Source: Pseudomonadota bacterium (GTDB lineage Bacteria > Pseudomonadota > Gammaproteobacteria > Burkholderiales > Gallionellaceae). Taken from it: a stretch of 64,000 nucleotides of DNA. The position numbers were made by a program, and so were the translations under genes. Below the pieces are notes generated by a model. It saw only the letters and a program-made list of their open reading frames with translations. It did not search any database and had not been told where the DNA came from. Of this stretch, positions 1-64,000 are shown piece by piece. How positions within the stretch are numbered: the first letter of the stretch is position 1; every line of letters starts with the position of its first letter. The DNA lies in contig JAJYLY010000002.1 of assembly GCA_021787435.1 (NCBI GenBank), positions 215,932-279,931 of the forward strand. Reading direction: 5' to 3'.

Positions 1-1347
1 CTGAACGTGATTGCAGACTTTACCAACAAAAACATGGTCATCAGTGACAGTGTAACGGGCAATCTGACGCTGCGTCTGAAGGATGTTCCCTGGGATCAGG
101 CGCTGGATATCATTTTACAAAGCCGTGGACTTTCCATGCGGGCGAATGGCAATGTGATCCAGGTGGCGCCGACGGCAGAGATGGCGGCATCTGAGAAGAA
201 CGATTTAACAGCGCGTCAGGAGGTTTCAGAGCTGGAAGAGCTGCATACGGAAAGTTTCCAGTTAGGTTATCAGACTGCATCATCTGTCGCCATGCTGTTG
301 AACGGTGTTTCAATTGCAGCACCAGGTGCGCCGCCAGCAACACCCATGCCAGGGACAACGGCTCAGCAGAGCATACCGCTGCGCATTTTGTCAAAGCGCG
401 GCAGTGCGATTGCAGATGGTCGGACTAACACTCTGTTTGTCAATGATACGCCGTCGCGTCTGGATGACGTGCGCAAGCTGATTAAGCAGATCGATGTGCC
501 TGCAAAACAGGTACTGATCGAAGCGCGCGTCGTTCAGGCACACGACGGGTTTGCCCAGAATCTGGGCGTAAGGCTTGGCTATACAGGGGCAGGTCCGGGA
601 TCAACTGGCGGCAATAGTCCCCGGCTGCAGCTGACTGGTGCAGGCGGCATCGGCGGTCAGGGTTTAGCTAATCCTGCCAGTCAGGGTGGAATGCAAGGCG
701 TAACAAACGTAGGTTCTGTGTTCTCGCCTAGCACAACCAACGTGAATCTGCCTGTTGATCAGGTTGGAAACCCGCAAGCGGGTATATTCCAATTCGCGCT
801 ATTTAATGCGGCCGCCTCCAAGGTATTAAACATCGAGCTCAATGCGATGCAGTCGGATGAAATCGGCAAGATCATTTCCAGTCCGCGCGTCGTGAGCGAA
901 AACAACGATTCAGAGTGGGCGGTTGTCGAACAGGGTCAGGAGCTTCCTTACATCATCAGTACCGTCGCTGGCGGCACGGTGGTCAATACTGTTTCCTTCA
1001 AAGATGCTGTGTTGAAACTCGGGGTGAAGACGAAGATCACGCCGGACAACAACATAGACATGACAGTCGAGGTCAAGAAGGATTCAGCTGGTGTTGCGAT
1101 CTCGGGCGCGATCCCGATCAACACTAACAAGGTAATCACCAAGGTGCTGGTTGAAAACGGCGGCACGGTGGTCATTGGCGGCGTGTACACGCAGAACGAC
1201 GATAATACCGTAAACAAGGTGCCATTGCTGGGGGACATACCCATTCTGGGCGCTCTGTTCAGAAGCAAGGCAGTCTCTTCGGTGAAGGATGAGCTCTTGG
1301 TCTTCCTGTCGCCCAAGATCATGCAGGATGCGCTGAACCTGCGCTGA
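1..1347 (+). CDS. pilQ: Type IV pilus secretin PilQ, C-terminal part (5' end outside window)
   Basis: The reading frame is open from the first base, so this is the 3' portion of a longer gene, about 448 codons. PilQ forms the outer-membrane ring through which type IV pili extend. The first ~60 residues look like the end of the STN/N0 region (LTLRLKDVPWDQALDIIL), followed by a secretin N-domain with the segment LFVNDTPSRLDDVRKLI, and then the secretin barrel domain with its conserved VPLLGDIPILGALF signature near the C-terminus. Gly/Ser/Asn-rich spacer sequence lies around residues 195-245. aroK follows after a small hairpin terminator, the usual pilQ-aroK-aroB order of beta- and gammaproteobacteria. 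Confidence 0.95.
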   Translation: MNVIADFTNKNMVISDSVTGNLTLRLKDVPWDQALDIILQSRGLSMRANGNVIQVAPTAEMAASEKNDLTARQEVSELEELHTESFQLGYQTASSVAMLLNGVSIAAPGAPPATPMPGTTAQQSIPLRILSKRGSAIADGRTNTLFVNDTPSRLDDVRKLIKQIDVPAKQVLIEARVVQAHDGFAQNLGVRLGYTGAGPGSTGGNSPRLQLTGAGGIGGQGLANPASQGGMQGVTNVGSVFSPSTTNVNLPVDQVGNPQAGIFQFALFNAAASKVLNIELNAMQSDEIGKIISSPRVVSENNDSEWAVVEQGQELPYIISTVAGGTVVNTVSFKDAVLKLGVKTKITPDNNIDMTVEVKKDSAGVAISGAIPINTNKVITKVLVENGGTVVIGGVYTQNDDNTVNKVPLLGDIPILGALFRSKAVSSVKDELLVFLSPKIMQDALNLR

Positions 1348-1376
1348 CTTTCTGTCAGGAAATGAATAGAATCAAG

Positions 1377-1397
1377 GCCCGGCAAGTCCGGGCTTTT
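1377..1397 (+). terminator. Short intrinsic terminator after pilQ
   Basis: A perfect 6-bp stem (GCCCGG / CCGGGC) with a 5-nt loop is followed directly by TTTT. It lies 30 bp after the pilQ stop and just before aroK, so it probably ends the pil operon transcript. The T-run is short, so read-through into aroK is possible. Confidence 0.6.
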
Positions 1398-1417
1398 GAT
1401 TGAATCGTATACAATCT

Positions 1418-1978
1418 ATGCAAACAGAAAATGACAGTGCGCGAAAAATTCCATCAGGCAATCTGATTCTGGTAGGAATGATGGGATCGGGAAAATCCAC
1501 CATGGGCAGAATACTTGCAAAACATCTGCACAAGGATTTCGTGGACAGCGATGAGGAGATCCAGCAGCGCACGGGTGTGACGATACCGCACATATTCGAT
1601 GTGGAAGGCGAGTCAGGATTCCGTCAACGCGAGATGGCGGTATTGGAGTCGCTGTTGTGCAGCAATGACCTCGTGCTGGCCACGGGTGGAGGCGCTGTGC
1701 TTTTAGACAGAAACAGGGAGTTGATGAAACAAAATGGCATTGTTGTTTATCTCAAAGCTAACGTGCATGACCTCTGGCTTAGAACGCGCAACGACAAAAA
1801 CCGCCCTCTGCTGCAAAATACGGATATGCATGCTAGGCTTGCAGAACTGCTGGATCAGAGAGGCGCGCTTTACCAGCAGGTGGCAGATATCGTGATTCCA
1901 ACAGGCAGGCAGAGCGTGCATGGTCTGATGTTGAAATTGGTCAGTGAAATCGAGACATACCGGAAAAAACACACATGA
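1418..1978 (+). CDS. aroK: Shikimate kinase
   Basis: Phosphorylates shikimate to shikimate 3-phosphate in the chorismate pathway. The 186-residue protein has the P-loop GMMGSGKST at residues 20-28, the DSDEEI shikimate-binding segment near residue 43, a GGGAV motif and the RNDKNRPLL lid. I chose the ATG at 1418. An in-frame TTG at 1400 would give six more residues but falls on the T-tract side of the upstream terminator. Neither start has a clear Shine-Dalgarno sequence. The stop overlaps the aroB start (ATGA), so the two are translationally coupled. Confidence 0.95.
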
Positions 1979-3066
1979 TGCAGACCTTGATAGTTGGACT
2001 GAAAGAACGCAGCTACCCGATACATATCGGCAGCGGTCTGCTGGCGGATGCCAGTCTGCTATCTGCCCATCTATCAGGCAAACGCGCTGCCATTGTGACC
2101 AATACGACGGTGGCTCCGCTGTATCTGGAAAAGCTGCAACGCACCCTGCAGATGATCGGCGTTGACAGCGTGCCTATCATCCTGCCCGATGGCGAAGCAT
2201 ACAAAAACACAGAGACGCTCAATCTCATCTACGAGGCATTGTTGACCCACCGATGCGAAAGAAAAACGCCGCTCATAGCACTGGGGGGCGGCGTGATCGG
2301 CGACATGACGGGTTTTACAGCTGCAACGTATCTGCGCGGTGTGCCTTTCATTCAAATTCCAACCACGCTGCTCTCCCAAGTGGATTCTTCGGTGGGTGGC
2401 AAGACAGGCATCAACCATCCGTTAGGCAAAAACATGATAGGTGCTTTTTACCAGCCAAAAGTGGTGCTGGCGGATATCGAAACGTTGGACACGCTGCCTG
2501 ACAACCAGCTTTCGGCCGGTCTTGCGGAAATCATCAAGTATGGCCTGATCCGCGATCTGCCCTTTCTTTTATGGCTGGAACAGAACATGGACAGGCTGCT
2601 TGCGCGCGACAAGGAGGCGCTGCAATACGCTGTGCTTAAAAGCTGCGAGAACAAGGCGGAAGTGGTGTCGGCAGACGAGCGAGAAAGCGGAGAACGTGCG
2701 TTGCTGAATCTGGGGCACACCTTTGGTCATGCGATCGAATCTGGGGTGGGTTATGGCGTATGGCTGCACGGCGAGGCAGTCGCTGCAGGGATTGTGATGG
2801 CGACCGACCTGTCGCAACGTATGGGCTGGTTAACTCCTACTGACGTTTCGCGCGTTCGAGCACTGCTTGAACGCGCAAAACTGCCAGTTATTTCACCCGA
2901 TATTGGCATCGCAAAGTATCTGGAATACATGGGGCATGACAAGAAAGTAGAAGGTGGCAAGCTGCGATTTGTACTGCTCAAACAGTTGGGCAAGGCCGAG
3001 CTGGTAGGCGATGTATCACAGGCGCTGTTGGAAAAAACGATTGTGGACTGCGTTGAAAAATCATGA
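1975..3066 (+). CDS. aroB: 3-dehydroquinate synthase
   Basis: Converts DAHP to 3-dehydroquinate, the second step of the shikimate pathway, using NAD+ and a divalent metal. The 363-residue length is normal for the family. Visible motifs are the NAD-binding GGGVIGD at residues 104-110, DSSVGGKTG at 137-145, LAEIIKYG, and [11 protein letters not shown], which carries a metal-binding histidine. It overlaps aroK by 4 bp and dgt by 4 bp. A second in-frame ATG directly follows the first, so the protein may start one codon later. Confidence 0.97.
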
Positions 3067-4199
3067 CAGAGCTTGCCAGCTATGCTGTCAGTGCAGCCAA
3101 TTCACGCGGGCGGAAATTCCCGGAAGCAGCTCCGGAGGGGCGCAGCGAGTTTCAGCGCGACCGCGACCGTATCATCCACTCGGGCGCATTCCGGCGCCTG
3201 GAATACAAGACACAGGTTTTCGTCAACCATGAAGGCGACCTTTTCAGGACGCGCCTGACCCACAGTATTGAAGTGGCACAGATCGCGCGTTCGATCGCAC
3301 GCCATCTGCATCTGAATGAGGATTTGGTCGAGGCGATTTCGCTGGCGCATGATTTGGGCCATACGCCATTCGGGCATGCGGGGCAGGATGCGCTCAATGA
3401 CTGTATGAAGACCCACGGCGGTTTTGAACACAACCTGCAATCGGTTCGCGTGGTAGATGTGTTGGAAGAGCGTTATGCACAGTTTGAAGGCCTGAATTTA
3501 TGTTTCGAGACGCGCGAAGGCATACTCAAGCATTGCCGGATGGAAACGGCAGCCCAGCTTGGAGAGGTGGGCGAAAGGTTTTTGAACGACCGGCGCCCGT
3601 CACTCGAGGCGCAGATCGCCAATCTGGCCGATGAAATCGCCTATAACAATCATGATGTGGACGATGGCTTGCGCTCGGGCCTGATCACGCTGGAACAGCT
3701 GGCTTCCGTGCCGCTGGTTGCAAGACACCTGCAGGATGTGCGTGTTGCCTATCCGGATCTTAGCGGAAGGCGCGTAGTGCACGAGATGGTGCGGCGCATG
3801 ATCAATACGCTGGTGACCGATCTAATACGACAGAGTGCTGCCAACATCGAAGCCCAAGGCTTGCAGACGCTTGACGATGTGCGTTTATCGCCTGTGCTGA
3901 TTGCATTCAGCGAAGAGATGAACCGCCAGCAACGCGAACTCAAGAAATTCCTGCATGTCCATTTGTACCGGCATTACCGAGTGATGCGCATGAGTGCGAA
4001 GGCGCACCGCATCGTTCGCGACTTATTTGACGTTTTCATGGGGGATGCCCGGTTGCTGCCTACTCAGTTCCAGGCCAGTGCCATTGAGTCGGAAATGAGC
4101 CGGGCCAGGGTAACCGCCGATTATATTGCGGGCATGACGGACCGTTATGCGATTCGCGAGCATAGGCGCATCTTTGCCGTAGAAGAGGATTCGGTCTGA
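3063..4199 (+). CDS. dgt: Deoxyguanosinetriphosphate triphosphohydrolase-like protein (HD domain)
   Basis: An HD-domain hydrolase expected to split dNTPs into deoxynucleoside and triphosphate. Metal-binding residues visible in the 378-aa protein are H67, the HD pair H96-D97 in [13 protein letters not shown], and the later [13 protein letters not shown] segment. It lacks the extra segments of E. coli Dgt and matches the shorter dgt-like type common beside aroB. The start ATG overlaps the aroB stop by 4 bp. The substrate range cannot be read from sequence. Confidence 0.9.
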
Positions 4200-4207
4200 A
4201 AGTGGGC

Positions 4208-5644
4208 TCAGACGCTGCTATCTGACAGCGCTGCGCGTTCGAGAAACATGTTCCTCGCGGCAGACAATGCGCTCGAGGCGGCCTCACGCCTGTAGTCCCA
4301 TTTTTTTTCATGGGTGGGAGGATTGATCAGCATGGTTGGATTAGCCTCATACAGCAACAGTTTGCTATTTTCATCGATGCCAAAATCGATGCCGCAATAG
4401 TCAAGATCAAGTGCCAGGCTTATGTGCATCAGCGCGGTTGTTACGTTTTCCCCAAGGTGCCCTTTGAAGTCGTTAAGGAAAGATGCTTCCTCGCTGCGAT
4501 AGGCCTCTTTTTCATCCATTTCTGAACTAAAATAATGAACATTCCAGTTCGTGGAAATCGCCATGTGTATGGGGTAAAGCAAACCATTGATGAACATGAT
4601 TCTGTATTTTCTGAAGAGCTTATCGGGTGAACGGGAATCGAGATACTCAATCAGCAGAAGGTTTTCTCCAGGCAATTCCTTAAAGGCAGACTGCAAATCA
4701 TTGCTATTTGTTATGCGGGCAAGATGGTTGCCGCCGTGAAAGCCGGGTGAGCGCAGCAAGAATGGATAGGCATATTGGGAAAGAACCTCCTGTTTGTCGT
4801 AAAAAACTGCCTTCGCAATGAGATGCATGCGGGGAGATCGCACGCCGGGAAGCGCTGTAAACCTTGATGCGTTGACTATACGTCTAGTATTGAGAACGGC
4901 TTCGGGGCTATTGATGACGGGGACCTGTGATGTTCTTAGCAGATCAATTGATTTTTCTAAAGCCTCACGGCACAGATCTGCATCGCCGATCGCATTGAAG
5001 ACTAATTGATGGCAAGGCAATGGTCCGTCGAAATATTCCACTAGAAGTATCGTCGAATGTAACATTGAGCGGTCGATCAGAAGTCGCCAGGGGATATTGC
5101 CTTCATGGGCTGATGCGAGAACCAGAAGCTGAATAGGTTCAGTATTCGTGTATGCGGGCAGAATGGAAACGGCATGATCTCGGCATCCCAGATGCCTGTG
5201 CTTTGTTGACTTTTCGTCATTGCCCAGTCTTTTATATATCGATGAAAGCCCGCGATGGGCCTCGGTCATGCCAGGATCAAGCGTTATTGCGACATCGAAA
5301 TGTTCCTTGGCAGTTGCCAGCTCATCCCTGTAAAGCAGCACATTGCCAAGATAGGCATGCGCTGTTGCGCACTGCGGATGATAGTTGATGGCGGCCGAAA
5401 ATGCGGTGATTGCGGCAAGCGTATATCCCGTTTCAAAAAGCAGAATGCCCAGATTCACCCATGCATGGAGATGATCAGGCATTATGGTCAGGATATGCAG
5501 AAAGAGAGCTTTTGCCTGTTCATGGTCTTGTTCGCTGCCTGACAAGGCGAGCGCATTGGCCAATTTTAGCTGCGAACAGATTTTGTCGCTGGAAATGGGC
5601 ATATTCGAGGCGAAAGGTTCGGGCATGTTGATCATTCTGAGCAT
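4208..5644 (-). CDS. TPR protein with C-terminal ATP-grasp-like domain, function unknown
   Basis: About 478 residues from the chosen ATG. Residues ~45-130 form three or so tetratricopeptide repeats (AWVNLGILLFETGYTLAAI; AHAYLGNVLLYRDELATA; AHRGLSSIYKRLG). The C-terminal half resembles an ATP-grasp fold: a nucleotide-binding stretch around FPFLLRSP/FHGG-type sequence, then LDYCGIDFGID near 414 and LLLYEANPTM with a metal-ligating Glu/Asn pair near 433/435. I recognise this as a conserved TPR plus ATP-grasp family without a known reaction; ATP-dependent ligation to a carboxylate is only an inference. The frame stays open to 5758, but that start would invade the kup promoter region, so the internal ATG cluster (5644, 5635 or 5626) is preferred; none has a strong Shine-Dalgarno sequence. 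Confidence 0.8.
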   Translation of the reverse strand: MLRMINMPEPFASNMPISSDKICSQLKLANALALSGSEQDHEQAKALFLHILTIMPDHLHAWVNLGILLFETGYTLAAITAFSAAINYHPQCATAHAYLGNVLLYRDELATAKEHFDVAITLDPGMTEAHRGLSSIYKRLGNDEKSTKHRHLGCRDHAVSILPAYTNTEPIQLLVLASAHEGNIPWRLLIDRSMLHSTILLVEYFDGPLPCHQLVFNAIGDADLCREALEKSIDLLRTSQVPVINSPEAVLNTRRIVNASRFTALPGVRSPRMHLIAKAVFYDKQEVLSQYAYPFLLRSPGFHGGNHLARITNSNDLQSAFKELPGENLLLIEYLDSRSPDKLFRKYRIMFINGLLYPIHMAISTNWNVHYFSSEMDEKEAYRSEEASFLNDFKGHLGENVTTALMHISLALDLDYCGIDFGIDENSKLLLYEANPTMLINPPTHEKKWDYRREAASSALSAARNMFLERAALSDSSV

Positions 5645-5775
5645 TGTTATGCGCTCACTATGGCATATCGGTGCGGTATCTGAAAGACGGGCAACACGAG
5701 AATTGCTGCTTAAATTTTGCTTTAGGTGTAAAGTCGCCCCCCATTCTGGGCAAGACAAAATAAACGGGATGTGAA

Positions 5776-7641
5776 ATGAGCGAAATCAAGCAAAAGCTGC
5801 CGACGCTGGTGCTGGGTGCAATCGGCGTGGTGTTCGGCGATATAGGCACCAGCCCCCTGTATGCGCTGCAGACCACTTTTACCGGCTCGGCCCCGCTGCA
5901 GGTGATTGAGACGAATATTCTGGGCGTGTTGTCCTTGATGTTCTGGACCATCATGCTTCTGGTGTCTTTGAAATATGTGAGCATCATCATGCGCGCCGAC
6001 AATCACGGCGAGGGAGGCTCATTGGCGCTGCTTTCCATGGTTAGTGAACTGACTTCAAAGAGCCCGAAGACCAAATGGTTCGTCACGGCGCTGGGCGTGT
6101 TTGCAGCTGCGCTGTTTTTTGGGGACGGCATGATCACGCCGGCCATTTCCGTGCTTTCGGCCGTCGAAGGTCTGGACTTGGTTTCTCATCAGTTCAAGGC
6201 TTACATATTGCCGATCACCTTCATCGTGCTGACCGGGCTTTTCATGATACAAAAGCGCGGCACCGCAACAGTCGGCATGGCATTCGGCCCGATCATGATC
6301 CTGTGGTTTGCCTGTTTGGGCTTGTTCGGGTTGCAGTCCATCATGCAAAGTCCGCAGGTGCTTTGGGCGCTCAATCCATACTATGCCTACCATTTCATGG
6401 CTGTAGATCCATGGATGGCCTTTCTGGCTTTAGGTTCTGTCGTGCTAGCCATCACCGGCGGCGAAGCGTTGTATGCAGACATGGGGCACTTCGGCAAATA
6501 TCCGATACGTCTGGCATGGTTCGGCTTTGTTCTGCCAGCGTTGGTGCTCAATTATTTCGGCCAGGGCGCGCTTTTGCTGCACAACCCGAAGGCTATAGAA
6601 AATTCATTTTACCTGCTGGCTCCTGCTTGGGCGCTGGTACCCATGGTGTTGCTTGCCACTGCGGCAACAGTGATCGCTTCGCAGGCCGTGATTTCCGGTG
6701 CATATTCGCTGGCGAACCAGTCCGTGCAGATGGGTTTCATGCCGCGCATCGAGGTTCGCCAGACTTCGGACAAGGCGCAAGGGCAGATCTATGTGCCGTT
6801 TACTAATTGGGTTTTATACCTTGCGGTCATCTATTTGGTTTTCACTTTCCAAAGTTCGAGCAATCTGGCTGCAGCCTATGGCATTGCGGTGACCGGCACA
6901 ATGACGATCACCACTGTGCTGATCACTTTTGTGATGGTTCTGTACTGGCGCTGGCCGCTTTTGCTGGTCACTCTGCTGATCGCAGTGCTGTTCACTGCGG
7001 ATCTGACTTTTTTTGCTGCGAATGCGATGAAAATACCTCAGGGGGGATGGTTCCCGCTGGGGATAGCAGTGATCTCTTTTACCGTGTTGACCACCTGGAA
7101 GCGCGGAAGGAAATTACTGTTTGAAGAAATTGCAAGACAGTCAGTGCCGATGCAGGTGATCCTCGACGATGCGGATAACTTCAGTCGGGTGGAAGGAACG
7201 GCGGTGTTCCTGACCAATGTGGGTGAAGGCGCGCCCTCTGCGCTGCTGCACAACATCAAGCACAACAAGGTGCTGCATGAGCGCAACATCCTGCTGACCG
7301 TGATCGTCGAAGACAAGCCTTATGTCACGCAGGGAAACCGTTTGCTGATCGATAACATGGGGAAGGGTTTCTACCGGGTGAGAATCTTCTACGGTTTCAT
7401 GGACAGGCCGGATTTACCCGAGGCGCTTAATTCATGCGCGGCATTGGGATTGCCTTTTGACATGATGAGCACGTCGTTTTTCATATCGCGCGCAATGATC
7501 GTATCTTCTGCGAATCCCGGTATGGTGAAATGGCGCGAGCGGCTTTTCTTGGCGCTATCAAAAAACGCGATGAACGCTGCCGACTTTTTCAAAATCCCGA
7601 CCAACCGCGTGATCGAGATGGGTACGCGCATTGAAATCTGA
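5776..7641 (+). CDS. kup: KUP-family potassium uptake transporter
   Basis: An inner-membrane K+/H+ symporter of 621 residues. The N-terminus carries the family signature [18 protein letters not shown], followed by about twelve hydrophobic segments (to about residue 430) and a soluble C-terminal domain ending in [13 protein letters not shown]. Length and layout match Kup/TrkD. It is divergent from the TPR/ATP-grasp gene, and the ATG at 5776 lies just after a GGGATGTG stretch. A hairpin follows the stop. Confidence 0.95.
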
Positions 7642-7643
7642 AC

Positions 7644-7675
7644 TTCAGGCTTAGAATTACAGCCTGAACTTCTTT
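7644..7675 (+). terminator. Probable terminator after kup
   Basis: An 8-bp perfect stem (TTCAGGCT / AGCCTGAA) with a 9-nt loop starts a few bases after the kup stop codon and is followed by the pyrimidine-rich CTTCTTT. The T-tract is imperfect, so termination may be partial. It also lies at the 3' end of the GGDEF pseudogene on the other strand. Confidence 0.5.
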
Positions 7676-8460
7676 AGCGGATCGGACTCGACGTTAAATA
7701 GCATCACTGTATTGTGTCCGCTGCGCTCGGTATCGTACATCGCGAGGTCGGCATGTTTCAGCAGCGATACTGCAGGAGATATGAAGGCGGTTTGCGGAAA
7801 ATATAAGCACCCCCATTGAGAGACTGACGTGTCTTGTCGGCCACGATGGCTGAATGCTGTTGCGATTCGATGGTAAGCAAGAGCACGATAAACTCGTAGC
7901 CGCCGACACGTGAAACGGTATCTGATTTGCATATGCAGTCCTGTATGCGCCGCGCCGCCCCAGTCAGGATCAAATCGCCAATGGCATGTCCATGGGTGTC
8001 GTTGATCGGCTTGAATTCATCCAGATCGATGAACGTCAAGGCCACATGTGACTTGTCGCGCCTTGCGGCAGCAATCGCCTGTACTAATATGTAGCTTAAC
8101 AGTTGCCGGTTCGGCAATCCGGTCAGCGCGTCATATTTGTCAAGCTTGATCAGCGCCTGATTGGCAGCGAGCAGCTGCTGGTTGCGCTGTTCGATCTTGT
8201 CTTCCAGCGTGGCATTGATTTCATTGATCTGTTCGATTTTCTGGCTGACCACCTTGTCCATGCTGATAAAGCTTCTGGTCGGGCCTCCTAGTTCATCCTC
8301 GCGATATTCATTCACCTGGTCGAGTTCTTAATTCAGCGTTTGCCTTCCGCTGGCGATATCTCGGAATATCCTGCGCAACGCGCTCAAAGGGCGCAAGATG
8401 GAATCAACCAGACACTAGGCAAACGGAAACATGATCGATAGCCATAAGGGATATCAATCC
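7657..8460 (-). pseudogene. Decayed HAMP-GGDEF diguanylate cyclase remnant
   Basis: Conceptual translation on the minus strand passes through three frames. From upstream: a HAMP-like piece (LVDSILRPLSALRRIFRDIA) ends at an in-frame TAA (8328-8330) where a Gln codon would fit; then a coiled-coil stretch and the start of a GGDEF domain (YDALTGLPNRQLL, FIDLDEFKPINDTHGH). The active-site loop reads GGYEF instead of GG(D/E)EF. After VADKTRQ the homology jumps to a second frame (HVSLSMGVLIF) with a dozen or so residues missing, then to a third frame (LLKHADLAMYDTERSGHNTV). Nonsense, frameshift, deletion and active-site lesions together make this a clear pseudogene. Near 8410-8425 another frame change seems to separate the HAMP from a transmembrane-like remnant. 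Confidence 0.85.
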
Positions 8461-8505
8461 TAGTTAGGGGGGGTTAATGCGGATTTGCCAGTTCTTGCAA
8501 AGCCA

Positions 8506-8533
8506 ATGACATGTCTTCCGAACCGGCTATAAT
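8506..8533 (+). promoter_or_regulatory. Putative sigma-70 promoter of the psiF-like gene
   Basis: ATGACA (8506-8511) and TATAAT (8528-8533) are separated by 16 bp. Transcription from here would leave a leader of about 60 nt before the ATG at 8604, which has a good AAGGAG Shine-Dalgarno sequence. Confidence 0.55.
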
Positions 8534-8603
8534 GGTCGCGTTTTAGCATGCGGCTGAAACATCCCGGCCTGGGGGATAATACCAATTCATCAAGGAGAAA
8601 CTC

Positions 8604-8921
8604 ATGAAGAAATTGATTGCAATGGCTTGTTTGGGATTTTTTGTCGCAATATCCGCGCCGGCTTTTGCGGGGACGCAGCAGGAAAAAATGAAAGGCTGCA
8701 ATGTTGAGGCTAAGGGTATGAAGGGGGAAGAAAGGCGTGCATTTATGAGCAAGTGCCTGAAAAAGGACTATGTCTTGAAGTCTAACGCCGCAGCCAAACC
8801 TGCCGAGAGCGCGCCTGTGAAACAGCAGGATAAGATGAAATCTTGCAACGCGGATGCAAAGGCCAAGGCGTTAAAAGGCGACGAGCGCAAGGCGTTTATG
8901 AAAGAATGCCTGAAAAAATAA
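8604..8921 (+). CDS. PsiF-repeat exported protein
   Basis: 105 residues with a cleavable signal peptide (hydrophobic core after MKKL, cleavage expected after AFA near residue 22). The mature part holds two copies of the PsiF repeat, around residues 24-54 and 73-105, each with the pattern QQ(E/D)KMK-CN-A-KG(E/D)ER(R/K)AFM-CLKK including two cysteines. The PsiF family is named for a phosphate-starvation-inducible E. coli protein; its biochemical role is unknown. It has its own promoter, a strong Shine-Dalgarno (AAGGAG) and its own terminator, so it appears monocistronic and is probably periplasmic. Confidence 0.88.
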   Translation: MKKLIAMACLGFFVAISAPAFAGTQQEKMKGCNVEAKGMKGEERRAFMSKCLKKDYVLKSNAAAKPAESAPVKQQDKMKSCNADAKAKALKGDERKAFMKECLKK

Positions 8922-8934
8922 CCGTTATGCACGG

Positions 8935-8957
8935 AAAAAGGCGCACTGCGCCTTTTT
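8935..8957 (+). terminator. Intrinsic terminator, probably bidirectional
   Basis: A perfect 10-bp stem AAAAAGGCGC / GCGCCTTTTT with a 3-nt loop, 13 bp after the PsiF-repeat gene stop. The A and T tracts on both sides let it also serve the convergent cyclic-nucleotide-binding-domain gene. Confidence 0.85.
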
Positions 8958-8980
8958 CGTGTGACAGGAATCAGCGGTCA

Positions 8981-9478
8981 TTACAGCAATTCCTGTATCC
9001 TTTGATTAGCGCCTTGCAGTTTTTTGAATAATGCAATCAGTAGCGCTTTGTCCATATAGTCCTTGACCTTGGCATCGCAGCGCAGGATTTCAATGCTGGT
9101 CTTGTCAAGCTCGGCAACGACTACATGTCCATCGGCGATGACGGTTGCAGTGCGCGAAATTTTCTCGTTGTTGAAGAAGGTTCCTTCTCCTATACACTCG
9201 CCGTATATGATCTTTCCGACTTTCTTTCCGTTGCAGTAAACCGTCGTCGTGCCCAGCAGCACCACATAGAAGGTGTTGGTGGCGCCACCTTCTCTGGTGA
9301 GCTTGTCTCCGGCAGCAAATGTGCGGATTTGAGTTGGCTTGGAAATGGATTCCAGATATTCGTTTGGAATGGGATCGAAGAAAGAGCATTTGCGCAATTC
9401 TGCAAACCGACTGGTCGCGCTCTCAAGGTGCTTGATGAAATTGTCAAGACTGATTGCAATATCGTCTATCTCGTTCAT
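8981..9478 (-). CDS. Cyclic nucleotide-binding domain protein (Crp-like sensor domain only)
   Basis: 165 residues with one cNMP-binding beta-roll: YLESISKPTQIRTFAAGDKLTREGGATNTFYVVLLG, then GECIGEGTFFNNEKISRTATVIA matching the phosphate-binding cassette region. There is no helix-turn-helix domain after it, only a short helical tail, so it is not a Crp/Fnr transcription factor by itself. The phosphate-binding cassette lacks an evident RxA-type Arg at the usual place, so the ligand is uncertain. The ATG at 9478 is chosen because AAAGG lies 8 bp upstream; an ATG at 9496 has no Shine-Dalgarno sequence. Partner and output are unknown. Confidence 0.8.
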   Translation of the reverse strand: MNEIDDIAISLDNFIKHLESATSRFAELRKCSFFDPIPNEYLESISKPTQIRTFAAGDKLTREGGATNTFYVVLLGTTTVYCNGKKVGKIIYGECIGEGTFFNNEKISRTATVIADGHVVVAELDKTSIEILRCDAKVKDYMDKALLIALFKKLQGANQRIQELL

Positions 9479-9606
9479 GTATGCTGCCTTTTGCATGGTT
9501 CATATATGGCGTCGATCTGCACAAGGCGAAACTTATCACAAGCTGCGAATAATGTCTTGTGTTGCAGACAGTTAGCTTGGCTGAAAATTTGAAAATCAGC
9601 TTCGGT

Positions 9607-9635
9607 TTGATGATGCCTGTCTAATCCGTTATAAT
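9607..9635 (+). promoter_or_regulatory. Sigma-70 promoter of carAB
   Basis: TTGATG (9607-9612) and a perfect TATAAT (9630-9635) are 17 bp apart. The carA start codon (GTG, 9706) is about 65 bp downstream of the predicted +1. The promoter overlaps the upstream in-frame ATG at 9634, which argues against that ATG being the carA start. Confidence 0.75.
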
Positions 9636-9705
9636 GCGCAGCAATCTTTTGCGGGTTGAGCTCACGGTTCTTCCCGCTTCTTTATGTCTATCTTGGGAGC
9701 ATCTG

Positions 9706-10896
9706 GTGACGCAAACGAATCCTGCCATTCTTGTACTTGCCGATGGGACGGTGTTTCGTGGCGTGTCCATCGGCGCTGCCGGTAGCAGTGTGGGCGAAGT
9801 GGTTTTTAATACCGCGATGACCGGCTATCAGGAAATACTCACCGATCCTTCCTATTGCCGTCAGATCGTGACGCTGACTTATCCGCATATCGGCAATGTC
9901 GGCATAAACAATGAGGATGTCGAGTCGCGCCAGGTCTTTGCCAGCGGCCTCATCATCCGCGATTTGTCGCTCACGGTTAGTAACTGGCGCAGCAAGCAGT
10001 CTTTGCCAGAGTATCTAAAGGCCAACAATGTGGTCGCGATTGCCGGGATAGACACGCGCCGCCTTACGCGCATATTGCGCGAAAAAGGCTCGCAGAACGG
10101 CTGCATCGCGACGGGCAATGACGAGGCGGCGGCGCTTGACGCTGCGCGCGGTTTTGCGGGTCTTGCCGGCATGGACTTGGCAAAGGAAGTAAGCTGCGAC
10201 AAGTCTTACGAATGGACAGAGGGCGTGTGGGAGCTTGACAAACAGGAATCAAGATTGAGGATTGAGGATCGAGAGAAATTAGTCCCCTTGGGTTCTACGC
10301 AATCCTCATTCCTCGCCCCGCACTTCTTTCATGTCGTCGCATACGACTTTGGCGTGAAAAGCAATATTTTGCGAATGCTGGCATCGCGTGGCTGCAGGAT
10401 CACCGTAGTGCCTGCTAAGACTGCGGCGAAAGAGGTTCTGGCGATGAAGCCGGATGGCGTATTTCTGTCGAATGGGCCGGGTGATCCGGAGCCTTGCGAT
10501 TATGCGATCGTCGCCACGCAGCAAATATTGGCGGCAGAAGTTCCGCTGTTTGGCATCTGTCTTGGCCACCAGATTATGGGTCTGGCCGTCGGGGCTAAAA
10601 CAGTGAAGATGAAGTTCGGCCACCGCGGTGCGAATCATCCCGTGCAGGATCTCGCAAGCCGCCGCGTGATGATTACCAGCCAGAATCACGGTTTTGCGGT
10701 GGATGCGGCGACATTGCCCGGCTCGGCGCGGGTCACCCATGTTTCGCTGTTTGATGGGACGCTGCAGGGTTTTGAGTTAACAGACAAGCCTGCGTTCTGC
10801 TTTCAGGGGCATCCCGAAGCGAGCCCGGGTCCGCACGACGTGGACGGCTTGTTCGATAAATTTATTGAAATGATGGAAAATGCCAAAACGCACTGA
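9706..10896 (+). CDS. carA: Carbamoyl-phosphate synthase small (glutaminase) subunit
   Basis: Hydrolyses glutamine and passes ammonia to CarB for arginine and pyrimidine synthesis. The GTG start at 9706 has GGGAG 7 bp upstream; the in-frame ATG at 9634 lies in the promoter -10 box. The N-terminal domain starts [13 protein letters not shown]. The class I amidotransferase domain has nucleophile Cys285 (FGICLGHQ) and the His369/Glu371 pair in GHPEAS. Residues ~182-207, in the linker between the two domains, are encoded by a dispersed inverted repeat (10251-10325) and make the linker roughly 16 residues longer than in E. coli CarA. The 3' end overlaps carB by 17 bp. The active-site residues are intact, so function is expected. 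Confidence 0.96.
10251..10325. repeat. Family A inverted repeat inside carA
   Basis: Left arm reads AAGATTGAGGATTGAGGATC and right arm CAATCCTCATTCCTC, near reverse complements around a ~28-bp centre. The same words occur at 17739-17791 and 53599-53709. Here it is translated in frame in the interdomain linker of CarA without a stop codon. Confidence 0.8.
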
Positions 10897-13800
10897 TCTG
10901 AAATCCATACTCATCATTGGCGCAGGCCCTATCGTCATCGGGCAGGCATGCGAATTCGATTACTCCGGCGCGCAGGCCTGCAAGGCGTTGCGCGAGGAAG
11001 GCTATCGCGTAGTTCTGGTGAATTCGAATCCGGCTACGATCATGACCGATCCCGACATGGCGGATGCGACCTATATCGAGCCCATCACTTGGCAGATTGT
11101 AGAGAAGATCATCGCGAAGGAAAGACCCGATGCGATCCTGCCTACCATGGGCGGGCAGACTGCATTGAATTGCGCGCTGGATCTGGCAAAGCATGGGGTG
11201 CTGGAAAAATACCAGGTCGAGATGATAGGCGCATCGCGCGAGGCCATCGACATGGCCGAAGATCGCGAAAAATTCAAGCAGGCGATGACACGCATCGGCC
11301 TGTCTTCTGCGCGTTCCGCGATTGCGCACAGCATGGAAGAGGCCTTGCAGGTCCAGCAGGTGATGGGTTTTCCGACCATCATAAGGCCATCCTTCACGAT
11401 GGGCGGCAGCGGCGGTGGCATCGCCTACAACCGCGAGGAATTTGTCACCATTTGCGAAGGCGGGCTTGAGGCGTCGCCCACCCGCGAATTACTGATCGAG
11501 GAATCGCTGCTAGGCTGGAAAGAGTATGAAATGGAGGTGGTGCGCGATCGCAATGACAATTGCATCATCATCTGCTCGATTGAAAACCTCGACCCGATGG
11601 GCGTGCACACCGGAGATTCGATCACCGTTGCACCCGCGCAGACTTTGACCGACAAGGAATTCCAGATCATGCGCGATGCCTCCCTTGCGGTGCTGCGCGA
11701 AATCGGCGTGGAGACGGGCGGTTCTAACGTGCAGTTCTCCATCAATCCGGACAACGGGCGCATGGTGGTGATTGAGATGAATCCGCGCGTGTCTCGTTCC
11801 TCTGCATTGGCTTCCAAGGCAACAGGTTTTCCGATCGCCAAGATAGCAGCAAAGCTGGCCGTGGGTTATACGCTGGACGAGTTGCAGAATGACATCACGG
11901 GAGGGGCCACACCTGCCTCGTTTGAACCCACGATCGATTACGTGGTGACCAAGATACCGCGCTTTGCATTCGAGAAATTCCCTCAGGCCAACGATCGCTT
12001 GACCACGCAGATGAAATCGGTCGGCGAAGTGATGGCCATAGGCCGCACCTTCCAGGAATCCTTCCAGAAAGCCTTGCGCGGACTGGAAGTAGGTGTGAAC
12101 GGGCTAGATGTCAAATTTTTAAGCCTTGATGAAATCGCTGCGGAACTTGGCAATCCCGGCCCTGCCCGCATCTGGGCGGTGTCCGATGCATTCCGCCTTG
12201 GCATGAGTGTGGATGAGGTGTTCAATATCAGCAAGATAGACCGATGGTTCTTAGTGCAGATCGAAGATTTGGTCAGTCAGGAAGCAACGCTTCTGGGTCG
12301 TTCGCATGAAAGCATCAGTGCGCCTGAAATGCGCGCCTTGAAGCGCAGCGGGTTTGCCGATGCGCGTCTTGCACATCTTCTTGGTACAGAGACGGTTAGC
12401 TTGCGCGCGCATCGCCATGCGCTAGGTGTGCGCCCGGTCTATAAGCGCGTGGACACCTGCGCTGCGGAATTTTCCACGGATACCGCCTACATGTATTCCA
12501 CCTATGAAGATGAATGCGAAGCGCTGCCCACGACCAACAAGAAAATCATGGTGCTGGGCGGGGGGCCGAACCGCATCGGACAGGGCATCGAGTTTGACTA
12601 TTGCTGCGTGCATGCGGCGCTGGCGATGCGCGAGGACGGCTATGAGACCATCATGGTCAACTGCAATCCGGAAACGGTATCCACCGATTACGACACGTCT
12701 GACCGATTGTATTTTGAACCGCTGACGCTGGAAGATGTGCTGGAAGTGGTGGCAGTCGAAAAGCCGATCGGCGTGATCGTGCAATACGGCGGACAGACTC
12801 CGCTGGGCCTGGCGCGCGGGCTGGAAAAGAACGGCGTGCCGATAATTGGCACCACGCCTGACATGATAGACTGTGCGGAGGATCGCGAACGCTTCAAGCA
12901 GATGCTGATAGAGCTCGGCTTGAAACAGCCGCCGAACCGCACTGCAAGCACCGTGGCTGAAGGCGTTGCAGGGGCTGCTGCGATAGGCTACCCGTTGGTG
13001 ATGAGGCCATCCAATGTGTTGGGCGGGCGTGCCATGGAGATCATCCATGCGCAGGCCGATCTTGAGCGATACATGCGCGATGCAGAAACGATGTCCAAGA
13101 CCTATCCCGAGCGCCTGCCGATACTGCTGGATCGTTTTCTGAACGATGCGATTGAGGTGGATGTGGATGCAGTGTCCGATGGGTGTGATGTCATCATAGG
13201 CGGCATCATGGAGCATATCGAGGAGGCAGGCGTGCATTCGGGTGATTCGGCCTGCTCATTGCCGCCCTTCAGTTTGTCCGTGGCGATGCAAAACGAGTTG
13301 CGCCGTCAGACGGTCTTGATGGCGCGTGCGCTCAATGTGGTCGGTCTGATGAACGTGCAGTTCGCGATTCAGGGGGAGACGGTCTATGTGTTGGAAGTGA
13401 ACCCGCGCGCATCCCGCACTGTGCCTTTTGTATCCAAAGCCACTGGTGTTCCACTGGCAAAAATTGCTGCACGCTGCATGGCAGGGCAGAGCCTTGTGCG
13501 GCAAGGCATCACCGCTGAAGCGGTGCCGGCTTATTATTCCGTGAAGGAAGCGGTGTTCCCATTCATCAAGTTCCCCGGGGTGGACACGATACTCGGCCCT
13601 GAAATGAAATCGACAGGGGAAGTGATGGGTGTGGGCGAGACTTTTGCCGAGGCTTTCGTCAAGTCGCAACTGGCGGCCAGCGTCAAACTGCCCAAGGATG
13701 GCAAAGTCTTCATCAGCGTGCGTGACGCAGACAAATCGGGTGTTGTCGAGGTTGCCCGCTCGCTAGAGGCGTTGGGTTTTACGCTGCTGGCAACAAGAGG

Positions 13801-14113
13801 AACCGCATCGGCGATCAGTGCTCAAGGCATCAAGGTGACTGTCGTGAACAAGGTGGCAGAAGGGCGTCCGCATATCGTGGATATGTTGAAGAACGGCGAA
13901 ATCAACCTGATCGTCAACACGGTGGACAGCAGACCAGCTGCGATGCGCGATTCCTATTCAATACGGCATGCGGCCTTGCAGGGTAGGGTGACTTATTACA
14001 CGACGCTGGCGGGTGCGCGTGCGGCCTGTGTCGGCATGCATCACTTGGAAGCTTTGCAGGTTTATGATGTCCAGTCTCAGCATCAAAGAACAACAGCAGC
14101 TATTAGCGAGTAG
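10880..14113 (+). CDS. carB: Carbamoyl-phosphate synthase large subunit
   Basis: Makes carbamoyl phosphate from bicarbonate, ammonia and two ATP. 1077 residues, the normal length. Two homologous ATP-grasp halves are visible: [22 protein letters not shown] at the N-terminus with [11 protein letters not shown], and the second half beginning near residue 555 ([20 protein letters not shown]) with [10 protein letters not shown]. The last ~140 residues form the allosteric MGS-like domain ([20 protein letters not shown]). The start overlaps the carA end. The last few codons lie in a family B repeat arm, which may have replaced the original C-terminal tail. Confidence 0.97.
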
Positions 14114-14195
14114 CTGATTCGGAAGGTCGTGCTTCGTTCGACTGGTTAAACCCGCGAAGCGAACAATATAATAACTGGCTACTAGCTACTAACAC
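14099..14195. repeat. Family B inverted repeat, upstream of greA
   Basis: Left arm around TTAGCGAGTAGCTG at the carB 3' end and right arm AACTGGCTACTAGCTACTAA just before greA are imperfect reverse complements. A nested inverted repeat (GCTTCGTTCG with GCGAAGCGAA) sits between them. The right arm shares its AACTGG-TA-C words with the copy after greA. Repeat function is unknown. Confidence 0.65.
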
Positions 14196-14209
14196 ATGAA
14201 GGTTCAAGT

Positions 14210-14686
14210 ATGAGCAAAATTCCATTGACTCTGGTTGGGGCAGAGATGCTGCGCCAGGAATTGCACCGTCTCAAGACGATAGAGCGGCCATCAGTGATCA
14301 ACGCGATTTCCGAAGCGCGCGCACAAGGGGATCTTTCCGAGAACGCGGAATATGAGGCGGCCAAGGAGAAACAGGGATTTGTCGAAGGGCGCATCATGGA
14401 GCTCGAGGGTAAACTGGGCAGCGCCCAGATCATCGACCCCAAGACGCTCAATGCCAACGGGCGATGCGTGTTTGGTTCGACGGTGATACTGGAGGATGTC
14501 AACAGCGGCGATGTCGTGACTTACCAGATTGTCGGAGATGATGAGGCGGATATCCGCGAGCGCAAGATTTCAATCAGTTCGCCGATTGCGCGCGCCCTGA
14601 TCGGAAAATACAGCGGCGATGTGGCCGAGGTTCAGGCGCCTCACGGCGTGCGGGAATACGAAGTGGTCGAGGTTCAGTATATCTAA
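14210..14686 (+). CDS. greA: Transcription elongation factor GreA
   Basis: Rescues backtracked RNA polymerase by stimulating transcript cleavage. 158 residues with the N-terminal coiled coil ([20 protein letters not shown]), the acidic tip motif [14 protein letters not shown], and the C-terminal FKBP-like domain ending in the [12 protein letters not shown] pattern. It sits between two copies of the family B repeat, which separate it from carB and from yhbY. Confidence 0.97.
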
Positions 14687-14763
14687 AGGCAGTCGCTAGC
14701 AGTTAGTTGGTGTTGTCGTTTCGCGATTTTAACTGGTAACTAACGGCTAACAGCTAACGTCTG
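14687..14763. repeat. Family B inverted repeat, downstream of greA
   Basis: Left arm CAGTCGCTAGCAGTTAG and right arm ACTAACGGCTAACAGCTAAC are imperfect reverse complements around a short centre containing TCGTTTCGCGA. The AACTGGTAACTAAC word of the right arm resembles AACTGGCTACTAGC of the copy upstream of greA. It lies between two convergent genes and could act as a weak bidirectional hairpin, but there is no T-tract directly after the stem. Confidence 0.65.
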
Positions 14764-14765
14764 TT

Positions 14766-15116
14766 TTATCTGTTTCCAAGTTGTTTCTTGGTCAGCGGTT
14801 TTTTGCCCTTGTGGCGAGGCATCTGGCGGATTTCGATTTTTCGCACTTCCGGGTTGGGCTTGAAGATAACTAGGATTTTGCCGATATGCTGCACGGGCTC
14901 AGCGTTTAATTTGGCACAAATCTCGCTCAAAATGGCCTCCCGTTCCGGGCGTTCTGCCATCGCGCGTATCTTGATGAGTTCGTGAAGTTTCAGGGTCTGT
15001 TCGATTTCTCTCAGGACGGATTCCGTGAGACCGGCATTGCCTATCATCACAGTGGGTTTTAATTGATGTGCGCGGCTCTTTAAGGCCAAGCGCTCTGAAA
15101 CGGTCAGTACAGGCAT
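14766..15116 (-). CDS. yhbY: YhbY-family RNA-binding protein (CRM domain)
   Basis: 116 residues holding a single CRS1/YhbY domain. The family motif reads HQLKPTVMIGNAGLTESVLREIEQTLKLHELIKIRA near residues 17-50. The C-terminus is a basic tail (RHKGKKPLTKKQ). YhbY associates with pre-50S ribosomal particles in E. coli. It is divergent from rlmE, another ribosome-maturation gene, an arrangement common in proteobacteria. Confidence 0.92.
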   Translation of the reverse strand: MPVLTVSERLALKSRAHQLKPTVMIGNAGLTESVLREIEQTLKLHELIKIRAMAERPEREAILSEICAKLNAEPVQHIGKILVIFKPNPEVRKIEIRQMPRHKGKKPLTKKQLGNR

Positions 15117-15154
15117 AATTTTCTCAAAATTTTACAGGAAATGGATTCTAAACG

Positions 15155-15775
15155 ATGAAGCCATCCAAAACCAGCAAACAATGGATGCGTGAGCATATCA
15201 ACGATCCTTTCGTGCAGCAGGCGCAAAAGGATGGTTACCGCTCGCGTGCAGCCTACAAGCTGCTGGAGATCAATGCGCGGGATCATTTGATCAAGCCTGG
15301 CCAAGTGGTCGTAGATCTGGGTGCTGCCCCCGGAGGATGGTGTCAGGTAGCCGCAAAAATCGTCGGAGAGGCTGGCAAAGTCATCGCGCTTGATCTTTTG
15401 CCTGTTGAACCTTTGCGCGGCGTTGAGTTCATACAGGGCGACTTTCGTGATGCAGAGGTATTGCAAAAACTCGAGTCAAGCCTGCACAATAGGCCCATAG
15501 GGCTTGTAATTTCGGATATGGCCCCCAATTTCAGCGGTGTATCGCAGGTGGATCAGGATCGCGCGATATATCTAGCGGAGCTTGCGATGGAGTTTGCCTT
15601 AAAGCACCTGAATTCGGAGGGAAGCTTCCTGGTCAAGGTTTTTCAGGGGTCGGGATTCGAGGCTTACATGAAGTTGATGCGCAGTCGTTTTGTTAAGGTG
15701 GTTGCGCGCAAGCCCAAGGCATCAAGGGATCGTAGCAGCGAAGTGTATCTTTTGGGCACTGGAGTGCTTGAGTAA
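15155..15775 (+). CDS. rlmE: 23S rRNA 2'-O-methyltransferase RlmE (FtsJ/RrmJ)
   Basis: Methylates U2552 (E. coli numbering) of 23S rRNA using S-adenosylmethionine. 206 residues with [11 protein letters not shown] carrying the first catalytic Lys, the SAM motif [23 protein letters not shown] with the catalytic Asp, and FLVKVFQG with the second Lys. It stands directly upstream of ftsH, the classical ftsJ-ftsH order, with 56 bp between. Confidence 0.97.
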
Positions 15776-15831
15776 TCAGCCGATACATAGTCTAATGGCA
15801 TACCTTGGTAGTATGCATATAAGGAATTATC

Positions 15832-17733
15832 TTGAACAATTTTAAAAGTATTGCAATCTGGCTGGTCGTAGCCTTGGTTCTGATGACCGTATTCAATCAG
15901 TTCAATTCACGCCAGCAGATCACGGCGCAGGCGCACTTGGACTATTCCCAGTTCCTCGATGAGGTTAAAAAAGGAGAGATTGCCAAGGTAGTCATTGAAG
16001 GCCGCACCCTGAATGCGACGACCACTGAAGGTAAGCATGTCAGCACCTATGCGCCAAGCGATTTATGGATGGTGTCCGATCTTCTGAAAAACGGCGTCAG
16101 TATAGAAGCCAAGCCGGAAGAGGAGCAATCCTTCCTGATGAGCGTTTTCGTGTCATGGTTTCCGATGATCCTCTTGATTGCGGTGTGGGTGTTCTTCATG
16201 CGCCAGATGCAAGGTGGCGGCAAGGGCGGCGCGTTTTCATTCGGCAAGTCGCGCGCGCGCATGTTGGATGAAGCGAAGGAGCGGGTGACTTTTGCAGATG
16301 TCGCAGGTTGCGACGAGGCTAAGGAAGAAGTTTCAGAGCTGGTGGATTTTCTGCGTGATCCGACTAAATTCCAGAATCTGGGCGGGCGCATTCCGCGCGG
16401 CGTTCTGATGGTGGGCAGTCCTGGTACTGGCAAGACCCTGCTTGCAAAGGCCATCGCAGGCGAGGCCAAGGTGCCGTTCTTTTCGATCTCGGGTTCTGAT
16501 TTCGTCGAGATGTTCGTGGGTGTGGGCGCTGCGCGCGTGCGCGACATGTTCGAGCAGGCCAAGAAGCAGTCGCCCTGCATCATCTTCATCGATGAGATCG
16601 ATGCGGTGGGTCGTCAGCGCGGCGCTGGACTGGGTGGTGGCAACGACGAACGCGAACAGACACTGAATGCGTTGCTGGTTGAAATGGACGGATTCGAGGG
16701 TGCTTCCGGCGTGATCGTGATCGCCGCGACCAACCGGCCGGATGTGCTGGATGCAGCGCTGCTGCGTCCGGGGCGTTTCGACCGTCAGGTAGTGGTGCCG
16801 TTGCCGGATATACGCGGTCGCGAACAGATACTTGCGGTGCACATGCGCAAGGTGCCTTGCTCGCCTGACGTCGATGCTAGCATACTGGCGCGCGGAACGC
16901 CGGGCATGTCCGGTGCTGATCTGGCCAACCTGGTGAACGAGGCCGCGCTGTTTGCAGCGCGTCGCGCCAAGCGCTTTGTCGAGATGGACGACTTCGAGGC
17001 AGCCAAGGACAAGATCTTCATGGGTGCTGAACGCCGTTCCATGGTGATGCCGGAAGAAGAGCGCCGTAATACGGCTTATCACGAATCGGGTCACGCGCTG
17101 GTTGCAAAGTTGATGCCGAAGACCGATCCTGTGCACAAGGTAACGATCATTCCGCGCGGACGCGCGCTGGGTCTGACCATGCAGTTGCCGTCCGAAGACA
17201 GGTACAGCATGGATAAGGAACGGATCCTGTCCACCATCGCAGTGCTGTTTGGCGGTCGCATCGCCGAGGAAGTATTCATGCACCAGATGACCACGGGCGC
17301 GTCCAACGATTTCGAGCGTGCAACCGATATGGCGCGCAAGATGGTCACGCAATGGGGCATGTCTGATGCGTTGGGTCCGATGGTGTACGGCGAAAACGAG
17401 GGCGAGGTCTTTCTGGGCCGTTCTGTCACGACGCACAAGAATATTTCGGAGGCGACCATGCAGAAGGTGGACACCGAGATACGCCACATCATCGATCAGC
17501 AATATGCGTTGGCGCGCAACCTGATCGAGACGCACCGCGACAAGATCGAGGCGATGACTGCTGCGCTTCTGGAATGGGAAACGATAGACGCTGACCAGAT
17601 CAACGATATCATGGCAGGCAATCCGCCTCGCCCTCCAAAACCCAGCCAATCGGCACAGGCGCCCAAGCCGCCCAAGGATGAAACACCTTCTGCGCCAGCC
17701 GTTACGCCTACCCAGCCGGCACAGGAAATGTAA
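15832..17733 (+). CDS. ftsH: ATP-dependent zinc metalloprotease FtsH
   Basis: Membrane-anchored AAA+ protease for membrane and regulatory proteins. 633 residues. TM segments lie near residues 5-25 and ~100-125; Walker A GSPGTGKT is at 195-202, Walker [10 protein letters not shown] follows, then the SRH arginines in LRPGRFDRQ, and the zinc motif HESGH at 417-421. The C-terminal tail is Pro-rich (PPRPPKPSQ). The start is TTG at 15832 with AAGGA 6 bp upstream; no better ATG exists near the expected N-terminus ([16 protein letters not shown]). A family A repeat follows immediately after the stop. Confidence 0.97.
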
Positions 17734-17738
17734 AAGAC

Positions 17739-17791
17739 AGGATTGAGGATTTAACCACTGCTCAGACTTTCAATCCTCATTCCTCACTTCT
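17739..17791. repeat. Family A inverted repeat between ftsH and folP
   Basis: AGGATTGAGGATTTA faces CAATCCTCATTCCTCACTTC across an 18-bp centre. This is the shortest of the three copies and fills nearly the whole ftsH-folP gap. An RNA hairpin from it would lie directly before the folP start codon, where no clear Shine-Dalgarno sequence is present. Confidence 0.75.
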
Positions 17792-17792
17792 G

Positions 17793-18614
17793 ATGTTCCA
17801 CTGCGGCTTATTTCAATTCGATTTCTCGCGCCCATTGGTGATGGGCATCCTGAACGTCACCCCGGATTCTTTTTCCGATGGCGGCCTGTACCATCAACGC
17901 GATGCAGCGATTCAACGTGCAACTCAGCTCATAGAAGAAGGCGCTGATATCATCGATATCGGCGGAGAATCGACGCGCCCAGGTGCCATGCCGGTTGGCT
18001 TGCAGGAAGAGCTGGATCGCGTGATGCCCGTCATCGAGGCGTTACAGGGCGTGCCGCTTTCGGTGGACAGTTTCAAGCCTGAAGTCATGAAGGCGGCCAT
18101 CGCAGCAGGTGCAGCGATAGTTAACGACATCAACGCGCTTCAGGATATCGATGCGATGAAGGCGGTTGCCGTCAGCGGAACTGCAGTTTGCCTGATGCAC
18201 AAGCAGGGCGATCCGCAAACCATGCAGCATCAGCCGGAATACCGCGATGTAGTAGTGGAAGTAAAGGATTTCTTGCAAGGCCGCATCACAGCTGCGCTGG
18301 CGGCGGGCATTGCGCATGATCGTATCGTCATCGACCCAGGGTTTGGTTTTGGTAAGACATTGGCGCACAACCTCACCTTGCTGCGCAGTCTGGCAGAGTT
18401 CAAGGAGCTGAATATGCCGATACTGGCAGGGCTTTCAAGAAAATCCATGCTGGGTGCGATAACGGGGCAGGATGCGCAGCACAGGATGATAGCCAGTGTG
18501 GCGGCGGCATTGATTGCCGCCCAACGCGGCGCGTCTATCCTGCGCGTGCACGACGTGCGGGAAACGGTGGATGCGATAAAAGTCTGGGATGCGGTAAACA
18601 GGGGGATGATATGA
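17793..18614 (+). CDS. folP: Dihydropteroate synthase
   Basis: Joins para-aminobenzoate to the pterin pyrophosphate in folate synthesis; the sulfonamide target. 273 residues with the pterin-binding signatures [16 protein letters not shown] near residue 16 and [14 protein letters not shown] near 50, VNDINAL, and the late GLSRKSMLG. The ATG at 17793 comes 2 bp after a family A repeat and lacks a clear Shine-Dalgarno sequence. The stop overlaps the glmM start (ATGA). The ftsH-folP-glmM order is standard. Confidence 0.96.
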
Positions 18615-19966
18615 GTAGAAAGTATTTTGGTACAGACGGCATCCGCGGACGTGTCGGCGAATTCCCAATCACGCCACAGTTTGTGATGACGCTGGGTTAT
18701 GCCGCAGGGCGTGTTCTGGCAAGTGCGGAGCACACGGCAGGTGAGCGCTCTGCGGTATTGATCGGCAAGGACACGCGCATCTCGGGCTATATGCTAGAGT
18801 CCGCGCTGCAGGCGGGGCTGATTGCAGCCGGTATTGATGTGTATCTGGCTGGACCTGTTCCAACGCCGGCCGTGGCCTATCTCACCCGTGCCTTGCGTTT
18901 GCAGGCGGGCATCGTTATTTCTGCCTCGCATAATCCCTTTGAAGACAATGGCATCAAGTTTTTTTCCGCAAGCGGCAACAAACTGCCCGACAGCGTCGAG
19001 CAGGAAATTGAGGCTGGCCTTGACCAACCCATCAAGATCGAATCCTCTGATCAGCTGGGCAAGGCACGCCGTCTAGATGATGCGGTCGGCCGCTATATCG
19101 AGTTTTGCAAGGGGACTTTTCCGTCTGCGATGAATCTGCGCGGCATGAAGATCGTGGTAGATTGCGCGCATGGCGCAACCTATCACATTGCGCGTAACGT
19201 TTTTCATGAGCTGGGTGCGGAAGTCATAGCTATCGGTGTCCAGCCGGATGGGAAAAACATCAACGATGGATATGGTGCGACCTCTCCCGCCAATCTGCAA
19301 AAGGCCGTGCTAGAGCATCATGCCGACATAGGCATCGCGCTGGATGGCGATGGCGATCGACTGGTGATGGTGGATAGTAATGGCAAGCTCTACGATGGCG
19401 ATCAGTTGCTGTATGTGATTGCGCTTCACCGCAAGGAACAGGGAAAACTGCGGGGCGGAGTTGTCGGCACCTTGATGACGAATCTGGCATTCGAGCACGC
19501 GATGAAACAGATGAACATTCCATTCATGCGTGCCCGCGTGGGCGACCGCTATGTGATGGAACTGCTGCAGCAGCAGGGCTGGCAATTGGGCGGCGAAAAT
19601 TCCGGGCACATCATCTGTCTGGACAAGCACAGCACCGGTGATGGCATCGTATCGGCACTTGAGGTGCTGCATGCGTTGCGTACCAAAAAACAAAGTCTGG
19701 CAGAGGCGGCAGGCGGTTTGCAGCTCTATCCCCAGATACTCGTCAACGTCAGGATTGCCAAGGGGGTGGATTGCCTGGCTCACGCAAAAGTGCAGGAGGC
19801 GGTCACTCAGGCAGAGCGCGAGCTCAATGGGTGCGGGCGCGTGCTGTTGCGTCCATCCGGCACCGAACCGTTGCTGCGCGTGATGGTGGAGGGTGAGAAC
19901 AGGAGTCTGGTCGAGCAGTGCGCGAAGCAGATTGCTGACGCTGTGCGCAAACAGGCATCCGCCTGA
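18611..19966 (+). CDS. glmM: Phosphoglucosamine mutase
   Basis: Interconverts glucosamine 6-phosphate and 1-phosphate for peptidoglycan and LPS precursors. 451 residues. The N-terminus reads [13 protein letters not shown]; the phosphoserine loop is [16 protein letters not shown] with the active Ser near 106; the metal loop is [11 protein letters not shown]; the sugar loop [10 protein letters not shown] and the phosphate-binding [15 protein letters not shown] are all present. It overlaps folP by 4 bp and its stop abuts the stop of the convergent gluQ. Confidence 0.97.
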
Positions 19967-20854
19967 TCAGATTGCAAACTGCCTGCAGCCTGCAAGCTTT
20001 TCAGGCTGCCAGTGAGCTGTCGCCCAGGCCAGCATTTCTGCGATGCTTGCAGAGCGCAGGTCGTCGGGCGGCTGCTGCCTTAAAAACAGTAATACTTTAA
20101 ATAGCGTCTCAGGACTTTTATCGGCGGGTCTGGCAAGCGTCTGTTTACTGAGCTTTTCTCCTTTTTCATTCACCGCGACAGGCAGATGCATGTAATTTGG
20201 CGTTGGAAGCCCCAGCAGCTTCTGTAAATGCATCTGGCGGTGAGTTGAATGAAGCAGGTCTGCGCCGCGCACCACGTGAGTAATCTGTTGAGATGCATCG
20301 TCGACTACTACTGCGAGCTGATAGGCAAACAGGTGGTCGGCGCGTCTGACTACGAAGTCCCCAATCTCGCTTTCAATGTGTTGTGATATGCGTCCTTGCA
20401 GAAAATCATCAAATGCGATCGGGTCATCGTTACTGCGCACACGCCACGCCCTCCCCTCGCGGCCGGAAGAAATGCCGTTGCGGCAGGTGCCGGGATAAAC
20501 TGGACCTTCTATGCCATGCAATGCGGAATCGACAATCTCGCGGCGCGTGCAGGCACAGGGATATGCGGCGTTCATCTCTTTTAGTTGCTGCAGCGCCATT
20601 TCATAGGCAGAAGTGCGCTGGCTCTGATACATCACAGGTTCGTCGCTAGAAAGGCCAAACGCAGAAAGCATTTGCAGGATATCATCCGCAGCGCCCGGCA
20701 TGGAGCGCGGGACATCCAGGTCTTCCATTCGCAAGAGCCAGATGCCGTTGTGATGTTTTGCATCTAGGTAGCTTGCAACAGCCGCTGCAAGCGAGCCGAA
20801 ATGCAGCGGGCCAGTGGGAGAAGGTGCAAAGCGGCCGCGATAGCCAGCGGTCAT
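19967..20854 (-). CDS. gluQ: Glutamyl-Q tRNA(Asp) synthetase
   Basis: A truncated glutamyl-tRNA synthetase paralogue (YadB) that attaches glutamate to queuosine at the wobble position of tRNA(Asp). 295 residues, with only the catalytic domain. The class I signature RFAPSPTGPLHFGSL is at the N-terminus, the CACTR pair belongs to the zinc site, and KLSKQ replaces KMSKS as the second signature. No anticodon-binding domain follows. It ends back to back with glmM. Confidence 0.93.
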   Translation of the reverse strand: MTAGYRGRFAPSPTGPLHFGSLAAAVASYLDAKHHNGIWLLRMEDLDVPRSMPGAADDILQMLSAFGLSSDEPVMYQSQRTSAYEMALQQLKEMNAAYPCACTRREIVDSALHGIEGPVYPGTCRNGISSGREGRAWRVRSNDDPIAFDDFLQGRISQHIESEIGDFVVRRADHLFAYQLAVVVDDASQQITHVVRGADLLHSTHRQMHLQKLLGLPTPNYMHLPVAVNEKGEKLSKQTLARPADKSPETLFKVLLFLRQQPPDDLRSASIAEMLAWATAHWQPEKLAGCRQFAI

Positions 20855-20876
20855 TGCAGTTCAATCCCGCGTGGCG

Positions 20877-23129
20877 TTAGGCGGCTATTGTCTCTTCCTC
20901 GAACTCCAGCACGACCTTGTCGTCCTTCACATCCACGGTGACTTTTCCGCCGTGCGCTAGTTTGCCGAACAGCAACTCGTCGGCAAGCGCCGAACGTATC
21001 TTGTCCTGGATCAGGCGCGCCATGGGCCGGGCGCCCATCAGAGGATCGAAGCCTTTTTCCGCCAGATGCGCTTTCAGCTCATCAGTGAAGACGGCATCGA
21101 CTTTCTTGTCGTGCAGCTGTTCTTCAAGTTGCATCAGGAACTTGTCAACCACGCGCAGGATGACTTCCGTGTTAAGCGGTGCAAATGAGATGATTGCGTC
21201 GAGCCTGTTACGGAATTCCGGCGTGAACATGCGCTTGATGTCGGCCATCTCGTCCCCAAGCGATGATGTTTTGGTGAAGCCAATCTGCGTCTTATTCAGT
21301 GCTTCTGCGCCTGCGTTGGTGGTCATGATGACCACCACGTTGCGGAAATCGGCCTTGCGTCCGTTATTGTCTGTCAGCGTGCCGTGATCCATCACCTGCA
21401 ACAGAATGTTGAAGACATCAGGGTGCGCCTTTTCGATTTCATCGAGCAGCAGCACGCAATGGGGCTGTTTGGTGATCGCTTCGGTGAGCAATCCGCCCTG
21501 ATCGAAGCCGACATAGCCAGGGGGGGCGCCTATGAGGCGGGACACGGCATGGCGTTCCATGTATTCTGACATGTCGAAGCGGTGCAGCGGCATGCCCATC
21601 GCAAAGGCCAGTTGGCGCGCGACTTCGGTCTTACCCACACCAGTAGGACCCGAGAACAGAAAACTGCCTATCGGCTTGTTCGGATTGCCAAGCCCACTGC
21701 GCGACATCTTGATCGCGGTAGCCAATGCGTCTATGGCTGCATTTTGACCAAACACCACGGCCTTCAGATCACGATCAAGCGTTTTTAACGCATTGCGGTC
21801 ATCGTGCGACACGGTGCGCGTAGGGATGCGCGCGATCTTGGCGATGATCTCCTCGATCTCATGTTTGCCGACCACCTTTTTCTGTCTGGATTTGGGCAGG
21901 ATGCGCTGTGCTGCACCTGCCTCATCCAGCACGTCGATCGCCTTGTCTGGCAGATGGCGGTCGTTGATGAAGCGGGCGGAGAGCTCGGCAGCGCTGGTGA
22001 TTGCAGCCGCACTGAACTTGATGCTGTGATGCTGCTCGAAATGCGACTTCAGTCCTTTCAGGATTTCGATGGTCTGCTCGACAGAGGGCTCGGACACGTC
22101 TATCTTTTGGAAACGACGCGACAGCGCGGAATCCTTCTCGAAGATACCGCGATACTCCTGGTAAGTGGTCGCTCCGATGCACTTCAATGCGCCGCTGGAG
22201 AGTGCGGGTTTCAGCAGGTTGGACGCATCCATGGTGCCGCCCGACGCAGAACCTGCGCCGATCAACGTGTGTATCTCGTCGATAAACAGGACAGCGTGTG
22301 GAGCATCCTTCAGTTCCTTCAGCACGGCTTTCAGCCTCTGCTCGAAATCGCCGCGGTATTTTGTGCCGGCAAGCAATGAGCCCATGTCAAGCGAGTAGAC
22401 ATGTGCATCCTTGAGTATGTCAGGCACGCTGTCTTCGATGATGCGGCGTGCAAGCCCTTCCGCGATGGCGGTTTTGCCAACACCGGCCTCGCCAACCAGC
22501 AGGGGATTGTTTTTACGACGGCGGCAAAGTGTCTGGATGACGCGCTCAAGTTCGGGTTCACGTCCGATCAATGGGTCTATCTTGCCTGACAATGCCAGCG
22601 CATTGAGATCCACCGTGTAATGTTTCAATGCGCTTTCTTCACTGGCTGCCTGCTCGGTTGCATTCTCACCCAGCGCCGGGGCTGATGATGCTTGGGGTTC
22701 CTTGCTGATGCCATGGACGATGTGGTTGACGACATCCAGACGATTGATGTTGCGCTGGGTGAGGAAATGCACGGCATGCGAATCTTTTTCGCCAAACAGC
22801 GCGGCGAGGATGTTTGCGCCGGAAACTTCTTTCTTGCTGGCCGATTGGGCATGCAGAATTGCGCGCTGGATGACGCGCTGGAAGCCTAGCGTGGGCTGCG
22901 TATCCATCTCGCTATTGCCGGGCACGACGGGCGTGTTGTTGTCTATGAATTCCGTGACAACCTGGCGCAGTTCGTCAATATCTGCATGGCAGGCGCGCAG
23001 AACCTGTGCTGCTGAAGCATTGTCAAGCATGGCCAGCAGCAGATGCTCCACTGTGATGAACTCATGGCGCTTCTGGCGAGCTTCAACAAATGCCAGATGC
23101 AGACTCACTTCCAAATCCTGAGCAATCAT
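20877..23129 (-). CDS. clpA: ATP-dependent Clp protease ATP-binding subunit ClpA
   Basis: AAA+ unfoldase of the ClpAP protease. About 750 residues from the ATG at 23129, which has GGAGG 9 bp upstream; the frame extends 19 codons further upstream but that part is inside clpS. The N-domain ([30 protein letters not shown]) is followed by two AAA modules with Walker A GEAGVGKT and GPTGVGKT and Walker [10 protein letters not shown] and [13 protein letters not shown]. The IGF-type loop that docks ClpP is present as QIGFTK. The gene starts 1 bp after the clpS stop, so the two are co-translated. Confidence 0.97.
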
Positions 23130-23130
23130 T

Positions 23131-23439
23131 TTAAATTTCCTCCATGCTGCATCGTAACGGATGCCCGTGTTGTTGTGCAAATTCACTCACTTGAGTGACC
23201 TTGGTTTCAGCCACATCGCGGGTATATATCCCGCAGACCGCCGATCCCTGGCTGTGTATTTGGAGCATGAGTTGTTGAGCGCGTTCACTGTTGAGAGAAA
23301 AAAAACGTCGCAAAACTTCAATGACAAATTCCATCGTCGTGTAATCATCGTTGAACAAAAGCACCTTGAACATGCTTGGAGGCTTTGTTCTTGAGCGCTC
23401 AGGCGCCAGTGCCGTGTTGCTGTCTTGTTCTTTGGACAT
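23131..23439 (-). CDS. clpS: ClpA adaptor protein ClpS
   Basis: Delivers N-degron substrates to ClpAP. 102 residues with the N-end rule binding pocket seen in FKVLLFNDDYTTMEFVIEVL (Asn/Asp pair and Met) and the later HSQGSAVCGIYTRDVAETKV. A flexible N-terminal extension of ~20 residues, typical of ClpS, precedes the fold. Located immediately upstream of clpA. Confidence 0.96.
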   Translation of the reverse strand: MSKEQDSNTALAPERSRTKPPSMFKVLLFNDDYTTMEFVIEVLRRFFSLNSERAQQLMLQIHSQGSAVCGIYTRDVAETKVTQVSEFAQQHGHPLRCSMEEI

Positions 23440-23535
23440 ATCTTTATGATGTGTATTTTGACACTAATATACATGAGTATGTTAGCGATTAGCGATACTT
23501 TTTCAAGTCTGTTCTGCCGATTGTGAATCAACTAT

Positions 23536-23565
23536 TTGACAAATGCGACAGAACAAGGGTTAAAT
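23536..23565 (+). promoter_or_regulatory. Putative promoter of the cold-shock gene
   Basis: A perfect TTGACA (23536-23541) is followed 18 bp later by TTAAAT (23560-23565). The resulting leader would be about 105 nt before the ATG at 23677, which fits the long leaders of cold-shock mRNAs. Confidence 0.6.
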
Positions 23566-23638
23566 ACAAGCTGGTGTTTGATTCAAAGTATCTGCAGTAC
23601 TGGTTTTGCCGTGTGCGATCTTAGATTCAAACAGTTCG

Positions 23639-23657
23639 CGGGGGGGCCCCGTTTTTT
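23639..23657 (+). terminator. Terminator-like GC hairpin in the cold-shock gene leader
   Basis: CGGGG-GGG-CCCCG followed directly by TTTTTT forms a short, very stable intrinsic-terminator-like structure about 5-10 bp before the Shine-Dalgarno (AAGGAAG) of the cold-shock gene. It could be an attenuator or a structure that hides the ribosome site until remodelled. The function is inferred from structure only. Confidence 0.5.
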
Positions 23658-23676
23658 CTTGTAAGGAAGTTATCAC

Positions 23677-23880
23677 ATGGCAACTGGTACAGTTAAATGG
23701 TTCAACGATGCAAAGGGTTTCGGCTTCATTACGCCAGATGATGGCAGTGAAGATCTTTTCGCACATTTCTCCGCAATCAATATGAGCGGTTTCAAGTCAC
23801 TCAAAGAAGGTCAGAAGGTGACTTTTGAAGTTGTACAAGGCCCAAAAGGCAAGCAAGCTTCTAACATTCAGGCGCCTTAA
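23677..23880 (+). CDS. Cold-shock domain protein (CspA family)
   Basis: A 67-residue single cold-shock domain that binds single-stranded RNA/DNA. RNP1 is KGFGFI at residues 13-18 and RNP2 is DLFAHF at 26-31. The sequence [15 protein letters not shown] is diagnostic. The AAGGAAG ribosome site lies 9 bp before the ATG. It is monocistronic between its own promoter and terminator. Whether it is cold-induced or constitutive cannot be judged from the protein; the structured leader hints at regulation. Confidence 0.96.
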
Positions 23881-23902
23881 GATTGCCCAAATGCTGGATA
23901 AG

Positions 23903-23925
23903 CCCGGCCTTGCCGGGTTTTTTTT
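23903..23925 (+). terminator. Intrinsic terminator of the cold-shock gene
   Basis: A perfect 6-bp stem CCCGGC / GCCGGG with a 3-nt loop is followed by eight T residues, 22 bp after the stop codon. Confidence 0.9.
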
Positions 23926-24013
23926 CGCGTCTTTTTCGGACGAGAAGTTTCTCAGACCCAACGCAAATGAACTTCATAGGGCTATAATCTTCGCCTGACT
24001 TGCAGGTGATGCG

Positions 24014-26206
24014 ATGAAAAAAATCGTCAAATACGGTCTGTTGGGTGCGGGCGCTGTCTTAGCGGTAGCTGTGGTAGGGGCGGCCTATCTGGCGGCAACC
24101 TTCAATCCGAACGACTACAAGGCTGAGATCATCCGTGCGGTTGAAGAGACGCATCATCGCACCCTGCATCTGGACGGCGACATCAAACTGCGCCTGTTTC
24201 CCTATATAGGCGCGAGCCTCGAACGCGCCTCACTTTCCGAATTCAATAGCGAAAAGCAATTCGCATCCGTTGAGACGATCAAGGTTTCATTGGCGCTGAT
24301 ACCGCTTTTGAGCCACAGGCTGGTCGTCGACGATGTGATCATCGTTGGCCTTCTGGCGCATGTGGTCAGGCATAAAGACGGCACGACCAATATCGACGAT
24401 CTGATAAGCCGTGACCAGCAACCCGAAAGCGGCAAGCAACCTGTCAATTTCGACATCGCATCCGTGCTGATCAAAAAAACCAGTCTGACCTATCGAGATG
24501 AGACCACGGGCTCAGAGTACGCAATTGATAACCTCAAACTGGATACCGGACGCATCGCATATGGCGTGCCGACCAGGATAGATTTGTCTGTCCATGTACA
24601 ATGCAATCAACCCAGACTGGATATCAACACGCAGCTTGCAGCCATGCTAACTTTCGATCCGCACAGGCAGCTTTATCGGCTGGCAGATATGGATCTTAGG
24701 GTGAACGGTTTGGCGCTGGATATAAGCAATCTCAAGATGAATACGAGTGGCGATATGGCGCTTGCAGCGCGTGAACTGTCTGCGGACAAGTTCGCGCTCA
24801 ATGCAAGTGGCATGAAGGCAGGCGCACCCTTTGAGGCTGCGCTCAATCTGCCGCAACTGATGATTGCGAAAGAAAAGATATCCGGCAGCAACCTGAGCTT
24901 TAACGTCAAGCTTGACAGCGGCAATATTGTCGCAGGTCTTTCTTTGCCGGACATTTCGGGCAGTGCGCAGTCCTTCAATGTGAGCAAACTTCTGCTGGAC
25001 TTGTCCGTGCAGATGCCTGATCAGGCTTTCAAGGTCAGGCTTGCCTCGCCCATGGTGGGGAATATCGACGCGCAGCAATTTTCCCTTGGCAGTGCGGATG
25101 TGGCTGTGAGCGGCATGTTTGACAAGCTGCCTGGCAAGTCTGTGAACAGTCGGATGAAAGGCAATTTTAGGGTGGACGCGAAGGGCGAAACGGTACAGGC
25201 CAATCTTTCCGGCGGTCTTTTGCAAAGCCAGGTTGCGGTAAAGCTCTCAATGAGCGGCTTTGCAAATCCATATGTACAGTTTAATGTGGATGCGGATCAG
25301 CTGGATGCAGATCTTTATCTGCCGAAGAAAGCCAAGGCGAATAAGCCGGAACAGCCGATAGACCTTTCCGCCTTGAGGAAGCTCAATCTGGACGGCAGTC
25401 TGCGTATAGGCAGGTTCAAGGCGGAGAACATTCGTCTGAGCGATTTGCGTTTGAATGTGAAGGCGAACAAGGGGCTTGTGGATGTCAGCCCGTTGTCAGC
25501 CAATCTGTATGGCGGCAGCATGAACGGCGGTTTGAGTGTGAATGCGCAGGACGTTCCTGAAGTTACCGTTAATCAGAAACTGGCCGGCATCGATGTCGCT
25601 GCCTTGACTAAAGACGCAGCGGATTTCGACATGCTCGAAGGGCGCGGCAATGTCGCGATGAATCTTGCCGTGCGGGGCAATACGGTGAACCGTATGAAAA
25701 AAGCACTGAACGGCAATCTGTCGCTAAATCTCATTGACGGTGCGATCAAGGGGATCAATGTCGCAAAAGCGTTGCGCGACGCGAAGGGTGTGTTGACCGG
25801 CGCGCGGACTCAGGCTGTCAATCACAACGAGAAGACCGATTTTTCCGAACTTAAGGCAAGTTTTAAGATCAGCAACGGCGTGGCGCACAATGACGATTTG
25901 ACGCTCAAGTCGCCTCTGTTGCGAGTGGCGGGTTCGGGCGACATAGACATTGGCAATAGCAGCATGAATTATCTGGCGAGGGCAACGCTTGCCAAGACGC
26001 TGGAGGGTCAGGGAGGGCTGGATCAGGTGGGCGGCATCACCGTGCCTGTGCGTATTGCTGGCCCATTTGACAGCTTGAAATACACACTGGATTTTGGTGC
26101 GATGGTGAAAGAGGAGGCGAAGCAGAAAGTCGAAGCCGCCAGACAGGAATTGAAGAAGAAGGCGCAGGAGCAGCTGAAGGACAGCCTGAAGGGTCTGTTC
26201 AGATAA
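24014..26206 (+). CDS. AsmA-family protein
   Basis: 730 residues with one N-terminal membrane anchor (residues ~7-28) followed by a large periplasmic region rich in amphipathic beta strands. The N-terminal AsmA pattern is FNPNDYKAEIIRAVEETHHRTLHLDGDIKLRLFPYIGASLERASLSE; the C-terminal AsmA_2 region runs near residues 500-690 (NGNLSLNLIDGAIKGINVAKALRDAKG). AsmA-like proteins are thought to bridge the envelope for lipid transport or outer-membrane homeostasis. The tail is Lys/Gln/Glu-rich helix. A TATAAT at 23983-23988 lies 26 bp before the ATG. Confidence 0.9.
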   Translation: MKKIVKYGLLGAGAVLAVAVVGAAYLAATFNPNDYKAEIIRAVEETHHRTLHLDGDIKLRLFPYIGASLERASLSEFNSEKQFASVETIKVSLALIPLLSHRLVVDDVIIVGLLAHVVRHKDGTTNIDDLISRDQQPESGKQPVNFDIASVLIKKTSLTYRDETTGSEYAIDNLKLDTGRIAYGVPTRIDLSVHVQCNQPRLDINTQLAAMLTFDPHRQLYRLADMDLRVNGLALDISNLKMNTSGDMALAARELSADKFALNASGMKAGAPFEAALNLPQLMIAKEKISGSNLSFNVKLDSGNIVAGLSLPDISGSAQSFNVSKLLLDLSVQMPDQAFKVRLASPMVGNIDAQQFSLGSADVAVSGMFDKLPGKSVNSRMKGNFRVDAKGETVQANLSGGLLQSQVAVKLSMSGFANPYVQFNVDADQLDADLYLPKKAKANKPEQPIDLSALRKLNLDGSLRIGRFKAENIRLSDLRLNVKANKGLVDVSPLSANLYGGSMNGGLSVNAQDVPEVTVNQKLAGIDVAALTKDAADFDMLEGRGNVAMNLAVRGNTVNRMKKALNGNLSLNLIDGAIKGINVAKALRDAKGVLTGARTQAVNHNEKTDFSELKASFKISNGVAHNDDLTLKSPLLRVAGSGDIDIGNSSMNYLARATLAKTLEGQGGLDQVGGITVPVRIAGPFDSLKYTLDFGAMVKEEAKQKVEAARQELKKKAQEQLKDSLKGLFR

Positions 26207-26369
26207 GCAGTTCGTTCGTCGGCTTGGTTTTGCCTTCTGTCGGCGGTATTGCGATGAATTTACGGGCTCCGACCGTTTGTCGCTTCCTTTCTGCCTTTTA
26301 TGCATGAACATCTGGCAGAGGCTTTATCTTCGCATTATCCTTTGATCGTCTGATATTAATGGGGCGATC

Positions 26370-26756
26370 ATGAAATCGAAATTCAATGCCGGCTTTACGC
26401 TGATAGAACTGTTGGTCGTGGTTGCCATTGTGGGCATTCTGGCCTTGATCGCCTATCCTAGCTATCAAAATTTCGTTCGCAAGGGACATCGCAGCGAAGC
26501 GCAAAGTTACATGATGAGTGTGGCTCAACTCGAGCAGCAGTATTTTACAGACAACCGTTCCTATGCCGGCACGGTGGCGGCCTTGAATTCGTCCGTTCCA
26601 GTTTCGGTCTCGCCATACTATACAATATCAATAGCTGCGTCGGTGGGTCCTCCGCCGGGTTATACGATTACCGCAACCGCGACAGGCTCTCAGGTTGCAG
26701 ACGGTAACCTGACGCTGGACAATTTTGGCAACAAGACGCCGAGTGCATTATGGTGA
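26370..26756 (+). CDS. pilE: Type IV pilin-like protein, PilE type
   Basis: 128 residues with a class IVa prepilin leader cut after the Gly of [34 protein letters not shown], including Glu5 of the mature protein. The globular part matches short PilE-type minor pilins ([22 protein letters not shown]). Unusually, there is no cysteine: where relatives often have a disulfide pair near DG-C and the C-terminal CW, this reads DGNLTL and SALW. It is first in the minor pilin operon and overlaps the fimT start by 7 bp. Confidence 0.88.
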
Positions 26757-27208
26757 CGCGCGCTGAGGGTGGATTCACGCTGGTCGAAATGCTGACGACG
26801 CTGATCATCGTCGGCATACTGGCGGGTATTGCAGCGCCAGCCTTTACATCGCTTATCGCGGGCCAGAAAGTCAAGACGTCGGCTTCAATGCTGCAGTCTT
26901 CGCTTTTGACGGCAAGGTCTGAGGCGCTAAAGCGTAATACCGGCGTGACGGTCTCTCCCGTCGGTGGGCAGTGGGCATCCGGCTGGACAGTTGCTGTATC
27001 TTCTACCGGTGAGATTCTTGCGAATAACAACAAAAGCACCTCGGCTTCAATTACAGGAGGTCCTGCCAGCGTTATATACAACAATGCCGGGCGCGTGTCA
27101 GCGGGTGGCGGTAGCACATTCAAGTTCTCTTCCTCTTCAACAAGCGATACCCGCTGCCTGAACGTCGATCTTTCGGGCATGCCCATGATTACCGCGACGG
27201 GGTGTTAG
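26750..27208 (+). CDS. fimT: Minor pseudopilin FimT/GspH
   Basis: 152 residues with prepilin cleavage motif [27 protein letters not shown] and the GspH/FimT-type body ([33 protein letters not shown]). FimT-type pilins help start pilus assembly and, in some species, bind DNA. The start overlaps pilE and the stop lies 1 bp before pilV. Confidence 0.88.
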
Positions 27209-27209
27209 C

Positions 27210-27773
27210 ATGAAGCGGCTCGATACGCATTTGACAGGACGTGCAGGACAGCAGGGTTTTATGTTGTTGGAGGTGCTGATCAGCATCGTCATCCTGGCCT
27301 TCGGCCTGCTGGGTCTGGCAGGGTTACAGCTCAAGGTACAGAATTCTGAAACGGAATCCTACCAGCGCGCGCAGGCGATACTTCTGACCCAGGAAATGGC
27401 CAGCATGCTGAGTGCCAACCGCGTCAATGCGGCAAGCTATGTGACCAGCAGTCCACTTGGGACGGGAGACGGTCAACCTGCAAGTTGCGCTGCGCTGACG
27501 GGTATGCAACTGGACGAATGCACATGGAGCAATCAGCTTAAGGGTGCAGCCGAAGTCAATTCGGGGGTAAGCGTGGGCGCGATGACGAATGCCGTGGGCT
27601 GCATTGAATCGTTGGGCGGATCCCCCAGCGTTTACCGGGTGACGGTTGCATGGCAGGGCATGACACAGCTTGCTCCGCCTTCACTGACCTGCGGGCAGAA
27701 TCTCTATGGAAATGACGGCAATCGCCGCGCCATTTCTTCTCTGATCACCATAGCCAGTCTGACCGCACCATGA
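27210..27773 (+). CDS. pilV: Minor pilin PilV
   Basis: 187 residues. The leader is long and the prepilin site reads QQGFMLLEVLISIVILAFGLLGLAGLQ, with Glu5 kept. The body contains the TESYQRAQAILLTQEMASMLSANR helix typical of PilV and several cysteines (SCAALTG, LDECTW, VGCIESL, LTCGQN) that may form disulfides. It overlaps pilW by 4 bp. Part of the initiation complex at the pilus tip. Confidence 0.88.
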   Translation: MKRLDTHLTGRAGQQGFMLLEVLISIVILAFGLLGLAGLQLKVQNSETESYQRAQAILLTQEMASMLSANRVNAASYVTSSPLGTGDGQPASCAALTGMQLDECTWSNQLKGAAEVNSGVSVGAMTNAVGCIESLGGSPSVYRVTVAWQGMTQLAPPSLTCGQNLYGNDGNRRAISSLITIASLTAP

Positions 27774-28741
27774 ACAGTCCATCAAAAAACAGGGGTTTTT
27801 CTTTAATTGAGCTGATGATAGGCATTGCGCTCGGACTGCTTGTCGTGGCGGGGGTCGGAACCATTTTTGCCAACAACTACAGGACGCGCTCGGAAACAGA
27901 AAAAACCAATCTTCAGATTGAAAATGGGCGCTATGCGACCCAGCTTCTGACCGACGAGATGCGCATGGCGGGTTATTACGGCGAGCTAAGTCCTGTCAGT
28001 GTCCCAACGCCAACAGCGCTCCCCGATCCCTGCGACAGCACGACTGCAACGCTGATATCGTCGGTTGCACTGCCTGTTCAGGGCGTTGACAATGCAACGG
28101 CTGCATTAAGCTGCATCTCGGACCTCAAATCAGGCACGGACATTTTTGTCGATCGGCGTGCGAGCAGTTGTGTTCAGGGAATGCCAGGTTGCACCGGCGG
28201 AAGCTATGTCTATTTTCAGACCGCGCTTTGCAGCACGTCGGCGGGCCAGTATCTCATCAGCGCGGGTACCGGTCTTAATCTGACCGCTAAAGACTGTGTG
28301 ACACAAGCCGATATCCGCTCCTATCGGACCAATATTTATTTCATTGCTAATAATAACCAGGCAGGCGATGGCATACCCACGCTCAAGGTTGCAGAGCTTG
28401 GCAGCGCAGGATTTACCATTACACCTCTCGTGGCGGGGATAGATCAGTTACAGATAGAGTATGGCATTGATACAAACGGCGACAGCATCCCTGACGTATA
28501 TGCGTCAGACCCCGGCAGCTATGGCGGATGCACCGGCGTTGCCTGCCAGAACAACTGGCGCAACGTGGTAACGGCGAGGCTTTATATTCTGGCAAGAAAC
28601 ACACAGTCCAGCCCGGGTTTTTCAGACACGCATGTGTATACCGCGGGTGGCAATACATACGGCCCTTACAACGATGCCTATAAACGCCATCTTTATACCA
28701 GCCTGATCAGGTTCAACAACATAGCAGGGAGACTGGAATGA
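27770..28741 (+). CDS. pilW: Minor pilin PilW
   Basis: 323 residues with prepilin motif NRGFSLIELMIGIALGLLVVAGVGTIF. PilW proteins are the largest minor pilins and join PilV, PilX and PilY1 at the pilus base or tip. Features seen are QIENGRYATQLLTDEMRMAGYYGE after the helix and several cysteine pairs. Overlaps both neighbours by 4 bp, so the operon is translationally coupled. Confidence 0.88.
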   Translation: MNSPSKNRGFSLIELMIGIALGLLVVAGVGTIFANNYRTRSETEKTNLQIENGRYATQLLTDEMRMAGYYGELSPVSVPTPTALPDPCDSTTATLISSVALPVQGVDNATAALSCISDLKSGTDIFVDRRASSCVQGMPGCTGGSYVYFQTALCSTSAGQYLISAGTGLNLTAKDCVTQADIRSYRTNIYFIANNNQAGDGIPTLKVAELGSAGFTITPLVAGIDQLQIEYGIDTNGDSIPDVYASDPGSYGGCTGVACQNNWRNVVTARLYILARNTQSSPGFSDTHVYTAGGNTYGPYNDAYKRHLYTSLIRFNNIAGRLE

Positions 28742-29307
28742 ACGCACAGCGAGGATTCTCTCTATTGGTCAGCATGATCATGCTGTTGCTGATGACATTG
28801 CTTGCGATTGCATCCTTCCATATGGGTAGCAGCCAGACCACGGTTGTTGCAAATGCGCAGCATAGAAATGAAGGCATAGATGCCGCGACTCAGGCGATAG
28901 AAGAGGTCGTCAATTCGAGCAATTTCACGCAGAACCCCGCTGCAGCCATTCCCAATACGAACTGCACCGCAGGCGGCGGGGCCAATACCTGGTGTGTGGA
29001 CAGCAATGGCGACGGCGTGCAGGATTTTACGGTGACCATTCCTGTCGCTCCAAAATGCGTAGAAGCCGCACCGATACTGAACAGCCAGCTGAATTTGCAA
29101 AATGCGGACGATCTTGCCTGCTCATCCGGCACGCAGCAGAATTTCGGCGTGGCAGGTGGAACTGGTTCGGGCAATTCTCTATGCGCCAATTCAACTTGGG
29201 AAATCACCGCTCAGGCCAAGGATCCCGCAACAGAGACGAGCACGACGGTCACGCAGGGCGTGAGCATGCGCATTGCAGCTACAGCCATGACCAACAATTG
29301 TCCGTAA
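28738..29307 (+). CDS. pilX: Minor pilin PilX
   Basis: 189 residues. The prepilin-like N-terminus is QRGFSLLVSMIMLLLMTLLAIASF; the usual Glu5 is Val, as is common in PilX. The next segment resembles the PilX helix (TTVVANAQHRNEGIDAATQAIEEVV). The mature region has cysteines at NTNCTAGG, NTWCVDS, PKCVEA, LACSSG and LCANS. It lies between pilW (4-bp overlap) and pilY1 (10-bp gap with AAGGAGAG). Confidence 0.85.
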   Translation: MNAQRGFSLLVSMIMLLLMTLLAIASFHMGSSQTTVVANAQHRNEGIDAATQAIEEVVNSSNFTQNPAAAIPNTNCTAGGGANTWCVDSNGDGVQDFTVTIPVAPKCVEAAPILNSQLNLQNADDLACSSGTQQNFGVAGGTGSGNSLCANSTWEITAQAKDPATETSTTVTQGVSMRIAATAMTNNCP

Positions 29308-29317
29308 GGAGAGAAAA

Positions 29318-32300
29318 ATGAATCCCACAAAAATTCTGAAGCGCTTACCTGTGCTCCTGCTGGCCACAAGCATGACGGCCAAGGCGATGGACATCGATCT
29401 TTATACCCTGAACAGTGGTATCAACAACCCTGCGCCCAATGTGCTGATCGTGCTCGACAATACTTCCAACTGGTCGCGGCTGGATCAGCACTGGCCGGAC
29501 ATCGGCATCAATCAGGGGCAGGCTGAAGTGCAGGCGATCCAGGCTGTCCTGCAAAGCCTCAATGCGAACGTGAATGTTGGTCTGCTGGAGTTTGTGACTG
29601 GTGGGCCATCAGGTGACAACGGCGGGTTCGTGCGCCAGGCCATCGCGCCGATGGGGCCAAATCAAAGCGGCGGTCCGGCAAACCTGAGCGCGTTTTCCGC
29701 AAAACTCACGTTAATTTTCAACAACACAACCTCCAGTATAGAAAAGCAGAACTCGAGCGAAGCCTATGGCAACCTGATGTATGACGCCTATAATTATCTA
29801 GCGGGCAAGGTACCGTTTGCCGCGAGCGGGGATGTGGTTTCGTCCATAGCGGATTCCAACGGATACAGCACGAACTACACACAGTTCAAGTCGCCTCTCT
29901 CGAGCGACGAAGGTTGTGCTACCACCTATATCATCTTCATTGGAAATCCGGACAGTCATGGACCGGCCACGGACCTTTCCGCAAATACGACGGCGTTGGC
30001 CGGACTGGGCGGCAACACGGCACAGCTCAATCTGCCAAATTTTATGGTGACACAGACAAAGCCAGCTACGGGGCTAGCGACCGATGTGGCGACCGGGACT
30101 TCCACGCTGGATACGAATCCCTTCAATGCGGACGAGTGGGCACGCTTCATGTATCAGAACGGCGTTACCGTGGGCAGTACTACATTCAACGTCAATACAT
30201 ATACCATTGATGTCTGGTATTCGGCGCCTAATGCGCAGCAGAGCGGCCTTTTGTCCAGCATGGCGACAAACGGTGGCGGCAAATATTTCGCAGCCAACAA
30301 TGCGGCCGAGATTGCAGCATCGCTACAGTCGATCTTCTCGGAGATACTGGTTCGCAACACTTCCTTCGCATCGGCCAGCCTGCCGATCTCCGCGACCAAC
30401 CGCGCGCAGAACGACAACCAGATCTATATAGGAATGTTCCGTCCCAACCCTAATGCCATGCCACGCTGGTTTGGCAACATGAAACGTTACCAAATCGCCA
30501 ATTTTTCGGGTCTGGCAAACTTGGCCGATGTGAATGGCCAGCTCGCGACTGACACCACGACCGGGTTTATTACGCCCTGCGCGGTAAGCTGGTGGACAGC
30601 TGACTCTGGCAATTACTGGGCAAATGTTTCAGGCAGCACGATAGGACCGCGCGTATTCTTCACGACTGCTAATACACCTGGTCTGTCTTGGGGAACGCAG
30701 GGTGATGATACCAACTTTGCAAAGAGCACCTGTGCGCTGACGGGAACCAATGTGTATTCCGATACCCCTGATGGTCCTATCGTGGAAAAGGGAGGCGTGG
30801 CGGAAATGCTGCGCAAAGCGACCACTAATCGTGACATGCTGACTCTGTCAGGTTCTTCGCTGGTTCCATTTAATACCGGCAATGCGGTGATTTCGGCGAA
30901 CACCACGATCAATGCGAACATCGTCAATTTTATTCAGGGTCAAGACGTCACAGGAGAAATCAACGCGACCCCCTCGACTGCAAATCGTCCGTCCATACAT
31001 GGCGACGTGATCCATTCTAAACCTATACCAGTGGATTACGGCGGCACGACGGGCGTGATGGTGTATTACGGGGCCAACGATGGTACTTACCGTGCCGTCA
31101 ATGCTGCAACCGGCGCCGAGAATTGGTCATTTGTCGCACCCGAATTTTTCCCAAATCTGGAGCGACTGCTGGATAACAGCCCTATCGTGTCATCGACAAC
31201 GCCCAAAGGTTTCTACTTCGACGGCTCAACCGGAATTTATCAAAATTCGACTAACACCAGTGTGTGGATATACCCTGTCATGCGCCGGGGCGGGCGCATG
31301 ATCTATGCCTTTGATGTGAGCAGTCCCACCAGTCCGGCATTCCTGTGGAAAGCCGGATGTCCTGGCATCGGCAGCAATACGGGTTGCACAACAGGTCTTT
31401 CCAACATTGGGCAGACCTGGTCCACGCCTGCGGTCGCCATCCTGCCTGGCTATTCGACCACCAAGCCTGTCGTGATCGTGGGCGGCGGCTATGACGCCTG
31501 CGAGGATAGCGATACCAGCACGCCGAGCTGCTCAACCCCGACAGGCAACGGCGTTTATGTGTTCGATGCACAGAGTGGTGCGTTGCTCGCATCCTTCGCA
31601 ACAATACGCAGCGTTGCGGCGGATATCTCTCTGGTGGACATCAATTACGACGGAAATGTGGATGCAGCCTATGTCGCGGACACGGGAGGAAATCTTTACC
31701 GGATCGATTTTTCTGACCCAAGCAAATCTTTTACGGCCAAAGCACCTAGCAACTGGAGTATCTCGAAAGTTGCCTATACGAGTGGGGCGGGAAGGAAATT
31801 CCTGTTCGCGCCCGCAGTGCTTCCCTACAACAATCAGGTATACCTAGCCATCGGCTCGGGGGACCGCGAGCATCCTCTGATCACCAACTATCCTTACACG
31901 ACGCCTGTCAAGAACCGCTTTTATGTCTATCTGGACAATCCGAACAGTGGTTCCACAACGCCAGTCAATCTTGACGGTGTGAGTATGTTGAACAACACGA
32001 CGGATCCCGGCTGCAACAACAACCAAGTACTGCCCGGCGGCAGCTATGCAGGCTGGTATATGGATCTGACCGCCAATGGAGTAGGCGAGCAGACAGTCAC
32101 CTCTGCCTTGATCACTGGTGGCCTGATCACCTTCAGCACTAACAGGCCTGTCAGCAGCAACAACAGCTGCGCAAATCCACTAGGCGAGGCGCGCGGCTAC
32201 TGGGTCAACTTGCTGAACGGTTCTGGCGCTGTCGGGACGACTTCTGCGATCTGCACGCCGATAGGCGGGGTAGACGCGAACGGCAATACCATCTCCCGTT

Positions 32301-32503
32301 CGACGACGTTTGTCGGCGGGGGATTGCCGCCTTCTCCGGTGGTTGGCAACGTCAATGTTAACGGATCGGTTGAGACTGTGGTGATCGGCGCGGCTCAGAA
32401 GAACGGGGGTGCGAGCACTGCGATATCGGGGCAGAATATACAGCCTCCAATCTCGACCCATCGCAAGCGTGTTTACTGGAGTACCAACGGCGATAGCCAC
32501 TAG
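29318..32503 (+). CDS. pilY1: Type IV pilus tip/adhesin protein PilY1
   Basis: 1061 residues. An N-terminal signal-like segment precedes a von Willebrand A-like region starting NVLIVLDNTSNWS (MIDAS-like D-x-T-x). The C-terminal half is a beta-propeller: GDVIHSKPIPVDYGG, YYGANDGTYRAVNAATGAENW, GGRMIYAFDVSSP and others. A calcium-binding loop DINYDGNVD is visible before AAYVADTGGNLYRIDF, matching the site that controls pilus retraction in PilY1 homologues. A strong AAGGAG ribosome site precedes the ATG. It is the last gene of the operon and no terminator is evident after it. Confidence 0.93.
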   Translation: MNPTKILKRLPVLLLATSMTAKAMDIDLYTLNSGINNPAPNVLIVLDNTSNWSRLDQHWPDIGINQGQAEVQAIQAVLQSLNANVNVGLLEFVTGGPSGDNGGFVRQAIAPMGPNQSGGPANLSAFSAKLTLIFNNTTSSIEKQNSSEAYGNLMYDAYNYLAGKVPFAASGDVVSSIADSNGYSTNYTQFKSPLSSDEGCATTYIIFIGNPDSHGPATDLSANTTALAGLGGNTAQLNLPNFMVTQTKPATGLATDVATGTSTLDTNPFNADEWARFMYQNGVTVGSTTFNVNTYTIDVWYSAPNAQQSGLLSSMATNGGGKYFAANNAAEIAASLQSIFSEILVRNTSFASASLPISATNRAQNDNQIYIGMFRPNPNAMPRWFGNMKRYQIANFSGLANLADVNGQLATDTTTGFITPCAVSWWTADSGNYWANVSGSTIGPRVFFTTANTPGLSWGTQGDDTNFAKSTCALTGTNVYSDTPDGPIVEKGGVAEMLRKATTNRDMLTLSGSSLVPFNTGNAVISANTTINANIVNFIQGQDVTGEINATPSTANRPSIHGDVIHSKPIPVDYGGTTGVMVYYGANDGTYRAVNAATGAENWSFVAPEFFPNLERLLDNSPIVSSTTPKGFYFDGSTGIYQNSTNTSVWIYPVMRRGGRMIYAFDVSSPTSPAFLWKAGCPGIGSNTGCTTGLSNIGQTWSTPAVAILPGYSTTKPVVIVGGGYDACEDSDTSTPSCSTPTGNGVYVFDAQSGALLASFATIRSVAADISLVDINYDGNVDAAYVADTGGNLYRIDFSDPSKSFTAKAPSNWSISKVAYTSGAGRKFLFAPAVLPYNNQVYLAIGSGDREHPLITNYPYTTPVKNRFYVYLDNPNSGSTTPVNLDGVSMLNNTTDPGCNNNQVLPGGSYAGWYMDLTANGVGEQTVTSALITGGLITFSTNRPVSSNNSCANPLGEARGYWVNLLNGSGAVGTTSAICTPIGGVDANGNTISRSTTFVGGGLPPSPVVGNVNVNGSVETVVIGAAQKNGGASTAISGQNIQPPISTHRKRVYWSTNGDSH

Positions 32504-32536
32504 CCTGATCTTGCCAGCATTGATCGCAGGGCGGCG

Positions 32537-32935
32537 CTAGCGCAGCCTGATGATACCTGTGGCCAGGGAGATTTCGCGCAGGAAGCAGAGGAGGGCGAAA
32601 GTCAAGGTGAGCATCGCCGCGACGAAGAAAAGCGAGACCGTTCCGGATGGGTCGCGGCCGAGCTCGGAGCCGATGAATAGCGCTGCGATCACGATGCAGA
32701 CGAAAAGGGCGCAGATCGTGCAGAGGCTGATCGACCAGTGTATCCAGCGCGCCCGCTGAACAAGAATTTTCTTCTCGCCGGCATGAGTTTCACCTTCTAT
32801 GGAGCGGAAGCGGTCGATGACGCGCCCAAGCCTGCTCGAGAGCACACTCAGGAACGCCCCCACGCCGGTGAGAAGGAATACGGGCGCGACTGCCTGCTGG
32901 ATCGCATGCGCTGCAACGATGATTTCTGTATGCAT
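32537..32935 (-). CDS. DUF2721 family membrane protein
   Basis: 132 residues with three hydrophobic segments (near 15-32, 66-90 and 98-120) and a charged loop LSSRLGRVIDRFRSIEGETHAGEKK between the first two. The pattern matches DUF2721 membrane proteins, whose function is unknown. It converges with pilY1 and stands alone; the short space before mutY likely holds promoters for both directions. Confidence 0.78.
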   Translation of the reverse strand: MHTEIIVAAHAIQQAVAPVFLLTGVGAFLSVLSSRLGRVIDRFRSIEGETHAGEKKILVQRARWIHWSISLCTICALFVCIVIAALFIGSELGRDPSGTVSLFFVAAMLTLTFALLCFLREISLATGIIRLR

Positions 32936-33103
32936 GACTCTTTCCTTTTTATGGTAATCCTAGCATGGGAAAGCTTGAAAAGCGCGTTTCCCGGCAATCT
33001 GCGAAAAATCAGACCTCAGGGCAATGCAGATCCTTGAAGCGAATGGAACATGTGGGCACTCAGGCTATAATTCATCTTCTGTCTGTTTGATATTGCGTTC
33101 CTG

Positions 33104-34183
33104 ATGCCTACATTTTCTTCGCCCCTCATCAACTGGCAACGCGAACATGGCCGCAACGATCTGCCGTGGCAGGGTACTGACCCTTATCGAGTGTGGCTCT
33201 CCGAGATCATGCTTCAGCAGACGCAGGTCGCCACTGTCATTCCCTATTACCTGCGCTTCGTTGCTTCTTTCCCGGATATAGAGGCCTTGGCGAACGCTTC
33301 CGAGGAAGAAGTGCTGGCCCACTGGAGCGGGCTGGGCTATTACGCCAGAGGCCGCAATTTGCATCGCGCTGCAAGAATGATTATGGAACTGCACGGTGGA
33401 CAGTTCCCGCAGCAGTATGAACAGATACTCAGTTTGCCCGGCATAGGCCGTTCGACAGCGGCTGCGATCTGCGCTTTAGGCTTTCACGAGAAGCGCGCGA
33501 TACTCGACGGCAACGTCAAGCGGGTTTTGGCGCGTTATTGCGGAATCGTCGGGCATCATTCAACAAAACAGGTTGATGAGGAACTCTGGCGGCAGGCAGA
33601 ATTACTGCTTCCGGATAACGATGTGGCCGTCTATACGCAGGCTCTGATGGACATGGGGGCGATGCTGTGCACGCGCTGCCGGCCAAAGTGCGAATCATGT
33701 CCCGTGCAGGAAGATTGCATTGCATTTCAGGCTGGTATTGTGAACGAGCTGCCCACTTCGAAGCAGAGAAAAATTGTTCCTGAAAGAAGCGCTATTTTTT
33801 TGCTGGCGATGTCGGATGGAAAGATTCTGCTGGAAAAGCGCAAATCTTCAGGCATCTGGGGCGGTCTCTGGTGTCTGCCGCAGTTCGACGAAGAGGATGA
33901 TGTGCAAAATTGGTGCGCCTTGCATGGTATTGAGCCCGACAAACTGATTCGTCATCCCAGCGAACTCGGGGAATCTGCTGATTCAATAGCGCAGTGCAAA
34001 GCGCTCGTCTCGTTTGCGCATATCTTTACCCATTTCAAATTGCACATCACGCCGCTGTTGTTATACCTTGCGCATAAACCGCTGCATCAGGCGGAGCATG
34101 TGTGGCTGAGTGTGGATCAAGCCTTGCAGGCTGCTATTCCGACTCCTGTCAGACAGTTGCTATCTCGTCTTGCAAATGTTTAG
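33104..34183 (+). CDS. mutY: Adenine DNA glycosylase MutY
   Basis: Removes A mispaired with 8-oxoG. 359 residues. The N-terminal domain has SEIMLQQTQVATVIPYY with the catalytic Glu, the helix-hairpin-helix LPGIGRSTAAAIC and the catalytic Asp in AILDGNVKRVLARY. The iron-sulfur cluster ligands follow the C-x6-C-x2-C-x5-C pattern (CTRCRPKCESCPVQEDC). The C-terminal NUDIX-like domain reads GIWGGLWCLPQFDE. A TATAAT (33066-33071) lies 33 bp before the ATG. The 3' end overlaps the convergent ADH gene by 4 bp. Confidence 0.97.
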   Translation: MPTFSSPLINWQREHGRNDLPWQGTDPYRVWLSEIMLQQTQVATVIPYYLRFVASFPDIEALANASEEEVLAHWSGLGYYARGRNLHRAARMIMELHGGQFPQQYEQILSLPGIGRSTAAAICALGFHEKRAILDGNVKRVLARYCGIVGHHSTKQVDEELWRQAELLLPDNDVAVYTQALMDMGAMLCTRCRPKCESCPVQEDCIAFQAGIVNELPTSKQRKIVPERSAIFLLAMSDGKILLEKRKSSGIWGGLWCLPQFDEEDDVQNWCALHGIEPDKLIRHPSELGESADSIAQCKALVSFAHIFTHFKLHITPLLLYLAHKPLHQAEHVWLSVDQALQAAIPTPVRQLLSRLANV

Positions 34184-35172
34184 CCCATCACAAGAACGGC
34201 GGCGCCCTGTATCCACCCTGCGCGCAAATTATCCAGCGCTAAGTTCGCTTCGTTCAGAGTAAATGTTTGTACGCGGATTTTGATGTGCAGTTTTGATGCG
34301 ATATCGAAAAATATTTCCCCATCCTGACGTGTCAGATTTGCGATGGAGCGTATGGAGTGTTCTCCCCAGAGTAGGTTATAGGGAAAAGTAGAAATGTCGC
34401 TCATGTGTATGCCGGCGCATACGACAACACCCCCTTTGGCGACATGACGCAAAGCCTCTGGCACAAGTTCCCCTTTTGGGGCAAAGATGATGGCGGCATC
34501 CAGCTTTTCAGGCGGAGCGGAGCAAGAGTCCCCCGCCCAGACTGCCCCAAGTCCGCGCGCGAAATTCTGGGTAACATCGTCATGCGCTTTGGTGAATGCG
34601 AAGATTTTTCGTCCCTGCCAGATAGCCACCTGAGCAATGATATGCGCGGCAGCGCCAAATCCGTAAATGCCGATTTTATGTGCATCCTCGCAAGCTGATA
34701 ACGCGCGATAACCTATCAGGCCCGCGCACAACAATGGCGCTACCTCGGCATCGGAATAGCCTTCAGGCAAAGGGAAGCAGTAATTTTCATTCGCGACGGC
34801 ATATTCAGCATAGCCGCCGTCTAGCGTATAACCGGTAAAAAGCGCGTTATCGCAGAGATTTTCGCGCCCGCTTGTGCAATAGCGGCAGAGACCGCAGGTT
34901 TTGCCAAGCCAAGGCACACCAACTCTCTGGCCAAGGGAAAATCGGTTGGCTCCTTCGCCATTTTTCACTACGACACCTGCGATTTCGTGACCGAGAATCA
35001 GGGGGAGTTTCGGATTGTTCAACTCTTTGTCCAGAACATGCAGATCGGTGCGGCACACACCGCAGGCATTTACCTTGATCAGCACTTCGGCTGCACCCGG
35101 CACGGGTATTGCCACCTCGGCCAATTGCAGTCCTGAAGTATCCAGAATCATCGCTTTCATTGTTTTCATCAT
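34180..35172 (-). CDS. Zinc-dependent alcohol dehydrogenase (MDR family)
   Basis: 330 residues. Catalytic zinc ligands are in VNACGVCRTDLHVLD (Cys) and LILGHEIAGVV (His-Glu); the structural zinc site is C-x2-C-x2-C-x7-C in CGLCRYCTSGRENLC. The nucleotide-binding fold is in IGIYGFGAAAHIIAQVA. The protein matches the alcohol-preferring class of NAD(P)-dependent dehydrogenases; the substrate is not readable. It ends the Hsp70-Lon-DnaJ transcript, 11 bp after dnaJ, and may begin at either of two adjacent ATGs or at a third one 4 codons in (MKAMILDTSG). Confidence 0.9.
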   Translation of the reverse strand: MMKTMKAMILDTSGLQLAEVAIPVPGAAEVLIKVNACGVCRTDLHVLDKELNNPKLPLILGHEIAGVVVKNGEGANRFSLGQRVGVPWLGKTCGLCRYCTSGRENLCDNALFTGYTLDGGYAEYAVANENYCFPLPEGYSDAEVAPLLCAGLIGYRALSACEDAHKIGIYGFGAAAHIIAQVAIWQGRKIFAFTKAHDDVTQNFARGLGAVWAGDSCSAPPEKLDAAIIFAPKGELVPEALRHVAKGGVVVCAGIHMSDISTFPYNLLWGEHSIRSIANLTRQDGEIFFDIASKLHIKIRVQTFTLNEANLALDNLRAGWIQGAAVLVMG

Positions 35173-35183
35173 AACTGTTATTT

Positions 35184-36284
35184 TTAAATCCTTGAGACAT
35201 ACCGCTTCTCGCCAAGCGCCCTTAAATTCTCATACAGTTTTCGCTCATCGTTCGTGAGTTTTTCCGGAATATGTACCGCGATGCGCAGGTACAAATCACC
35301 GCAGTGTTCACTGTTAAACTCAGGCAGGCCTTTTCCTCTGATGCGCAGAGTGGAATAAGGCTGTGTGCCCGGCGGTATCGTCACACTGACGGAATTTTCC
35401 AGTGTGGGCACTTCAAGGGTTTTTCCAAGCACCGCGTCAATCAGTGAGATCGTTTCCTGCCGCAAAAGATCCGCACCTGAGCGTTCAAAACGCGCATCAG
35501 GACGCGTATGCACCACGATATAGAGATCGCCCGCAGCGCTTTCAGGCGTGTGACCCGGTATGCCTTTTCCGGGAATGCGCAGCGCCATGCCTTCCTCGAC
35601 GCCCTTGGGGATTTTTACTGTCAGGGTCTCTTCGCTTTTTGCCTCGCCGCTGCCGTGACATTCTTGACAGGGATGCCTGATGATGGTGCCGCGCCCGTGG
35701 CAGGTGGAACAGACGCTGATATGCTGGATCTGCACGGATTCTTGATTGCGATGGGTGATGAGACGCCCAGCACCCGTGCAGGCAGGGCAGGTTTCGGGTT
35801 GTGCTCCGCCTTCGCAACCCGAGCCTCGGCAAGCCGGGCAGGTGGCAGGATGTTCAAGGCGTATCTCTTCCGGGCCGCCAGTTGCTACTCTTGAGAGCGG
35901 AATGACGCAATCAATCTCGATGTTGTCGCCCTTTGTTCGCCCTTCATGGCGGCGTTGGAAGAATCTGTCGAACAATCCGTTTGCGCCGAAGTCAAGTCCG
36001 CTGAAAACGTCGTCAAAGTTGATGCCGCTATACAGATCCTCCTGGCTGAAATCTGCGACTCCAGAGAATCCGCGAGCATCGTATTCGGCGCGTTTTTTGG
36101 GATCCGACAGTACTGCATAAGCCTCGGCGATTTCCTTGAAGCGATCTTCTGCCCCGGCTTCCTTGTTCCGATCGGGGTGGTATTTCAAAGCGAGGGTGCG
36201 AAAGGCGTTTCTGACCGTTTTCTGGTCGGCTTCTTTTGCGATGCCGAGCACCTCGTAGTAGTCGCGTTTGTCAGGGGGTGTCAT
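35184..36284 (-). CDS. DnaJ-type (class A Hsp40) co-chaperone
   Basis: 366 residues. The J domain (DYYEVLGIAKEADQ) has the HPD motif in KYHPDRN, followed by a short linker that is not the usual long Gly/Phe stretch. Four zinc motifs are complete: CPACRGSG, CPACTGAG, CSTCHGRG and CQECHGSG. The C-terminal substrate-binding domains follow. This is a second-type DnaJ embedded with an Hsp70 paralogue and a Lon-like protease, not the dnaK-dnaJ pair of the main heat-shock operon. Its start overlaps the end of the protease gene by 14 bp and has no own Shine-Dalgarno, so it depends on translational coupling. Confidence 0.93.
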   Translation of the reverse strand: MTPPDKRDYYEVLGIAKEADQKTVRNAFRTLALKYHPDRNKEAGAEDRFKEIAEAYAVLSDPKKRAEYDARGFSGVADFSQEDLYSGINFDDVFSGLDFGANGLFDRFFQRRHEGRTKGDNIEIDCVIPLSRVATGGPEEIRLEHPATCPACRGSGCEGGAQPETCPACTGAGRLITHRNQESVQIQHISVCSTCHGRGTIIRHPCQECHGSGEAKSEETLTVKIPKGVEEGMALRIPGKGIPGHTPESAAGDLYIVVHTRPDARFERSGADLLRQETISLIDAVLGKTLEVPTLENSVSVTIPPGTQPYSTLRIRGKGLPEFNSEHCGDLYLRIAVHIPEKLTNDERKLYENLRALGEKRYVSRI

Positions 36285-38688
36285 TTACGCCGGACTTGCG
36301 GTTTTTTGCGGCGAACGATTGCCTTATTACTGTCAGTTCGGCAAGTCGCGCGGCCACGAGCCGGTTGACGCTTCCATCGGGATAGGCGCCGTCTTTATCC
36401 GTTTCGCCAGCAGGCAACCCTGTCAGAAGCGCAATGGCCTGATCTGCATTCTCTACTGCATAGATGCTGAATCGTCCATCTGCTGCGGCCTCTACCACAT
36501 CGTGCCGCAACATCAAGTGCTCGACATTGGCTGCGGGGATCAGTACGCCCTGATATCCAGTCAGGCCGCGCGCCTTGCAGATGTCGAAGTATCCTTCTAT
36601 CTTTTCGTTGACAGCGCCTATGGCCTGCACTTGGCCGAATTGGTTCACCGAACCCGTGACTGCAAGGGACTGGCTGATAGGCATATTCGCAAGATTTGAC
36701 AGCAGCGCACACAATTCGGCAAGCGATGCGCTGTCGCCTTCTATCATGCCATAGGATTGTTCGAAAACTAGGCTAGCGGTAAGCGAAAGCGGCTGGTTTT
36801 TTGCATAGCGCGCGGCAAGGAAAGAGGAAAGGATCAGCACACCTTTGGAATGCGTAGCTCCTGAAAGTTTGACTTCGCGTTCGATGTTGATCAACTCCCC
36901 ATCGCCAAGACGTGTGGTCGCGGTGATCCTGTTTGGCTGCGCAAAGGCGAAGTCGCCTAGTGAAATCACGGACAGGCCATTGATCTGGCCTGTGATTGCG
37001 CCATCCGTATCTATCATCAGCACATTACGCAAAATTGCCTCTTGCAGCCTTTCCTTCAGGCGATCCTGGCGGCGTATCTGCGCATCGATAGCGCGCTGCA
37101 CGTCGTTTTTTTCGACAAGGTTTCTGCCATCGTCGCGTGCCCAGTAATCGGACTCGCGCAAGAGATTGATAAGGCTTTGCATGTGGGTGGAAAGGCGCTG
37201 CGCATCGCCTGCGAGACGCGCTGCATGATCGATGATGCGCGCCACCGCATGACAGTCAAAAGCAAGCAAGGCTTCGCGGCGTGCCAGCGTTGCGATCAGC
37301 CTTGCGTAAATCCTGTGAGTTTCAGCATTACGTTCCATGCGCTCCTCGAAATCTGCAGCCACCTTGAACAGTTCGCCGAAGTCTGGATCGTATTCCTGGA
37401 GCAGATAATAGAACAGACGGTCGCCAAACAGGATCACCTTGACGTTGAGAGGGATAGGTTCGGGTTCCAGCGACACTGTGGAAACCAGGCTATACATCTG
37501 CCCCAGCGATTCGATGCGTATCTTGCGCGATTGCAGGGCATGCTTCAATCCATCCCATGCAAATGGTTGGGAGAGAACTTTACGGATATCCAGCAGCAGA
37601 TAACCGCCATTCGCAAGATGCAGTGCGCCCGGTTTGATCAGCGTGAAATCTGTGACAAGCGCACCGAACTGCGCTAGATGCTCGATGCGTCCGACCAGAT
37701 TGCTGTAGGTGGGGTGGTCTTCGCTGATGATGGGTGCGCCCGGCTGCTGGCCGTTTGTCGCAAGCAGGTTCACGTTGTAGCGGTTGAAGTTGGAGTGCGA
37801 AACGATGGTCATGTCACCGACATGGGCCGCGTTCTCATGTCTGCGAAAATCCTCAACATTGTCGAGCATGTCCTGCTGCACGCTGTCCAGATATTGCAGC
37901 ACCTCGTTGGAGTCGGCATGGGACTGTTTGATCTCATCGATCATGTGGGCAATCACAAGCAGTGCGGTTTCGTGATCCAGCTGTCTGATCCGCTCGTGCC
38001 GTTCGCGGCGCCATTGGGGTATCTGTCTCATGAGCTTTTCCAGTCGGGTCTGGAGGGTGGCGATGATGTCTTCTATGCGTTTTTTTTCCTCATCCGGCAG
38101 CTTTTCATATTCTTCCGGCGGAATGACTTCATGATCGAGCATGGGCGCGAACGCGAAACCCTCAGGGGTGCGCAACAACGCAATGCCCTGTTTTTCGGCA
38201 TCTTCCCCGAGTGCCTTGAAAAGCTTTTCCTGTTTGGCATTGAATTCTTCCCGTATAGCTTCGGCCTTGGCGTGGTATTCCTCGCTCTCGAACAGCGCGG
38301 GAATTGCGCTCTTCAGGTATTCCACCAGCTTTTCCATGCCTGCTTGTAATGCTGAACCCTGCCCTGAAGGCAGGCAGATGGCCTGGGGCTTGTGCGGATA
38401 CGCGAAATTGTTGACATAGCACCAATCGGCCGGCTTTTGCTCGCCGCTTGCTTTTCTTTCGAGCAACTGCAGCACCATGCTGCGTTTCCCGATGCCGGCA
38501 GGACCCAGCACGAAAAGATTGTAGCCGTCATGACGTATACTGGTGCCAAAGCGCAGCGCATCCATCGCGCGCATCTGGCCTATTGTTTCCATGATGTCTT
38601 CGAGCTCTGCGGTGCTTTTAAATCCAAGCTGCACTGGGTCGCAGGAAAGATGCAGTAGGGCTGTCTGAAGTGGTGGATGTGAGGTCAT
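36271..38688 (-). CDS. Lon-like ATP-dependent protease (AAA_32/S16 family)
   Basis: About 805 residues from the ATG at 38688. A P-loop-like GPAGIGKRS lies near residue 63, and the NGGYLLLDIRKVL segment near 350 is the Walker-B-like motif of this family. A long charged helical insert (EEYHAKAEAIREEFNAKQEKL...) separates them. The C-terminal S16 proteolytic domain has the catalytic Ser in EGDSASLAELCALL and the catalytic Lys in NEKIEGYFD. It lacks the LonA N-domain and fits the LonB/LonC-like type. Upstream in-frame ATGs would extend it into the Hsp70 gene; the chosen start lies 1 bp after the Hsp70 stop. No Shine-Dalgarno; translational coupling is likely. Confidence 0.92.
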   Translation of the reverse strand: MTSHPPLQTALLHLSCDPVQLGFKSTAELEDIMETIGQMRAMDALRFGTSIRHDGYNLFVLGPAGIGKRSMVLQLLERKASGEQKPADWCYVNNFAYPHKPQAICLPSGQGSALQAGMEKLVEYLKSAIPALFESEEYHAKAEAIREEFNAKQEKLFKALGEDAEKQGIALLRTPEGFAFAPMLDHEVIPPEEYEKLPDEEKKRIEDIIATLQTRLEKLMRQIPQWRRERHERIRQLDHETALLVIAHMIDEIKQSHADSNEVLQYLDSVQQDMLDNVEDFRRHENAAHVGDMTIVSHSNFNRYNVNLLATNGQQPGAPIISEDHPTYSNLVGRIEHLAQFGALVTDFTLIKPGALHLANGGYLLLDIRKVLSQPFAWDGLKHALQSRKIRIESLGQMYSLVSTVSLEPEPIPLNVKVILFGDRLFYYLLQEYDPDFGELFKVAADFEERMERNAETHRIYARLIATLARREALLAFDCHAVARIIDHAARLAGDAQRLSTHMQSLINLLRESDYWARDDGRNLVEKNDVQRAIDAQIRRQDRLKERLQEAILRNVLMIDTDGAITGQINGLSVISLGDFAFAQPNRITATTRLGDGELINIEREVKLSGATHSKGVLILSSFLAARYAKNQPLSLTASLVFEQSYGMIEGDSASLAELCALLSNLANMPISQSLAVTGSVNQFGQVQAIGAVNEKIEGYFDICKARGLTGYQGVLIPAANVEHLMLRHDVVEAAADGRFSIYAVENADQAIALLTGLPAGETDKDGAYPDGSVNRLVAARLAELTVIRQSFAAKNRKSGVNDTP

Positions 38689-38689
38689 T

Positions 38690-40555
38690 TTATGGGTGGT
38701 GGTTTTCCCTGTATTCGGCATCCACCACCTTGGGCCCGGAAGAAGAACCGTCCGAAGGTGCCGTGTTTTCCCAGCGGGTTTCTGCATAGGGCGCACCCTT
38801 GTTAACCTTTCCGGACTGGGCATATATCACTGCTCCTGCTTCCTGCAGGAGTTTATTCAATGCTGCCGCTTGTTCGGTGGCAGTTCCGGCTTCTTTTTTG
38901 AGTAGCGCATCCTTGGTTTCGCGCAAAGCGGTTTCGATGCGCGTCCTGAGTTCGTCAGTGAGTTTGCTTGTATAGTTTGCGAGCAGTTTTTCTGCCTCGT
39001 AACATGCGGCATCCGCAGCGTTGAGTTTTTCTGCATCATTTCGACGCGTCTGATCCGCATCGGCAAAGCGCCTAGCATCTTCCATCATGTGTTTCTTGTC
39101 TTCCTCTGCAAGCCTTGTGGAGCCTGCGATATTGATGGATTGTGACTTGCCGCTGGCAGTATCCATTGCAGAAACGCTCAGGATTCCATTGGAGTCGATG
39201 TCGAAGGTCACATCTATCTTTGGTGTGCCGCGAGGTGCAGGCGGAAGGCCTTCCAGCTTGAATTCGCCAAGGCTGGTGTTGTCGCCTGCCATGGCCCTTT
39301 CGCCCTGAAACACATGTATGATGACGCTGGTCTGCATATCCGCAGCGGTGGTGAAAGTCTCGGTTTTTTTGATAGGAACAGGCGTGTTGCGCGCAATCAA
39401 AGCGGTTGCAATCCCTCCTAATGTTTCCACGCCCAGGGTGAGAGGCGTAACATCCACCAGCACGATGCCGCTCACTTCCCCTCCCAGCACGCCTGCCTGA
39501 ATCGCGGCGCCTGCTGCCACGCACTCCATCGGGTCAACGCCCATTTCGGCTTTGCGTCCGAACAGCTGCTCGAAATAACTACGCACCGAAGGCATGCGGG
39601 TAGGCCCCCCGACAAAGATGATGCGATCCACCTCGCTGGGGGTGATGTTCGCATCTTGCAGTGCCTGTTCTACAGGCTTTTTGCATCGCTCGATCACCGG
39701 GTGTACCAAGCGTTCTAGTTCGGTGCGGTTAAGATCAAGTTCAAGATGGCGGGGTTCGCCGTTGACGGTTGCAAGGTAAGGCAGGCTGATGCGGGTGGAG
39801 ACGCTGGTTGAGAGCTCTATCTTGGCGGTTTCTGCCGCTTCCAAGAGGCGCGCTGTTGCGTGGCTGTCGGTTCTGACATCGAATCCCGTGGACATCTGGA
39901 AGCGCTCTGCCAGGTGCTCGAAGATTTTCTGGTTCATGTCAGTGCCGCCTAACTGTGTGTCGCCGCTTGTGGCCTTGACCTCGAATACGCCGTTGCCGAA
40001 TTCCATGATGGTCACATCTAGCGTGCCACCGCCAAGATCGATCACCGCGATGCGTAATTCCTGACCCAGCCTGTCCAGACCGTAAGCCAGAGAGGCTGCG
40101 GTGGGCTCGTTGACTAGGCGGATCACTTCAAGCCCTGCGATGCCGCAGGCGTCTGTGGTGGCGGCGCGCTGGTTATCATCGAAATAGGCGGGCACTGTTA
40201 CGACGGCTTTCTGTACCACTTCACCAAGGAATGCTTCGGCATCCCGCTTGATCTTCTGCAAAAGGAATGCGGACAGCTGTTCCGGGGAATAGTCGCGATC
40301 CTTAAGCCTTATATGTTCGCGCCTGCCCATCTTGCGCTTAAAGCCGCTGGCAGTCCCTTCTGGATTTGCGGTCGTCTGGCGGCGCGCAGGCTCACCTACG
40401 AGCATCTGACCGTCTGCAGTGATCGCAACGTAACTTGGAAAAGCCTTGCCGCCCACGCTGATACCCTCGGAACTCGGGATGATCACGGGGCGCCCGCCAC
40501 GCAGAACGGCGGCGGCGGAATTGGAGGTGCCAAGATCAATGCCGATGATGTTCAT
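38690..40555 (-). CDS. Hsp70 chaperone, DnaK paralogue
   Basis: 621 residues. The ATPase domain starts IIGIDLGTSNSAAAVL and has the later Hsp70 signatures VIDLGGGTLDVTIMEFG and IIFVGGPTRMPSVRSYF. The substrate-binding domain carries LTLGVETLGG and DVTFDIDSNGILSVSAMD. The C-terminal end PKVVDAEYRENHHP keeps the VVDAEY tail motif of DnaK. It is shorter than DnaK by a few tens of residues in places. No grpE is nearby. It is followed after 1 bp by the Lon-like protease and then DnaJ, suggesting one machine for unfolding and degrading stress-damaged proteins. Confidence 0.95.
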   Translation of the reverse strand: MNIIGIDLGTSNSAAAVLRGGRPVIIPSSEGISVGGKAFPSYVAITADGQMLVGEPARRQTTANPEGTASGFKRKMGRREHIRLKDRDYSPEQLSAFLLQKIKRDAEAFLGEVVQKAVVTVPAYFDDNQRAATTDACGIAGLEVIRLVNEPTAASLAYGLDRLGQELRIAVIDLGGGTLDVTIMEFGNGVFEVKATSGDTQLGGTDMNQKIFEHLAERFQMSTGFDVRTDSHATARLLEAAETAKIELSTSVSTRISLPYLATVNGEPRHLELDLNRTELERLVHPVIERCKKPVEQALQDANITPSEVDRIIFVGGPTRMPSVRSYFEQLFGRKAEMGVDPMECVAAGAAIQAGVLGGEVSGIVLVDVTPLTLGVETLGGIATALIARNTPVPIKKTETFTTAADMQTSVIIHVFQGERAMAGDNTSLGEFKLEGLPPAPRGTPKIDVTFDIDSNGILSVSAMDTASGKSQSINIAGSTRLAEEDKKHMMEDARRFADADQTRRNDAEKLNAADAACYEAEKLLANYTSKLTDELRTRIETALRETKDALLKKEAGTATEQAAALNKLLQEAGAVIYAQSGKVNKGAPYAETRWENTAPSDGSSSGPKVVDAEYRENHHP

Positions 40556-40564
40556 GGAAATTCA

Positions 40565-40879
40565 CTATTGTGGTTTAGATTGAACATGATCGATCTGTTC
40601 GCCATGGTGGCCTGGTTCGGAAAAACCGTAATATCTTTCATTCAGATAATGCGCGACATCGGTGATTTCCTCTTGGCTCCAGTTCAGGTTTATATTGGAT
40701 TCCCATCGCTGCACCTGGGCCAACAGAGTTCCCCAGTCGGTCACAATCCTCCGGCTGCGCTGGTGCATTTCAGGACCATGGCAAGCTTGGCAGTGTGTTT
40801 CGTAGAGTAGTTCGCCGCGCTCAGCATAGGCCATGCTCTGGACAGCCAGCAAAAAAAATAGCAACAGAACTCTCTTCAT
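40565..40879 (-). CDS. Small c-type cytochrome
   Basis: 104 residues with a signal peptide (cleavage near AYA-ERG, residue ~19) and one heme site CQACH. The Met of GPEMHQRS or a later residue could be the sixth ligand, but this is unclear. A strong GGGAGA ribosome site precedes the ATG. It is the first gene of the cytochrome-Hsp70-Lon-DnaJ-ADH run, 9 bp before Hsp70. A periplasmic electron carrier or heme sensor joined to a protein-quality-control operon is unexpected. Confidence 0.88.
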   Translation of the reverse strand: MKRVLLLFFLLAVQSMAYAERGELLYETHCQACHGPEMHQRSRRIVTDWGTLLAQVQRWESNINLNWSQEEITDVAHYLNERYYGFSEPGHHGEQIDHVQSKPQ

Positions 40880-40950
40880 GCAGATCTCCCTGCCGGGTTT
40901 CTGATGGGGGCGGATTCCAGGCGCTGCTCATGCAGCGCCTGCGAGACGAG

Positions 40951-41226
40951 CTATTCATATGACGATGCTGATGAACTGCTGGTGCCTCGATGCGCATTGA
41001 CATGTGCGCTTTTGCCTGGCGCAGACGTTTTTTTCATTGCGGATCCCTCGCATTCGGGAATGGCCAAGGCGGGCGTCCATGATCCGCTGTGCCAGCAGGC
41101 GCCATAATTATCCCTGACGATATCGCCATATCTGTCCGTCACATAGCCGTTCCTGCCAGGAAAATCCTCGGCCATGGTCAGAGATGAAAAGAGTGAAAAG
41201 GTGAAGATCAGAAAGATGGTTTTCAT
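40951..41226 (-). CDS. Small exported protein with OmpA-like N-terminal motif, unknown function
   Basis: 91 residues; signal peptide MKTIFLIFTFSLFSSLTMA-EDF. The mature part reads GYVTDRYGDIVRDNYGACWHSGSWTPALAIPEC, which resembles the segment just after the signal peptide in OmpA-type proteins of betaproteobacteria (V-R-N-GYG-CWR-G-WTP-A-EC). No OmpA peptidoglycan-binding domain follows; the tail is Ser/Ala-rich (TSSSSASSYE). Two cysteines may pair. The AGGAGAT ribosome site 6 bp before the ATG supports a real gene. It lies between the cytochrome c gene and the BCAM0308-type gene on the same strand. Confidence 0.7.
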   Translation of the reverse strand: MKTIFLIFTFSLFSSLTMAEDFPGRNGYVTDRYGDIVRDNYGACWHSGSWTPALAIPECEGSAMKKTSAPGKSAHVNAHRGTSSSSASSYE

Positions 41227-41257
41227 GATATATCTCCTGTCGGTCGGATTAAGTCAT

Positions 41258-41755
41258 TTAGTGCTCCCAGTTCACGCGCAGCAGATTCTGTTCGGGGTTG
41301 TAGTGGAACTCCAGTTCGCCCTGATAGGCGTGATGCAGCGCCTCGCCTATGCCACGCGCAAGATGTATGTCGGTTGTGGTTACTAGAGTTTCATCCGGTT
41401 TTGTTTCTATGGCCATGATGCGTTGCATGGGGTGTTCATCCCGCTCGTGTTGTTCATGGTGGCGCACGAGGCTCATGACTTCGTCGCGATGGGACTGAAA
41501 AAAGTCGCCCTTCAGGATGACAAAACCCGCAGGATAGTGATCCTGTATGCGGTGGCATGCAGGGCAGGTGATACGGTGAGCATCTTTTGGAGGAACGCGC
41601 CACTGCCATCGGCCTTCATGAAAGACGGCGCCGCATTGTGCGCAGACTGAGGGCTCATGCAGCTTGCCCTTCGCCTTGTAGGCGTCGTGCACACGCTCTT
41701 GGAACAAGTTGTCGTGACGGGTGATTCTGCCAAAACCGGATGTGGTGTAACTCAT
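41258..41755 (-). CDS. BCAM0308-family zinc-ribbon protein
   Basis: 165 residues. A zinc ribbon is formed by CAQCGAVF and CPACHRIQ. The rest reads WQWRVPPKDAHRITCP, KGDFFQSHRDEVMSLVRHHEQHE and ARGIGEALHHAYQGELEFHYNPEQNLLRVNW. I recognise the family named after BCAM0308 of Burkholderia cenocepacia, a gene of the low-oxygen-activated locus; the protein's function is unknown. The perfect AAGGAG ribosome site is 6 bp before the ATG. The neighbourhood with chaperones, alcohol dehydrogenase and stress genes agrees with that link. Confidence 0.78.
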   Translation of the reverse strand: MSYTTSGFGRITRHDNLFQERVHDAYKAKGKLHEPSVCAQCGAVFHEGRWQWRVPPKDAHRITCPACHRIQDHYPAGFVILKGDFFQSHRDEVMSLVRHHEQHERDEHPMQRIMAIETKPDETLVTTTDIHLARGIGEALHHAYQGELEFHYNPEQNLLRVNWEH

Positions 41756-41859
41756 GTAATGCTCCTTAAGCGTTGATCATGAAGCGGGGAACGCTGGTCA
41801 ACTGATGGTTCTGTGCAAAACATACGCCCAATGTTTTCGGGTGCATATATGCCGATGGA

Positions 41860-41879
41860 TATAGGCTCTTTGGCCTATA
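41860..41879 (-). terminator. Hairpin between the kefB-type gene and the BCAM0308-type gene
   Basis: TATAGGC and GCCTATA form a 7-bp stem with a 6-nt loop, starting 8 bp after the stop of the antiporter gene on the minus strand. There is no T-run, so it could equally be an RNA-stability hairpin rather than a terminator. Confidence 0.35.
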
Positions 41880-41886
41880 GGACTTG

Positions 41887-43866
41887 CTAGGAGATAGGAT
41901 GTATGCCTTCGTGCAGGCGCTTCTCTGCGATTTCCAGCGCCTCGGGCAGGCCCAGCAGGACCAGTACATCTCCTGTCTGCAGTATCATCTCTTCTGAAGG
42001 TTCGGCGCCGTGCACGTTGTAGCGCCTCAAAGCCCTGACCTCGACGTTCAGCGCATCCAGTTCGGCCTCGCGCAATCGCATGCCGACAAAAGCGGAATCC
42101 ATTTTGAGCAGGACGTTCAGAAAGCGCGGCTGCATGTCATCGCTGATCTCATCGATGGCTTGATTGTTCAGATAGCCGTTGAACATTGCATAGCGACGCG
42201 CGCGGTTCTCTTGGACGTGGCGAATCACGCGGGAAAGTGGAACGCCTGCCAGGAGCAGCGCCTGGGAGGCCAGCATGATGCTGCCTTCCAGCACCTCGGC
42301 GACCACTTCGGCTGCACCCGCATTCTTGAACATGTCCACATTGGTGTCGTCATTGGCGCGCACCACGACTGGAAGATCCGGGCGCAGCTCCTTGACGTGG
42401 CGTAGGATCGCGAGCGCGGAATGTTTGTCCTTGTAGCTCACCACCAGCACCTTTGCGCGCATCAATCCTGCCGCCATCAGCACTTCGCGTTTGGCCGCAT
42501 CGCCGTACACTACGCTCTTCTTCGCCGCAGACGCTTCCCTGACGCGGTGCGAGTCGAGATCCAGCGCGATAAAGCGCAGTTTTTCCTCTTCCAGTATGCT
42601 GGCCAGCTTCTGCCCGCTGCGCCCATAGCCGCAAAGGATGACGTGGCCTGTGCTCGACATGCTCTGGATTGCGATCTGGTGCATCTGCAATGCGCGATGA
42701 GTCCATTCGGCAGCCGAGATGCGCCTGGCAATCGCTTCGCCGTACTGGATCAGGAAAGGTGCGGTCAGCATCGAAAGCAGCATGGTTGCCAGCGTTATTT
42801 GCATCAAATTGCCATGCAGGAGGTGCACGCCGTCTGTCAGCGTCAGCAGCACGAAGCCGAATTCGCCGGCTTGAGCAAGGCCGATGCCGCTGCGAAGGCC
42901 GACTCCCCAGTTGTCCTCGAAGGCGCGCGCCAAGAGCGCTACGATAAGCGCCTTGAGAAAAATCAACAGTGCCAGTGCAAGCAGCACCCATATGAGGTTT
43001 TCGACCAGGCTCGAAAGATCGAGCATCATGCCTATCGTGACGAAGAAGAGCCCGAGCAAGACGTCGCGGAACGGCTTGATGTCCTCTTCCACCTGATAGC
43101 GGTATTCCGTTTCCGAGATTAGCATGCCTGCGACAAACGCGCCCAGCGCAAGAGAAAGCCCTGCTGATTCTGTCAGGTAGGAAAGGCCCAGCGTGATGAG
43201 CAGCACGTTGAGCGTGAAGAGCTCGGGGGACTTCTGGCCTGCCACCACATGCAGCCAGCGTCGCATCACATGCTGGCCGAACACCAGCAGGATCAGGAGC
43301 ACAAGAGCAGCCTTCAGTAACGCATAGACCAGCGTTGCGGTGAGATTGCCAGGTGGGCTTGCCAGCGCGGGTATGATGATCAGCAAGGGGACGACCGCCA
43401 GGTCCTGGAACAGCAGCACGCCCATCATCTGCTGGCCATAGGGCAGGTTGAGCTCTGCGCGTTCGACCAGCATTTTGCTCACAATCGCGGTGGAGGACAT
43501 GGATAGTATGCCGCCCAGAGCAAGTGTTGCGCGCCAGTCCATGCCGAACAGCCAGCCTGCGATCATCACCAGAAGTATCGTGATTGCGACCTGTGCTCCT
43601 CCCAGGCCAAACACTGTGCGCTGCATCGCCTTGAGTCTTGTCAGGCTGAATTCCAGGCCTATGCTGAACATCAGGAACACCACGCCGAATTCCGCAAGAT
43701 GGCGCGTGTTTTCCGTATCAGCTATCCAGCCGAAGGCATGGGGACCTATCAGGATGCCGACTGTGAGATAGCCCAGCATCACCGGAAGTTTCAGGATGCG
43801 GCATACCACGACCACCAGCACGGCGGTGGCCAGCAGTATCAGCACGGGCGAGAGCGAGTTGTCCAT
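41887..43866 (-). CDS. CPA2 cation:proton antiporter with RCK domain (KefB/KefC type)
   Basis: 659 residues. About twelve membrane segments in the first ~385 residues include FGVVFLMFSIGLEFSL and FVAGMLISETEYRYQVEEDIKPFRDVLLGLFFVTIGM, typical of CPA2 exchangers. A TrkA-N/RCK domain follows (HVILCGYGRSGQKLASILEEE, nucleotide-binding GYGRSG) and a TrkA-C domain ends the protein. It should exchange K+ or Na+ for H+ under nucleotide or electrophile control. No KefG/KefF partner is adjacent. The start has no clear Shine-Dalgarno. It begins the minus-strand stress run. Confidence 0.9.
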   Translation of the reverse strand: MDNSLSPVLILLATAVLVVVVCRILKLPVMLGYLTVGILIGPHAFGWIADTENTRHLAEFGVVFLMFSIGLEFSLTRLKAMQRTVFGLGGAQVAITILLVMIAGWLFGMDWRATLALGGILSMSSTAIVSKMLVERAELNLPYGQQMMGVLLFQDLAVVPLLIIIPALASPPGNLTATLVYALLKAALVLLILLVFGQHVMRRWLHVVAGQKSPELFTLNVLLITLGLSYLTESAGLSLALGAFVAGMLISETEYRYQVEEDIKPFRDVLLGLFFVTIGMMLDLSSLVENLIWVLLALALLIFLKALIVALLARAFEDNWGVGLRSGIGLAQAGEFGFVLLTLTDGVHLLHGNLMQITLATMLLSMLTAPFLIQYGEAIARRISAAEWTHRALQMHQIAIQSMSSTGHVILCGYGRSGQKLASILEEEKLRFIALDLDSHRVREASAAKKSVVYGDAAKREVLMAAGLMRAKVLVVSYKDKHSALAILRHVKELRPDLPVVVRANDDTNVDMFKNAGAAEVVAEVLEGSIMLASQALLLAGVPLSRVIRHVQENRARRYAMFNGYLNNQAIDEISDDMQPRFLNVLLKMDSAFVGMRLREAELDALNVEVRALRRYNVHGAEPSEEMILQTGDVLVLLGLPEALEIAEKRLHEGIHPIS

Positions 43867-44137
43867 TTTTCATGTCGGAATGTCGGCATCCCGATAATGC
43901 CGCACTCATGCAGAGTTTGCAAAGCGGAAATGATGCGATTGTTATAGATACTGTACGGCAAGGTTTTACTTCCGTTCAGGCTGAGGTATCGAAGCCTGTC
44001 TTTCGTATCTTGCAATGGCTTATCCGAAACCTTCGCTTGCCGGATTGCGGGCACTAGCCTTCCGCAATCGGTCAAGGTACAGCGGTAATTCAGGTTGATG
44101 CTCAGTTTTGGTTATTTTGCACATCCATGTGGACACT
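43867..44137. other. Intergenic stretch, no convincing gene
   Basis: The stretch holds two inverted repeats: CGGCAT/ATGCCG near 43887 just upstream of the antiporter gene and GATTGCGG/CCGCAATC near 44045. A 61-codon plus-strand frame (43872-44057) has no ribosome site and no recognisable similarity, so I do not call it a gene. Confidence 0.4.
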
Positions 44138-44401
44138 CTATCTTTCATATTGGTCATCAAACAATATTCCCTTTCCTGTGGCCAATAGTGCCGGAATACT
44201 TTCGCCGAAGTATTGTTCCCACCCTGCCTCGCAGACGTTGTAACACTTAACTTCAGGTACCAAACCGATATGAGTCAGACCAATTATCGTTTGATTTTTC
44301 TCTTCTGAAATTTCAAACACAATTCTTGTGTTTTTCCATTCAGTTTTGTCATTGAGCCAAGGCATATTGCAATCGGTAACCAGCGAAACACATGTATGCA
44401 A
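44138..44401 (-). pseudogene. SRPBCC/AHSA1-type protein, C-terminal fragment
   Basis: The 87-codon frame matches the second half of small SRPBCC (Hsp90 ATPase activator-like) proteins: WLNDKTEWKNTRIVFEISEE, IGLTHIGLVPEVKCYNVCEAGWEQYF and ALLATGKG near the end. The family is ~145 residues, and the first ~65 are absent: upstream in frame lies a TGA, and the remaining start is TTG without a ribosome site. The region is visibly richer in A+T than its neighbours. It is most likely a broken, possibly imported, gene. Confidence 0.75.
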
Positions 44402-44537
44402 GAGAGTGTTCTGTTTAAGCTGTCATGTATTCGGTAACTCGCTGATTATAATCAATCTCTATATTATTATGCGTCAAGTTCTTCTGCATGCTGAGCGAAC
44501 TATTGCGCACCGAAAAACGGCCATTTAAATTTTTTGT
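44402..44537. other. AT-rich spacer
   Basis: An AT-rich stretch (for example TTATAATCAATCTCTATATTATTATG) between the SRPBCC fragment and the ADP-ribosylglycohydrolase-type gene. I see no gene in it. It could hold a promoter, but no neighbouring gene points away from it with a clear ribosome site. Confidence 0.4.
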
Positions 44538-45623
44538 TCAGCTTTTTTCGGCCATCTGATTGGAAAGCTGCCCGGCCAGTTGCAGCAATTGTGCGCTTTT
44601 TTCCAGCCCATCGATGAAGCGTTGCGGAATGCCGGAAAGGCCTGCCATTGCGCCTGTCAGGGCGCCGGTGAGTATCGCACGCGACTGATTTTGTCCTCCC
44701 CCATTCACGGCATGAAGAACGGCGGACTCGAAATCGTCAGGAAAGCGCGACGCCAGATAGTAGGCGGCGGGAAACTGGTGATACACGGCGCAGGGCATGC
44801 CATACACCAGTGATACCTTCCAGGCAGGATAAATACGAATGCCTGGATCATGGGCGGCTCGTGCGATGCAGGAAGGAGTAAGCAGCGCATCGGGCGAGGG
44901 GAATTGCCCCGCGCATGGCATTTCAGCATTGCCAAGTCCGGGCGCTTGCAAATTGCCCGTCGTGACCGTATGGAACGGCAGTTCGCCGGTTTTCACCCGA
45001 GCCATTAATTTGCCTGATGTCTCCCCATCCAGCCTGTTCCCTTCCACTAGCAGGCCTAGCACGGCGCAGAAGGCAACGGTCATTGCGACTACGGTTCCGT
45101 CGGTCTGGGTCAGCACCGTGTTGCTGGTAACTGCCGAGGCCAGTTCTGCTGGTTGCAGTGCGTAGCGCACCGCAATGGCAAGTGCTCGTTCCGCAGCTTC
45201 GGTGGTGTCAGCATTGCCCCCGACTAGACCCCAGGGCAACCCCTGCAATATGCGCTTGCGCCAGGCTTCGCGTATGGACTGACTGGTGTAACCGCCGGGG
45301 CCGTTCATCGGCGTGCCATTTATCAGAGGGAAGAAATCCTGATCCATGCGAAGGCAGAAATCCGTTTCATCGTAGCGGACTTGTTCAACCAGCGAACCCA
45401 GCGTGAGCCGCAGCAGGGTACCTGCCTGTGATGATTGACCGGCCTTCAGCCCTGAATGGTAGCGGTCAGGCTTGGGAGTTGTATAGTTATCAATCCAGTC
45501 GCCGTATTCGCGGCGAAGTTCATCCAGGTCATAGTACCAGTGGGGACCCAGCGCCAGCGCATCGCCGACGAACGCGCCCATCAGTGCGCCCATGGCGCGA
45601 TCTTGCAGGGACAAGGCAGTCAT
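44538..45623 (-). CDS. ADP-ribosylglycohydrolase-fold protein, J1-crystallin-like type
   Basis: 361 residues. The N-terminal family motif is MGALMGAFVGDALALGPHWYYD. In true ADP-ribosylglycohydrolases the late metal site reads GGDTDT; here the same place reads NGGGQNQSRAILTGALTGAMAGLSGIPQRFIDGL, the pattern I associate with the J1-crystallin-like branch. Two metal-binding aspartates are therefore missing, so hydrolase activity on ADP-ribosyl-protein is doubtful. No draT or ADP-ribosyltransferase gene is adjacent. A conserved but biochemically unassigned role is likely. Confidence 0.85.
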   Translation of the reverse strand: MTALSLQDRAMGALMGAFVGDALALGPHWYYDLDELRREYGDWIDNYTTPKPDRYHSGLKAGQSSQAGTLLRLTLGSLVEQVRYDETDFCLRMDQDFFPLINGTPMNGPGGYTSQSIREAWRKRILQGLPWGLVGGNADTTEAAERALAIAVRYALQPAELASAVTSNTVLTQTDGTVVAMTVAFCAVLGLLVEGNRLDGETSGKLMARVKTGELPFHTVTTGNLQAPGLGNAEMPCAGQFPSPDALLTPSCIARAAHDPGIRIYPAWKVSLVYGMPCAVYHQFPAAYYLASRFPDDFESAVLHAVNGGGQNQSRAILTGALTGAMAGLSGIPQRFIDGLEKSAQLLQLAGQLSNQMAEKS

Positions 45624-45751
45624 AGAGGCTCCCGTGGATTGTTGGCTCGTTTGAACTGGATCAAGGCTGCCATATTAAACCTGAACAGCCATTTGGCAGG
45701 CGTCATTTTGACGGGAAGCTCTTTAGGCTGCCGGATGGCAGGTGACCTTGC

Positions 45752-45763
45752 TATAATACCCGC
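45752..45763 (+). promoter_or_regulatory. -10 box of the kdsD operon, close to the start codon
   Basis: A perfect TATAAT (45752-45757) is only 6 bp before the ATG at 45764, so the predicted +1 falls on or next to the start codon. No Shine-Dalgarno sequence is present. No good -35 hexamer is seen at 16-18 bp upstream. Confidence 0.5.
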
Positions 45764-46750
45764 ATGGATAAACATCTTACCGTATCTCACAATGCGCTGA
45801 GCCTTGGTCGTCAGGTTCTGGACATCGAAGCTGCAGCGGTACAGGCGCTGAGCGCACGCCTCGATGAAAGTTTTTTGCATGCGCTTGATGTGATCCTGAA
45901 CTGCCAAGGCAGGGTGATCGTCAGCGGCATGGGGAAATCGGGACACATCGCGCGCAAGATTGCAGCGACCATGTCCAGCACAGGTACGCCCGCCTATTTC
46001 GTGCATCCGGGAGAGGCCAGCCATGGCGACCTAGGCATGGTGGCAAGCACAGATGTGTTCATCGCGCTTTCCTATTCCGGCGAGAGCCAGGAGCTCTTGA
46101 CCATCGTGCCCATCATCAAGCGTCAGGGGGCAAAGCTGATCAGCATGACTGGCAACCCTGCCTCGAGCCTGGCTAGGTTGGCCGATGTGCATCTGAATGC
46201 TGCGGTGGACAGGGAGGCTTGTCCGATGAACCTTGCGCCGACGGCAAGCACGACCGCTTCGCTCGCGCTGGGAGATGCGCTGGCGGTCGCACTTCTAGAT
46301 GCGAAGGGTTTCAACGCGGAAAATTTTGCGCGCTCTCATCCGGGCGGAAGCTTGGGCCGGCGCTTGCTGACCCGGGTCAGCGACGTGATGCGCACAGGGA
46401 AACGCATGCCCATGGTGCCCGAGGATGCGATGCTTGGCGCGGCTCTTATGGAAATGTCTCGCAAGGGGGTAGGCATGACCGCGATCGTGAATGGGAACAA
46501 TGTCGTGAAAGGCATCTTCACGGACGGTGATCTGCGTCGCACGCTGGAAAAAAACCTTGATTTTGGTAGCACGCCGGTGAAGAGCGTGATGTCGGAAAAC
46601 CCGCGCTGCATAGGCCCTGACAGCCTGGCGGCCGAAGCGGTGCAACTGATGGAACAGCACAATATCAGCCAGATGCTGGTGGTGGATGAACAGCATAGGC
46701 TGGTGGGCGCGCTCAACATGCACGATCTTTTGCATGCCAAGGTGATTTGA
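45764..46750 (+). CDS. kdsD: Arabinose-5-phosphate isomerase (KdsD/KpsF/GutQ)
   Basis: Converts ribulose 5-phosphate to arabinose 5-phosphate, the first step of KDO synthesis. 328 residues. The SIS domain has GRVIVSGMGKSGHIARKIAATMSSTGTPAYFVHPGEASHGDLGM; two CBS domains follow (VSDVMRTGKRMPMVPEDAML and VMSENPRCIGPDSLAAEAV). The N-terminus aligns with other KdsD proteins from the ATG at 45764, so an mRNA starting at that ATG would be leaderless. Heads the kdsD-kdsC-lptC-lptA-lptB-rpoN operon. Confidence 0.96.
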   Translation: MDKHLTVSHNALSLGRQVLDIEAAAVQALSARLDESFLHALDVILNCQGRVIVSGMGKSGHIARKIAATMSSTGTPAYFVHPGEASHGDLGMVASTDVFIALSYSGESQELLTIVPIIKRQGAKLISMTGNPASSLARLADVHLNAAVDREACPMNLAPTASTTASLALGDALAVALLDAKGFNAENFARSHPGGSLGRRLLTRVSDVMRTGKRMPMVPEDAMLGAALMEMSRKGVGMTAIVNGNNVVKGIFTDGDLRRTLEKNLDFGSTPVKSVMSENPRCIGPDSLAAEAVQLMEQHNISQMLVVDEQHRLVGALNMHDLLHAKVI

Positions 46751-46763
46751 AACTGATGTGTTT

Positions 46764-46800
46764 CCATTCGCCACTTGCTGCTCACTACTTACGATGAACT
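46764..46800. repeat. Possible degenerate family B repeat arm
   Basis: The kdsD-kdsC gap contains CGCCACTTGCTGCTCACTACTTAC, which resembles the right arm of the family B repeats around greA (CTGGCTACTAGCTACTAACAC). Only one arm is seen, so this is a weak match. Confidence 0.3.
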
Positions 46801-46810
46801 GGAGTTCTTC

Positions 46811-47329
46811 ATGTTTTTAAGCCGTGCAAAGCTGGTGCGCCTGATGGCTTTTGATGTGGACGGGGTGATGACTGACGGCGGCCTTTACCTTTCGGATTCA
46901 GGTGAAGAGTTCAAGCGCTTCAATTCGCTGGACGGGCATGGCATAAAAATGCTGCATGCAAGCGGCGTCGAGGTGGCGATCATCACCGGCCGCACTTCGC
47001 GCTGCGTGGAGCTACGAGCAAAGAACCTGGGCATCAGTCATGTGTACCAAGGGGCTGAGAACAAGCTCGATGCGATGGTCGATCTTTTGGACAGGCTGAA
47101 CCTTTCCCGCGATGCAGCCGCCTACATGGGGGATGATGTCGTCGACCTTGTCGTGATGCGCCATGTGGGGCTTGCGATCAGCGTGCCCGAGTCGCCTGAG
47201 CTGGTGCGCGAGCATGCTCATTACGTGACCCGCCGCAGCGCAGGTCATGGCGCAGTGCGCGAGGCTTGCGAGCTGATTATGTCCGCGCAGGGCACGCTGG
47301 ATGCGCAGCTGGCGCCTTACCTGAAATGA
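46811..47329 (+). CDS. kdsC: 3-deoxy-D-manno-octulosonate 8-phosphate phosphatase KdsC
   Basis: HAD-superfamily phosphatase releasing KDO from KDO 8-phosphate. 172 residues from the ATG at 46811, which has GGAG 6 bp upstream; a further upstream TTG would lie in the repeat-like spacer. Motifs: nucleophile DVDGVMTDG, IITGRTSRCVELRAKNLGI, and YMGDDVVDLVVMRHVGLAI. The stop overlaps the lptC start by 4 bp. Confidence 0.96.
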   Translation: MFLSRAKLVRLMAFDVDGVMTDGGLYLSDSGEEFKRFNSLDGHGIKMLHASGVEVAIITGRTSRCVELRAKNLGISHVYQGAENKLDAMVDLLDRLNLSRDAAAYMGDDVVDLVVMRHVGLAISVPESPELVREHAHYVTRRSAGHGAVREACELIMSAQGTLDAQLAPYLK

Positions 47330-47907
47330 GGATAGTCTCGAAATCCCGCTACTGGCTACCGATTCTGCCATTGCTGGCATTGCTGGCCTTCGTCTATTGG
47401 CTCGACAAGCAGGTGCAGATGGAGGGGGCTGCTGCGAGCAATATACAGCGGCACGATCCGGACGGGATCATGGATGATTTTTCTGCGGTCAAGATGGATT
47501 TAAAGGGAGTGCCGAGCACATATTTGTCTGCAAAGCAGATGCGGCATTATCCTGACCATGACACGACAGAACTTGATCTGCCCAAGCTTACGATGCTGGG
47601 TGCGGAGCATCCGCCCGTGCATGTTACGTCGCTGTTTGGCAATGTTTCCAGCCATGGCGACGAAGTGATCTTCCGCGATAATGTGGTGGTGACGCGCGAT
47701 CCTGTCGGCGTGCAGTCGGCGATGATACTGCGCACCGAATATCTTCGCGTTCTGCCCAATCAGGACTGGGCGAATACCGACAAGCCTGTCGTGTTGTCCG
47801 ACGCATACAACACGATACATGCGATCGGCCTGGAAATGAACAACAAGACGCGCATTCTGAAACTGCTCTCACAAGTAAGAAGTGTACATCTCCCCCATGT
47901 TAAATAG
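47326..47907 (+). CDS. lptC: LPS export protein LptC
   Basis: Single-pass inner-membrane protein that receives LPS from LptB2FG and passes it to LptA. 193 residues from the ATG at 47326, with a TM segment YWLPILPLLALLAFVYWL near residues 9-26 and a periplasmic beta-jellyroll (DDFSAVKMDLKGVPSTYLSAKQMRHYPDHDTTELDLPKL). Overlaps kdsC by 4 bp and lptA by 11 bp. Confidence 0.9.
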   Translation: MRIVSKSRYWLPILPLLALLAFVYWLDKQVQMEGAAASNIQRHDPDGIMDDFSAVKMDLKGVPSTYLSAKQMRHYPDHDTTELDLPKLTMLGAEHPPVHVTSLFGNVSSHGDEVIFRDNVVVTRDPVGVQSAMILRTEYLRVLPNQDWANTDKPVVLSDAYNTIHAIGLEMNNKTRILKLLSQVRSVHLPHVK

Positions 47908-48427
47908 ATTATTTTTATTGCTCTTCATGCTGCTCCTGGTGCCGCTAAGCTATGCCGAGAAGGCGGATCGCGACAAGCCCATCGATATCGATGCGGACAA
48001 GGCGGAGGTGGATGATGCCAAGCAGATCAGCACCTTCATCGGCAACGTGGTCGTGACCCAGGGCACCATGGTGATACGCGGTGACAAGATGGTGGTGACG
48101 CAGGACAAGGATGGTTTTAAACACGGCACGGCATACGGGCATCCTGCCAGTTACAGGCAGAAGCGCGAGGGGCTGGATGAGTATGTGGAAGGTTATGGAG
48201 ATCGCATCGAATATGACACGCGCGCCGATACGGTCGATTTCTATGTGAATGCGCTGGTAAAGCGCGGGCACGACGAGGTGCGGGGAGAGCATGTGACTTA
48301 CAACTCGAACACAGAAATCTTCCAGGCGAACGATCAGGGCAGCAATACGCCCAAGCGGGTGCATGCGGTGCTGTATCCGAAACCTAAACCCGCCAGCGGC
48401 GTGGCGCCTTCTACGGAGAAGAAATGA
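47897..48427 (+). CDS. lptA: Periplasmic LPS-binding protein LptA
   Basis: 176 residues; signal peptide [20 protein letters not shown]. The mature part is the OstA-like beta-jellyroll: [44 protein letters not shown] and a second strand set. Polymerises as the bridge across the periplasm. I chose the ATG at 47897; a GTG at 47882 lies within the lptC end. The stop overlaps the lptB start (ATGA). Confidence 0.92.
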
Positions 48428-49146
48428 GCGAATTGCGCGCGGTGGGTCTCAAGAAGAAATACGGCTTGCGCACCGTTGTTCACGACACATCGCTGTCGGT
48501 CGACAGCGGAGAAGTGGTGGGACTGCTGGGGCCGAATGGAGCGGGCAAAACGACTTCGTTTTACATGATCGTGGGCCTTGTGGCGGCAGACGGCGGGAAA
48601 ATTACCATAGATGGCCAAGACATCACACGCCTGCCGATACACAGGCGCGCGCGGCTGGGCCTGGGTTATCTGCCGCAAGAAGCGTCGATTTTTCGCCGCA
48701 TGACGGTGGCGCAGAACATACAGGCAGTGCTCGAATTGCAGAATTTGTCGGATGATGAAATAGAGGCTCGGCTGGAATCGCTGCTGGAGGATCTGCATAT
48801 CCAGGCGATCAGAAACAATGCCGCCATCAGCTTGTCGGGCGGCGAGCGCCGCCGTGTGGAAATCGCGCGCGCGCTGGCAACGAGTCCGCGTTTCATATTG
48901 CTCGACGAGCCTTTTGCCGGCGTTGACCCGATCGCGGTGCTGGACATCCAGAAGATCATCCGTTTTTTGAAGGAACGCAATATCGGCGTCTTGATCACGG
49001 ATCACAATGTGCGCGAAACGCTGGGTATCTGCGATCGCGCTTACATCATCAACGCGGGTGCTGTGATGGCAGAAGGCAAACCGGATGAAATCATTTACAA
49101 TGAGGGCGTGAGGAAAGTCTATCTGGGCGAAAACTTCAAACTTTGA
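48424..49146 (+). CDS. lptB: LPS export ABC transporter ATPase LptB
   Basis: 240 residues. Walker A GPNGAGKT begins near residue 36, the signature [16 protein letters not shown] and Walker [17 protein letters not shown] are present. Powers LPS extraction from the inner membrane with LptF and LptG, which are not in this window. Tightly coupled to lptA, with rpoN 29 bp downstream, the conserved order in proteobacteria. Confidence 0.97.
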
Positions 49147-49175
49147 AGTGACACCGGATCAGTCGGGAATTAAGG

Positions 49176-50591
49176 ATGAAAGCCTCTTTACAACTTCGCA
49201 TGTCCCAGCAACTGACGCTCACGCCTCAGTTGCAGCAATCCATTCGCCTGCTTCAGCTGTCCACACAGGATATGCAGCAGGAAGTCGCGCGCATGCTCGA
49301 CGAAAATCCTTTGCTGGAATTGACAGACGAAGTCGTATTCAACGCCGGCGAGCCGCGCGCTGAGAGCGAGTCTGCCGAACCGAGGGAGTCGGACGCAGAA
49401 GTGACCGATCACGGCGGCGAAGGCGACGCGATGGAATGGAATGCCGCGCCTCACGGAAGTGACGACGAAAACGAGGATTACCCGGAACAGGCAGCACTTC
49501 AGGCCAGCATGCGCGAGCATCTGCACGCGCTGCTATCGGTGAGCAAGATTGATTCCAGAGACAAGCTGATCATCGGCATGCTGATTGATGCGCTGGATGA
49601 AAAAGGCTATATGGCGCAGGACCTGGCCGAACTTGCCGAGTTGCTGCAGAGAGGGCAGGAGGGTGAGCAGGAGATCACTTTGGATGATCTTGAGACGGCG
49701 CTTGTGCAATTGCAATACTTAGACCGGCCGGGGATAGGCGCGCGCAATTTAAGTGAATGCCTGGCGCTGCAGCTGAAAGCCCTGCCCGAAGAAACGCCGG
49801 AGCGCGATCTGGCAATGCGCCTGGTCACGCAGCATCTGGACTTGGTGGCAGCGCACGATTTTGCCAGGATCAAGAAATCGTTGCGCTGTTCCGATGAGCA
49901 GCTGCGTGCAGCGCAAAACCTGATCTTAAGCTTGAATCCGAAACCGGGAGAAGCCTTCGACCGAACTGTGGCCGATTTTGTCGTGCCGGATGTGATCGTG
50001 GAAAAGCACAAGGAGAAATGGCGCGTCAGGCTTAACTCGAATGCGATGCCCAAGCTGCGCGTGAACCAACTTTATGCGAGCATGTTGCACCAGCGCGATG
50101 AAAAATCCGGTTCCATGGCAGCCCAACTTCAGGAAGCGAGCTGGCTGGTCAAAAGCCTGCGTCAGCGATTCGAGACTATACTTCAGGTGGCGCAGGCGAT
50201 CGTCGAGCGCCAAGGGGCATTTCTGGAACATGGTGAAATCGCGATGCGTCCTCTGGTGCTGCGCGAAATCGCCGACGTGCTGGAATTGCACGAATCAACA
50301 GTTTCACGCGCGACCACGCAGAAATTCATGCGCACACCGCGCGGCATCTATGAATTCAAATATTTCTTTGGCAGCGGTCTGGTCACGGAAAGCGGCGGCA
50401 TCTGTTCTTCAGCATCGATACGCGAACTGATCAAGCAATTGGTCAGCGGAGAAGATCCTTGCAAGCCGCTCACGGACGGACGCATGTCGGAAATCTTGGC
50501 GCAGCAGGGCTTCAAAGTCGCCCGACGCACCATAGCAAAGTATCGGGAAGCGTTGCACATCCTCCCGGTGAACCTCCGTAAATCACTTTAA
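49176..50591 (+). CDS. rpoN: RNA polymerase sigma-54 factor
   Basis: 471 residues. The Gln-rich N-terminal activator region reads LQLRMSQQLTLTPQLQQSIRLLQLS, followed by an acidic region (residues ~60-110), the core-binding domain and, at the C-terminus, the RpoN box ARRTIAKYRE near 449-458. Directs transcription of nitrogen, pilus and other regulons with enhancer-binding proteins. A promoter of the -24/-12 type was looked for before pilE and not found. Followed by hpf, as usual. Confidence 0.97.
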   Translation: MKASLQLRMSQQLTLTPQLQQSIRLLQLSTQDMQQEVARMLDENPLLELTDEVVFNAGEPRAESESAEPRESDAEVTDHGGEGDAMEWNAAPHGSDDENEDYPEQAALQASMREHLHALLSVSKIDSRDKLIIGMLIDALDEKGYMAQDLAELAELLQRGQEGEQEITLDDLETALVQLQYLDRPGIGARNLSECLALQLKALPEETPERDLAMRLVTQHLDLVAAHDFARIKKSLRCSDEQLRAAQNLILSLNPKPGEAFDRTVADFVVPDVIVEKHKEKWRVRLNSNAMPKLRVNQLYASMLHQRDEKSGSMAAQLQEASWLVKSLRQRFETILQVAQAIVERQGAFLEHGEIAMRPLVLREIADVLELHESTVSRATTQKFMRTPRGIYEFKYFFGSGLVTESGGICSSASIRELIKQLVSGEDPCKPLTDGRMSEILAQQGFKVARRTIAKYREALHILPVNLRKSL

Positions 50592-50606
50592 TACAAGGAG
50601 CATAAA

Positions 50607-50933
50607 ATGAACCTCCACATCACCGGACACCACCTGGAAATCACCCCGGCTATCCGCGAATATGCGACCGGTAAGTTCAGCAAGATAAAGCGCCATTTTG
50701 ACAATGTGATGGATGTGAATATCATCCTCTCGGTCGAGAAGCTGAAGCAGAAAGCTGAAGCTACTGTGCATATGAGCGGCAAGGACTTGTTCGCGGAATG
50801 TGAGGATGAAAACCTATATGCAGCCATCGATGCACTGGTGGACAACATGGATCGTCAGGTGAAAAAGCACAAGGATAAGCTCTCCGCGCGGCGCCATGAC
50901 GAGACAGGCAGTCAGGTTGCTGCTGAGGAATAG
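50607..50933 (+). CDS. hpf: Ribosome hibernation promoting factor (HPF/YfiA family)
   Basis: 108 residues with ITGHHLEITPAIREYATGKFSKIKRHFDNVMDVNIIL, the sigma-54 modulation/S30EA fold. The short form (no C-terminal dimerisation domain) matches E. coli HPF or YfiA. It lies between rpoN and ptsN with an AAGGAG site before the ATG. Confidence 0.95.
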   Translation: MNLHITGHHLEITPAIREYATGKFSKIKRHFDNVMDVNIILSVEKLKQKAEATVHMSGKDLFAECEDENLYAAIDALVDNMDRQVKKHKDKLSARRHDETGSQVAAEE

Positions 50934-50975
50934 AACCCGAGGGGCGGCAACGCTCCTTGTTCAAGGCACAGCAAG

Positions 50976-51437
50976 ATGAATCTAATCAGCAAAATCCTGG
51001 CACCCGACAATGTATTGCTGGATGTCGAATCGACCAGCAAGAAGCGCGTGTTCGAGCGCGCTGGCTTACTGTTTGAAAATCAGATGAAGATTGCGCGCAG
51101 CCAGGTGTTTGACAGCCTGTTTGCGCGCGAGAAACTGGGCTCTACGGGCCTGGGGCAGGGGGTTGCGATTCCGCATGGGCGCATTCCGAAACTTAAAGAA
51201 GCGACAGCGGCGTTTGTCAAGACTGCCCACCCGATTCCGTTTGATTCGCCGGACGGCCAGCCTGTCAGCCTGATCTTCGTTCTGCTGGTGCCCGAGCTTG
51301 CGACCGATCTGCATCTGCAGATTCTGGGTGAGTTAGCGCAGATGTTCAGCGATCCCACATTCCGTGAAAAGCTCATCGCATGTGAAGATTCGGCCTGCAT
51401 CTATCAGGCTTTCAGAGAATGGAGCGGCGCGGCATGA
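50976..51437 (+). CDS. ptsN: Nitrogen-PTS EIIA component PtsN
   Basis: 153 residues of the PTS EIIA type 2 domain. The phosphorylated His67 is in GVAIPHGRIP. In proteobacteria PtsN controls K+ uptake and other processes depending on its phosphorylation state. Overlaps hprK by 4 bp. HprK, RapZ and PtsN together form the regulatory nitrogen-PTS cluster, although ptsP and npr are not here. Confidence 0.96.
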   Translation: MNLISKILAPDNVLLDVESTSKKRVFERAGLLFENQMKIARSQVFDSLFAREKLGSTGLGQGVAIPHGRIPKLKEATAAFVKTAHPIPFDSPDGQPVSLIFVLLVPELATDLHLQILGELAQMFSDPTFREKLIACEDSACIYQAFREWSGAA

Positions 51438-52372
51438 GCCAAGTGAATGTCAGGCAGTTGTTTGAAAACAAGCAGGTGCGCTTGGAGCTGACGCATGTTG
51501 CCGGAGATGATGGCACAGAGCGTATTATAGACAGCGAGGCGGTGGATGCCTCCAATCGAGAGATGGTAAGCCATCTTAGCAGAATACATCCGAGCTGGGT
51601 GCAGGTGCTGAGCGAGATCGAGTTGGATTATCTGAACAACCTGACGTTGGATGAACGCGAGGAAGTGTTCGAGCAGGTGGAGCAGAGCGGCACGGTCTGT
51701 CTCATCGTGGCAGGCAGTGCAAAGGCTCCTTCCGACCTTATCGATTTTGCCAACTGCTCGCGCATTCCGCTGTTTGCATCGACCAAACCCAGTGTGCATC
51801 TGATGTGGCTGATACGCCATTATCTTGCCAAGGAACTGGCCGAAACCACCACGCGCCACGGGGTGTTTCTCGACGTGCTGGGTGTGGGCGTGATGATCAC
51901 AGGCGAGAGTGCGGTGGGAAAAAGCGAGCTTGGGCTCGAACTGATCACGCGCGGCAGTGGCCTGGTTGCGGATGACGTGGTAGAGTTGCACCGCATCGCG
52001 CCGGATACGTTGGAAGGGCGCTGTCCGGAATTGCTGCGCGATTTCCTCGAGGTGAGGGGGCTCGGGATGCTGAACATACGCACCATGTTCGGCGAGACAT
52101 CGGTCAGGCGCAAGAAAAGTCTGAAGCTCATCGTGTACCTGCACCAGACGCACAATGGCGACCTTTCCAAAATGGACCGCCTGCCATTAGTGGCGACCCA
52201 CCAGGAGATACTCGGCGTGAAAATCAACACGGTGAATATTCCAGTTGTCGCTGGAAGAAACCTGGCCGTGTTGGTGGAGGCGGCGGCGCGCAACTTCGTT
52301 TTGCAGCAGCGCGGCATCGACTCCATGCAGGAATTCATCATCCGGCACGACCGGTTTCTGACGGGAGACTGA
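51434..52372 (+). CDS. hprK: HPr kinase/phosphorylase
   Basis: 312 residues. Walker A GESAVGKS at 157-164, the nearby LADDVVELHRIA and the signature LEVRGLGMLNIRTMFGE are diagnostic. HprK phosphorylates Ser of HPr-like proteins and is kept in many betaproteobacteria without sugar PTS permeases. The ATG at 51434 overlaps the ptsN stop; an in-frame ATG 15 bp earlier would lie within ptsN. Confidence 0.96.
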   Translation: MSQVNVRQLFENKQVRLELTHVAGDDGTERIIDSEAVDASNREMVSHLSRIHPSWVQVLSEIELDYLNNLTLDEREEVFEQVEQSGTVCLIVAGSAKAPSDLIDFANCSRIPLFASTKPSVHLMWLIRHYLAKELAETTTRHGVFLDVLGVGVMITGESAVGKSELGLELITRGSGLVADDVVELHRIAPDTLEGRCPELLRDFLEVRGLGMLNIRTMFGETSVRRKKSLKLIVYLHQTHNGDLSKMDRLPLVATHQEILGVKINTVNIPVVAGRNLAVLVEAAARNFVLQQRGIDSMQEFIIRHDRFLTGD

Positions 52373-52374
52373 AG

Positions 52375-53211
52375 GTGCAGCTATTCTTGCTCAGCGGGTT
52401 GTCGGGTTCGGGCAAGAGTGTCGCGCTCAAGGTGCTGGAAGACAGTGGTTTTTACTGTGTGGACAATCTTCCTGCAGAGATACTGACGACCTTGACGGAT
52501 TATCTGATATCAGCCGGATATGACAAGATGGCAGTCAGCATCGATGTGCGCAGCGCCAACAGCGTGCAGCGGCTACCGGAGATGCTCTCGCAGATAAAGA
52601 AAAAGGTCCATGCTTTGCATGTGCTGTTTCTGGATGCCAAAACGGATACGCTGGTCAAACGCTTTTCCGAGACACGCCGGATGCATCCTTTGAGCGATGG
52701 GGTGCGCACCCTGCCGGAATGTGTTCAATACGAACGTGAGCTGTTGGCTGGGATCAGCCAGATCGGTCATCACATCGATACCAGCGAACTCAAGGCCAAT
52801 GCGCTGCGAAACTGGATCAGGCAGTTCATTGAGCTAGACGGTACCAGACTGACACTGCTTTTCGAGTCATTCGGCTTCAAGCAGGGAATTCCGTTGGATG
52901 CCGATTTCGTCTTCGATGTGCGCTGCCTGCCAAATCCCTATTACGATGTTCAGCTGCGCCAGTTCACAGGACTGGATAAGCCTGTGGTCGAATTTCTCGA
53001 AGGCACGCCGGTTGCGCAGGACATGTTTGTTGATATTAGCCGTTTTGTTGAGCGCTGGCTTCCGTATTTTGTCGCGGACAACCGCAGCTATCTGACCATC
53101 GCGATAGGCTGCACGGGCGGACAGCATCGGTCAGTGTATATCAGCGAAAAACTCGGCCTGTACTTCCAATCGCATCAGCAGGTATTGCTGCGCCACCGCG
53201 AGCTTTCCTGA
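52375..53211 (+). CDS. rapZ: RNase adapter protein RapZ
   Basis: 278 residues; P-loop GLSGSGKS at 8-15 and Walker B-like region. C-terminal domain ending in the family motif GCTGGQHRSVYISEKL. In E. coli RapZ targets the GlmZ small RNA to RNase E to control glmS; whether the same RNA pair exists here is unknown. The start is GTG at 52375, 2 bp after the hprK stop. Confidence 0.95.
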   Translation: MQLFLLSGLSGSGKSVALKVLEDSGFYCVDNLPAEILTTLTDYLISAGYDKMAVSIDVRSANSVQRLPEMLSQIKKKVHALHVLFLDAKTDTLVKRFSETRRMHPLSDGVRTLPECVQYERELLAGISQIGHHIDTSELKANALRNWIRQFIELDGTRLTLLFESFGFKQGIPLDADFVFDVRCLPNPYYDVQLRQFTGLDKPVVEFLEGTPVAQDMFVDISRFVERWLPYFVADNRSYLTIAIGCTGGQHRSVYISEKLGLYFQSHQQVLLRHRELS

Positions 53212-53222
53212 ACAGGTCCAAA

Positions 53223-53600
53223 ATGATCGCGGTATTTCGCCACATCAAAACCGGGGACTGGCTGACGATGGGTGTTGGTTGCTTCATCGTCGCACTGCTT
53301 ACGTTCGAATTGTGGAACGGCGAACTTGCCGACAAGGTCGTGATACGCAGCAAAGGCAAGCTGTTTAGTGAAGTATCACTGTCGCGCAATCAGCGCATCG
53401 AAGTGCCGGGATCGATGGGCATCAGCCTGGTCGCCATCGAGAATCGCAAGGTGCGCATCGCATCCGACCCGGGGCCTCGCCAGTACTGCGTGCGTCAGGG
53501 CTGGTTGAAACAGGCCGGGGAAATCGCGCTGTGTTTGCCCAATCAGGTGAGCGTCGAGCTGGTCGGCAGCCATAAAAGTTATGACAGCCTGAATTATTAA
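53223..53600 (+). CDS. NusG domain II-containing membrane-anchored protein
   Basis: 125 residues. One N-terminal TM segment (GDWLTMGVGCFIVALLTFELW) is followed by a small beta domain with ADKVVIRSKGKLF and VAIENRKVRIASDPGPRQYCVRQGWLKQAGEIALCLPNQVSVEL, the pattern of NusG domain II proteins. Such proteins occur in pairs with Gx-type membrane proteins, as here. The role is not known; association with quinone or lipid transport is only suggested by context. The family A repeat follows directly. Confidence 0.8.
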   Translation: MIAVFRHIKTGDWLTMGVGCFIVALLTFELWNGELADKVVIRSKGKLFSEVSLSRNQRIEVPGSMGISLVAIENRKVRIASDPGPRQYCVRQGWLKQAGEIALCLPNQVSVELVGSHKSYDSLNY

Positions 53601-53709
53601 GATTGAGGAGCGAGAGTTGAGGATTGAAAAGCCAGGATTGAAGATAGCGGAAGGGGTGAACAACTCGTTTCACTCCTCATTCTTCAGTCCTCAATCCGCT
53701 ATCCTCCTG
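53599..53709. repeat. Family A inverted repeat at the start of the Gx gene
   Basis: The longest of the three copies. Left arm AAGATTGAGGAGCGAGAGTTG plus GGATTGAAAAGCCAGGATTG, right arm CACTCCTCATTCTTCAG plus CTCAATCCGCTATCCTCC. It lies between the NusG-II gene and the conserved part of the next gene and supplies that gene's only in-frame start codon upstream of the conserved residues. Confidence 0.8.
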
Positions 53710-54240
53710 ACCGCCACTGCCGAAGACCATCGCATCGCGCGCATGGCAGCGGTGGCGCTGGGACTCGCGATCATAGAGGGGGCCATTCCTTCCCCCTTGC
53801 CCGGCGTTAAACCCGGGCTTGCCAATATCGTGACCCTGATCGTGCTGTCGCGGTATGGCTGGCGCATGGCTGCATGGGTGTCGCTGCTCAGAGTGCTAGC
53901 AGGAAGCCTGTTGTTCGGCAATTTTCTGGCGCCCGGTTTTTTTCTGAGCCTGTCGGGCACGCTGTTGAGCCTTTTGGCGCTGGGATTTGCGATGCATCTG
54001 CCAAGCCGCTGGTTCGGTCACGTGAGCCAGAGCATACTTGCTGCTTTCGCGCATATAACAGGGCAGATGATAGTGGTGTATCTTTGGCTGATCCCGCAGG
54101 CAGGCATCGTCTACCTGATTCCGGTTTTCGCGGCCGCTGCACTGGTGTTCGGCACGGTGAACGGTGTGGTCGCCGCAAGTTTCATGGCTAATGAAAAAAA
54201 TAATACCGTTTCATGCGGGGCGGCGAAGAGCGCTGAATAA
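53617..54240 (+). CDS. Gx transporter family protein (heptaprenyl diphosphate synthase component I-like)
   Basis: 207 residues as drawn. The conserved part begins at LTATAEDHRIARMAAVALGLAIIEGAIPSPLPGVKPGLANIVTLIVLSRYG, with about five hydrophobic segments. The first ~30 residues come from the family A repeat. The TTG start at 53617 has GGAG 6 bp upstream, also within the repeat; the only internal ATG (near 53743) would cut off the conserved start. Forms a pair with the NusG-II protein. The family's substrate is unknown. Confidence 0.78.
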   Translation: MRIEKPGLKIAEGVNNSFHSSFFSPQSAILLTATAEDHRIARMAAVALGLAIIEGAIPSPLPGVKPGLANIVTLIVLSRYGWRMAAWVSLLRVLAGSLLFGNFLAPGFFLSLSGTLLSLLALGFAMHLPSRWFGHVSQSILAAFAHITGQMIVVYLWLIPQAGIVYLIPVFAAAALVFGTVNGVVAASFMANEKNNTVSCGAAKSAE

Positions 54241-54402
54241 CGCGGAATGCTACATAAAATATTTATTTATAAAACTGGAGGAGTTCAGGTTCTATTTATG
54301 AGTAACCAAATAATCAAGCGATGAACTGATCTCTGTGTTCATCGTGTCTTCGCGTGAGGCAGCTTTTCTAGGTCCGATAATAAATTTGGAGTTAAACATC
54401 CC
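54241..54402. other. AT-rich spacer upstream of ubiX
   Basis: An AT-rich stretch (near 54255-54275) with TTTATTTATAAAAC is a likely promoter region for ubiX, but the hexamers are not clear. A GGAGGAG motif stands 15 bp before an 8-codon frame (54298-54324) that I do not consider a gene. Confidence 0.4.
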
Positions 54403-55005
54403 GTGAAAACTATTACACTCGCTTTTACCGGAGCATCCGGCATGCCATACGGGATGCGATTGCTGGAGTGCCTGCTCAAAAGCGGACAGCGCGTGCATCT
54501 GGTTTACTCGCAGGCAGCGCAGATCGTGGCAAGTCAGGAAATGGACATCTCGCTACCCGGACGCCCGCAGGATGCAGAGCGCATGCTGACTGAGCGTCTG
54601 GGCCAGTATAGTGGCAAGCTTCGCGTATATGGCAGGGACGACTGGTATGCGCCGATGGCGTCGGGCTCGAATCCAGGGGATGCAATGGTGATCTGTCCCT
54701 GCACCATGGGCACTCTGGCCAAGGTTGCGGGAGGCACCAGCGACGATCTGATCGCGCGTTCGGCGGACGTGATGATCAAGGAAAAACGCACGCTGATCCT
54801 GGCGCCGCGCGAGATGCCGTTCTCGGTGATACACCTGGAAAACATGCTGAAGCTTGCAAAAGCCGGGGCGGTCATCATGCCGCCCAATCCGGGCTTCTAC
54901 TATCAGCCTAGCAGCGTGCAGGACATGGTGGATTTTGTGGTGGCGCGCATCCTCGATCATCTGGGGATAGAAAACTCCCTCATGCCGAGGTGGGGAAGCG
55001 CCTAG
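54403..55005 (+). CDS. ubiX: Flavin prenyltransferase UbiX
   Basis: Makes prenylated FMN, the cofactor of UbiD decarboxylase, in ubiquinone synthesis. 200 residues. The N-terminal flavin-binding motif TGASGMPYG, MVICPCTMGTLAKVAGGTSDDLIARSADVMIKE and LAPREMPFSVIHLENMLKLA are present. The start is GTG at 54403 with GGAG about 11 bp upstream, slightly far. The 3' end overlaps the convergent OsmC gene by 4 bp. ubiD is not in the window. Confidence 0.95.
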   Translation: MKTITLAFTGASGMPYGMRLLECLLKSGQRVHLVYSQAAQIVASQEMDISLPGRPQDAERMLTERLGQYSGKLRVYGRDDWYAPMASGSNPGDAMVICPCTMGTLAKVAGGTSDDLIARSADVMIKEKRTLILAPREMPFSVIHLENMLKLAKAGAVIMPPNPGFYYQPSSVQDMVDFVVARILDHLGIENSLMPRWGSA

Positions 55006-55424
55006 GCTTGTTCCTGCAATACCTCGAAATCATGGGTGATTTTTGCAGTCGCACCCAGCATGATGGATGCGGAGCAATATTTTTCCGCGGAGAGGCTGAT
55101 CGCCTTTTCAACAGCGTCCGTCTTGATGTTGCGGCCCTTGACGACAAAGTGCATGTGTATTTTTGTGAATACCTTGGGGTCGTTTTCGGCGCGCTCCGCG
55201 TCGAGCTCCACATAGCAGTCGGTGACATCCTGGCGGCTTTTTTTCAGGATGGTGACCACATCGAAGCTGGTGCAACCGCCGGCACCCATCAGCAAGAGTT
55301 CCATTGGGCGCGGACCGAGATTACGTCCGCCGTAGGCGGGTGCGCCATCCATCAGAACGCCGTGACCGCTTTCAGATTCGCCTAAGAATGCGACTTGTTC
55401 AATCCATTTGACGCGTGCTTTCAT
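55002..55424 (-). CDS. OsmC-family protein
   Basis: 140 residues from the ATG at 55424, which has AAGGAAG 6 bp upstream; the frame continues another 30 codons upstream but they overlap the neighbouring gene. Two conserved cysteines, in GAGGCTSFDV and EKYCSASIM, match OsmC/YhfA peroxidase-like proteins that reduce organic hydroperoxides. Which substrate is used is unclear. It ends against ubiX and lies 16 bp downstream of the YdcF-type gene. Confidence 0.88.
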   Translation of the reverse strand: MKARVKWIEQVAFLGESESGHGVLMDGAPAYGGRNLGPRPMELLLMGAGGCTSFDVVTILKKSRQDVTDCYVELDAERAENDPKVFTKIHMHFVVKGRNIKTDAVEKAISLSAEKYCSASIMLGATAKITHDFEVLQEQA

Positions 55425-55440
55425 GTTTCTTCCTTGAGGT

Positions 55441-56196
55441 CTATTGAGAAAAGAGCGATCTCGCACGATACCACAGCATGCCGATGGTTTCGTGGACAAA
55501 TCTTGCGCTGTCAACCAAAGACCTGGCGCGCGGCAGGAAGGTCAGCAGATCGGTATGATAACGAGTCGTGAAACCTGTCGGTGCCTCGATGACTTCAAAT
55601 CCCGCGAGGCGGAATGCGGCTGCTGCGCGCATCATGTGCGATGCGTGTGTGATCAGATAAATTTTTCTGATGTTCTCCTTTTGCAGGATGCGGTAGGAGT
55701 TGCGCGCGTTCTCATAGGTGTTGTCCGATGTGTTTTCGGCCCATCGTACCGGCACCACAAAATCCTGCGCCAGCACGATGCGCATCTGCTGTGCCTCGGA
55801 TATGGAATTGTCAAGCGGCCTGCCGCCGGTCACCAGGACGGGCAGGTGCAACTGGCGTTGCAGTCTTGCGCCATAGCGCAAACGCACAAGCGTTTCCTTG
55901 TTGACCGTGTCCTCTCCTGCATATTCGGGTGCATGGAAGTATGTACCGCCGCCTAGAATCACAATGGCCGATGCGCGTCCGGCAGTGGCTATATTCAAAG
56001 GTCGCCCTTCGATCAAATGCAGTGCGCCTTCGGCAAAAAATGGCGTGCAAGCTAGCCACAGCAGGACGAAGCCGAGAATGCCTAGCCTTCGTGCAATTTT
56101 GAAACCTGGGAAAAAAACGCCCACCCCGATCAAGATCAGCAGGCTGAGCGGGGGCAGCAAAATGGTGGCAATAAGATTTGTCGTAAACCAGGACAT
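55441..56196 (-). CDS. YdcF/SanA/ElyC-family (DUF218) membrane protein
   Basis: 251 residues. Two hydrophobic segments in the first ~60 residues anchor it. The DUF218 domain starts SAIVILGGGTYFHAPEY and includes LPVLVTGGRP, SDNTYENARNSYRIL and IYLITHASHMMRAAAAFRLAG. ElyC in E. coli affects peptidoglycan assembly; YdcF binds SAM. The exact role here cannot be set. Probably co-transcribed with the OsmC gene. Confidence 0.85.
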   Translation of the reverse strand: MSWFTTNLIATILLPPLSLLILIGVGVFFPGFKIARRLGILGFVLLWLACTPFFAEGALHLIEGRPLNIATAGRASAIVILGGGTYFHAPEYAGEDTVNKETLVRLRYGARLQRQLHLPVLVTGGRPLDNSISEAQQMRIVLAQDFVVPVRWAENTSDNTYENARNSYRILQKENIRKIYLITHASHMMRAAAAFRLAGFEVIEAPTGFTTRYHTDLLTFLPRARSLVDSARFVHETIGMLWYRARSLFSQ

Positions 56197-56330
56197 GGAT
56201 GGTTTTGGTCATTTGCAGACTTTTCATTCTATAACAGTTGAGTGTGGCTGATCAGCCTTTGAATGGCGGTTTGAATCTGCGCGGTTGCCGATAGAACTGA
56301 TTAAAGGTAAGATTCCTGCCCTTTCGCTTT

Positions 56331-56336
56331 TATAAT
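56331..56336 (+). promoter_or_regulatory. -10 box upstream of gltB
   Basis: A perfect TATAAT. A matching -35 is weak (TAAGAT at 56308-56313, 17 bp apart). The predicted transcript start lies just before the leader hairpin at 56354. Confidence 0.45.
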
Positions 56337-56353
56337 TAGCGCGGGTATGAGAC

Positions 56354-56379
56354 ATGGCGACTTGTGTCGTCATTTTTTT
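56354..56379 (+). terminator. Terminator-like hairpin in the gltB leader
   Basis: ATGGCGAC and GTCGTCAT form an 8-bp stem with one G-U pair and a TTGT loop, followed by seven T residues (56373-56379). It lies about 20 bp after the TATAAT and 120 bp before gltB, with no upstream plus-strand gene nearby to terminate. That position suggests an attenuator, or a promoter for a very short RNA. Confidence 0.55.
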
Positions 56380-56431
56380 GCTTTGGCAGTGTGTCTAAAC
56401 GCAGCGCGGATTCAAGGAGGGCATAAGCAGG

Positions 56432-56491
56432 ATGCTGCTGAGCCTGGCCAACTCCGGCGTTGTAGCTTTAGGACCGGTTCGATTTGATTGA
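56432..56491 (+). CDS. Possible leader peptide upstream of gltB (19 codons)
   Basis: ATG at 56432 has AAGGAGG 11 bp upstream and encodes [19 protein letters not shown], ending at TGA 56489-56491. The stop overlaps the GAGG ribosome site of gltB (56489-56492) and lies 8 bp before its GTG, so translation could be coupled. The peptide has no run of Glu, Gln or other regulatory residues. It may be coincidental. Confidence 0.3.
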
Positions 56492-56499
56492 GGTATGCT

Positions 56500-61145
<4,646 letters not shown>

Positions 61146-61146
<1 letters not shown>

Positions 61147-62600
61147 TGGGTAAGCCTACTGGATTCATGGAATACGGGCGCCTGTCGGAAGCGAGCCTGC
61201 CAGTCGGGGGCAGGTTGAAAAACTACAAAGAATTCGTGTTGCATCTGACTGACGATGAGGCCAAGGTGCAGGGTGCCCGCTGCATGGACTGCGGCATTCC
61301 GTTCTGCACATCGGGCTGTCCGATCAACAACATCATTCCGGACTGGAACGATCTGGTCTATAAAGGAAAATGGCGTGAGGCGCTGGATGTGTTGCATTCC
61401 ACCAACAATTTTCCCGAGTTCACCGGGCGTCTGTGTCCTGCGCCCTGCGAGGCGGCCTGCACGTTGAACATCAACGACGATGCGGTGGGCATAAAGTCCA
61501 TAGAACATGCAATCATCGACAAAGGTTGGGAGCAAGGCTGGGTTGTCCCTCTGGCTCCTGCTGTGAAGACAGGAAAGAAAGTCGCCATTGTGGGTTCGGG
61601 CCCCGCAGGGATGGCTTGCGCACAGCAGCTTGCGCGCGCAGGCCACGGCGTGACGGTGTTCGAGAAGAACGACCGCATCGGCGGATTGATGCGTTACGGC
61701 ATTCCGGATTTTAAGATGGAAAAGTCGCATATAGATCGCCGCATCGCACAGATGCAGGCCGAGGACGTCATTTTCAAAACCTCGGTGTTTGTCGGCACCG
61801 AGTGCGAGGTTAATGTCACTAACATGGCGACCGAAAAGATTGCCCCAGAAGATTTGCTTGCCCAATACGATGCGGTCGTCCTAACGGGAGGTGCGGAAAC
61901 GCCGCGCGATCTGCCTGTCCCAGGACGAGAACTTTCGGGAATTTACAACGCGATGCAGTTTCTGCCTCAGCAAAATCAGGTCAATGCGGGCGATGTGTTG
62001 CCCGAACAGATCAGAGCCACTGGCAAGCATGTGATCGTGATCGGCGGAGGCGATACCGGTTCCGATTGTGTGGGCACTTCTAACCGTCACGGCGCACTGT
62101 CGGTCACCCAGATCGAGCTGATGCCGCGTCCGCCCGAGCATGAAAACAAACCGCTGGTCTGGCCCAACTGGCCGATGAAACTGCGCACATCCAGTTCGCA
62201 CGAAGAGGGTTGCAATCGCGACTGGTCGATTGCCACCAAGGAATTTATCGGGAGCAACGGTCGGGTCGAGAAATTGCGCGGGGTTCGTGTTGAATGGGTT
62301 GATGGCAAGATGATCGAGGTTAAGGGCAGTGAATTTGATCTGAAGGCTGATCTGGTCTTTCTGGCGATGGGCTTTGTAAGTCCCATGCAGAAAATGCTCG
62401 AGGCGTTTGGGGTTGAAAAGGATGGTCGTGGCAATGTCAAGGCTAACACCGACGATTACCGTACTAGCGTGGATCGCGTATTTGCCGCTGGAGACGTGCG
62501 CCGGGGGCAGTCGTTGATCGTATGGGCGATACGCGAAGGGCGGCAATGCGCGCGTGCCGTGGATGAATTTTTAATGGGGTCGTCCGTATTGCCGCGTTAA
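61146..62600 (+). CDS. gltD: Glutamate synthase small subunit
   Basis: 484 residues, FAD/NADPH-dependent. The N-terminal domain has a Cys-rich [4Fe-4S] motif C-x2-C-x4-C-x3-C in [15 protein letters not shown] and a second set in [14 protein letters not shown]. The dinucleotide folds are [29 protein letters not shown] and [16 protein letters not shown]; the late FAD motif is [21 protein letters not shown]. Feeds electrons from NADPH to GltB. Confidence 0.97.
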
Positions 62601-62633
62601 CGGGCCCGTGCATATTACTAACTTGGGTTGGTC

Positions 62634-63698
62634 ATGAATTTTAAATTAAAGAACGATGCTTTTCTGCGTGCATTGCTGCGTCAGCCGACCGAATACACTC
62701 CGCTCTGGATGATGCGCCAGGCAGGACGCTTTCTGCCCGAATATCGCGAGACGCGCAAGCGTGCTGGCAGCTTTCTGGGGCTTTGCAAGAGCCCAGATTT
62801 TGCGACCGAAGTAACGATGCAGCCTTTGGATCGCTATCCGCTGGACGCGGCGATTCTGTTCTCCGATATTTTGACCGTGCCCGACGCGATGGGGTTGGGT
62901 TTGTATTTTTCCGAAGGCGAGGGCCCCAAGTTCGAACGTCCGCTGCGGGACGAGGCATCCATTATGGCGCTGCGAGTGCCTGATATAGACCGCGACCTGC
63001 GCTATGTGACCGATGCAGTTTCACAGATCCGCAAGACGCTGGACGGCCGCGTTCCGTTGATCGGATTCTCGGGCAGCCCGTTCACACTGTCTTGCTACAT
63101 GGTTGAGGGCGGCGGCAGCGATGATTACGCGAAAGTTAAGACGCTGATGTATAACGAGCCAAGGCTCATGCATCACATTCTTGAAGTAACGACAAAGGCG
63201 GTGATTGCATACCTGAATGCGCAGATCGAGGCGGGGGCGCAGGCCGTGATGATCTTCGATTCATGGGGAGGCGTGCTGTCGCATTCCGCTTATCACGAAT
63301 TTTCACTAGCCTATATGCAGCGCATCGTGGCGGGGCTCATAAAGGAAAAGGATGGCGTGCGTATTCCCAATATCGTGTTTACCAAGGGCGGTGGATTGTG
63401 GATAGAGCACATTGCCAATACCGGGTGCGATGCGATCGGTCTGGACTGGACGATGGACATCGGCGTTGCGCGCCAGAAGGTGGGCAGTAGGGTGGCTCTG
63501 CAAGGCAACCTTGACCCTGCGGTGCTGTTTGCATCTGGTGACGCGATACGTTCCGAAGTTGAAAAGGTGCTGAGCAGTTACGGTTATGGCAGCGGTCATG
63601 TATTCAATTTGGGACATGGTATATCTCAGCATACTAATCCGGACAACGTGGCAGCCATGGTTGCTGCCGTGCATGAATTGAGTCGAAAGTACCACTAA
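62634..63698 (+). CDS. hemE: Uroporphyrinogen decarboxylase
   Basis: 354 residues. Removes four carboxyl groups from uroporphyrinogen III to form coproporphyrinogen III in heme synthesis. The N-terminal signature is [19 protein letters not shown], with the catalytic Asp in [16 protein letters not shown] and later [17 protein letters not shown] chose the ATG at 62634; a TTG two codons earlier is possible. No strong Shine-Dalgarno sequence is visible. Follows gltD after 33 bp. Confidence 0.96.
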
Positions 63699-63731
63699 GC
63701 TTTGGAGTTGCGTGGCATATCATTCGGTAGT

Positions 63732-63782
63732 TGAAAAAATATTATCGAAATAGGTTGACGTAGGAAATTGAATCACTATAAT
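63732..63782 (+). promoter_or_regulatory. Ribosomal RNA operon promoter with UP-like element
   Basis: TTGACG (63755-63760) and a perfect TATAAT (63777-63782) are 16 bp apart. Just upstream, 63732-63750 is an A/T-rich UP-like tract (GAAAAAATATTATCGAAAT). The discriminator after the -10 is GC-rich (GCGCACC), the usual basis of stringent control at rRNA promoters. Confidence 0.8.
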
Positions 63783-63789
63783 GCGCACC

Positions 63790-64000
63790 TCTTCGCTGGT
63801 GCAGCGACTGTTCTTTAAAAAGTAGATTAAACAATCGACGAGTGTAGGTGCTTGGATTTCGGGAAGTTTTTTAGGTCTTAGGGCTTAAGGAACGACTTTA
63901 AATATAGCAGTACTTACACGAAGTTGAAACGAATCATGTCAATGATTCACTTTGAGTAAGATCGATTCGTATGAATCGGAGTAATAAGCAGAGATTGAAC
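63790..64000 (+). other. rRNA operon leader, leading into 16S rRNA at the window edge
   Basis: A boxA-like antitermination sequence TGTTCTTTAAAA lies at 63810-63821. Two small hairpins follow (GAATCATGTCAATGATTC near 63932 and CGATTCGTATGAATCG near 63963). The final bases AGATTGAAC match the region just before GAAGAGTTTGATC of betaproteobacterial 16S rRNA, so the mature 16S 5' end should lie at or just past base 64000. No coding sequence is present. Confidence 0.75.

What the first reader, a model, noticed from the sequence alone, without database searches (positions are those of the whole stretch)
34180..40879. Compact operon joining a cytochrome c, Hsp70, Lon-like protease, DnaJ and alcohol dehydrogenase
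Five genes lie head to tail on the minus strand with spacings of 9, 1, -14 and 11 bp. Hsp70 and DnaJ are not the usual dnaK-dnaJ pair (no grpE; DnaJ lacks a long Gly/Phe stretch), and the protease carries an intact Ser (GDSAS) and Lys (NEKIEG) dyad. The protease has no visible Shine-Dalgarno sequence and neither does DnaJ, so output of each depends on the gene before it. This looks like a self-contained unfold-and-degrade machine, with a periplasmic heme protein in front that might sense redox or oxygen. I know of no description of this exact set as one system.
Basis: partly seen in the sequence, partly recalled or inferred. Interest (0 to 1): 0.8.

Follow-up and report, generated by a model that had tools for sequence, protein, structure and literature searches.

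The report
Motorless protease paired with Hsp70–DnaJ chaperones
In a Gallionellaceae-family bacterium, one five-gene run joins a Lon-type protease whose sequence has lost its ATP-motor residues to a spare Hsp70–DnaJ chaperone pair, which would likely loosen damaged proteins and hand them to the protease in place of the missing motor.

Summary
In detail: five genes lie head to tail on the minus strand (40879 to 34180) with gaps of 9, 1, -14 and 11 bp. The protease is not an ATP-driven Lon but LonC-type; its best solved match is Meiothermus LonC, an ATP-independent protease that cuts only unfolded proteins. In 119 aligned sequences the Walker B glutamate position is never Glu, while the Ser–Lys dyad is kept in 118 of 118. 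The Hsp70 is the genome's third, with its own DnaJ; the only GrpE found is in the canonical dnaK operon. Hsp70–LonC–DnaJ in this order recurs in six other genomes (five of the same family, one Sulfuritalea). Elsewhere the commonest gene after LonC is universal-stress-protein-like (53 of 120 loci, six named phyla), but in 0 of 18 members of the clade holding the window: apparently a partner swap. So 'unfold and degrade' is partly supported, with unfolding predicted to come from Hsp70–DnaJ, not the protease. Cytochrome c and alcohol dehydrogenase are less constant members; redox sensing is unsupported. Coupling is untested, and close relatives carry LonC without the chaperones.

The parts
40565..40879 (-). 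small monohaem cytochrome c (CQACH) with a signal-peptide-like start (by eye); orphan family
   Evidence: Cytochrom_C 25.0 bits, cut-off 21.3; 18 relatives found; CxACH and H39 invariant, no invariant Met after the start among 15 aligned
38690..40555 (-). alternative Hsp70 (third Hsp70 of the genome); lacks 24 residues present in the genome's DnaK
   Evidence: 42-44% identical to own DnaK, 36-39% to own HscA
36271..38688 (-). LonC-type protease, 805 aa: degenerate Walker A (GPAGIGKRS) and Walker B (GGYLLLDI), intact Ser653/Lys696 dyad
   Evidence: LonC_helical, AAA_32, LonB_AAA-LID, Lon_C; PDB MtaLonC, E 5.4e-88; TM 0.72/0.80 to 8k8v
35184..36284 (-). DnaJ next to the alternative Hsp70 (J domain, Zn domain, C-terminal domain)
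   Evidence: 38% to canonical DnaJ; a relative lies near this Hsp70 in other genomes
34180..35172 (-). zinc-binding alcohol dehydrogenase family protein (TIGR02822)
   Evidence: 347.9 bits, cut-off 283.5
40951..41226 (-). 91-aa ORF upstream, same strand
   Evidence: no Pfam match; weak match to OmpABordt, far below cut-off; relative in L039
41258..41755 (-). BCAM0308-family protein (NCBIfam lxa_BCAM0308)
   Evidence: 233.4 bits, cut-off 100; relatives near LonC or this Hsp70 in some other loci
41887..43866 (-). Kef-type cation/proton antiporter; whether it shares the transcript is unknown
   Evidence: same order in L039

Best explanation
The run is likely a stress proteostasis operon in which a LonC-type protease, whose ATPase motifs are degenerate while its Ser-Lys dyad is intact, is encoded between an alternative Hsp70 and its DnaJ, and these chaperones would supply the ATP-driven unfolding that the protease is predicted to lack. 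Proposed steps: (1) DnaJ binds damaged or misfolded proteins (inferred from the family); (2) Hsp70 uses ATP to pull or keep them open, with the genome's single GrpE or none as exchange factor (inferred); (3) LonC, a chamber that admits only unfolded chains, degrades them without spending ATP (inferred from Meiothermus LonC); (4) the ADH and cytochrome c serve the same stress state, perhaps low oxygen or Fe(II)/oxygen damage, without being part of the machine (speculative). Shown here: gene order and its recurrence, motif loss with dyad retention, a distinct Hsp70-DnaJ pair, genome-level co-occurrence of this Hsp70 with LonC. Not shown: transcription, interaction, activity.
For: LonC identity: Pfam LonC_helical/AAA_32/Lon_C; MtaLonC is the best PDB match by sequence and by fold. 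Motor loss: in 119 aligned sequences the Walker B Glu position is A/V/I/T/M in 119 of 119; the Walker A residue after Lys is H/R/Y/Q/F in 107, Ser in 4 and Thr in 1 of 119; dyad Ser and Lys in 118 of 118 with a residue there. The genome's own LonA keeps GPPGVGKTS and FLLDEVD, a positive control. MtaLonC has no ATPase activity and degrades only unfolded proteins (PMC3391209, abstract and passages). Order Hsp70-LonC-DnaJ in 7 genomes including the window: G000, G020/L039, G044/L147, G011/L149, G048/L151, G037/L154, Sulfuritalea L040; Hsp70-DnaJ-LonC in Rhodocyclus L072, divergent Hsp70/LonC in Lacisediminimonas L042. Co-occurrence: 7 of 7 Hsp70-clade genomes among 60 of the family have this branch of LonC against 16 of 60 overall, p 3e-5, or 1.1e-4 without the own genome. 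An independent J-protein + ADH + LonC run lies on a Leisingera plasmid.
Against: Close LonC relatives (71-73% identical: L150, L152, L153) have no Hsp70/DnaJ of this kind beside them, and their genomes (G057, G050, G054) show no member of this Hsp70 clade. Two loci have LonC-DnaJ without this Hsp70 (L148 in G034, 73% complete; L155 in G018). G056 has this Hsp70 away from LonC. Of the 11 genomes outside the family in which this Hsp70 was found, 1 (G073) has LonC near it, 8 have LonC elsewhere and 2 (G251, G685) have no match at E 1e-150. So coupling is not obligate. The exact order is confined to one family plus one Sulfuritalea MAG. Shared stress-island ecology could explain co-occurrence, and the p-values treat related genomes as independent. 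No expression, binding or activity data.
Confidence: 0.5

Rival explanations
1. Co-regulated but independent stress genes: the Hsp70-DnaJ pair refolds proteins and LonC separately clears unfolded ones; the genes share an island and perhaps a promoter, with no hand-over.
For: The Hsp70-DnaJ pair lies near Hsp20 genes, and in some loci PEBP, CBS or PCM genes, without LonC (L202, L220, L222, L223); LonC occurs without these chaperones in near relatives.
Against: LonC lies exactly between Hsp70 and DnaJ in seven genomes; on the Hsp70 tree that arrangement needs at least two changes, which may be two gains or one gain with losses, so it does not decide the matter.
Confidence: 0.37
2. LonC is a regulatory protease gated by a partner (DnaJ here, a universal stress protein elsewhere), destroying one or a few regulators rather than bulk damaged protein.
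For: A universal-stress-protein-like gene directly follows LonC in 53 of 120 loci, overlapping by 4 bp in 16 of the 53; LonC-DnaJ without this Hsp70 in L148 and L155.
Against: MtaLonC degrades several unfolded substrates in vitro (PMC3391209, passages). No candidate regulator was recognised in the locus, but none was searched for.
Confidence: 0.1
3. Redox-sensing unit: the cytochrome c reports oxygen or redox state to the chaperone-protease genes.
For: A homologous cytochrome c lies upstream of the Hsp70 in four genomes (window, L039, L149, L202); near-consensus FNR sites lie upstream of LonC in 8 of 113 regions (p 0.004).
Against: The cytochrome is predicted to lie outside the cytoplasm, the chaperones inside, and no signalling protein is among the genes named; no one-mismatch FNR site in the 400 bp before the window's cytochrome c or Hsp70; no relative of the cytochrome was seen in the other Hsp70-LonC loci.
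Confidence: 0.03

Closest known systems
LonC (MtaLonC, Meiothermus taiwanensis; MEROPS S16 LonC subfamily)
   Same: Pfam architecture, degenerate Walker A/B, Asp before the catalytic Ser, Ser-Lys dyad, overall fold
   Different: About 70 residues longer than the 732-residue PDB chains; gene embedded between Hsp70 and DnaJ; activity untested
Canonical dnaK-dnaJ-grpE
   Same: Hsp70 and a type-I DnaJ encoded close together, with HPD, Zn-finger repeats, DnaK-like linker and tail
   Different: Separate paralogs (42-44% and 38% identical to the genome's own), 24 residues missing, no grpE, a protease gene between the two
[quoted passage not shown]
   Same: Idea of a proteostasis island; some relatives of this unit have Hsp20 and L151 a DegP-like protease, and a Kef antiporter lies upstream here
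Burkholderia low-oxygen-activated (lxa) locus
   Same: A BCAM0308-family protein lies just upstream; lxa encodes six universal stress proteins and a heat-shock protein (PMC6127331, passages)
   Different: No Hsp70-LonC-DnaJ mentioned in the passages read; oxygen control not shown here

Membership tests
LonC subfamily of Lon proteases | Degenerate AAA motifs: Walker B Glu and Walker A Thr/Ser missing | tested here: met
   Window GPAGIGKRS and GGYLLLDI; 0 Glu of 119; Ser 4 and Thr 1 of 119
LonC subfamily of Lon proteases | Intact Ser-Lys dyad with Asp before Ser | tested here: met
   GDSAS; Ser and Lys in 118 of 118 with a residue there
LonC subfamily of Lon proteases | LonC helical domain and LonC fold | tested here: met
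   PF20437, 54 bits, cut-off 24; 8k8v, TM 0.72/0.80; model pTM 0.58
LonC subfamily of Lon proteases | No ATPase activity; degrades only unfolded substrates | not testable with these tools
   Biochemistry seen for MtaLonC only (PMC3391209)
Canonical DnaK (TIGR02350) | Score over the curated equivalog cut-off | tested here: not met
   739.9 bits against 822.55 (but 742.2 over the 648 cut-off of NF001413, also named DnaK)
Canonical bacterial DnaJ (TIGR02349) | Score over the curated equivalog cut-off | tested here: not met
   355.9 against 377.2 (but 340.5 over the 338 cut-off of subfamily NF008035)
tLST / locus of heat resistance | Core genes dna-hsp20-clpG together | tested here: not met
   none recognised among the eight co-oriented genes 34180-43866; the rest of the genome was not searched for them
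lxa locus | Induction by low oxygen | not testable with these tools
   Indirect only: FNR-like sites before LonC in 8 of 113 regions, none before the window's cytochrome c or Hsp70
Zinc-binding ADH family TIGR02822 | Score over the curated cut-off | tested here: met
   347.9 against 283.5

The most novel reading that the evidence does not exclude
LonC proteases are 'trans-powered': having lost their built-in motor, they take a partner gene in its place. The older-looking partner is a universal-stress-type protein encoded directly downstream in six named phyla; in one betaproteobacterial clade that partner was replaced by a dedicated Hsp70-DnaJ pair, making a two-part machine in which Hsp70 does what the AAA+ ring does in LonA and LonB.
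Probability: 0.27. Interest if true: 0.82.

Novelty: new variant of a known kind. Interest (0 to 1): 0.6.

Why it matters
LonA and LonB proteases carry their own AAA+ unfolding ring; LonC is the exception, and its discoverers called the functional roles of such Lon-like proteases unknown (PMC3391209, passage). A natural gene run that places Hsp70 and DnaJ on either side of LonC gives a concrete, testable answer: unfolding by Hsp70, cutting by a motorless chamber. The wider pairing of LonC with a universal-stress-protein-like gene, found on the way, offers a second partner to test, and could give a biochemical role to one branch of a stress-protein family whose mechanism is poorly understood (the last point from general knowledge).

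Tried and rejected
ATP-driven Lon: rejected on motif loss in 119 aligned sequences. LonC fused to Hsp70 or a universal stress protein as proof of direct partnership: the longest frames reported at G234 and G159 (1,412 and 1,509 aa) looked by eye like shadow frames, not fusions, and the 120 proteins listed of 7,996 hits show no such domain; the rest were not seen. ATP binding by the universal-stress-type partner as a general rule: the motif G-2X-G-9X-G(S/T) is in only 15 of 53, so dropped. Heat-shock (sigma-32, CIRCE) signatures before the Hsp70s: none in 14 Hsp70 upstream regions apart from one loose match at -366 in L202. FNR control of the window operon: one-mismatch sites lie 588 bp before Kef and 40 bp before the ADP-ribosylglycohydrolase, but the window has 42 sites at up to two mismatches against 33.5 expected, reached by 7 of 100 shuffles; the Kef site is not in L039. 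Promoter and terminator scan of 33900-44700: 6 promoter-like sites against 6.7 in shuffles, 17 terminator-like against 11.4, no clear boundary. This Hsp70 clade on plasmids: 51 records match, all under 60% identity. The second LonC-like gene at G000:C4: 39% identical, also motif-degenerate, no chaperone recognised beside it. Papers: no description of Hsp70-LonC-DnaJ or LonC-universal stress protein was seen in the listings of searches, nor in the passages read; the library is open-access PMC only.
Full report
What was checked first. The same strand continues upstream with a 91-aa ORF, a BCAM0308-family protein and a Kef-type antiporter. The nine-gene order from ADP-ribosylglycohydrolase to ADH, then mutY on the other strand, is kept in the nearest relative L039/G020 (83% protease identity).

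The genome. The window lies at G000:C20:215932-279931 of a 2.73-Mb, 98.6% complete genome. Its GTDB family holds G004, whose contig length equals that of a Gallionellaceae MAG (L056), and G044, whose contig length equals that of Ferrigenium kumadai. So the host belongs to the Gallionellaceae, a family known for microaerophilic iron oxidation (PMC8265223 and PMC10734462, search listing).

The protease. Pfam gives AAA_32, LonB_AAA-LID, LonC_helical and Lon_C. The closest solved structure by sequence is MtaLonC (4fwd, E 5.4e-88), and an AlphaFold model (mean pLDDT 81.7, pTM 0.58, 27-row alignment) matches MtaLonC best (8k8v, TM 0.72/0.80). In 119 aligned sequences the position of the Walker B Glu is A 86, V 17, I 12, T 2, M 2. 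The Walker A residue after Lys is H 48, R 30, Y 11, Q 11, F 7, S 4, L 4 and one each of T, A, N, D, and the Lys itself is Arg in 18. The dyad Ser and Lys are in 118 of 118 with a residue there. The genome's LonA has intact motifs. MtaLonC shows matching losses, has no ATPase activity, binds nucleotide, and degrades unfolded but not folded proteins (PMC3391209: abstract and passages; PMC9569914: passages). So the sequence predicts a protease with no unfolding motor. A second, 39%-identical LonC-like paralog at G000:C4 is degenerate in the same motifs.

The Hsp70 and DnaJ. The genome encodes a canonical DnaK (42% identical, on C31 with GrpE and DnaJ beside it), an HscA (36%) and this third Hsp70. 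A GrpE search found one. The third Hsp70 lacks 24 residues that the genome's DnaK has in its N-terminal part and keeps the NEPTAA, linker (VLVDVTPLTLG) and VVDAE tail segments; its full-length relatives share this. The Hsp70 clade (70-88% identical) was found in 7 of 60 family genomes, 7 of 300 order genomes, 7 of 369 class genomes and 2 of 249 phylum genomes; the draws overlap and each includes the window. In 19 of the 21 Hsp70 loci examined (window included) a DnaJ relative lies on the same strand next to it or within about 3 kb (in L219 as two overlapping fragments, in L194 cut by the contig end); L196 is cut by a contig end and L224, whose Hsp70 has an internal stop, shows none.

Conservation of the order. 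Hsp70–LonC–DnaJ on one strand: window, L039, L147, L149, L151, L154 (all the same family) and L040 (Sulfuritalea MAG). Near versions: L072 (Rhodocyclus, Hsp70–DnaJ–LonC), L042 (Lacisediminimonas, Hsp70 and LonC back to back), L159 (LonC 3.4 kb after DnaJ). L148 and L155 have LonC–DnaJ without this Hsp70. Of the 60 family genomes 16 have a LonC of this branch (53% identity or more over nearly the whole length) and 7 have this Hsp70; all 7 of 7 have both (p 3e-5; 1.1e-4 without the own genome). In 6 of the 7 the genes are adjacent, in G056 not. In the order draw 6 of 7 against 53 of 300 (p 1.4e-4; 4 of 5, p 0.003, without own genome and congener). Of the 11 genomes outside the family with this Hsp70, 9 have a LonC at E below 1e-150, two of these only 43% identical; in one (G073) it is near the Hsp70 and in G533 it is about 21 kb away on the same contig.

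Neighbourhood. In relatives the unit sits among protein-care genes: Hsp20 (L149, L151, L202), PEBP and CBS (L149, L202), protein-isoaspartate methyltransferase (L147, L151, L202), a DegP-like protease and an aminopeptidase N (L151). The cytochrome c lies upstream in four genomes (window, L039, L149, L202). It is an orphan: 18 relatives found in 5.8 billion proteins by a word-based search, with CxACH and one further His invariant and no invariant Met after the start among 15 aligned. The ADH occurs with LonC in three lineages: window/L039, L071 (overlapping LonC by 4 bp, 61% identical) and a Leisingera plasmid (58% identical), where the run is CbpA (DnaJ type)–CbpM–DUF5765–ADH–LonC–universal-stress-like protein.

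Partner swap. Taking the gene directly after LonC in 122 loci (120 without duplicates), 53 carry a member of one universal-stress-protein-like cluster. Of six members scanned, four pass the Pfam cut-off (L049, L048, L066, L077) and two fall below it (L096, L233). By record titles the 53 include Pseudomonadota 21, Chloroflexota 10, Chlorobiota 7 and one each of Planctomycetota, Thermodesulfobacteriota and Bdellovibrionota; 12 carry no phylum name in their record (nine are from the window's order). On the LonC tree the 18-member clade that holds the window (support 100) has 0 of 18 with that partner, 7 with Hsp70–LonC–DnaJ, 4 near versions and 7 with neither; nearby clades have the stress protein in some members. 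The stress-protein label needs many changes on the tree (23 when unlabelled rows count as lacking it), so it is gained and lost often. This is a FastTree tree with local support only. On the Hsp70 tree the LonC-between state needs at least two changes.

Reading. The most economical account is that a protease which lost its motor depends on other proteins to present open chains. In this lineage the flanking genes are the best-known ATP-driven unfolding pair of bacteria. The hand-over itself is inferred. Microaerophilic iron oxidisers meet Fe(II)/oxygen damage and have little energy to spend, which would favour an ATP-free degrading step (inference). FNR-like sites upstream of LonC occur in 8 of 113 regions (p 0.004) and before Hsp70 in 3 of 14 regions, but not before the window's unit, so oxygen control is a lead only.

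Limits. The order is not obligate, as the counter-examples show. The co-occurrence tests treat related genomes as independent, so the p-values are optimistic. Gene calls were mechanical ORFs. No expression or interaction data exist here. The literature search covered open-access PMC papers only.

Noticed in passing
53 of 120 LonC loci, e.g. L049:12415-13260, L059, L096, L104: A universal-stress-protein-like gene directly follows LonC, overlapping by 4 bp in 16 of 53, in six named phyla; no description seen in the searches made.
   Followed up: partly
L233 (Leisingera caerulea plasmid NZ_CP081087.1) 4955-11142: CbpA-CbpM-DUF5765-ADH-LonC-universal-stress-like run near repABC plasmid genes: an independent J-protein/ADH/LonC association.
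   Followed up: partly
window 40565-40879: Orphan monohaem cytochrome c family with an invariant His five residues after the CxACH His and no invariant Met after the start.
   Followed up: partly
window 43867-44537: The spacer between the ADP-ribosylglycohydrolase and Kef genes differs from L039, where it seems to hold a YefM/YoeB-like pair (by eye); the window has a short ORF there instead (by eye).
   Followed up: no
G000:C4:86695-89013 (L170): Second LonC-like paralog, 39% identical, with Walker A GEVGSGRSS and Walker B LLLHLRD; matches of about 39-41% identity are common in the family draw.
   Followed up: partly
L155:11322-12412: The DnaJ after LonC is split into two overlapping ORFs, a frameshift or assembly error.
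   Followed up: no
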